This document shows, piece after piece, positions 1 to 22,993 of a stretch of DNA of 22,993 bases. The notes beneath the pieces are model-generated. The model ran no database searches and was not told the DNA's origin. It saw only the letters and a program-made list of their open reading frames with translations. Numbering within the stretch: the stretch's first letter is position 1; each line of letters opens with the position of its first letter. The DNA lies in IMG/VR virus record IMGVR_UViG_3300048908_000054, positions 1 through 22,993 of that record; one strand, written 5' to 3'. The stretch is from a virus. Made by a program: the position numbers and the translations under genes.

Positions 1-65
1 AATGCGGTCAGAAATATAAAAGCGAAAAATGCGGGTGATTATCATTCGCGCGCCTGCACCTGCGC

Positions 66-94
66 AAGCCCCGGACCGGAAACGGCGGGGCTTT
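66..94 (+). terminator. GAAA-loop hairpin, possible terminator of an upstream unit
   Basis: An 8-bp arm AAGCCCCG (66-73) pairs with CGGGGCTT (86-93). A two-base bulge (GA, 74-75) separates it from an inner CCG/CGG stem capped by a GAAA tetraloop (79-82). The following T run is only TTT, so termination would be weak. It lies 15 bases before the tRNA gene, so it could equally protect or process the 5' end of a tRNA-containing transcript. Bases 1-65 hold no gene; TATAAA at 15-20 resembles a -10 box, but any -35 would lie near or beyond the window edge. Confidence 0.45.
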
Positions 95-108
95 GTGATT
101 CAAGAATA

Positions 109-184
109 TGCGGCGGTAGAGCAGTGGCAGCTCGCTTGGCTCATAACCAAGAGGACGAGGGTTCGAGTCCCTTCCCCGCAACCA
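109..184 (+). tRNA. tRNA-Met (CAT), CCA encoded, with one extra base in the acceptor arm
   Basis: All arms are visible. The D stem is GAGC/GCTC (119-122/130-133). The anticodon stem is CTTGG/CCAAG around loop CTCATAA, with anticodon CAT at 142-144. The T stem is GAGGG/CCCTT with loop TTCGAGT, the discriminator is A181 and CCA is encoded at 182-184. The acceptor pairs TGCGG+GG (109-113, 115-116) with CCCCGCA (174-180), but C114 is left over, so the 5' strand has eight bases before T117-A118. That is either a bulged acceptor stem, a decaying gene or a base error. The anticodon and the CTCATAA loop resemble elongator or initiator Met tRNAs; the first pair T-A argues against a standard C1xA72 initiator. 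Phages often carry tRNAs. It is also the usual kind of integration target, but no second copy of its 3' end was seen in the window. Confidence 0.88.
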
Positions 185-186
185 GT

Positions 187-289
187 TTCGAGATGATGCG
201 GCCCGCGAGGTGTCCGCACTATTGCGCAGGATAGCCGGTAAGCCTGCGCGCCTTTCAGGACGGACCGGAGCCGAGCCTGACATCTCGAA
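187..289 (+). ncRNA. candidate structured RNA: four-helix cloverleaf beside the tRNA
   Basis: The whole segment is closed by a perfect 9-bp helix, TTCGAGATG (187-195) with CATCTCGAA (281-289). Inside, three more helices nest without conflict. P2 is TGCGG/CCGCA (197-201/214-218). P3 is GCGCAGG/CCTGCGC (224-230/243-249). P4 is TCAGG/CCTGA (255-259/276-280), continued after an internal loop by CGG/CCG (261-263/271-273). P4 abuts P1 directly and could stack on it. It starts 2 bases after the encoded CCA of the tRNA and ends 20 bases before the first gene of the packaging operon, whose Shine-Dalgarno AAGAGG is at 299-304. No T-loop or anticodon arm is present, so it is not a second tRNA. I recognise no known RNA family. 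Function unknown; options are a stable small RNA released by tRNA processing or a leader controlling the operon. Confidence 0.45.
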
Positions 290-309
290 TCCTTCCCCAA
301 GAGGCCCGC

Positions 310-489
310 ATGAGCCATCCGGCATCCTTCACGCTGGCCAAGGCCCTGCGCGACGTGGATAAACTCAAGCCTCTCACCACGCAAGATCATGATGAACTGG
401 TCGCCTTGCTCATGGCGTTCCGTGATCGTGTTCGCATGAGACGCGGCGACGTTGTGGAATGGCCTGCAGAAGAGAAGCCTCCGGAATGA
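310..489 (+). CDS. small hypothetical protein (59 aa)
   Basis: An ATG at 310 follows AAGAGG (299-304) at good spacing. The frame stays open for 59 codons beginning MSHPASFTLAKALRDVDKLK. The product is soluble, charged and helical, with no membrane segment or recognised domain. Its TGA overlaps the next ATG in an ATGA junction (486-489), typical of translationally coupled phage genes, which is the main evidence that it is real. It is the first gene of the packaging operon. Function not recognised. Confidence 0.6.
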   Translation: MSHPASFTLAKALRDVDKLKPLTTQDHDELVALLMAFRDRVRMRRGDVVEWPAEEKPPE

Positions 490-749
490 TCGACAAGCTG
501 AACGAACTGGACCGCAAGATTCCGGTCCACGCCAAGATATCCCCGGCGATTACCGATCTGAAATCACTCGTCCGGGATCGCTCGCCGGACATGCTGCGCC
601 AAACCCGCAAGGCCGTTGAGGCGGCGATTGCGTCGCTTGAGGCCGCATTGCACGCTGAAAAGAGCGCGGCCAACTCCAGGTTTATCGCTGAGGCCGCGAA
701 GGGCCAGTTACAGCCACGCCCGCCGATTCGCATCGTTCATGAGGATTGA
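486..749 (+). CDS. hypothetical helical protein (87 aa)
   Basis: The ATG at 486 sits in the ATGA overlap with the preceding stop; an in-frame ATG at 459 is less likely because it would overlap the upstream gene by 31 bases. The protein starts MIDKLNELDRKIPVHAK. It is predicted mostly alpha-helical, with an Ala/Glu/Lys-rich stretch around residues 46-66 that could form a coiled coil and a basic Pro/Arg tail. No family recognised. It lies in a run of small genes directly before the terminase. Confidence 0.65.
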   Translation: MIDKLNELDRKIPVHAKISPAITDLKSLVRDRSPDMLRQTRKAVEAAIASLEAALHAEKSAANSRFIAEAAKGQLQPRPPIRIVHED

Positions 750-752
750 ACT

Positions 753-1019
753 ATGCCTGTCGTCAAAGAGGTCGAGGTCGCTCTGTCTGAATTTGTCACG
801 CCTTTGGCTGGCGTCATCCAAGGGCTTGAGCGTGTTTATGGAGCGCCGGACACCCCGCCCCCATCTGACAGCGTCGTGTCCATCAGCGCGGATGGGGGAA
901 TTATAATCGTGCCAAGTGCGGCTCTTTTGCTCTGGCTTGCCCGATGGGCTAGCACCGGCGAAGCCGAGCGGCAGCATCGCCTCAACCAAGAGGCCGCCGC
1001 ACGATTTAACGGCGCGTGA
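753..1019 (+). CDS. hypothetical protein with one hydrophobic segment (88 aa)
   Basis: The ATG at 753 is three bases after the previous stop. Residues about 49-66 are strongly hydrophobic (GIIIVPSAALLLWLARWA) and could be a membrane segment, flanked by an acidic/proline N-terminal half and a charged C-terminal tail. A holin or spanin-like role is conceivable from size and hydrophobicity alone, but nothing else in the window supports lysis here. The next gene begins four bases after its TGA. Confidence 0.6.
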   Translation: MPVVKEVEVALSEFVTPLAGVIQGLERVYGAPDTPPPSDSVVSISADGGIIIVPSAALLLWLARWASTGEAERQHRLNQEAAARFNGA

Positions 1020-1022
1020 TCT

Positions 1023-1238
1023 GTGAAGCCGCGCATCGGGTTGCCAAGTTCATTTGGCTGGGTGCGCTTTCCCTCGGCTGACATCCCAGCAGCGGAATGT
1101 TGGGAAATGCCTTGTGGCCAGTACATGTTCATTCCTAAGGCCGGTTCGTTCTGCGTCGTTAAGGACTGTGACGGCAGTTTCCGCATCAAGCCGATGCGGT
1201 CGAAATCACCCAACGCGAGCCGCGACCATGGCCATTGA
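1023..1238 (+). CDS. small hypothetical protein, GTG start (71 aa)
   Basis: The frame opens with GTG at 1023, directly after the preceding TGA (1017-1019), and runs 71 codons. The product contains three cysteines (residues about 27, 31 and 44-49 region), many aromatic residues and a basic C-terminus. An alternative frame over the same DNA (ATG at 1054) is open too, so the call rests on tight spacing. Its end overlaps the start of the next mini-gene by 11 bases. No family recognised. Confidence 0.45.
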   Translation: MKPRIGLPSSFGWVRFPSADIPAAECWEMPCGQYMFIPKAGSFCVVKDCDGSFRIKPMRSKSPNASRDHGH

Positions 1239-1326
1239 CCGTTTCTGGATCGCTTTTTTCGTCGCCATGTTTGGGACGGCCTTCGTCATCATGAGCGCGG
1301 CCGTGGAATTGGCGCTGGATCCGTGA
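1228..1326 (+). CDS. single-span membrane mini-protein (32 aa)
   Basis: ATG at 1228 to TGA at 1324-1326. The sequence is MAIDRFWIAFFVAMFGTAFV followed by IMSAAVELALDP. Almost the whole peptide is one hydrophobic helix with a charged N-terminal turn. It overlaps the upstream gene by 11 bases and the terminase small subunit by a GTGA junction, so it fills a gap that would otherwise be empty in a tightly packed operon. Such mini-membrane proteins are common in phages; no function can be assigned. Confidence 0.5.
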   Translation: MAIDRFWIAFFVAMFGTAFVIMSAAVELALDP

Positions 1327-1820
1327 GCGCCATGGGGCCGAAACACCCAGGGGGCCGACCGACGAAATATGATCCGGCTTTTTGCGACAGGGTCGAAAAG
1401 GAAATGGCCAAGGGGTTTTCCCTCACGGCTTTTGCTGGGCTGATTGGTGTTTCGCGCGCGACCATCAACAATTGGATGGCTGAAAACCCTGAGTTTTTGG
1501 AAGCCGTATCACGTGCGAAGGCTTTGCGGCTCGTTCATTGGGAAAAGGCGGCCATGAAAGTCGCCATGTCAGGTGGCGGACCGGGGACCGCGACTGTGAT
1601 CGTTTTCGGCCTCAAGAACATGGGTTCTGACGACTGGTCTGACACATCGAAGGTTGAGGCGAAAGTCGAGAGCAAGGTAGAGGTTTCGCCCGATGCAGCT
1701 TTCGCCGACTTCGTTGGGCGGCTGGAAAGCGTTGCCAGATCTGCAACGGCGAATACTCCAACGCCGAGCGGAATGGATGGAGACGGCGCGACCAGCGCAA
1801 CTGGCTCCTCCGGAAAGTGA
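1323..1820 (+). CDS. terS: terminase small subunit
   Basis: Recognises the packaging site on phage DNA and recruits the large subunit. Residues about 35-55 form a helix-turn-helix (SLTAFAGLIGVSRATINNWM) followed by the usual helical segment; the C-terminal third is low-complexity, rich in Ser/Thr/Gly/Asp. The length of 165 aa is normal for small terminases of this kind. The start is GTG at 1323 in a GTGA overlap with the upstream stop; ATG at 1332 is an alternative. Its last 128 bases are also read in another frame as the N-terminus of the large subunit, which follows. Confidence 0.85.
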   Translation: MSAMGPKHPGGRPTKYDPAFCDRVEKEMAKGFSLTAFAGLIGVSRATINNWMAENPEFLEAVSRAKALRLVHWEKAAMKVAMSGGGPGTATVIVFGLKNMGSDDWSDTSKVEAKVESKVEVSPDAAFADFVGRLESVARSATANTPTPSGMDGDGATSATGSSGK

Positions 1821-2988
1821 CGATTGGGCTTTTTGGCTTGTTCTGGCCGGTCGAGGCTTTGGCAAGACGCGCCTCGCGATGGAAGACGCATGGTGGTATG
1901 GCGCGATCATCCCATCGGCTCGCATTGCGCTGATAGCGGCGACCTATGCCGACGCCCGCGATACCATGGTCGAGGGCGAAAGCGGCCTGCTATCGCTTTT
2001 GCCAGAGGGATGCTTGACGGCGTGGAATCGCTCCCTTGGCGAACTGACGCTTTACAACGGGTCTAGGTTTAAACTGTTCGCATCGACGGAGCCTGACCGA
2101 CTTCGCGGCCCGCAGCATCATCGGGCTTATTGCGATGAGCTGGCGGCGTGGACCTATCCCGACACTTGGGACCAAATGCTTTTCGGCCTCCGACTTGGCC
2201 AAAGCCCGAAAGTCATCATAGCGACAACGCCGAAGCCTGTCCCGCTTGTTAAGAAGATCGTTCGCGACAAGCATACAGTCGTTACGCGCGGATCGACGTT
2301 CGACAACGCCAAGAACCTGGCGCCGAGCGCGTTGGAGCAGCTTCGGGTAAAATATGAAGGCTCCCGACTTGGGCGCCAAGAACTAAACGCTGAAATTCTG
2401 GACGATGTCCCCGGTGCGCTCTGGACGCGGGACATGATCGATGCCGCGCGAAAATCTGGCGGATTGCCGGATATGGCGCGCGTTGTGGTCGCTGTCGATC
2501 CCTCTGGCACGCGCGGCGGCTCGGACGACGGAGACAGCATCGGCATTGTCGTGGCTGGCAAGGGCGTGGATGGCCGCGCTTATGTGCTGGCGGACCGCAC
2601 TTGCAAGCTTTCGCCGAACGGCTGGGGGCGGCGCGCTGTTGAGGCCTATCGCGAATTTAAGGCTGACCGGTTGGTGGCCGAGCGCAATTTCGGCGGCGCC
2701 ATGGTCGAGCATGTGGTGCGAACGGCAGACCCGAACGTCTCTTATGGCGAGGTCGTAGCGTCGCGCGGCAAGGTGGTCCGCGCCGAGCCGATCGCCGCGC
2801 TTTATGAGCAGGGCCGCGTCTCGCATGTCGGCGGATTGTCTGATCTTGAAGACCAGATGTGTCAGATCGCGCCGGATGGGTATTTGGGCGAAGGCTCGCC
2901 TGATCGCGTGGACGCCCTTGTCTGGGCGTTAACGGAATTGATGCTCGGGAACGCGGGGCCTTTGAAGGTCAACAGTCTGCGGATGTGA
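1693..2988 (+). CDS. terL: terminase large subunit (packaging ATPase-nuclease)
   Basis: Motor that drives DNA into the prohead and cuts it. The N-terminal ATPase has Walker A AGRGFGKT (residues 52-59), Walker B ending CDE (D148-E149) and a coupling motif IATTPKP. The C-terminal RNase H-like nuclease has acidic residues in VAVDPSG (D269), AERNFGG (E330) and SPDRVDALVWAL (D407). At 431 aa it is the usual size of compact terminases of the Terminase_6/GTA-like type. The ATG at 1693 has an upstream AGAGG (1679-1683), and the segment containing ARPAQLAPP before Walker A is typical of homologues, so I keep this start despite the 128-base overlap with terS. ATG at 1777 is an alternative. Confidence 0.93.
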   Translation: MQLSPTSLGGWKALPDLQRRILQRRAEWMETARPAQLAPPESDDWAFWLVLAGRGFGKTRLAMEDAWWYGAIIPSARIALIAATYADARDTMVEGESGLLSLLPEGCLTAWNRSLGELTLYNGSRFKLFASTEPDRLRGPQHHRAYCDELAAWTYPDTWDQMLFGLRLGQSPKVIIATTPKPVPLVKKIVRDKHTVVTRGSTFDNAKNLAPSALEQLRVKYEGSRLGRQELNAEILDDVPGALWTRDMIDAARKSGGLPDMARVVVAVDPSGTRGGSDDGDSIGIVVAGKGVDGRAYVLADRTCKLSPNGWGRRAVEAYREFKADRLVAERNFGGAMVEHVVRTADPNVSYGEVVASRGKVVRAEPIAALYEQGRVSHVGGLSDLEDQMCQIAPDGYLGEGSPDRVDALVWALTELMLGNAGPLKVNSLRM

Positions 2989-2995
2989 GGGATTG

Positions 2996-4399
2996 ATGGC
3001 CGCGACTGATTTCACCGTTGACCGGCAATCAGCCGTCGTCGCCGCAATGGCCGAGCCTTGGCCGATGCTCGACGCGCTTGTCGGCGGCACGCCCGCGATG
3101 CGCAAGGCGGCGACGACCTTTCTGCCGAGGTTTCCGCAGGAGGAAGACGAGAGTTACAAGGCCCGCGTTTCGACAGCGACGCTGTTTCCGGCCTTTGCCC
3201 GAACCTGCGAGGTTATGGCCGGCAAGCCGTTCGCCAAGCCGATCACGATTGGCGAGGATTTGCCACCGCAGATCGTGGAATTGCTCGACGACGTGGATAT
3301 GTTCGGGACGGACTTCCAGCCATTTGCGGCGGCGGTGTTTCTGGCCTGTATGCAAAAGGGCCTCATGGGCGTCCTGGTGGACGTTCCGAAGGCCGATGGC
3401 GTCAAGACCCGTGCAGATGAGCGCAAGGCGGGCGTCCGGCCTTACCTGACGCAATATCCGGCGGAAAGCATTCTGGGTTGGCGCGGCGCGCGCAACGCCG
3501 AAGGAGCCTATCTGACGCAATTGCGCCTGCTGGAAAGCGTTTCTGAGCCTGACGGGCTTTGGGGCGAGAAGACCGTCCAGCAAGTTCGGGTGTTGACGCC
3601 TGGCGCTTGGGAAACCTGGCGCAAAGTCAAGACGGAGAGCGGCGGCGAGGAATGGGCGCTTTACGAGAGCGGGACGACCTCGCTCAAGAAAATCCCGTTC
3701 GTGTTTTTCTACGGCCTGCGGAAAGGCTTCGGGGTCGGCGTTTCGCCGTTGCTTGATCTGGCCTATCTCAACGTCGAGCATTGGCAGTCGTCGTCAGATC
3801 AGCAGACCATCTTGCATGTCGCTCGGGTTCCGATCCTGTTCGCCAAGGGGTTTTCAGACGCTGACGCGCTCGTTGTTGGCGCGGCCGCAGCGTGCCGAGC
3901 GAGCAACGCCGACGCCGATCTGTCCTATGTCGAGCACACCGGCGCGGCGATTGAAGCGGGACGGCAATCGATCCTCGATCTGGAAGACCGGATGCGCCAG
4001 ACCGGCGCGGAATTGCTCGTTCAAAAGCCGATGACGACGACCGCGACGCAGGTTGTGTCCGAGGGCGAAGGCTCCAAGTCGATCTTGCAGAAGATCGCGG
4101 AAGACTTCGATGAATCGCTTGAGCAATGCCTTGACCTGATGGGCGAATGGATCGGCGTTCCGACCAACGCGGAAGTCGAACTGTACAAGGACTTTGGCGA
4201 GGGGCTTTCGACAGACGACGCCAATCTGTTGATGGGCGCGGCGTCGGGCGGTCATGTTTCGTCCGAGACGGTGTTCGAAGGCTTGAAGCGCCGCGACATC
4301 GTGCCGGCCGACGCGAAATGGGACGAAGAGGCGGCCAAGATCGCCGCGCAGAAGCCGAAAGACGATCCTAAACCTAAGGGCAAGAAGCCCGTCGAATAA
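2996..4399 (+). CDS. portal protein (DUF4055-type)
   Basis: Forms the dodecameric ring at the capsid vertex through which DNA passes and to which the tail docks. The 467-aa sequence has the layout of DUF4055 phage proteins: an N-terminal segment with LPRFPQEEDESYKARVS, a helical region rich in Phe/Ala and long helices near the C-terminus, ending in a Lys/Pro-rich tail. It stands directly after terL, as portals do. The start is ATG 2996, with GAGGG five bases upstream; TTG 2993 would sit too close. It could also be annotated only as a structural protein; position and size favour portal. Confidence 0.82.
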   Translation: MAATDFTVDRQSAVVAAMAEPWPMLDALVGGTPAMRKAATTFLPRFPQEEDESYKARVSTATLFPAFARTCEVMAGKPFAKPITIGEDLPPQIVELLDDVDMFGTDFQPFAAAVFLACMQKGLMGVLVDVPKADGVKTRADERKAGVRPYLTQYPAESILGWRGARNAEGAYLTQLRLLESVSEPDGLWGEKTVQQVRVLTPGAWETWRKVKTESGGEEWALYESGTTSLKKIPFVFFYGLRKGFGVGVSPLLDLAYLNVEHWQSSSDQQTILHVARVPILFAKGFSDADALVVGAAAACRASNADADLSYVEHTGAAIEAGRQSILDLEDRMRQTGAELLVQKPMTTTATQVVSEGEGSKSILQKIAEDFDESLEQCLDLMGEWIGVPTNAEVELYKDFGEGLSTDDANLLMGAASGGHVSSETVFEGLKRRDIVPADAKWDEEAAKIAAQKPKDDPKPKGKKPVE

Positions 4400-4400
4400 C

Positions 4401-4420
4401 CGGGCAGGCGTCGCCTCCCG
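4401..4420 (+). promoter_or_regulatory. strong hairpin after the portal gene
   Basis: CGGG-AGGC (4401-4409, with C4405 bulged) pairs with GCCT-CCCG (4413-4420) around a three-base loop GTC. It starts one base after the portal TAA. No T run follows, so it is not a normal intrinsic terminator; it may protect the 3' end of the upstream message or be part of the scaffold leader. Confidence 0.4.
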
Positions 4421-4457
4421 CTTACAGCCGTTCTCAAGGATTTGGGCGCGGCGTTTT

Positions 4458-4492
4458 GGCTTGGATAAGCCGCAAGCAAAGGTCGGATGACC
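4458..4492 (+). promoter_or_regulatory. two GGAT-loop hairpins in the scaffold leader
   Basis: Hairpin A is GGCTT-GGAT-AAGCC (4458-4471). Hairpin B is GGTC-GGAT-GACC (4481-4492), ending one base before the scaffold ATG at 4494. The only Shine-Dalgarno-like bases for the scaffold gene are the GGA of hairpin B's loop, six bases from the ATG, so folding presents the ribosome-binding bases in a loop. The same loop occurs twice before the capsid gene. This is the arrangement expected for an RNA-binding translational regulator of the CsrA type (GGA in a hairpin loop over the ribosome-binding site), but no such protein is seen here. Confidence 0.45.
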
Positions 4493-4493
4493 C

Positions 4494-5258
4494 ATGAAAC
4501 TGAAAACGATCGATATCGAAGGCAAGACTTACGCCATGCTCGAAGACGGCAAGCCGATCTATGAGCATTCCGACGGCAAGAGCATTCCCTTCGACGCCCC
4601 CGGCACGGTGGCGACCATCTCCCGCCTCAACGGCGAGGCCAAGGGCCATCGTGAGCGCGCAGAAGAGGCCCTGAAGACGCTCAAGGCGTTCGAAGGCATC
4701 GAAGACGCAGCCGCCGCCAAGAAGGCGCTGGAAACCGTCAAGAACCTCGACGCCAAAAAACTGGTTGACGCCGGCGAGGTCGAAAAGGTCCGCGCCGAGG
4801 CGATCAAGGCCGTGGAAGAGAAATACGCCCCGGTCATCGGCGAGCGCGACACGCTCAAGGCGGCGCTCGTTCAGGAGAAGGTTGGCGGCGCGTTCTCACG
4901 CTCCAAGCTGATCGCGGAAAAGCTGGCCATCCCGCCCGACATGGTCGAGGCCCGGTTCGGTTCGGCCTTCAAGGTCGAAGGCTCGGATGTCGTGGCTTAT
5001 GACGCAGGCGGCAACAAACTGTTTTCCCGGGCCAAGCCCGGCGAGGTCGCGGGGTTCGACGAAGCTCTCGAAATCCTGATCGACCAGTATCCCTACAAGG
5101 ACCACATCCTGAAAAGCTCCGGCGCCAGCGGCTCCGGCGCGCAGGGCGCGGGCAACGCCAACGGCGGCGGCAAGACCATGACGCGCGCGGCGTTCGACCA
5201 GCTTTCGCCCGAAGCCAAGTTCACGACGGCCCGCAGCGGCACCGTCATCACCGATTAA
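4494..5258 (+). CDS. capsid scaffolding protein (DUF6651-like)
   Basis: Scaffolds co-assemble with coat protein inside the prohead and then leave. The 254-aa protein starts MKLKTIDIEGKTYAMLEDGK, followed by a long charged, Ala/Glu/Lys-rich helical part (residues about 45-125), a more compact region and a Gly/Ser/Ala linker near 205-225, ending in a short segment with TARSGTVITD. The position between portal and major capsid protein, acidic coiled-coil character and small size fit scaffold. I recognise the N-terminal pattern as that of proteins annotated DUF6651. The gene lacks a classical Shine-Dalgarno sequence; its only candidate lies in a hairpin loop (see leader). Confidence 0.78.
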   Translation: MKLKTIDIEGKTYAMLEDGKPIYEHSDGKSIPFDAPGTVATISRLNGEAKGHRERAEEALKTLKAFEGIEDAAAAKKALETVKNLDAKKLVDAGEVEKVRAEAIKAVEEKYAPVIGERDTLKAALVQEKVGGAFSRSKLIAEKLAIPPDMVEARFGSAFKVEGSDVVAYDAGGNKLFSRAKPGEVAGFDEALEILIDQYPYKDHILKSSGASGSGAQGAGNANGGGKTMTRAAFDQLSPEAKFTTARSGTVITD

Positions 5259-5278
5259 CGCACCAAACACCGGCCGAT

Positions 5279-5315
5279 TCCCCGGATGGGGATAGGCGCT
5301 GAGGCCGGATGGCCT
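5279..5315 (+). promoter_or_regulatory. two GGAT-loop hairpins in the capsid leader
   Basis: Hairpin C is TCCCC-GGAT-GGGGA (5279-5292). Hairpin D is AGGCC-GGAT-GGCCT (5302-5315). Both have perfect 5-bp stems and the same four-base loop as the two scaffold-leader hairpins, while the stem sequences all differ, so the loop rather than the stem is conserved. They lie 50-90 bases before the capsid ATG, clear of its Shine-Dalgarno sequence (AGGA, 5353-5356). Confidence 0.45.
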
Positions 5316-5342
5316 GACCCCTTTCCAAACCCTCATCGCCAC

Positions 5343-5368
5343 TTCCCCATCTAGGAAAAATTCCCCAT
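5343..5368 (+). repeat. direct repeat TTCCCCAT, second copy overlapping the capsid start
   Basis: TTCCCCAT occurs at 5343-5350 and again at 5361-5368, where its AT belongs to the ATG. TTCCCC is also the left arm of hairpin C (5278-5283). All three copies could pair with the single GGGGA at 5288-5292, so the copy at the start codon competes with hairpin C for the same partner. Regulatory meaning is inferred. Confidence 0.3.
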
Positions 5369-6533
5369 GGCAAATACGCTTACCGGCCTCGTGCCGACCA
5401 TCTATGAAGCCCTCGACGTTGTCTCGCGCGAAATGGTCGGGTTCATTCCGGCCGTCTCGCGCAATTCCAGCGGCGAGCGCGCGGCGCTCAACCAGACGAT
5501 CATGGTCCCGATCGCCCCGGCTGTTTCGCTCACCAGCATCACCCCCGGCGTGACGGCGCCCAACGCCGGCGATCAGGTCATCAGCAACGTCTCGATGACC
5601 ATCAGCAAGTCGCAGTTCGCCCAGATCCGCTACACCGGCGAGGAACAGAAGGGCTTGCTCAACGCCGGTTCCTATCATGGCCTGCTCGTCAACCAGTTCT
5701 CGCAGGGCTTCCGCGCTTTGACCAACCAGATCGAAACCGATCTGTTCACCACGACCTATCAGAACGCCTCGCGCGCTTATGGCACCCCTGCCACTGCGCC
5801 GTTTGGCACCGCCGGCGATCTGTCCGACATCGCCCAGGTTCGCAAGATCCTCGACGACAACGGCGCCCCGCAGGGCGATTTGCAGCTTGTGCTCGGGTCC
5901 GCCGCGATGGCCAACCTGCGCGGCAAGCAAAACGTGCTGTTCAAGGTGAATGAAGCCGGCACCGAGCAGCTTCTGCGCGAAGGCATCATTGGCCGCCTCG
6001 AAGGCATGGACATTCGCAACTCCAACGCGATCACTGTCGTCACCAAGGGCACCGGCGCGTCCTATACCTCGGACACCGCCGGCTACGCCATCGGCGCGAC
6101 CTCGATCACGCTGATCACCGGCACCGGCACCGTTCTTGCCGGCGACACCGTGACGTTCGCGGGCGACTCCAACAAATACACTGTCGTCACCGGCGTCGCG
6201 GCCCCCGGCGCGATCACCATCGCCGCGCCTGGTCTGAGGCAGGCGATTGCGGCTTCCGCCGTCGCCATGACCGTTGGCGCGACCGACACCCCGAACGTCG
6301 CGTTCAGCCGTTCTGCCATCCAGCTTATCACCCGCTCGCCGGCCATGCCGGTCGGCCCGGACGGCGTGGCGATGGATATGGCGGACGATGTCATTCAGGT
6401 CACCGACCCGAAATCCGGCATTACCTTCGATGTCGCCGTGTACCGCCAGTACATGCAGATCGTCTACCAGATCCGCCTTGCTTGGGGCTACCAGTGCATC
6501 AAGCAGAACCACGCGGCAATTTTGCTGGGGTAG
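5367..6533 (+). CDS. major capsid protein, P22 coat (gp5) type
   Basis: Forms the icosahedral shell with an HK97-like fold. The 388-aa sequence begins MANTLTGLVPTIYEALDVVS, the typical opening of P22-coat-family proteins, and has the family's central Gly/Thr-rich insertion (residues about 225-305) containing a GDTVTFAGDSNKYTV segment. The C-terminus has DVAVYRQYMQIVYQIRLAWG. A weak AGGA lies ten bases before the ATG. It is preceded by the scaffold gene and a leader with two GGAT-loop hairpins, and followed by a terminator-like hairpin. P22-type coats normally go with short-tailed phages, whereas this one is coupled to a contractile tail. Confidence 0.93.
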   Translation: MANTLTGLVPTIYEALDVVSREMVGFIPAVSRNSSGERAALNQTIMVPIAPAVSLTSITPGVTAPNAGDQVISNVSMTISKSQFAQIRYTGEEQKGLLNAGSYHGLLVNQFSQGFRALTNQIETDLFTTTYQNASRAYGTPATAPFGTAGDLSDIAQVRKILDDNGAPQGDLQLVLGSAAMANLRGKQNVLFKVNEAGTEQLLREGIIGRLEGMDIRNSNAITVVTKGTGASYTSDTAGYAIGATSITLITGTGTVLAGDTVTFAGDSNKYTVVTGVAAPGAITIAAPGLRQAIAASAVAMTVGATDTPNVAFSRSAIQLITRSPAMPVGPDGVAMDMADDVIQVTDPKSGITFDVAVYRQYMQIVYQIRLAWGYQCIKQNHAAILLG

Positions 6534-6585
6534 TATTGGAATGTAGTCGAACAAATACAGTCTTTGCTCGGCTAATTGAAAATAG

Positions 6586-6612
6586 GGCGGCGTGGGTTTC
6601 TGCGCCGCCTTT
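6586..6612 (+). terminator. terminator-like hairpin after the capsid gene
   Basis: GGCGGCG (6586-6592) pairs perfectly with CGCCGCC (6603-6609) around a ten-base loop, followed by TTTCATTT. It lies 52 bases after the capsid stop and 15 bases before the next ATG, whose Shine-Dalgarno GGGG (6618-6621) comes directly after the T-rich stretch. No promoter fits between, so downstream genes need read-through. Confidence 0.65.
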
Positions 6613-6627
6613 CATTTGGGGAAACGC

Positions 6628-6807
6628 ATGAAACTCGAAACCGTCAAGATCGTCTCGCCGGTCTCGCAGGACAACCCGCACGGCTACATCGTCATCAACA
6701 AAAGCGACGTGACGCCGCTGCACAAGATTTTCGTCGAGCCTGTCGCCGCGAAGCCTGTTCCGAAGGCCGCCGCGCGCCGTGATGTGTTCGTCGACGGCAA
6801 GGAATAA
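6628..6807 (+). CDS. small hypothetical virion-region protein (59 aa)
   Basis: ATG 6628 follows a GGGGAAACGC leader; the frame is open upstream to a GTG at 6592, but that lies in the terminator stem. The short protein starts MKLETVKIVSPVSQDNPHGY and is beta-like with a basic C-terminal stretch. Genes of this size directly after the capsid often encode decoration or head-completion proteins, but no family is recognised, so the role is left open. Confidence 0.65.
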   Translation: MKLETVKIVSPVSQDNPHGYIVINKSDVTPLHKIFVEPVAAKPVPKAAARRDVFVDGKE

Positions 6808-6813
6808 TCCGCC

Positions 6814-7209
6814 ATGGCCCTGACCGATGCGCAAATGGCTGACGCCCGGCGCTACGCGGGGTATCCGCTGGCGGGAACCACGATGCCGATCACCGACGAT
6901 CAGGATCTGGTTTACATGCGGTTCGGTATGGTCGTGATGTCGCTGCACAAGCGGCTGACCTCGCTGTCTGCGTCGGAAGAGACGGTTCTGACCGGCTATC
7001 TGTCCTCGATCTCCACGCTTGAGGCGGCCATTCTGACGGCGTCGGACAATCTCGACACCGCGCAGGCGTCGGTCTGGACGTGGAACAAGAACGAGGTTTC
7101 AGACCGAACCGCGCTTTACAATCAGCAGCGCCGGACGATGTGCGCCTTTCTCGGCCTTGCGCCTGGCCCCGGGCTTGGCAATGGCGGCCTCTCTGTGACG
7201 CGCTGCTGA
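6814..7209 (+). CDS. hypothetical head-tail connector region protein (131 aa)
   Basis: Six bases after the previous stop. It is mostly alpha-helical and begins MALTDAQMADARRYAGYPLA; the second half contains a helix with WTWNKNEVSDRTALYNQQRR. Between the capsid gene and the tail sheath, contractile-tail phages encode adaptor, stopper and tail-terminator proteins, and a helical protein of about 130 aa directly after the capsid fits an adaptor. That assignment is from position only. Its TGA precedes the next ATG by one base. Confidence 0.75.
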   Translation: MALTDAQMADARRYAGYPLAGTTMPITDDQDLVYMRFGMVVMSLHKRLTSLSASEETVLTGYLSSISTLEAAILTASDNLDTAQASVWTWNKNEVSDRTALYNQQRRTMCAFLGLAPGPGLGNGGLSVTRC

Positions 7210-7210
7210 C

Positions 7211-7867
7211 ATGGACGGCGCGCGGCTGCAGGCGAAAGTGTACGCGGGCTACGCCAAGGCCGCGCAGCGCATCGGGCTTCCCTATGGCCTGTTCCGCCCC
7301 ATCAGCGCCAGCAATCCAATCGGCGTGACCCCGATTGCGATTTTGAACGCATCCTTCACGGTTCACGGCCCCGGCAATTTCGATTTCTCCAAACCGTCCG
7401 ACCACAAACAGCCGTTGTTCCACGCATTGCTCGACGGGTCGCAAGTCTTGGTTGGCGATTATCTCGTCAGCGAGACCAACCCGCAAGGCCCGTTTTTCAT
7501 CGCGTCGAAGGATGCGGGCGTGCCGATCCTCGCGGTTCAATGCAACCGCACCATCTCGGCCTTCAATCCGGGGCCGGCGCTTTCGATTGGCGCCAATCCT
7601 TACAGCGGAACGACGCTGGCGAACGAGACGGCGATCCTGACCAATTGGCCGGCGAGCGTGCTGCTCGGCTCGCGCGGCGTGCGGGACCAGAACCTGCCGG
7701 AAGACGCGGGCTACGGTTCCTGGCGCGTTCTCATGCCAGCATGGCCCGGCGTGGTCATCCGCCCCGGCACGATTTTAAACGACGATCTCAACAATCGCAT
7801 GATCGTGGTTTCTGCGGAATTGCAAGACCTCGGCTGGCGCATCGACGCAACGCAGGTGATAACGTAA
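7211..7867 (+). CDS. hypothetical structural protein, connector region (218 aa)
   Basis: Starts ATG 7211, one base after the previous TGA, and ends in a TAATG overlap with the following gene, so the two are translationally coupled. It is a mixed beta protein with an N-terminal helical segment (RLQAKVYAGYAKAAQRIGL) followed by long stretches typical of virion proteins. I recognise it only as the kind of protein found between head and tail genes in alphaproteobacterial phages. Candidate roles are stopper or neck protein. Confidence 0.75.
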   Translation: MDGARLQAKVYAGYAKAAQRIGLPYGLFRPISASNPIGVTPIAILNASFTVHGPGNFDFSKPSDHKQPLFHALLDGSQVLVGDYLVSETNPQGPFFIASKDAGVPILAVQCNRTISAFNPGPALSIGANPYSGTTLANETAILTNWPASVLLGSRGVRDQNLPEDAGYGSWRVLMPAWPGVVIRPGTILNDDLNNRMIVVSAELQDLGWRIDATQVIT

Positions 7868-8733
7868 TGGCGGACATTGCCGACGTTTCCGCCGCGCTCG
7901 TCACGCTGATTGCTGGCGCGCTCTATCCGAACGGCACCGGGCAGGCCTCGGCCATCACCGCGCCGTGCAAGGTTGCGCCTGGCTGGCCCAATTCGACCCA
8001 ACTCGACGCCGATCTGCGCGCCGGGGCGGTTCAGGTCACCGTTTATCCGCAGCCCAATATCGAACGGGTCACAACGCGCTATCCGCAGGCGTGGCAAACC
8101 AAGGCGATCACGACGCCAACGCTCACAGCTTCGGTCGACGGATCAACCGTCACGATCGGCGGAACGGTCACGGTCGGCCATTATATCACGCTGATCGTGA
8201 GAAACATCGCCTACAGCTACGCAGCGGTGGGCGGAGACACGCTTGCGACGATTGCGGCGGCTCTGGCCGCTCAGATCAACCCATTCACCTCTGCGGTCGC
8301 CGTAGGGGCTGTCATCACCTTCGCGGCCACGGCCAACGGGCGCATCACGGCGCGCACCGGAGCGCCCGGCACGCTCATCCGCGAATTGAGGCGTCAACAG
8401 CGCGGCTACCAGATCGTCATATGGGCGCCAACGCCTGATCTGCGCAAAGCGGCGGCCGATATTATCGATCCCGCCATGTCCGCCACAGATTTCGTCACGC
8501 TGCCGGATTCGACCTCGGCGTGGCTCGTCTATCGGTCCTCGAACGACACCGACATGCAAGAGCGCGCTTTGCTCTATCGCCGCGATATTTTCTTCTGGGC
8601 CGAATACGCCGCGACGCAGACCGCCATTGGCTACCCGGTCACGGCGCCCGTCACCGGCGTCGAGATTGTCAACGGGGCCACGCCGGGACCGCCCTTTTCC
8701 AGTTTCTCGCCCGTCATCAACATCGTGAGCTGA
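7867..8733 (+). CDS. hypothetical structural protein, possible tail terminator (288 aa)
   Basis: The real start is ATG 7867 in the TAATG junction; the longer open frame reaching back to 7540 merely overlaps the preceding gene. The N-terminus MADIADVSAALVTLIAGALY and the sequence QVTVYPQPNIERVTTRYP resemble tail-terminator or minor tail proteins. A beta-rich insert lies at about residues 80-165, and the C-terminal part has the aromatic cluster DIFFWAEYAATQ. The size is larger than a minimal terminator. Function inferred from position just before the sheath block. Confidence 0.75.
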   Translation: MADIADVSAALVTLIAGALYPNGTGQASAITAPCKVAPGWPNSTQLDADLRAGAVQVTVYPQPNIERVTTRYPQAWQTKAITTPTLTASVDGSTVTIGGTVTVGHYITLIVRNIAYSYAAVGGDTLATIAAALAAQINPFTSAVAVGAVITFAATANGRITARTGAPGTLIRELRRQQRGYQIVIWAPTPDLRKAAADIIDPAMSATDFVTLPDSTSAWLVYRSSNDTDMQERALLYRRDIFFWAEYAATQTAIGYPVTAPVTGVEIVNGATPGPPFSSFSPVINIVS

Positions 8734-8737
8734 CCCC

Positions 8738-8935
8738 ATGGCCTTCGCCCTTGTCGTTCTGCACTCCTTCGCCGGCTATTCGGTTGGAGAAACCATCACC
8801 GATCTCGCCGCCATCGAGGACGCCTCGGCCAACTATCCGGCCCATGTCGTCCGCAAATTTATTCCCGACGCCCCGCGCGTCGATGACGAACAGCATTCCC
8901 TTGAACTGCCCGAAACCCCTGCGCTCAAGGCCTGA
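8738..8935 (+). CDS. small hypothetical protein before the sheath (65 aa)
   Basis: ATG 8738 is four bases after the previous stop. The peptide starts MAFALVVLHSFAGYSVGETI and continues with an acidic second half. Contractile-tail phages of the Mu/P2 style often carry a 50-70 aa protein just before the sheath gene, and this fits by position and size. No domain recognised. Confidence 0.65.
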   Translation: MAFALVVLHSFAGYSVGETITDLAAIEDASANYPAHVVRKFIPDAPRVDDEQHSLELPETPALKA

Positions 8936-8940
8936 AGGCC

Positions 8941-9225
8941 ATGCGCCACTTGCTCGAAAGGCTGCTTGAAATGGCTCTCGACGTTTCCCCGCTCTCCCAG
9001 AATATCGACGCTCTCACCGCTTCGATTCAGTCGCTTGTCGATCTCGCCACCGCGAAGATTGCCGAAGCGGACGCCACCGCCGCCGCCAATGCGCAGGCCG
9101 TCGCCGCCGATGAGGCTTCCGCCGTCGCGGCGCTCGCCCAGCTTTCCGACCATCTGGCGGCCTTGAAGGCTTCCGTGGACGGCTTTGTCGCCGCGCACCA
9201 GGCCCCGGCCGCTCCCGCCGCCTGA
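8941..9225 (+). CDS. Ala-rich helical protein, coiled coil (94 aa)
   Basis: ATG 8941 follows GAAGG; ATG 8971 is a second candidate, giving 84 aa. From residue 12 on it is a long Ala/Asp/Glu/Gln-rich helix with regular hydrophobic spacing, ending in a flexible Pro/Ala tail (APAAPAA). No family is recognised. Its place between the terminator-like protein and the sheath suggests a minor virion or assembly protein. Confidence 0.65.
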   Translation: MRHLLERLLEMALDVSPLSQNIDALTASIQSLVDLATAKIAEADATAAANAQAVAADEASAVAALAQLSDHLAALKASVDGFVAAHQAPAAPAA

Positions 9226-9261
9226 CGCCAACCCTTCACCGCTTCACCGCTCCGTTTATCG

Positions 9262-9290
9262 GGCCGTCCTCAAAGGGCGGCCTTTTTCTT
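9262..9290 (+). terminator. intrinsic terminator directly before the sheath gene
   Basis: GGCCGTCC (9262-9269) pairs with GGGCGGCC (9275-9282), with one G-T wobble and loop TCAAA, followed by TTTTTCTT (9283-9290). The sheath Shine-Dalgarno AGGAGG begins two bases later at 9292. Confidence 0.8.
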
Positions 9291-9302
9291 TAGGAGGCAA
9301 AT

Positions 9303-11273
9303 TTGCCTATTAGCCAACTCGGCGCGGTGAACATCTCCGCCCTTTCCGTCCCGCAGGCGCTCGTTCAGATCGTGCCGCCCCAGTTCCTCTTTGGCGGCGT
9401 CTCCACCAACACGTGCGGCGTCGTCGGCACCGCCTCGTGGGGGCCGGTCAACCTGCCGATGAACTTCGGCAATTACGCCCAGTTCGCCTCGATCTTCGGC
9501 CCGACCGTTCCGCGCACCTATGACATGGGCGGCCATGTCATCCTGGCCGATGCGCAGGGCGCCGGCTATTTCGTCGGCGTGCGCGTCACGGACAGCACGG
9601 ATACGGCGGCCTCGGTCGTCGTCGGCTCGACCGGCGTGACGCTCACCGGCAAATATACCGGCTCGCTCGGCAACAGCGTGAAAGCCACCTTCTCGGCCGG
9701 CACCAAGGCCGGTTCGCAGAAGGTCGTCATTTCCGCGCCGAACCTCGGTTCGGAAGTGTTCGACAATATCCAGCAGGGCGTTTCGACCGTCACCACGGTT
9801 CCCGGCACGACTTACACGTCGGTCCCGCAGGCTTCCGTCACAGCGGCCCCGGCGGGCGGCGTCAACGCCGTGGTCAACGCGACGCTCGTCACCTATGGCG
9901 CGGGCACGCTCGGCGTCGGCGGATCGGGTTATGCGGTCAATGACCTGATCTACCTCGCCAACGGCATTGTGATCAAGGTTCTGACGCTCACCACCACGGC
10001 GGTCGCCACCTTCTCGGTCCAGACGCAGGGCACGTTGCTGGCAGGATCGATCCCGACCCAGCCGATGGCGCAGGTTTCGACCTCGGGCGCCGGCACGGGC
10101 GCGACCTTCACCCTGACGTGGTGCCTCGGCGCTCCGCAGATCCTCAACCCCGGCGCGGGCTATGTCACGGCCCCCACCATCACCCTGACTGGCGGCGGCG
10201 GCACCGGCGGCACCTATACGGCGGTCGTCTCCTATTGGGCCGGCATCGCTTGGGCCATCAACAACGGCTCGTCCTCGATCCGCCCGGCGTCGAACATCGT
10301 CGTCGCCACGGTTGGCTCCTCGACCGCCGCCCCGACCGCCCAGACTGTGACCCTTTCGGGCGGCACGGACGGCGCGCAGAACATTTCCACCGCCGTCATG
10401 CTGGGCGCCGACACCGCGCCCCGCACCGGCATGTATGCGCTGCGCAATCAGGCCGTCGCTCAGTTCGATCTCTGCGACCTCTCGGACGTGTCCTCGTTCT
10501 CGACCCAGATCGCTTTCGGCATCGACATCGGCGCTTATGCGATCTGCACCACGCCGGCCTCGGACACGCTGAGCAACGCCCAGGCCGAGCTTTCCAACTA
10601 TGGCGTGGACAGCTTTGTTTGCAAGGTCATCTACGGCGACTGGATCATCTGGAACGACACCATTAACCAAGTGCCGACCCGCCTGACCTCGCCGCAGGCC
10701 ATCGCGCTCGGCCTGCTTGGCAACCTCTCGCCGCAGCAGAACGTGCTCAACAAGCCCATTCAGGGCATCGTGGGCACGCAGTCGAGCGTGTTGGGCAAGA
10801 CCTACAGCTATTCTGACTATCAGACGCTGGCCGCCGCCCGCATGGACTTGGTTTCGCTCGACAAGACCATCACGAACAACTTCGTGTTCCGACTGGGCCT
10901 CAATTCCTCGTCCAACCCGGTCACGTTTGGCGACGAATACACCCGCGTCACGTTCTTCCTGGCGAAGTCGATCCAGATCATCGCGGCGCAATATATCGGC
11001 CAAGTGCAATCGCCGGACGAACGCCGCCGCGCCAAGGTTTCGTTGCAGCAGTTCCTTCAGTTGCAGCAGTTGAACGGCATCATCGGCACGGCTGACGGCT
11101 CGCAGGCCTATCAGGTTGTGCTCGACACCACCAACAACAGCCAGATGACGGCGGCGCTGGGCTTCCAGTTCGCCTATGTGAAGGCGATCTATTTCGGGAT
11201 CGTCAGATTCTTTGTCGTCAATCTCGAAGGCGGCGCGTCGGTCACGATCTCCACCACGCCTCCGGGCCAATAA
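9303..11273 (+). CDS. contractile tail sheath protein with inserted beta domain
   Basis: Forms the contractile outer cylinder of the tail. The start is TTG 9303, placed five bases after a perfect AGGAGG. The N-terminus and the LSGGTDG motif near residues 351-357, followed by a conserved C-terminal domain (residues about 400-656), are sheath hallmarks. At 656 aa it is much longer than P2 FI (396) or Mu sheath (495). The extra length is mainly residues about 165-312, a Gly/Ser/Thr-rich segment with GGSGYAVNDLI and GAGTGATFTLTW. That pattern is one I associate with beta domains of phage fibres and decorations. The insert is followed in the same protein by PGAGYVTAPTITLTGGGGTG. It likely decorates the outer surface of the tail. 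The tube gene follows. Confidence 0.92.
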   Translation: MPISQLGAVNISALSVPQALVQIVPPQFLFGGVSTNTCGVVGTASWGPVNLPMNFGNYAQFASIFGPTVPRTYDMGGHVILADAQGAGYFVGVRVTDSTDTAASVVVGSTGVTLTGKYTGSLGNSVKATFSAGTKAGSQKVVISAPNLGSEVFDNIQQGVSTVTTVPGTTYTSVPQASVTAAPAGGVNAVVNATLVTYGAGTLGVGGSGYAVNDLIYLANGIVIKVLTLTTTAVATFSVQTQGTLLAGSIPTQPMAQVSTSGAGTGATFTLTWCLGAPQILNPGAGYVTAPTITLTGGGGTGGTYTAVVSYWAGIAWAINNGSSSIRPASNIVVATVGSSTAAPTAQTVTLSGGTDGAQNISTAVMLGADTAPRTGMYALRNQAVAQFDLCDLSDVSSFSTQIAFGIDIGAYAICTTPASDTLSNAQAELSNYGVDSFVCKVIYGDWIIWNDTINQVPTRLTSPQAIALGLLGNLSPQQNVLNKPIQGIVGTQSSVLGKTYSYSDYQTLAAARMDLVSLDKTITNNFVFRLGLNSSSNPVTFGDEYTRVTFFLAKSIQIIAAQYIGQVQSPDERRRAKVSLQQFLQLQQLNGIIGTADGSQAYQVVLDTTNNSQMTAALGFQFAYVKAIYFGIVRFFVVNLEGGASVTISTTPPGQ

Positions 11274-11292
11274 TTCCACCCATCCCGTCATG

Positions 11293-11320
11293 AAGGCTCG
11301 CTTGCGCGGGCCTTTTTCTT
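11293..11320 (+). terminator. intrinsic terminator between sheath and tube genes
   Basis: AAGGCTCGC (11293-11301) pairs with GCGGGCCTT (11306-11314), with one wobble and loop TTGC, then a T-rich run to 11320. The tube gene's Shine-Dalgarno GGAGG (11323-11327) follows at once. Confidence 0.8.
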
Positions 11321-11332
11321 TTGGAGGCCTCT

Positions 11333-11767
11333 ATGGCGAATATGAACCTTGGGCATGATATCGCCATCGATATCCTCGACCAATCGACCGGAACCATTCT
11401 CGTCACCTTCTCGAATTTCACCCATTTCGAGTGCAAGCCGATCACCAAGGCCGTCTCGAGCGAACCCGTCAACGGGCCGCCGATCTTCGATGATATCGAA
11501 AACGGCTGGGAAGGCTCATTTGAATATGACCGCGCGTCGAACGACATCGAGCTTTATTTCGCCAACCGCGAACAGGGCTATTTCACCAACGGCGCTCGTC
11601 CGGTTGCGGCCATCACCCAGACGATCCAGGAAAAAACCGGCGTCATCACGCAATATTCCTACACGGGCGTGGCGCTGAAACTGGATTCGGCCGGTTCGTG
11701 GAAGGCCGCTGACAAGGTGAGCCAGAAAGTGTCGTTCAAGGCCTCGCGCCGCCGCCTGGTTGTGTGA
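11333..11767 (+). CDS. tail tube protein
   Basis: Hexamers of this protein stack into the inner tube through which DNA passes. The 144-aa product starts at ATG 11333, six bases after GGAGG; the frame is open a little further (TTG 11321), but that codon overlaps the Shine-Dalgarno sequence. It is beta-rich, with the run GHDIAIDILDQSTGTILV at the start and a final KVSFKASRRRLVV strand, the usual style of P2 FII/Mu-type tubes. Location immediately after the sheath is diagnostic. The last 32 bases are overlapped by the converging minus-strand gene. Confidence 0.9.
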   Translation: MANMNLGHDIAIDILDQSTGTILVTFSNFTHFECKPITKAVSSEPVNGPPIFDDIENGWEGSFEYDRASNDIELYFANREQGYFTNGARPVAAITQTIQEKTGVITQYSYTGVALKLDSAGSWKAADKVSQKVSFKASRRRLVV

Positions 11768-12194
11768 TTTCGCATAACTCGCCGGCTTTGCGCCAATCCT
11801 CCCAAATCGCGGATTGCGCGTCTTCAAGATCGAGCTTCCCTCGGCAAACGAGGGAAGACAAGCACGTTTCGATTGCGTCTTTCTGCCGTGCTTCGTCAAT
11901 CGGCTGAAGCGCCAGATTGCGCCGGTCGATCGGATGGCCGCCCAACGCGAGCGGGATCAAATGGTCCAGTTCGTAGCGGTTGCGGCGCTCCATCGGCTCT
12001 CCGATCTGCGCCAGCATGCCGGCCTTGATCGCCTGCATGGTTGAAACATAGGGGCGGATTGTTCGCGTCCATCCGGACTGGCAGATCGTCGCGGCGATCG
12101 TGGCTTGCGTCACGTCAGGGTTGAGCGGCGGCAGTTCGGCGGCGAGTGATTGGCCTGCGCAAAGACAGGCGGCGAGCAAGAACATTCGAGACAT
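11736..12194 (-). CDS. secreted HNH-motif protein (moron)
   Basis: Reads against the tail genes. The start at 12194 gives a signal peptide (MSRMFLLAACLCAGQSLAA, probable cleavage before ELPP). The mature part of about 133 aa has ICQSGWTRTIRP, then YELDHLIPLALGG...NLALQP, which is the HNH-type beta-beta-alpha motif of a widespread small secreted family, and a C-terminal segment with four cysteines overall (in ICQ, ETC, LVC and ELC) that could make two disulfides. Whether it cuts DNA is unknown; the conserved DH and N are consistent with it. A longer frame to 12275 would add residues before the signal peptide and is unlikely. It likely affects the host envelope or competitors rather than virion assembly. 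Its end overlaps the tube gene by 32 bases. Confidence 0.8.
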   Translation of the reverse strand: MSRMFLLAACLCAGQSLAAELPPLNPDVTQATIAATICQSGWTRTIRPYVSTMQAIKAGMLAQIGEPMERRNRYELDHLIPLALGGHPIDRRNLALQPIDEARQKDAIETCLSSLVCRGKLDLEDAQSAIWEDWRKAGELCEITQPGGGARP

Positions 12195-12213
12195 CGTCAA
12201 CTTTCCCACGCCT

Positions 12214-12302
12214 CCCGCTAAGAGGCAAACGCGATCGCTTCCGGCTTCATTGGCCCGGCGGTCGTTTCTGACCACCTGAATCGCGTCAGGCCTTAGCGGG
12301 CC
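12214..12302 (+). promoter_or_regulatory. structured leader with two alternative folds before the chaperone gene
   Basis: In fold 1, GGCCCG (12252-12257) pairs with CGGGCC (12297-12302), enclosing GGTC-GTTTCT-GACC (12260-12273) and CCTGA-ATCGCG-TCAGG (12275-12290): a three-way junction. In fold 2, a perfect 9-bp pairing CCCGCTAAG (12214-12222) with CTTAGCGGG (12292-12300) uses part of the same right arm, so the two are mutually exclusive. The block ends nine bases before the chaperone Shine-Dalgarno GGAGA (12312-12316). It also lies between divergent genes and could hold an operator for the minus-strand gene. I saw no clear promoter on either strand. Confidence 0.35.
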
Positions 12303-12323
12303 GGCGCCAATGGAGACTAGAGC

Positions 12324-12737
12324 ATGGTAAAGGTTTCAAATATCCGCACCGATGAGGATGCTGCGCCCGCACATCACCCGGCCCTTTCGCTGGCCGACCA
12401 GATCAAGGCGGATGCGACCCGTATCGAGCGCGCCACCGACGCCGCCGGCCGCGTCATCGGCGTCAAAAAGCTGAACTTCCTCGAAACGCATCGCATCACC
12501 CGCTTGCTTGGCGCGGATGCCGGCAATCCCACGGCGCTGGAACAGGCCCTCATGACCGCCTCTGTGGTCGAAATCGAAGGCCAGCCCATCCCGAAGCCTG
12601 CGACGCTGTTGCAGCTCGAAGCGACCATGTCGCGGCTCGATTTTCATGGGCTTTCGGCGGCGATCAAGGCGATGAACCGCTTTACGCCGGTCACGGTCGC
12701 GGATGACGAGGACGAGGGCGCCGAAATAAAAAACTAG
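12324..12737 (+). CDS. tail assembly chaperone, short (0-frame) form
   Basis: Binds the tape measure during tail assembly and is not part of the virion. The 137-aa protein begins MVKVSNIRTDEDAAPAHHPA and has a helical core, with KLNFLETHRITRLLGADAGN at about residues 49-68. Position between tube and tape measure matches lambda gpG/P2 E. It terminates at TAG 12735-12737 immediately after a slippery site, so a longer fusion is also made. Shine-Dalgarno GGAGA is seven bases upstream of ATG. Confidence 0.85.
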   Translation: MVKVSNIRTDEDAAPAHHPALSLADQIKADATRIERATDAAGRVIGVKKLNFLETHRITRLLGADAGNPTALEQALMTASVVEIEGQPIPKPATLLQLEATMSRLDFHGLSAAIKAMNRFTPVTVADDEDEGAEIKN

Positions 12738-12907
12738 TCGGAGCCAGCGAGCTTGTGGAAGCTTGTTGGCTCATCAAGAATGGCGTCTCAGAGGATTTAG
12801 CCTTCGCGTTACCTCCTGAGGTGCGTAGGGCGATGGCGATTATCTTCGGGCAACTCGAAGGCGCTACCTGGGACTGGAGCGCGATGCGCTGGGAGGACCG
12901 GAAATGA
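12324..12907 (+). CDS. tail assembly chaperone, -1 frameshift fusion (G-T/E-E' type)
   Basis: The -1 frame is open from C12734 through TGA 12905-12907 and would add 57 residues, beginning LVGASELVEACWLIKNGVSE, to the 137-aa short form (194 aa total). The added part has the WDWSAMRW ending and helical character common to the T-like extensions of tail chaperones. No start codon with a ribosome site precedes it in its own frame at the right place, so frameshifting is the simplest explanation. The fusion's stop overlaps the next ATG (ATGA), coupling it to the gp10-like gene. Reading frame: 12324-12734, then 12734-12907. Confidence 0.8.
12728..12772 (+). promoter_or_regulatory. programmed -1 frameshift signal
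   Basis: The slippery heptamer A-AAA-AAC (12728-12734) is in the correct phase. A six-base spacer (12735-12740, containing the 0-frame TAG) follows. Then comes a stem-loop in which GAGCCA (12741-12746) pairs with TGGCTC (12767-12772), and inside it GAGCTT/AAGCTT (12749-12754/12759-12764) closes a GTGG loop. Heptamer, spacer and stem are textbook components of -1 frameshifting. In E. coli, A-AAA-AAG is known to slip better than A-AAA-AAC, so efficiency in this host is uncertain. Confidence 0.82.
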
Positions 12908-13314
12908 ACCTTCTGCAATTCGCGGGCGCAATGGCGGCGGCGGCGGTCGAGATCGACCACGCCATGAGCGAGCCGATTGAAAAGGGCTGCAAGAAGCTCG
13001 AAAAATCCGCCAAGGATGCGATGGGGACTTACGAATTCGGCTGGGCGCCGCTCAAGCCGGAAACCATCGCCCGCAAGGCGCATGGCGACACGCCGTTGGT
13101 CGAAACAGGCGAATTGCGCGACAGCATCGAGCATAATTCCGACCACAAGGAAGGCTATGTCGGCACGAACAACGAAAAAGCCGTCTGGCATGAGTTTGGA
13201 ACCAGCACGATCCCGGCGAGGCCATTTCTCGGCGGGGCTGTCAATGCGGTTGGCGATGAAGTGAAGGAATTGTTCGGCGTCGCGGTGCAAAAGGCGATTA
13301 CGGGCCGTTCATAA
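12904..13314 (+). CDS. HK97 gp10-like / virion morphogenesis protein
   Basis: The 136-aa product has the usual gp10 features: an N-terminal helix (residues about 1-40), then WAPLKPETIARKAHGDTPLV, a TGELRDSI segment and the C-terminal motif VWHEFGTSTIPARPFLGGAV, recognisable in gp10-like and Mu gpG-like tail-completion proteins. ATG 12904 has a strong GGGAGGA (12891-12897) and overlaps the stop of the frameshift fusion. In most phages this protein is encoded before the sheath or tube; here it lies after the chaperone, so the order is unusual. The last 17 bases overlap the converging GIY-YIG gene. Confidence 0.82.
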   Translation: MNLLQFAGAMAAAAVEIDHAMSEPIEKGCKKLEKSAKDAMGTYEFGWAPLKPETIARKAHGDTPLVETGELRDSIEHNSDHKEGYVGTNNEKAVWHEFGTSTIPARPFLGGAVNAVGDEVKELFGVAVQKAITGRS

Positions 13315-13852
13315 GCGACGTGAAGACGTAAATTCCGACGCCGACTCCAACCGACGCCGCGAAGATCAGGATTTTTGTGTTGCGGCCCCCCCATGGAGCG
13401 GCGGGTTCTCCACGAGACGCGAGCCGCACTACTTCATCAATTTGGCGTGGCTCTATCTCTGCGATCTGCGAGCCGACGCGGTGAGCGGCGACGCTAATCG
13501 CGGCGATGCAACTTTCAAACGAGCACCCGAACCATTCGAGATTGACGTTTCGCCCCGCTAGGATCGTATGCGCCATTTTCTCGACGGCAACATGGTTGCC
13601 GCTCGGCGCGCAGCAATAGGCGATGGTCAGAGGCATCGCGTGCGCCGTTTGAAGTTCTGCAAGGCGGCGTGTCGGGTTGGTTGAACTCCCGACTTTGTAA
13701 AGCCCGTATGCGTCTTTGATGACATAGACGAACCCGCCGTTGATAGGCGCGTTTTGCGTCGTTCGCCCGCCGGTAAAGCCCAAGTCCTTCGGGCCGAGCA
13801 ACAATCCAGTCCGCAGGCCGAACAGGCGCGGGCCTCCGATAATAAAACGCAC
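13298..13852 (-). CDS. GIY-YIG (T5orf172/MUG113-like) protein with C-terminal membrane anchor
   Basis: A GTG start at 13852 is taken because it follows the upstream stop (13867) by 14 bases with a G-rich site before it; longer frames to 13951 overlap that gene. The 184-aa protein has a GIY-YIG core: VYVI at residues 42-45, YKVG at 52-55, RR at 62-63 and a candidate catalytic E91 in EKMAHTIL. It ends with a hydrophobic segment (about residues 162-180, ILIFAASVGVGVGIYVF). A membrane-anchored nuclease-fold protein paired with a small membrane protein suggests a role at the envelope, for example against incoming DNA, but this is inference. Activity is unproven. Confidence 0.75.
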   Translation of the reverse strand: MRFIIGGPRLFGLRTGLLLGPKDLGFTGGRTTQNAPINGGFVYVIKDAYGLYKVGSSTNPTRRLAELQTAHAMPLTIAYCCAPSGNHVAVEKMAHTILAGRNVNLEWFGCSFESCIAAISVAAHRVGSQIAEIEPRQIDEVVRLASRGEPAAPWGGRNTKILIFAASVGVGVGIYVFTSLMNGP

Positions 13853-13866
13853 GTTCGCCCCCGTAA

Positions 13867-14151
13867 TTACTCGGCCCGCTCTTCGACAATGATTTTCGCG
13901 CCTCGCGTGGCAAGGACGAGTGCGCCAAGAATGGCGTCTCCCATAATCCACGCGATAGCGATGAACCCGGTTGCGATTATCGCTGCTCCGGCCACGGCGT
14001 TGTCAGAAGCCCCCGCCATCGTCTTGCCCGTCTCGCTCCATGCGCCAATCATCCAAATGAGCATGAAGATATTGAACAAATAGAACAAAATCTTGAACAG
14101 CTTTCCGGCGAACCCGCGCTTGCGAACCTCTTTGCGGACAATAGTCGTCAT
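13867..14151 (-). CDS. small membrane protein, two spans (94 aa)
   Basis: Starts at 14151 with a strong GGAGGA site (14156-14161 on the other strand). The sequence begins MTTIVRKEVRKRGFAG, a basic N-terminus expected to stay in the cytoplasm, followed by a span at about residues 17-38 and a longer hydrophobic region at about 53-82, ending in a charged tail IIVEERAE. It is the first gene of a two-gene minus-strand unit with the GIY-YIG protein. Similar small proteins occur in alphaproteobacterial genomes; no function is known to me. Confidence 0.75.
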   Translation of the reverse strand: MTTIVRKEVRKRGFAGKLFKILFYLFNIFMLIWMIGAWSETGKTMAGASDNAVAGAAIIATGFIAIAWIMGDAILGALVLATRGAKIIVEERAE

Positions 14152-14173
14152 TCTTTCCTCCGAAAAACGATCA

Positions 14174-14188
14174 AACCTAGCATAGGTT
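14174..14188. promoter_or_regulatory. perfect dyad between divergent genes, candidate operator
   Basis: AACCTA-GCA-TAGGTT (14174-14188) is a perfect 6+6 inverted repeat in the only gap (44 bases) between the minus-strand membrane protein gene and the tape measure gene. On the minus strand its centre reads TATGCT, a plausible -10 element; no good -35 is seen at 16-18 bases. An operator for the minus-strand unit is the simplest reading. Confidence 0.35.
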
Positions 14189-14195
14189 CCGCCAA

Positions 14196-16118
14196 ATGAG
14201 CCATCCTTACGAAGTCGCCATTCATCTGACGGCGCAGAATGGCGTCTCGTCGGTGCTGGCCGGCATTTCGAAGGAGGTTCTTGGCCTGAACGCGGGCGTC
14301 GAGCGGCTGCAAAAGGGCTTTTCCAACCTGCACATGGGGATCATCGGCGCGGCTTCTGCCATGGCCGGCGCGGGTATCCTCAAGGGCATGGAGCACCTTG
14401 TCGATAAGGGCAATGCTTGGGTCAAAGTCTCGCGCGACATGGCGCAGGCCGGCGCATCGCATGAGCAGATCCTGCGCGCTCAGGCCGAGGCGATGAAGCT
14501 GACCGGCCAATACGCCAATATGTCGTCCGTCGAAATCATGAAGATGCAGAACGACGCGCGCATGACTTTTGGCGACCAGGACAAGGCGACGGAACATATC
14601 AAGGACTTCGTCCAGATGGCCTCGTTCCTCAAGTCCGATGAAGGGCATGAAAAAGGCTCAGCCGATTCCGAAAGCCTGATGCGCGAGATCAATTCCGCGA
14701 TGAAATCGGGCGAAATCGCCGGCAAGATCACCCCGGAAGCCATGCATGAGCACATCATGCAGTTGACGGCCATGAAAGTGGCCTATGGCGAACAGGTCAA
14801 GATCGGAACCTATCTCGCTGCGCAGAGGACCGCCGGCGTCGCGCTGCGCAACACCTCGGACGATTTCCGCTATGGCATGTTCCCGGCGCTCGTTCAGGAG
14901 CAGGGATCGAGCGCGGGCGTCATGCTGATGACGGCCTTCAACAAGGTCGTGGCCGGCGTCGGCAACCGCACGCAATCCATTCAGGAAATGGAGCGCATCG
15001 GCCTTCTGAATTCGGATCAGGTCAAATATGACAAGGTCGGCCGCGCCATCGGACTGAAAGATCCGGACGGCATCAAGGGTTCGCAGGAAGCCGCGATGAA
15101 CTTCGGCTCCTGGGTCATGACGACCTTGAAGCCGCTGCTCGACAAGGCCAACCCGGAACACAATCCGATCCGCGAGGCTCAGGAAATCTCCAAGCTGTTC
15201 CCGGATCGCAACGCGGCCAAGGCGGTCACGGAAATCTTGCAGCAGTTTTCGAAGCTGAGCAAAGACGCGCAGCAGATGGCGGCGGCCCGCAAAGCCCTGA
15301 ACATGGACGAATACAACGCCGGATCATGGGACTATCAGGTCGAGGCGTTCCAGACGCAATGGAAAAACCTTATGACCCATCTGGGCGCCCCTGTCGTCGG
15401 GTCTGCAACCGCCATGCTGGCCAAACTCAATGAGGCTATGGCTGGCATGTCGCAATGGGCGATGATGAACCCTGAAAAAGCAAAGGCCGCCGTAGCCGTC
15501 ATTGCGGCACTCGGCGCCGTTCTGCTGACTTTAGGAACGATCGCGGTCGGGGCGGCTGTCATTGGCGCGGTTGGCATCGCGGGCGTCATTGCGGCGGCCT
15601 TTGTCGGCATCGGCGTCGCAGTCGCCGCCTTCAAAAACCAGATCGTCTCAGCGTGGAATAGCTTCAAGGCTTCGCTCCCCACAGCGTCTGACGCTGTCCA
15701 CGCCATGCAGGCGGTGGGCGCGGCCATGTCCAGCGCCATCGCGGCCATCCCCGGCATGGTCATGGGCGCGATATCCGGCATGGCCTCCGCTATTGGCAGC
15801 GCGATCAGTTCCGCACTGGCCGCCATCCCCGGGATGATTAAAGGCGCAATCAAGGGCGCCATCGGGGCAGGCACGCCATCCTCCGGCGTTGGCGACGGCG
15901 GCGAAGACATGGGCGCCAACGTCAAGAAGCCTGAGAAGCATTCCAGCTATGTCCCGCCTGCGCATTCCAACAGCAACACCCGCACGGCTGCTGTTTATCT
16001 CGACGGCCGCAAGGTCGGCAAGATCGTTGAGCACGGCATCGGCGCCAGAAACCGCACCGTGACGGCGTCCAACAGCTTCGACAGCGCGGCGCATTGGCCA
16101 GCGCCTGATTTCGGATAA
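14196..16118 (+). CDS. tail tape measure protein
   Basis: Sets tail length and is ejected with the DNA. The 640 aa would give a tail just under 100 nm by the usual 0.15 nm per residue rule. The N-terminal two-thirds is helical with many charged residues; residues about 428-481 form a long Ala/Ile/Val/Gly hydrophobic region of likely membrane-inserting helices. A second region (about 503-560) contains the internal repeat AIPGM-V/I-M/K-GAI twice. The C-terminus is a short polar domain. The gene follows the chaperone block after an inserted minus-strand unit. The Shine-Dalgarno sequence is weak (AGG in the dyad). Confidence 0.93.
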   Translation: MSHPYEVAIHLTAQNGVSSVLAGISKEVLGLNAGVERLQKGFSNLHMGIIGAASAMAGAGILKGMEHLVDKGNAWVKVSRDMAQAGASHEQILRAQAEAMKLTGQYANMSSVEIMKMQNDARMTFGDQDKATEHIKDFVQMASFLKSDEGHEKGSADSESLMREINSAMKSGEIAGKITPEAMHEHIMQLTAMKVAYGEQVKIGTYLAAQRTAGVALRNTSDDFRYGMFPALVQEQGSSAGVMLMTAFNKVVAGVGNRTQSIQEMERIGLLNSDQVKYDKVGRAIGLKDPDGIKGSQEAAMNFGSWVMTTLKPLLDKANPEHNPIREAQEISKLFPDRNAAKAVTEILQQFSKLSKDAQQMAAARKALNMDEYNAGSWDYQVEAFQTQWKNLMTHLGAPVVGSATAMLAKLNEAMAGMSQWAMMNPEKAKAAVAVIAALGAVLLTLGTIAVGAAVIGAVGIAGVIAAAFVGIGVAVAAFKNQIVSAWNSFKASLPTASDAVHAMQAVGAAMSSAIAAIPGMVMGAISGMASAIGSAISSALAAIPGMIKGAIKGAIGAGTPSSGVGDGGEDMGANVKKPEKHSSYVPPAHSNSNTRTAAVYLDGRKVGKIVEHGIGARNRTVTASNSFDSAAHWPAPDFG

Positions 16119-16122
16119 GCCC

Positions 16123-16560
16123 ATGTCTTCAGTCATCCTCGGCGGCTTCGCCTTCCAAGGCTTCGAAGTCCCCGCCCGCATTCCATTCGGCGGCCGTCAC
16201 ATGGTCGTCCCGCATCGCCTGATCGGCGGCCAGCGCGTCATTGACGCCAATGGCCCGGACGAGGAAGAAATCTCCTGGGCTGGCCGGTTCCGTGGATCTG
16301 ACGCCCTGTCCCGCGCGCAGGCGGTGGACGCCATGCGCATCGCCGGGGCCAAGGTCGATCTGACCTGGCTCGGCCTGCATCGCTCCGTCGTCATCACCCA
16401 TTTCCGCGCCGATCCCGAAAAGGCGTGGGAAGTCCCCTACACGATCTCCTGCATGGTCGTGGACAATCCGGGCGGAGGGGGCTTGGGCGGCATTGCGTCC
16501 ACGCTAGACAATCTCGTATCCGGCGACCTGTCGTCCATTTCCAGCATCATGGCCCGGTGA
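16123..16560 (+). CDS. tail protein, P2 gpU-like or baseplate-hub associated
   Basis: The 145-aa protein begins MSSVILGGFAFQGFEVPARI. Its middle has an EISWAGRFRGSDALSRAQAV segment followed by a strand-rich VVITHF motif, the general pattern of P2 gpU and related proteins (W-G-x-F-x-G, then RA helix, then VVIT strand). Position after the tape measure and before a LysM-like gene and the hub fits gpU order. Assignment to gpU rather than another hub-associated protein is tentative. Confidence 0.65.
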   Translation: MSSVILGGFAFQGFEVPARIPFGGRHMVVPHRLIGGQRVIDANGPDEEEISWAGRFRGSDALSRAQAVDAMRIAGAKVDLTWLGLHRSVVITHFRADPEKAWEVPYTISCMVVDNPGGGGLGGIASTLDNLVSGDLSSISSIMAR

Positions 16561-16562
16561 AC

Positions 16563-16883
16563 ATGGCGCTTCCCGTCAACTCAACCAACGCCGTTCTGGC
16601 TTTCGAGGCCGCGCTGGCGAGCGCCGGCACCTTGCAGGGCGCGGCGATCTCGGTCCTGAACCCGGTCGCCTTCGCAGCGCAGGCGATGGCCTTGGCGGTC
16701 GCGGCAGACATGGCGGCGAATGACCCGTCCTTGGCGGTTTCGTCGCCCGATGGCTCGGATCCGGCGGTTCTGGCGTCGTGGCTCGGCGCTGTGGCCACGG
16801 CGATGGCGCAGCAGGCCGATCTTGCCGCCGCCAAGGGCTATGCGGGACGGATTGCCGTGAATTTGGCCAACGGGGGCGCATGA
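16563..16883 (+). CDS. Ala-rich hypothetical tail protein (106 aa)
   Basis: The start is taken as ATG 16563, two bases after the preceding stop; the open frame extends upstream, but only inside the previous gene. The product is very Ala-rich and helical, beginning MALPVNSTNAVLAFEAALAS. No domain is recognised. It lies between the gpU-like and LysM-like genes, where P2-like phages do not normally have an extra gene, so it may be a lineage-specific tail component. Its stop overlaps the next start in TGATG. Confidence 0.65.
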   Translation: MALPVNSTNAVLAFEAALASAGTLQGAAISVLNPVAFAAQAMALAVAADMAANDPSLAVSSPDGSDPAVLASWLGAVATAMAQQADLAAAKGYAGRIAVNLANGGA

Positions 16884-17113
16884 TGGCCAGCATTCCTTCC
16901 GTTCTCGTTCCTGTCGTCGCCAAGCAGATCACGCTCCCCGCCGGCAATTGCTTTGACCTCGCGGGCCGATACCTTGGCGACGCGACGCAAGTTGACCGCA
17001 TCATGCGCCTGAACCCCCAGCTCGGCGGAGATCCTTTCTTCGTCGGCGTGACCACGATCAACCTGCCGCCCGTCAATGCGAACGCTGGAAATGGGGGCGT
17101 GATCGGCTTATGA
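16883..17113 (+). CDS. LysM-like tail protein (P2 gpX type)
   Basis: The 76-aa protein has a LysM-like core: an ITLPAGNCFDLAGRYLGD segment, DRIMRLNPQLGG and TTINLP. P2 gpX and related small tail proteins have the same fold and occupy the same place before the hub gene. The start is ATG 16883, with a GGGGG six bases upstream; ATG 16880 in the same frame is possible. It ends against the converging HNH gene, overlapping by six bases. Confidence 0.75.
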   Translation: MASIPSVLVPVVAKQITLPAGNCFDLAGRYLGDATQVDRIMRLNPQLGGDPFFVGVTTINLPPVNANAGNGGVIGL

Positions 17114-17734
17114 CCTTGTAAAGGGAGGCGAAAGCGCGTCCTCGATTGAAAGGCCCTTGGATAATCTGTTGCCGACTATCCGAACCGGAGCATCAAATCG
17201 TTCTGCAATCTGCCGTCCGGTTAATAATTCTCCATTCAATTCGTAAACGCGGACATTGCGACGATTTTGCTGGTTCTCTAGGTGGGTTAGCCATCGACAG
17301 TTTTTTAATGAATATCCCAGCCCGGCGTCTTTCCGGTCGAGTTGATGATTAAGCGGGCGGTCGCCCATGTCTGCTAAGAAATTCTCGAATTTATGCCATC
17401 TTTCGCAAACCGTGACGCCCTTAGCGCCGTAACTATGGAAGCTACCAGATGATGGACGGTAGCATCTATCCATCATTGCTTCCCAAGATGCATAGGTTTT
17501 GCTTTTCATTCCACCTACGTAATGGCCGTGTTTCGTGTTTGCGCGCTTTATGGTTTCCATTCGCAGACATCCGCATGATTGCGTCATGCCATTTTTAATT
17601 CTTGATCCGGCAATTTTCTTTTCTGTGCCGCAGTCACAAATTGTATTCCAATAAATTAGGCCGTCATCAGAATGAGAAAATGAATCAACAAATAGCCTGT
17701 TAAATCTCTTCCCAGTTAGATCAATCGTTTTCAT
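17108..17734 (-). CDS. zinc-finger/HNH-like protein with NUMOD-like C-terminus (possible homing endonuclease)
   Basis: A 208-aa protein from ATG 17734; the open frame reaching 18742 upstream lies over the hub gene and is not used. The N-terminus MKTIDLTGKRFNRLFV leads into CDCG (residues about 33-36) and SCGC (about 53-56), a likely zinc site. Then come GVTVCERWHKFENFLADMG and a LDRKDAGLGYSLKNCRWLT motif typical of a common phage HNH/AP2-type family. The last 40 residues have LTGRQIAERFD and RLSKGLSIEDAL, a NUMOD-like DNA-binding module. It is clearly AT-rich relative to its neighbours: 45 of 120 bases are G or C in 17581-17700, pointing to separate origin. It has its own promoter and reads against the baseplate genes. 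Confidence 0.82.
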   Translation of the reverse strand: MKTIDLTGKRFNRLFVDSFSHSDDGLIYWNTICDCGTEKKIAGSRIKNGMTQSCGCLRMETIKRANTKHGHYVGGMKSKTYASWEAMMDRCYRPSSGSFHSYGAKGVTVCERWHKFENFLADMGDRPLNHQLDRKDAGLGYSLKNCRWLTHLENQQNRRNVRVYELNGELLTGRQIAERFDAPVRIVGNRLSKGLSIEDALSPPFTRS

Positions 17735-17736
17735 GT

Positions 17737-17757
17737 CCGCATTTCTCCAGCATGCGG
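17737..17757 (-). promoter_or_regulatory. leader hairpin with the ribosome site of the HNH gene in its loop
   Basis: CCGCAT (17737-17742) and ATGCGG (17752-17757) form a perfect 6-bp stem; the nine-base loop holds the minus-strand GGAG that would serve as Shine-Dalgarno, about ten bases before the start at 17734. The position suggests control of translation of the HNH gene, but this is inference. Confidence 0.35.
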
Positions 17758-17760
17758 CTA

Positions 17761-17790
17761 AGTATAGCACGTTTACGGATGGATAATCAA
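17761..17790 (-). promoter_or_regulatory. sigma70-like promoter of the HNH gene
   Basis: On the minus strand, TTGATT (17785-17790) and TATACT (17761-17766) are separated by 18 bases, matching consensus at 4/6 and 5/6 positions. The start codon lies 26 bases beyond the -10 box. It falls in the 60-base gap between the HNH gene and the divergent hub gene. Confidence 0.6.
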
Positions 17791-17794
17791 ACTG

Positions 17795-18805
17795 ATGGGC
17801 ATTCTTCGCAATCCCACGGCCCTGCTCATCACCAAGCAAGGGCCGCTTCAGCTTGAAGAATGGGAAGTCCACCAGTCGAAGACGAAAAAGGGCGACACCT
17901 TCCACGCCAAGACAGCGATGAACGCGCCGGGATGCGATGTCGGCTTCTGGGCCGGCGCCGAGGGCGATCAACTCGACGTGCAATTGGTCATCAATGGCGT
18001 GGTGCTGTTCGACGGCTCCGTTGACCACGCCGATGTGGCATGGCGCGAGACGGGCGTTTCGTTCTCCGGGCGCGACAAGGGCGCCAAGCTGATCGACAAG
18101 ACATCGAGCGAAAAGTTTCTCAACCAAAAACCGGGCGACATCGTCCAGACCTACGCCAAGCGCCATGGTCTTTCGGCGGTTGTGGATACGGCCAGCGACA
18201 AGGCCGGCAAGTCGTTCAAGGACGATTGGGATTCCATCGCGCATCGCGGCTCGGAATGGTCGCACATTCAATCGCTGGCCGATCATTATGGCATGAACGC
18301 CTACATGACGGGCGGGAAAATCTACTTCAAGGACATTGACGAGGATCTGCCGCCCTTCATCGTGTGGTATTCCCCGCCGACGCCCGCGAGCCATGCGGAT
18401 GGCAGTTTCATCTCTTTGCACACCTCGCGCAACATGATCCTGTCGCGCCCTGTCAAGACCAATGTCCGCTCGCACAACCACAAAGAGAAAAAGCTGATCT
18501 CGTCCCAGCATAGCAAGGGCGGCTCGGGCGATGCGCTGGTCTATAATTACGTGCTGCCAGGTCTGAAAAAAGATCAGGCCGACCGCATCTGCAAGAAAAG
18601 ACACCACGAAAACACCAAGCACGAATTCGCGGTTGATGTGGATCTCCCCGGCGACGAAACTGTGAACGTGCGCCGCTCGCTGCAATTGCAGGGGACGGGA
18701 ACAGCATTCGACCAGACCTATGAAATCGACGGCATCGAGCATCGCGGGTCATTTGGCGAAGGCTATCGGATGCGGATCGCCGCCAAGGCCGGAAAGGGTT
18801 CCTGA
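17795..18805 (+). CDS. baseplate hub protein, P2 gpD-like
   Basis: Forms the trimeric hub under the tube to which the spike attaches. The 336-aa protein starts MGILRNPTALLITKQGPLQL and has the layout of gpD/gp27-like proteins: an N-terminal beta domain (about residues 1-105), a helical segment with KPGDIVQTYAKRHGL, an IAHRGSEWSHIQSLADHYG segment characteristic of hub proteins, and a C-terminal beta domain. It ends in a TGATG overlap with the spike gene. Preceded by the inserted HNH gene, with no ribosome site stronger than the weak GGAT about ten bases upstream. Confidence 0.85.
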   Translation: MGILRNPTALLITKQGPLQLEEWEVHQSKTKKGDTFHAKTAMNAPGCDVGFWAGAEGDQLDVQLVINGVVLFDGSVDHADVAWRETGVSFSGRDKGAKLIDKTSSEKFLNQKPGDIVQTYAKRHGLSAVVDTASDKAGKSFKDDWDSIAHRGSEWSHIQSLADHYGMNAYMTGGKIYFKDIDEDLPPFIVWYSPPTPASHADGSFISLHTSRNMILSRPVKTNVRSHNHKEKKLISSQHSKGGSGDALVYNYVLPGLKKDQADRICKKRHHENTKHEFAVDVDLPGDETVNVRRSLQLQGTGTAFDQTYEIDGIEHRGSFGEGYRMRIAAKAGKGS

Positions 18806-19308
18806 TGCTGGATCTGATGCGCCGGGAGACAGGCCGCGCCGAAAGCACGCGCGCCCGCTCCATGGTCGGGATCGTGGACGCCTACGACCCGAACGAACAT
18901 GCGGTCAAGGTCAAATTCCTGACCGAAGTTGACGACGACGGCAAGCCGCGCATTTCCGGCTGGCTCCGCATCAGGACGGCGGCCGGCGGCGCGACGGGTT
19001 CGCTTGTGATCGGGCCGACCGTGGGCGATCAAGCCGTGGTCGAGCACCACGAAGGCGACGCGGAAGGCGGCCACGTCACCGGCTTTCTGCACAATGACAC
19101 CGATCGGCCTCCGAACGCGGCCTCTGGCGCTGGCGTGCTGAAGGTTTCGAGCTTCACGATCGTCTGCGGCGGCGTCACTTTCGCGATTTCGTCGAGCGGC
19201 GTCGCCATCACGGGCGGCACGCTCACCCATAACGGCAAGAACATTGGCGACACCCATACGCATTCCGGCGTCACGACAGGCGGCGGCAATACGGGGGCGC
19301 CCGTCTAA
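18805..19308 (+). CDS. baseplate spike protein, P2 gpV-like
   Basis: Tip of the tail that pierces the envelope. The 167-aa protein has an OB-like N-terminal domain (residues about 20-95, with SMVGIVDAYDPNEHAVKVKF and VGDQAVVEHHEGD), a beta-helix middle and the C-terminal HTHSGVTTGGG motif whose His-x-His pair binds iron at the tip in P2 gpV and phi92 gp138. It overlaps the hub gene by one base and the gp25-like gene by one base, a coupled baseplate set. Confidence 0.9.
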   Translation: MLDLMRRETGRAESTRARSMVGIVDAYDPNEHAVKVKFLTEVDDDGKPRISGWLRIRTAAGGATGSLVIGPTVGDQAVVEHHEGDAEGGHVTGFLHNDTDRPPNAASGAGVLKVSSFTIVCGGVTFAISSSGVAITGGTLTHNGKNIGDTHTHSGVTTGGGNTGAPV

Positions 19309-19673
19309 TGGCCGAAATTTCTCATCAGTGGGGCAATGACCTTACGCTGTCGCCATCTGGTGATCTCGCCGTAGTGGACGGCCTGCAACGTGGCTTGCAG
19401 CGCGTCATCCGCCGCTTGATGACCGCGACGACGGAACTTGTGATGCACCAGGATTACGGCGCCGGCGTCCCGCAGCGCATCGGCCAGACGCTCGACGTGG
19501 ATCTGATCAATTCCGTGGTGCGCTCGCAGATTTTCAAAGAGGACGCGGTCGCCAAGACGCCGGCCCCTGTCATCGACATTACGCCCTTTCTGAATGGCGT
19601 CATCGTCTCGATCAAATACGCCGACGCCGTCACCGGCCAACAGCAGTCGCTCTCCTTCGACGTGAAAAACTAA
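19308..19673 (+). CDS. baseplate wedge protein, gpW/gp25-like
   Basis: The 121-aa protein contains the family's core: LSPSGDLAVVDGLQRGLQRV, the QDYGAG motif at about residues 46-51, then a helix and two strands ending SLSFDVKN. gp25/W links baseplate to sheath initiation. The order spike, W, J, I is that of P2 and agrees with each neighbour. The start ATG 19308 overlaps the previous stop by one base. Confidence 0.88.
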   Translation: MAEISHQWGNDLTLSPSGDLAVVDGLQRGLQRVIRRLMTATTELVMHQDYGAGVPQRIGQTLDVDLINSVVRSQIFKEDAVAKTPAPVIDITPFLNGVIVSIKYADAVTGQQQSLSFDVKN

Positions 19674-19682
19674 GAGGCTCCC

Positions 19683-20816
19683 GTGGCGACACTTTCCCTC
19701 AAGGGCATCACGCAACTGGTTCAGGACCAGGCGGCGGCGATGCAGGCCAGCGCAACAGCGGTGCTCGATTTCTCGGCGGGAACCGTGCTGCGCGCCTTGG
19801 TCGAGGCGAACGCCATGCTCGGCGTCTGGCTGCAAGGCCTGGTGTTGGCGGTTCTCAGCGTGACGCGACTCGCAACATCGTTCGGGACCGACGCCGACAC
19901 CTTCGTCAATGATTTCGGGCTGTTCCGCCTTTCGGCCACGGCGGCGTCAGGATCGGTCACGTTCTCGCGCTTCACGCCGACGAACGCCGCTGTGATCCCG
20001 CTCGGCGCGCAGGTTCAGACGGCGGATGGGACGCAAACGTTTCAAGTCATTCTCGACGCGACAAATGGGGCATGGAACGCCGGCGCCAACGCCTATATCC
20101 TGCCGGCGGCGACATACGCCGTTACGGTTCCGGTTCAGGCCCTGACCTCCGGCACGGTCGGCAATGCTGCGGCCGGCACGGTCAATGCGCTGCTGACCTC
20201 GATTTCTGGCGTCGATACGGTTTCAAACGCGCTCGCCTTTGCCGGCGGATCGGCGGGCGAGACGGACGCGGCGCTGAAACTGCGCTTTGTGCTCTATATC
20301 CTCGGCCTCGCACGCGGCAACCATTACGGCCTTGCCTCGGCGCTCGCCAATCTCGCCATCGGCGTGCAATATACCCTCACCGAGGGCTACACTTACGGCG
20401 GCGTCTATCAGCCGGGGTTCTTCTATGTCGTCGCCGACGATGGCACCGGGGCGCCGTCTTCGCCTTTCTTGGACAGCATTACCAACGCCGTGCAATCGGT
20501 GCGCCCGCTTGGCATTCAAGCGGCGGTGTTCGCCCCGGTTATCACCTCTGCCAACGTCTCCATGACCATCACGACGACGGCTGGCTACACTCACGCGACC
20601 GTCGTCGGACAAGTTGGCGCCCTGATCGCAGCCAACATCAATGCGTTGGGCCTCGGCGTCGGCTTGCCGTTCTATGACCTCACGACATGGGCCATGTCGG
20701 TTCCAGGCGTGACGAATGTCGCGGGCGTCCTGCTCAACAGCCTTTCCGGCGATGCGGCGACGATTGCCGCCAATCCGAAAAACACAATCAAGCCAGGCAC
20801 GATCGCCATTTCGTAA
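19683..20816 (+). CDS. baseplate assembly protein J (gp47/Mu-type)
   Basis: The 377-aa protein begins at GTG 19683, five bases after AGAGG. It shows the family pattern: an N-terminal helical part with LDFSAGTVLRALVEANAML, a beta-rich middle starting GSVTFSRF with VPVQALTSGTVGNAAAGTVN, a TDAALKLRF helix and a C-terminal segment with LPFYDLTTWAMSVPGVTNV. It joins the sheath-contraction wedge with gpW and gpI. Confidence 0.9.
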   Translation: MATLSLKGITQLVQDQAAAMQASATAVLDFSAGTVLRALVEANAMLGVWLQGLVLAVLSVTRLATSFGTDADTFVNDFGLFRLSATAASGSVTFSRFTPTNAAVIPLGAQVQTADGTQTFQVILDATNGAWNAGANAYILPAATYAVTVPVQALTSGTVGNAAAGTVNALLTSISGVDTVSNALAFAGGSAGETDAALKLRFVLYILGLARGNHYGLASALANLAIGVQYTLTEGYTYGGVYQPGFFYVVADDGTGAPSSPFLDSITNAVQSVRPLGIQAAVFAPVITSANVSMTITTTAGYTHATVVGQVGALIAANINALGLGVGLPFYDLTTWAMSVPGVTNVAGVLLNSLSGDAATIAANPKNTIKPGTIAIS

Positions 20817-20831
20817 GGGGAGCCTGTCGAT

Positions 20832-21545
20832 ATGGCCGATGGCATTGGTGATTTTGAAATAGGCGTCAGCGCGATCGAGACTGACCCGGTCGATATCGTT
20901 GGAACGTCGGATAATATTCTAGCCCGGACCAGGAATCTCCTTCCTCCGTCTTGGTTCCCGGACGATGCGCCAAATCTTGCGGCCGTCCTGCAAGGCTTCG
21001 CCAACATTGGCGCTTTTGCCTATGCGATGGTCGCTTTCGCCAAGCTGCAAACGCGCATCTCAAGCGCGTCCGGATTTTTTCTCGACCTGATCGCCTTCGA
21101 TTATTTCGGGCGGCTTATCCGCCGACGCATTGGCGAACTCGACGCGACGTTTGCGGCGCGGATCAAGAAAGAACTCATCCGCGAGCGCGTCACCCGGCTT
21201 GGGATGGTGCAAGCCCTGACTGATCTGACCGGCAAAGCGCCGATCGTATTCGAGCCGTGGAATACATCGGATGCGGGCGGGTATGGCACGCATTGCGGTT
21301 ATGGGGTCGCGGGCGGCTGGGGAAGCACATTGCTGCCGGCGCAAGTATTCCTGACGGTCTATCGCTCCGGGCAAGGCGTTCCTGGCGTCGATGGCTACGG
21401 CGGCGGCTTGGGCGGCTATGGCCAAGGCGCGATCGAATATGTCGGGCCGACCATGCTGACGGGCGCCGTGAGCGATCAGGACATTTACGACACCATCGAA
21501 GCTGCCAAGCCGACCGGCGTCATCTGCTGGACGAAGCTGATCTAA
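20832..21545 (+). CDS. baseplate/tail protein, gpI-like
   Basis: The 237-aa protein follows J directly (GGGGAG site, then ATG 20832), where P2-like phages encode gpI. It has an N-terminal helical region with LQGFANIGAFAYAMVAFAKL and RIKKELIRERVTRLGMVQAL; the C-terminal half is Gly/Tyr-rich with GYGGGLGGYGQG. The helical RIKKEL segment and position fit gpI-type wedge proteins, although the Gly-rich part is divergent. A terminator-like hairpin follows. Confidence 0.75.
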   Translation: MADGIGDFEIGVSAIETDPVDIVGTSDNILARTRNLLPPSWFPDDAPNLAAVLQGFANIGAFAYAMVAFAKLQTRISSASGFFLDLIAFDYFGRLIRRRIGELDATFAARIKKELIRERVTRLGMVQALTDLTGKAPIVFEPWNTSDAGGYGTHCGYGVAGGWGSTLLPAQVFLTVYRSGQGVPGVDGYGGGLGGYGQGAIEYVGPTMLTGAVSDQDIYDTIEAAKPTGVICWTKLI

Positions 21546-21571
21546 GCCTTTCCGCCAATTCCGACTTTTCG

Positions 21572-21597
21572 ACCCGCCCTCGCCGGCGGGTTTTTTT
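21572..21597 (+). terminator. intrinsic terminator before the tail fibre gene
   Basis: ACCCGCC (21572-21578) pairs perfectly with GGCGGGT (21585-21591) around loop CTCGCC, followed by seven T (21591-21597). The fibre gene's GGGA (21600-21603) and ATG (21611) follow directly. Confidence 0.85.
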
Positions 21598-21610
21598 ATG
21601 GGAAATCCAC

Positions 21611-22993
21611 ATGGTTGACCGGCAATTCGCCTATACAGGCGCGATCCCGCAGAACACCGACATCCTGAGTAGCGAAAAGAACGTGCTCTATGGCATCGGC
21701 CATCTGATAGAAGCCGTCATCGGCTCCAACATCGGCATCGCTGGGCTGGCGATCGCGCCGACCGGGCCGGCGACGATGTCGTTCACGATCGGGCGCGGGT
21801 CAATGTATCAGGTCGGTGGGGCCGACGCGACGGCCTATGGCGATCTCGGAAGTGATTCCAACACCATTGGCAAGCAGGGCCTCAACAAGGCGCCCGTGAC
21901 TTTGACCGTCACCGCTCCCGGCACCTCCGGTTATTCGCAATATTACCTTGTCCAGGTGTCTTATACGGACACGGACGCCGGCGCCACGGTGCTGCCCTAT
22001 TACAATTCATCCAATCCGAGCGCGCCATACGCCGGCCCCGGCAATGCCGGAACGTCGAATTACACCGTGCGTCAAGGACTGCTCAACGTCGCGCTCAAAG
22101 CGGGCGTGGCCGCGCCAACTGGCTCGGAGGCGGTTCCGGCGGCCGACGCCGGCTATACCGGCGTCTATGTCGTTCACGTCACCAACGGGCAAACTCAGGT
22201 CACCTCGGCCAACTGGTACACATTGGCCTCGGCGCCGTTTTTCCCCAACCTCGAAAGCCTGACCAGCCGGTTTATCCAGATCGTTCCGGCGACGACGTTT
22301 TACGTCAACAATTCGGTCGGCAGCGATTCAAACGATGGCCTTTCATCGACTGTCGCCGCGTCCGGGTCGCATGGCCCATGGGCGACGATTGCGCACGCGA
22401 TCGCAGTGCTCGGCGGGTACAATTTTGGCGGCCAAACCGTCACGATCCAACTCGGACTGACCGGCGTGACTTACGCGTGTCCGCCGTCCTTTCAGGCGCC
22501 GTCTGGCGGCACGCTTGTTATTCAGGGCAATACCGGGGCGCAGGGGTCATATACCATCGGCGGAACCCCGACCGGTGGCATCGGCGTTATCGGGTTGTCC
22601 TCAGGCACTCTCCAGCTTTCTGGCCTGACGCTCGCGAACACGGGGGCGGCCGGAACCTGCAATGTTACCGCGGCCGGCGCGACCATCAACCTCGCCAACG
22701 TGACCTTCGCTGGCACGACGACGACCGGAAACCATATCGTCGCATCGTCCGCATCCCTTATCAACATCCTCGCCGGATGCATCTTCTCTCAAAGCGCGGT
22801 CGCAGCCATTACCGCGATTAACGGCGGCATCGTCAATCAGTTCGCGAGCTGCGCGACCAGTGGCGCCCCTGCTTGGAGCACGGCCTGCTGCCTCGTTTAC
22901 AACGGCGGCATTTTCGCCTTTGCCAGCCCAGGCGGCTACACGTTCACCAATACCGGCGCGGCCGGCCCGCGCTATTCCGCTGTCAGAAACGGC
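21611..22993 (+). CDS. tail fibre/spike with beta-helix, runs off the right edge (partial)
   Basis: ATG 21611 is preceded by GGGA. The frame stays open for 461 codons to the window's end with no stop, so the protein is longer. The N-terminal part (about residues 1-100) begins MVDRQFAYTGAIPQNTDILS, a domain typical of proteins attached to the baseplate, with IGRGSMYQVGG. From about residue 235 (TTFYVNNSVGSDSNDGLSS), it turns into Gly/Thr/Ala-rich repeats with the N-x-x-x-G-S-D-S-N-D-G-L pattern that introduces right-handed parallel beta-helices. It is the likely host-recognition or glycan-degrading protein. Confidence 0.85.
   Translation, partial: MVDRQFAYTGAIPQNTDILSSEKNVLYGIGHLIEAVIGSNIGIAGLAIAPTGPATMSFTIGRGSMYQVGGADATAYGDLGSDSNTIGKQGLNKAPVTLTVTAPGTSGYSQYYLVQVSYTDTDAGATVLPYYNSSNPSAPYAGPGNAGTSNYTVRQGLLNVALKAGVAAPTGSEAVPAADAGYTGVYVVHVTNGQTQVTSANWYTLASAPFFPNLESLTSRFIQIVPATTFYVNNSVGSDSNDGLSSTVAASGSHGPWATIAHAIAVLGGYNFGGQTVTIQLGLTGVTYACPPSFQAPSGGTLVIQGNTGAQGSYTIGGTPTGGIGVIGLSSGTLQLSGLTLANTGAAGTCNVTAAGATINLANVTFAGTTTTGNHIVASSASLINILAGCIFSQSAVAAITAINGGIVNQFASCATSGAPAWSTACCLVYNGGIFAFASPGGYTFTNTGAAGPRYSAVRNG

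Follow-up and report, generated by a model that had tools for sequence, protein, structure and literature searches.

A four-helix fold between a tRNA gene and the packaging operon

How much of a cloverleaf-like fold at the head of a phage packaging operon is a functional RNA, and what might it do there? The fold occupies positions 187-289 of the window, by which we mean the whole stretch of 22,993 bases analyzed here (IMG/VR virus record IMGVR_UViG_3300048908_000054). It lies between a tRNA-Met gene and orf311, the first of several small ORFs, which are followed by genes for the small and large terminase subunits, the portal, a scaffold-like protein and the major head protein. Coordinates are collected in Table 1.

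Table 1. Features of the leader and adjoining genes in the window
Feature	Position	Strand	Remarks
Leader hairpin AAGCCCCG..CGGGGCTT and short T run, resembling a weak terminator	66..94	+	kept in L185, L235 and L315
tRNA-Met (CAT), in variable leader slot	109..184	+	ARAGORN, Rfam
P1 5' strand TTCGAGATG	187..195	+	TTCGAG invariant in four homologues; pairs 7 and 8 covary
P2 hairpin UGCGG/CCGCA	197..218	+	5-bp hairpin at the equivalent position covaries between L185 and L315
P3 and P4 arms	224..280	+	predicted in the window only; hypervariable interior, no conserved counterpart
P1 3' strand CATCTCGAA	281..289	+	
Conserved tail TCC(C)TTCCCCAWGAGG, including Shine-Dalgarno-like AAGAGG	290..304	+	
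orf311, first small gene 3' of the leader	310..489	+	homologues in L185, L235 and L315
Terminase small and large subunit genes, packaging operon	1323..2988	+	

The original prediction had described a new structured RNA in which four helices nest perfectly, the last of them abutting a 9-bp closing helix, and this geometry is present exactly where it was placed. The closing helix P1 pairs 187-195 with 281-289 (TTCGAGATG/CATCTCGAA, 9 bp) and encloses P2 (197-201/214-218, 5 bp), P3 (224-230/243-249, 7 bp) and P4 (255-259/276-280, 5 bp, extended by 261-263/271-273, 3 bp), with P4 directly adjoining P1. RNAfold returned essentially the same four-helix fold, at -42.9 kcal/mol. The statements that the element is not a tRNA and belongs to no recognized family also held up: ARAGORN and Rfam (RF00005) detected a tRNA at 109-184 only and nothing at 187-289, Rfam 15 placed no family at 187-289 either at gathering score or in a permissive scan (E ≤ 5), and the YrlA tRNA-mimic domain (RF02553) had no match in the window element.

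Folds of this kind are readily produced by the surrounding sequence. The whole element had a z score of -2.14, with 6 of 200 shuffles folding as well (9 of 300 in a repeat of the test, z = -2.12), and this z score was reached by 3 of 50 control windows from the same contig. In 91 upstream regions from relatives, multiloops, counted when closed by at least 8 bp and carrying at least three branches, numbered 179 on the plus and 215 on the reverse strand. Among 59 tRNAs, 3 had a helix of 9 bp or more beginning within 10 nt of the tRNA end, compared to 18 of 600 random positions. The cloverleaf as a whole is not clearly beyond chance.

The closing helix is kept in four phages by compensatory changes

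Relatives carrying the element were found in IMG/VR through protein searches and a search with the conserved tail; these are L185, L235 and L315, the last being the same contig as L269. The four elements differ in length (103 nt in the window, 162 in L185, 137 in L235 and 138 in L315), but all start with TTCGAG, end with CTCGAA and continue into TCC(C)TTCCCCAWGAGG. The distance from the end of the element to the start codon of orf311 or its homologue is 20 bases in every case. The three orf311 homologues lie directly behind the element and are 59-68% identical over the whole protein, and positions 37-105 of the window are 97% identical to L235 2118-2186. Searches further afield returned little. 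The element is absent from the phage records searched: when positions 185-310 were compared by blastn with 50,697 such records, the only match was 20 bases long and came from one phage, represented by two records. With the tRNA included in the query, the matches listed (best 20 of 803 records) were essentially tRNA matches. Genome scans for an orf311 homologue yielded 60 stretches, none of which was confirmed, and those for the tail word yielded three stretches, with helices of 4, 10 (L329) and 5 pairs. Using the leader or orf311 as query against phages, plasmids and proteins brought no additional elements to light.

We show by sequence comparison that the predicted closing helix P1 is conserved in these four phages with compensatory changes. 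All 36 of the 36 cells (nine pairs in each of four elements) are paired, and two pairs have changed on both sides. P1 reads TTCGAGTGG/CCGCTCGAA in L185 and TTCGAGCGG/CCGCTCGAA in L235 and L315, so that across the four sequences pair 7 is A-U, U-G or C-G and pair 8 is U-A or G-C. Sliding the P1 partner strand by 1 to 3 columns left at most 53% of the cells paired. A shuffle control of the pair count was modest (34 of 500), as four sequences allow little, while the change in P1 from the window to L315 kept all nine pairs in only about 1% of random trials. The comparison of L185 with L315 extends into the next helix. Their first 27 bases align gap-free with five differences: one turns a U-G pair of P1 into C-G, two replace U-A with G-C across P2, and two fall in the P2 loop. 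Random sets of five substitutions left all 14 pairs of P1 and P2 intact in about 1% of cases and produced a two-sided change in about 0.4%. The original prediction had named compensatory changes in all four helices as the support to look for; such support was obtained for P1 and for the P2-like hairpin of L185 and L315, but not for P3 and P4, which have no counterpart to compare.

As a control for the tail, we collected 83 rows containing the tail word, of which seven belong to the family (the four distinct elements, some held twice or three times). Among the 76 non-family rows, a single one (L272) had a helix of at least 9 bp ending at the tail. We rejected this 12-bp helix as a homologue; it looks by inspection like coding sequence, although the frame is absent from the ORF listing. 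By these comparisons P1 appears to stand beyond chance only once the relatives are considered.

The interior of the element is hypervariable

Inside P1 the four elements have diverged to the point that an alignment among them is not confident. Whole-element z scores were -2.12, -0.43, -1.74 and -1.25 for the window, L185, L235 and L315, respectively, and the interiors without P1 folded no better than shuffles (z = +0.16, 0.95, -0.65 and 0.05 in the same order). Since this holds in all four, P3 and P4 are unsupported, and the cloverleaf is not supported as a unit. In our reading the element is not a cloverleaf gene of its own, and as such a stand-alone gene it would be of little importance because its arms are not conserved.

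A word common to all four interiors, ATAGC, was considered and set aside as not significant (227 of 500 shuffles). By eye, the P3 and P4 loops of the window could form a kissing pairing (CCGGU/ACCGG), for which the relatives offer no counterpart.

A probable insertion slot at the 5' edge of P1

In the window, 2 nt separate P1 from the CCA of the tRNA, and the element had originally been linked to that tRNA. The link does not extend to the relatives: no adjoining tRNA was found at the elements of L185, L235 or L315, and the tRNA appears to be a later insert beside the element. What does precede the element in all four is a GC hairpin followed by a short T run (66-94 in the window), which a terminator scan requiring at least five T did not call in the window. 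L235 has a copy of TTTCGAG 12 nt beyond this hairpin, and its element proper begins 667 nt beyond it, suggesting that the P1 helix once directly followed the leader hairpin. The slot between hairpin and element is occupied there by an HNH endonuclease gene region (2188-2851, PF13392), which is flanked by a 9-base direct repeat, TTTCGAGCG, as after an insertion; the repeat overlaps P1. The slot holds the tRNA in the window, an RNA shared with phage Pam5 in L315, and another sequence in L185, in which we noted by eye a 9-bp helix closing two hairpins. These contents point to an insertion slot at the 5' edge of P1 that may receive a tRNA, another RNA or an HNH gene, in a small leader whose cargo at this one site differs among the four related phages.

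The gene before the leader is 56% identical between L235 and L315 and ends with a TGA inside a TTGACT box. In the distant relatives L326 and L327, inspection revealed a gene ending likewise with TTGACG and then a GC hairpin. The arrangement of an upstream gene stop overlapping a TTGACN box and followed by a GC hairpin was thus seen in window 1-105 (where the gene is cut off), L235 2065-2180, L315 2412-2525, L326 and L327. To the eye this row looks like a late regulator gene, a late promoter and the leader hairpin. Since consensus scans called neither a promoter nor a terminator in the window leader or in L315, the promoter and terminator readings rest on inspection. The predicted fold of the upstream protein had a pLDDT of 38 and was too unreliable to interpret.

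A possible clamp in the late mRNA leader

Our preferred reading, which we hold tentatively, is that the element supplies the untranslated leader of the late or packaging mRNA with a conserved closing helix, which acts in cis as a 5'-terminal clamp, probably protecting or insulating the 5' end. The transcription, processing and protection of the leader are steps that we infer. The tRNA, or other upstream RNA, would be cut from a precursor, and the late mRNA would then start about 2 nt before P1. With its 5' end held inside the P1 helix, the mRNA would resist 5'-dependent decay, and the clamp would separate upstream inserts from the ribosome site of orf311. Under this proposal the arms could drift freely because only the clamp needs keeping, and interiors that fold like shuffles are what would be expected if only the clamp matters. 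If the proposal is correct, tRNAs or other RNAs can be added at the start of a phage's late transcript while the packaging mRNA stays shielded from decay.

Stem-loops at the 5' terminus stabilize bacterial mRNAs of the ompA, papA and aprE type. Papers on these three appear among the references of PMC3997798. Like such stem-loops, the window element places a strong helix at, or close to, the leader's 5' end and follows it with a ribosome site, and after removal of the tRNA it would act alike; in four of four homologues the leader keeps this helix before the first gene. The element differs from them in that the 5' end in the window is assumed, and in that P1 closes a variable loop of 100-160 nt rather than a short hairpin. 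Transcripts punctuated by tRNAs offer a second parallel: tRNA processing frees the neighboring RNA, and the window tRNA ends 2 nt before the helix. The elements of L185, L235 and L315, which have no adjoining tRNA, depart from this parallel. Against the clamp stand the number of homologues, four only, the modest shuffle control of the pair count, and the fact that in L235 and L315 no tRNA adjoins P1 whose removal could lay the 5' end bare. Phage mRNAs with structured leaders are well known, and the element is a new, small addition to them. Searches of open-access literature turned up no description of it. Candidate structured RNAs near phage genes are reported in PMC8040213 from a comparative-genomics screen of human microbiomes.

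The same data fit control of orf311 translation or an inverted repeat that acts as DNA. In the former case, which we judge unlikely, P1 and the tail would hide or expose the AAGAGG ribosome site in cis, possibly in response to a ligand or protein, and so regulate orf311 or the operon. Both the position, with the ATG 20 bases past the end of P1, and the conserved tail TCCTTCCCCAWGAGG would suit such a role, but the predicted folds of all four elements leave the tail after P1 unpaired (the folded stretches end before GAGG), and the hypervariable interior contains no conserved binding pocket.

An RNA of about 100-160 nt freed from the leader, stable and acting in trans, is a still less likely alternative. 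Its arms would be caught in an arms race as a decoy or inhibitor, in keeping with a fixed closing helix around arms that are completely divergent in four related phages and with a leader that is a carrying site for other RNAs (the tRNA and the L315/Pam5 RNA). Speaking against it are interiors that fold no better than shuffles, a length that varies from 103 to 162 nt, and scans that revealed no end signals belonging to it. Conservation of the clamp but not of the sequence it encloses, just before a ribosome site, is easier to reconcile with a leader element working in cis than with an RNA acting in trans. A bolder version, to which we give slightly less credence still, is that the element represents a new class of phage RNAs in which the closing helix is fixed and the arms can be exchanged, beside a slot loaded with tRNAs, Y-RNA-like tRNA mimics or homing endonuclease genes. 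Such a leader would be an RNA cargo bay at the head of the late transcript, its arms changing fast against host factors.

We regard as improbable that the inverted repeat works at the DNA level, whether as a site for packaging or replication or as one targeted by mobile elements or by recombination. Inserts do occur at its 5' edge, the repeat TTTCGAGCG flanks the HNH region of L235, and terminase genes are nearby. The element nevertheless stays while the type of small terminase changes (phrog_309 in the window, phrog_51 in L185), and the single U-G pair in the L185 P1 helix mildly favors RNA over DNA. It seems just as doubtful that the conserved flanking words merely happen to be complementary and fold without function: DNA this rich in GC often forms cloverleafs and 9-bp helices, but chance accounts poorly for the compensatory changes in P1 and P2 and for the tail control, in which 1 of 76 non-family rows had a comparable helix.

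The original prediction had also raised, as speculation, a role in packaging like that of the phi29 packaging RNA, and here the genes themselves speak against it. The window TerL is an ordinary large terminase that matches the large terminase families phrog_979, phrog_38 and phrog_2 and not a phi29-type packaging ATPase. The small subunits of the window (1323-1820) and L185 (3382-4020) have different best families ahead of large subunits that are 86% identical, which looks like a gene swap, and both phages keep the element. Because TerS type differs while the element stays, we see no packaging link, and with an ordinary TerL as well, either a packaging RNA or a TerS-bound site is unlikely. A structured RNA near packaging genes is common to both systems, but terminase and structure differ from those of phi29, and a phi29-like packaging RNA, favored only by its location ahead of packaging genes and opposed by the ordinary terminase, the inconstant TerS type and the lack of an Rfam match, is extremely improbable.

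Structured RNAs in other phages

The occupant of the L315 slot (2612-2822) has a counterpart in Pseudanabaena phage Pam5 (ON014757, L331 3994-4226): the two are 74.8% identical over about 121 bases (E = 4e-11), share many conserved blocks and form a common noncoding RNA that is about 200-230 nt long and unannotated. The consensus fold of the two sequences has 36 pairs, of which six are changed on both sides. The L315 RNA had no Rfam match; the 3' part of the Pam5 RNA resembled the YrlA tRNA-mimic domain below threshold (25.3 bits against 69, E = 0.0024). By inspection, the Pam5 RNA is preceded by TTGACG-17-CATAAT and followed by a terminator, as if it were a separate gene. Four records examined for a TROVE/Ro protein contained none, and 24 records scanned with a covariance model built from the L315/Pam5 RNA gave no match. 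The two RNAs are possibly a new phage Y-RNA-like family: as in YrlA and bacterial Y RNAs, a tRNA mimic is apparent in Pam5, and the domain upstream of it aligns with the RNA in the L315 leader. The window element, in contrast, has no YrlA match itself.

Several other folds near tRNA genes came to light. In Xanthomonas phage DoCa5 (L002 1734-1869), an unannotated tRNA-Met is followed after 2 nt by a multiloop that a 14-bp helix closes (z = -3.0). This locus was the best blastn match to the tRNA plus element among those listed, and we rejected it as a homologue; its arms have no sequence similarity to the element, and it is an analogue at most. A 103-nt cloverleaf closed by TTCGAGACG/CGTCTCGAA (z = -3.23) lies at L169 2909-3011, with a tRNA-Thr and, at about 1 kb, TerL downstream of it, and occurs also in L170 and L171. 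It may be an analogue or may be chance, since several other unrelated matches of at least 8 bp turned up in the same 2.8-Mb scan. Between a tRNA-Val and TerL, L144 carries four hairpins closed by an 11-bp helix (1612-1700), lying about 165 nt past the tRNA. Rhodobacter phage RcXuper (L123) has a tRNA match spanning 131 bases, i.e., with a large insert, at 2372-2502, and a permuted tmRNA at 3216-3632, where the record lists no feature. Finally, a tRNA-Met upstream of the portal gene recurs among head-gene relatives (L034, L042, L043, L048, L051, L052 and L067).

Follow-up and report, generated by a model that had tools for sequence, protein, structure and literature searches.

The window, by which we mean the whole stretch of viral DNA analysed here (22,993 nt, positions 1 to 22,993 of IMG/VR record IMGVR_UViG_3300048908_000054), contains a late-region gene set comprising terminase, DUF4055 portal, scaffold and P22-coat-like capsid genes. 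The best match to the scaffold of the window among bacterial genomes was found in a Rhizobiales MAG (72%). Two ORFs on the minus strand lie amid the late operon: the ORF at 13298-13951 encodes a T5orf172/MUG113 domain protein, while the ORF at 11736-12275, for which Pfam gave no match, is possibly a cargo gene.

The leaders of the scaffold and capsid genes carry short hairpins with the loop GGAT (Table 1). The original prediction had described four of them, with the stems GGCTT, GGTC, TCCCC and AGGCC, and all four were recovered exactly (H2, H3, HA and HB). It had also assigned two hairpins to each leader, which holds for the capsid gene; the scaffold leader was found to have three, the overlooked fifth GGAT hairpin (H1) sitting inside the outer stem P1. 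H1, H2 and H3 are all present in the minimum-energy fold of 4420-4500, and the covariance model R1, for which the window is one of the training rows, matches 4416-4496 (E 5e-15). As had been proposed, one scaffold-leader hairpin covers the sole ribosome-binding bases: the GGA in the loop of H3 lies 6 nt upstream of the ATG.

On the plus strand of the window GGAT occurs 86 times, six times in the two leaders and 80 times elsewhere. A stem of at least four Watson-Crick pairs surrounds 4/6 leader occurrences and 0/80 of the others (Fisher p = 7e-6), i.e. the four hairpins of this kind on the plus strand of the whole window are all located in the scaffold and capsid leaders.

Table 1. Genes and RNA features of the scaffold and capsid region in window coordinates.
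Feature	Position	Strand	Basis
P1 outer stem, GCCG 4427-4430 / CGGC 4449-4452, encloses H1	4427-4452	+	MFE fold of 4420-4500; covariance model R1
H1, CTCAA-GGAT-TTGGG, one G-U pair	4433-4446	+	Sequence and fold; equivalent in most relatives
H2, GGCTT-GGAT-AAGCC	4458-4471	+	Consensus helix 3: 97% of cells paired, double-sided changes at all 5 pairs
H3, GGTC-GGAT-GACC	4481-4492	+	Consensus helix 4: 98.9% of cells paired
Scaffold protein gene (DUF6651 / phrog_784), predicted autogenous regulator	4494-5258	+	PF20356 4.7e-40; phrog_784 2e-101; phrog_206 head scaffolding 7.6e-17; AlphaFold model
Codons of the scaffold N-terminal beta-beta-beta-beta-alpha domain (residues 1-70), predicted RNA-binding	4494-4703	+	Model pLDDT 95; shared by every hairpin-bearing phage found; loop class co-varies with N46/A49
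P1-like outer stem around HA, GCC 5273-5275 / GGC 5295-5297	5273-5297	+	Centroid fold of 5262-5320
HA, TCCCC-GGAT-GGGGA	5279-5292	+	Sequence; model R1 match 5272-5369, E 2.6e-5
HB, AGGCC-GGAT-GGCCT, 23 nt loop to loop from HA	5302-5315	+	Sequence; spacing in relatives
TCCCCATCT, pairs alternatively with HA loop and 3' arm (5284-5292), beside SD AGGA 5353-5356	5344-5352	+	Fold of 5262-5372
Major capsid protein gene, P22-coat-like, phrog_283	5367-6533	+	PF11651 1.2e-9; phrog_283 1e-106

Conservation of the leader hairpins among relatives

We gathered 80 relatives by capsid, 80 by scaffold, 37 by scaffold in bacterial genomes, named phages and later 261 further loci. The usual order in the scaffold leader is terminator, P1 with its inner GGAT hairpin, H2, H3 and start codon, and many capsid genes are preceded by P1-H2. 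Most scaffold leaders and some capsid leaders (leaders of L083-L199) have an intrinsic terminator immediately 5' of the element, so that the element starts right behind the likely end of a transcript. Among named phages the element was found in Pseudomonas PS-1, Acinetobacter B1251, Klebsiella phage 5, Escherichia HK639, Caulobacter DMCA (with GGAA loops) and Rhizobium P106B. Its hosts comprise alpha-, beta- and gammaproteobacteria.

In 70 dereplicated leaders of relatives, a Watson-Crick stem of at least four pairs was present at 85/162 GGAT occurrences compared to 24/1617 elsewhere in the same loci (Fisher p about 1e-76); with G-U pairs allowed, the counts were 124/162 and 77/1617, respectively. 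In the relatives' loci as in the window, GGAT-loop hairpins are hence not equally common in coding DNA, an outcome that would have refuted the original prediction. Ranking of the tetraloops in the leaders placed GGAT first with 83 hairpins, followed by GGAA with nine and the next with two. Pairing at the four loop-adjacent positions was canonical in 94, 94, 88 and 82% with many pair types. In alignment A1, 84.2% of the cells were paired (64.7% in shuffles), and 154 double-sided changes were seen at 14/17 pairs (50.9 in shuffles); the covariation score was 0.545 compared to 0.189 for shuffled and at most 0.123 for slid alignments. Related phages therefore keep the GGAT loops while their stems undergo compensating changes, and the second refuting outcome that had been named, leaders of relatives lacking conserved loops, did not occur either. 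This strong compensatory change backs the argument that a conserved loop on a variable stem is typical of a site read by an RNA-binding regulator.

In scaffold leaders most loops follow one another at 19-25 nt, 24 nt being the commonest distance, and in most relatives the last loop lies at -8 to -12 from the start codon, where it is the SD itself, or at -18 to -25. The scaffold-leader hairpins were within 2 kcal/mol of the energy minimum in 45/61 cases, and are thus mostly at or near this minimum, as a preformed binding site would be. Two loci, L081 (2167-2261) and L253 (Microcystis phage Me-ZS1), carry G(T/C)GA(T/A) pentaloops as a third loop class.

Perfect short inverted repeats form in DNA as well, and the palindromes might act there as protein sites or as recombination or packaging signals. 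We regard this explanation as hardly credible, since the loop is strand-specific (on the antisense strand of the leaders 0/8 GGAT have such a stem), the position of the hairpins is fixed relative to the start codons, and the changes in the stems preserve pairing with G-U pairs included. In searches of Rfam 15 over the gathering score no family matched the leaders, the single match in the window being a tRNA; a search of the leaders at a lax threshold (E up to 5) returned nothing credible. On the basis of this comparative analysis, we consider the RNA element itself secure.

Candidate ligands of the hairpins

Unbiased covariance-model scans of 398 Pseudomonadota genomes, 249 Pseudomonas genomes and 289 further genomes of one class yielded 17 matches with E < 1e-9, and 17/17 were located directly upstream of a DUF6651 scaffold gene, two of them in decayed prophages. 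These loci also account for four matches near 1e-5 to 1e-6, which fall in their capsid leaders. A scaffold search around the remaining weak matches (E 1e-5 to 1e-2) turned up no scaffold gene close by, and they were taken as noise. In the decayed Pseudomonas prophages L235 and L238 the leader and the first scaffold codons persist, while the remainder of the gene is lost or broken. The chromosome of a Roseovarius MAG contains three near-identical copies of the phage region (L176, L177, L179).

Mixed combinations of genes indicate which of them the element accompanies. L010, L020, L021 and L027 have capsids of more than 70% identity together with another, phrog_206-type scaffold and lack the hairpins, whereas DUF6651 scaffolds in front of an unrelated capsid keep their scaffold-leader hairpins; in L191, L194 and L199 at least one hairpin is also found before the unrelated capsid. 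Similarity of the portal was not predictive, as L072 with a close portal homologue has no hairpins and L043 with a distant one has them. These combinations rule out the capsid and the portal as the tracked partner. Judged from gene content and sequence, the element follows the scaffold gene, and not the capsid or portal gene. On the capsid tree there are at least nine supported changes of scaffold type. Hairpins in the scaffold leader agree with the presence of the scaffold N-terminal domain (N-domain) in about 6.8 of 7 independent pairs with no conflict, and for the capsid leader agreement was found in about 5.1 of 9 independent pairs, likewise with no conflict (sign test, median p 0.06). The association between leader and N-domain is partly confounded by joint inheritance, because leader and N-terminus adjoin in the DNA; the capsid-leader test is less confounded but weaker than the scaffold-leader test.

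The distinguishing part of the scaffold comprises residues 1 to about 65, which are predicted to form four strands and a helix (pLDDT 95). Among distinct scaffolds, a scored scaffold-leader hairpin was present in 94/104 with the N-domain and in 0/13 without, and capsid-leader hairpins were present in 23/38 and 0/27, respectively. The ten N-domain scaffolds without a scored hairpin mostly have variant or weak hairpins, and none at all were detected in L180, L182, L183 and L190. The Pasteurella phage Pm86 has a scaffold without the N-domain and no element. Fold searches with the whole scaffold and with the N-domain gave no significant match, the best PDB entry for the N-domain being the PC4 DNA-binding domain (E = 1.0). 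The N-domain profile gave a further, weak match at scaffold residues about 160-210, which suggests an internal repeat of the strand-turn-strand unit. Scaffolds of the phrog_206 type without the N-domain (L010, L027, L048, L067, L072) have a different short hairpin over the SD (TCCCAAGGGGA) right before the start codon, which is possibly a second, independent scaffold operator.

To compare residues, we used about 40 scaffold columns that are conserved in 96 hairpin-bearing sequences. The lineage with AGNAA pentaloops (L007, L117, L198) deviates in these columns almost only at positions 46, 49, 53 and 54, and the lineage that lost the hairpins (L180, L182, L190) deviates at position 49 in 3/3 and at position 46 in one, with scattered single changes at 54 and 64 in L190 and at 225 in L182. 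The spacing of residues 46, 49 and 53 corresponds to a single face of the helix 35-64. In 137 new combinations of leader and N-terminus, T46 together with N49 or S49 was found in 6/6 AGNAA leaders, all scored loops within each of these leaders being of the AGNAA class, which may be a single clade; the new GGAN leaders had N46 in 127/129, A49 in 125/129 and T46 in 0/129. The residue L49 was not seen again in the 137 combinations. Loci L183 and L419 have no scored hairpins yet carry the usual N46/A49, and the GTGAT-loop locus L081 retains N46 and A49. The co-variation of N46/A49 with the loop class is the strongest hint of a contact between the scaffold N-domain and the loop.

The original prediction had allowed that a phage protein may bind here; these data support it and narrow the candidate to the scaffold N-terminal domain, which makes the scaffold protein the likely ligand of the hairpins. 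Another phage RNA-binding protein that is co-inherited with the scaffold type, e.g. a small late protein or the product of a portal-side gene, is an unlikely competitor, in which case the scaffold residues would co-vary by descent. Scaffold, leader and neighbouring genes do move jointly as a module, and binding of the scaffold to the hairpins is predicted from sequence. However, neither capsid nor portal tracks the hairpins, and the conserved columns that differ between loop classes are concentrated at 46-54 of one helix, the remaining conserved scaffold columns being unaffected; this pattern was repeated in the new loci. We give somewhat less weight still to a host factor shared by all Proteobacteria, such as a ribosomal protein, a 30S subunit standing by on the GGA loops or an RNase, which would read the hairpins and thereby enhance translation or stabilise the mRNA, with no phage ligand involved. 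Its appeal lies in the ability of GGA to pair with the anti-SD and in the occurrence of the element in hosts of all three proteobacterial classes. Anti-SD pairing would favour GGAG, though, and GGAG in the leaders has a stem in 0/22 cases; moreover, the hairpins are lost in phages with other scaffold types and the loop class co-varies with scaffold residues.

CsrA/RsmA had been put forward as a candidate on account of its preference for GGA in hairpin loops. The high-affinity CsrA consensus is ANGGAX or RUACARGGAUGU, with an A two bases before GGA (PMC4005645, PMC7652899), and the optimum for bridging is more than 18 nt between sites (PMC7652899). The leaders do have a CsrA-like layout: each has several sites with GGA in a hairpin loop, one site lies over the SD, and the spacing is about 24 nt. 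Moreover, csrA was found in 4/13 element-carrying host genomes, namely of Pseudomonas, Acinetobacter and Azotobacter hosts. In the other 9/13, some of which are drafts or MAGs, a csrA gene (PF02599) was not found; these are five alphaproteobacterial and four betaproteobacterial hosts (Rhizobiales MAG, Roseovarius, Shinella, Aminobacter, Kaistia, Xenophilus, Comamonas, Alcaligenes and Pararobbsia). The window itself encodes no csrA. Most loops are GGAT, GGAA or GGAC and thus contain GGA, but they are tetraloops and not ANGGAX hexaloops, an A at -2 occurs in only 4/124 stems, and the variants AGAT, TGAT, GTGAT and AGNAA disrupt the GGA core, the GTGAT and AGNAA classes having no GGA in the loop at all. 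In addition, the element follows the phage scaffold type and not the host. Host gene content, loop sequence and loop variants rule out CsrA as the general ligand: with the gene not found in 9/13 hosts and the A at -2 so rare, CsrA cannot in general have selected these sites. That host CsrA/RsmA binds the GGA loops and represses late-gene translation throughout is thus very improbable, and this part of the original prediction is not supported, although CsrA could touch the sites in Pseudomonas or Acinetobacter.

The capsid leaders

In capsid leaders with two hairpins the spacing is 22-25 nt in 21/24 cases, and the loops lie at -41 to -86 from the start codon, i.e. beyond the usual ribosome footprint, which makes direct exclusion of the ribosome unlikely at the capsid gene. 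The capsid-leader hairpins of relatives are often energetically unfavourable compared to alternative folds. In the window, the isolated 59-nt fold (5262-5320) contains HA and HB, whereas the longer fold (5262-5372) favours an alternative structure in which 5284-5292 pairs with 5344-5352 (p = 0.023 by shuffling; consistent in some relatives only). Forcing the hairpins costs 11 kcal/mol compared to this alternative fold. The alternative pairing of HA together with this cost therefore leaves room for a protein-stabilised switch.

A comparable alternative fold upstream of the capsid SD was also seen in L003, L019, L163 and L199. A general switch in capsid leaders was rejected: p < 0.05 was reached in only 6/35 leaders, and forcing the hairpins shifted access to the SD in no consistent direction (8 up, 3 down). 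The capsid genes of L007, L009, L011-L018, L021, L028 and L048 have an apparent hydrophobic N-terminal extension of ~50 residues (e.g. MKSFISKIRVLTLAAIAFVVAIYPMATMAK) before the conserved capsid start, as read from the upstream sequence.

A putative autogenous operator

We propose that the scaffold protein regulates head assembly autogenously and that the hairpins are the operator to which it binds, a reading that the leader and scaffold sequences make probable. A conserved RNA structure is present at the ribosome-binding site of the putative regulator's own gene, as judged from loop position and covariation; the element occurs only with its cognate protein (17/17 strong genome matches, 0/13 scaffolds without the N-domain, tree-corrected pairs); and the loop class changes with scaffold residues (T46 in 6/6 new AGNAA and 0/129 GGAN leaders, possibly within a single clade). 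The scaffold mRNA leader would fold into P1 (with H1), H2 and H3, presenting GGAU loops at near-fixed spacing, and the scaffold N-domain would recognise these loops through one helix face with the residues around N46 and A49. As the loop spacing is regular, we suggest that the scaffold binds as a dimer or oligomer that holds adjacent loops at the same time. Scaffold protein that is free, and not in proheads, would occupy H3 and stop its own translation; since the last loop is the SD or lies just upstream of it, the bound protein would exclude the ribosome. We infer such repression at the scaffold gene and the sensing of assembly, and we likewise infer the physical binding and any effect on the capsid gene. 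There, the two-hairpin core of the capsid leader may let the scaffold act on the capsid mRNA, so that the two products would be made in proportion.

King, Casjens and colleagues reportedly observed that unassembled P22 scaffolding protein reduces its own synthesis at a post-transcriptional level. This protein (gp8) is likewise the scaffold of a P22-coat-type head, under control that is post-transcriptional and tied to assembly. We know of no operator hairpins of this kind for P22, and to our knowledge the throttling of P22 scaffold synthesis has been observed for decades without a defined RNA operator.

The coat operators of RNA phages (MS2/R17, Qbeta, PP7) resemble the arrangement proposed here in that a phage structural protein represses via a small hairpin with a conserved loop and a free stem, binding in the present case being predicted. 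The present system differs in its unrelated protein fold and loop, its three plus two hairpins and its occurrence in a tailed DNA phage. In autogenous leaders of ribosomal proteins, surplus assembly protein represses its own mRNA, as would be the case here; mimicry of another RNA target, however, was not identified, and the leaders are the only known sites. The TwoAYGGAY motif consists of two hairpins with GGA-containing loops; neither this nor any other Rfam motif matches the leaders of the window. The leader sites of CsrA/RsmA and the CsrB/RsmZ sponges have in common with the element that a leader carries several hairpins with GGA loops, that one of these is on the SD, and that a dimer could bridge the spacing (PMC7652899, PMC4005645). 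Unlike these, the element closes its stem directly with a GGAU tetraloop and lacks the A at -2; it also has loop variants without GGA and occurs in hosts in which CsrA was not found. By analogy, the element would work like an autogenous translational operator as in P22 feedback or RNA-phage coat repression, its likeness to CsrA leaders being one of layout only.

No description of the element turned up in a literature search on GGAU phage hairpins, on the autoregulation of scaffolds, on DUF6651 and on RNA motifs of phages; a 1985 P22 paper and a 2017 catalogue of 224 RNA motifs were outside the reach of this search and could contain one. The element adds an RNA family that is missing from Rfam. 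More tentatively, and with slightly less than even confidence, we suggest a new RNA-protein recognition system in which tandem GGAU tetraloops, set at a near-fixed pitch of 24 nt, are read by a scaffold domain that has no recognisable structural relatives. The system would serve as a built-in sensor of assembly and set the synthesis of scaffold and capsid. It would have two or more mutually orthogonal loop classes, N46/A49 going with GGAN tetraloops and T46 plus N49 or S49 with AGNAA pentaloops; the capsid leaders may represent a protein-stabilised RNA switch. For swap experiments the analysis offers two loop classes, along with a concrete candidate operator, a domain predicted to bind RNA and residues that may make the contact; the candidate operator is available in phages of laboratory hosts, namely the E. 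coli phage HK639, the Caulobacter phage DMCA and the Pseudomonas phage PS-1. It could give a new orthogonal RNA-binding tag, and for the phages themselves it assigns a likely role to phrog_784 / DUF6651.
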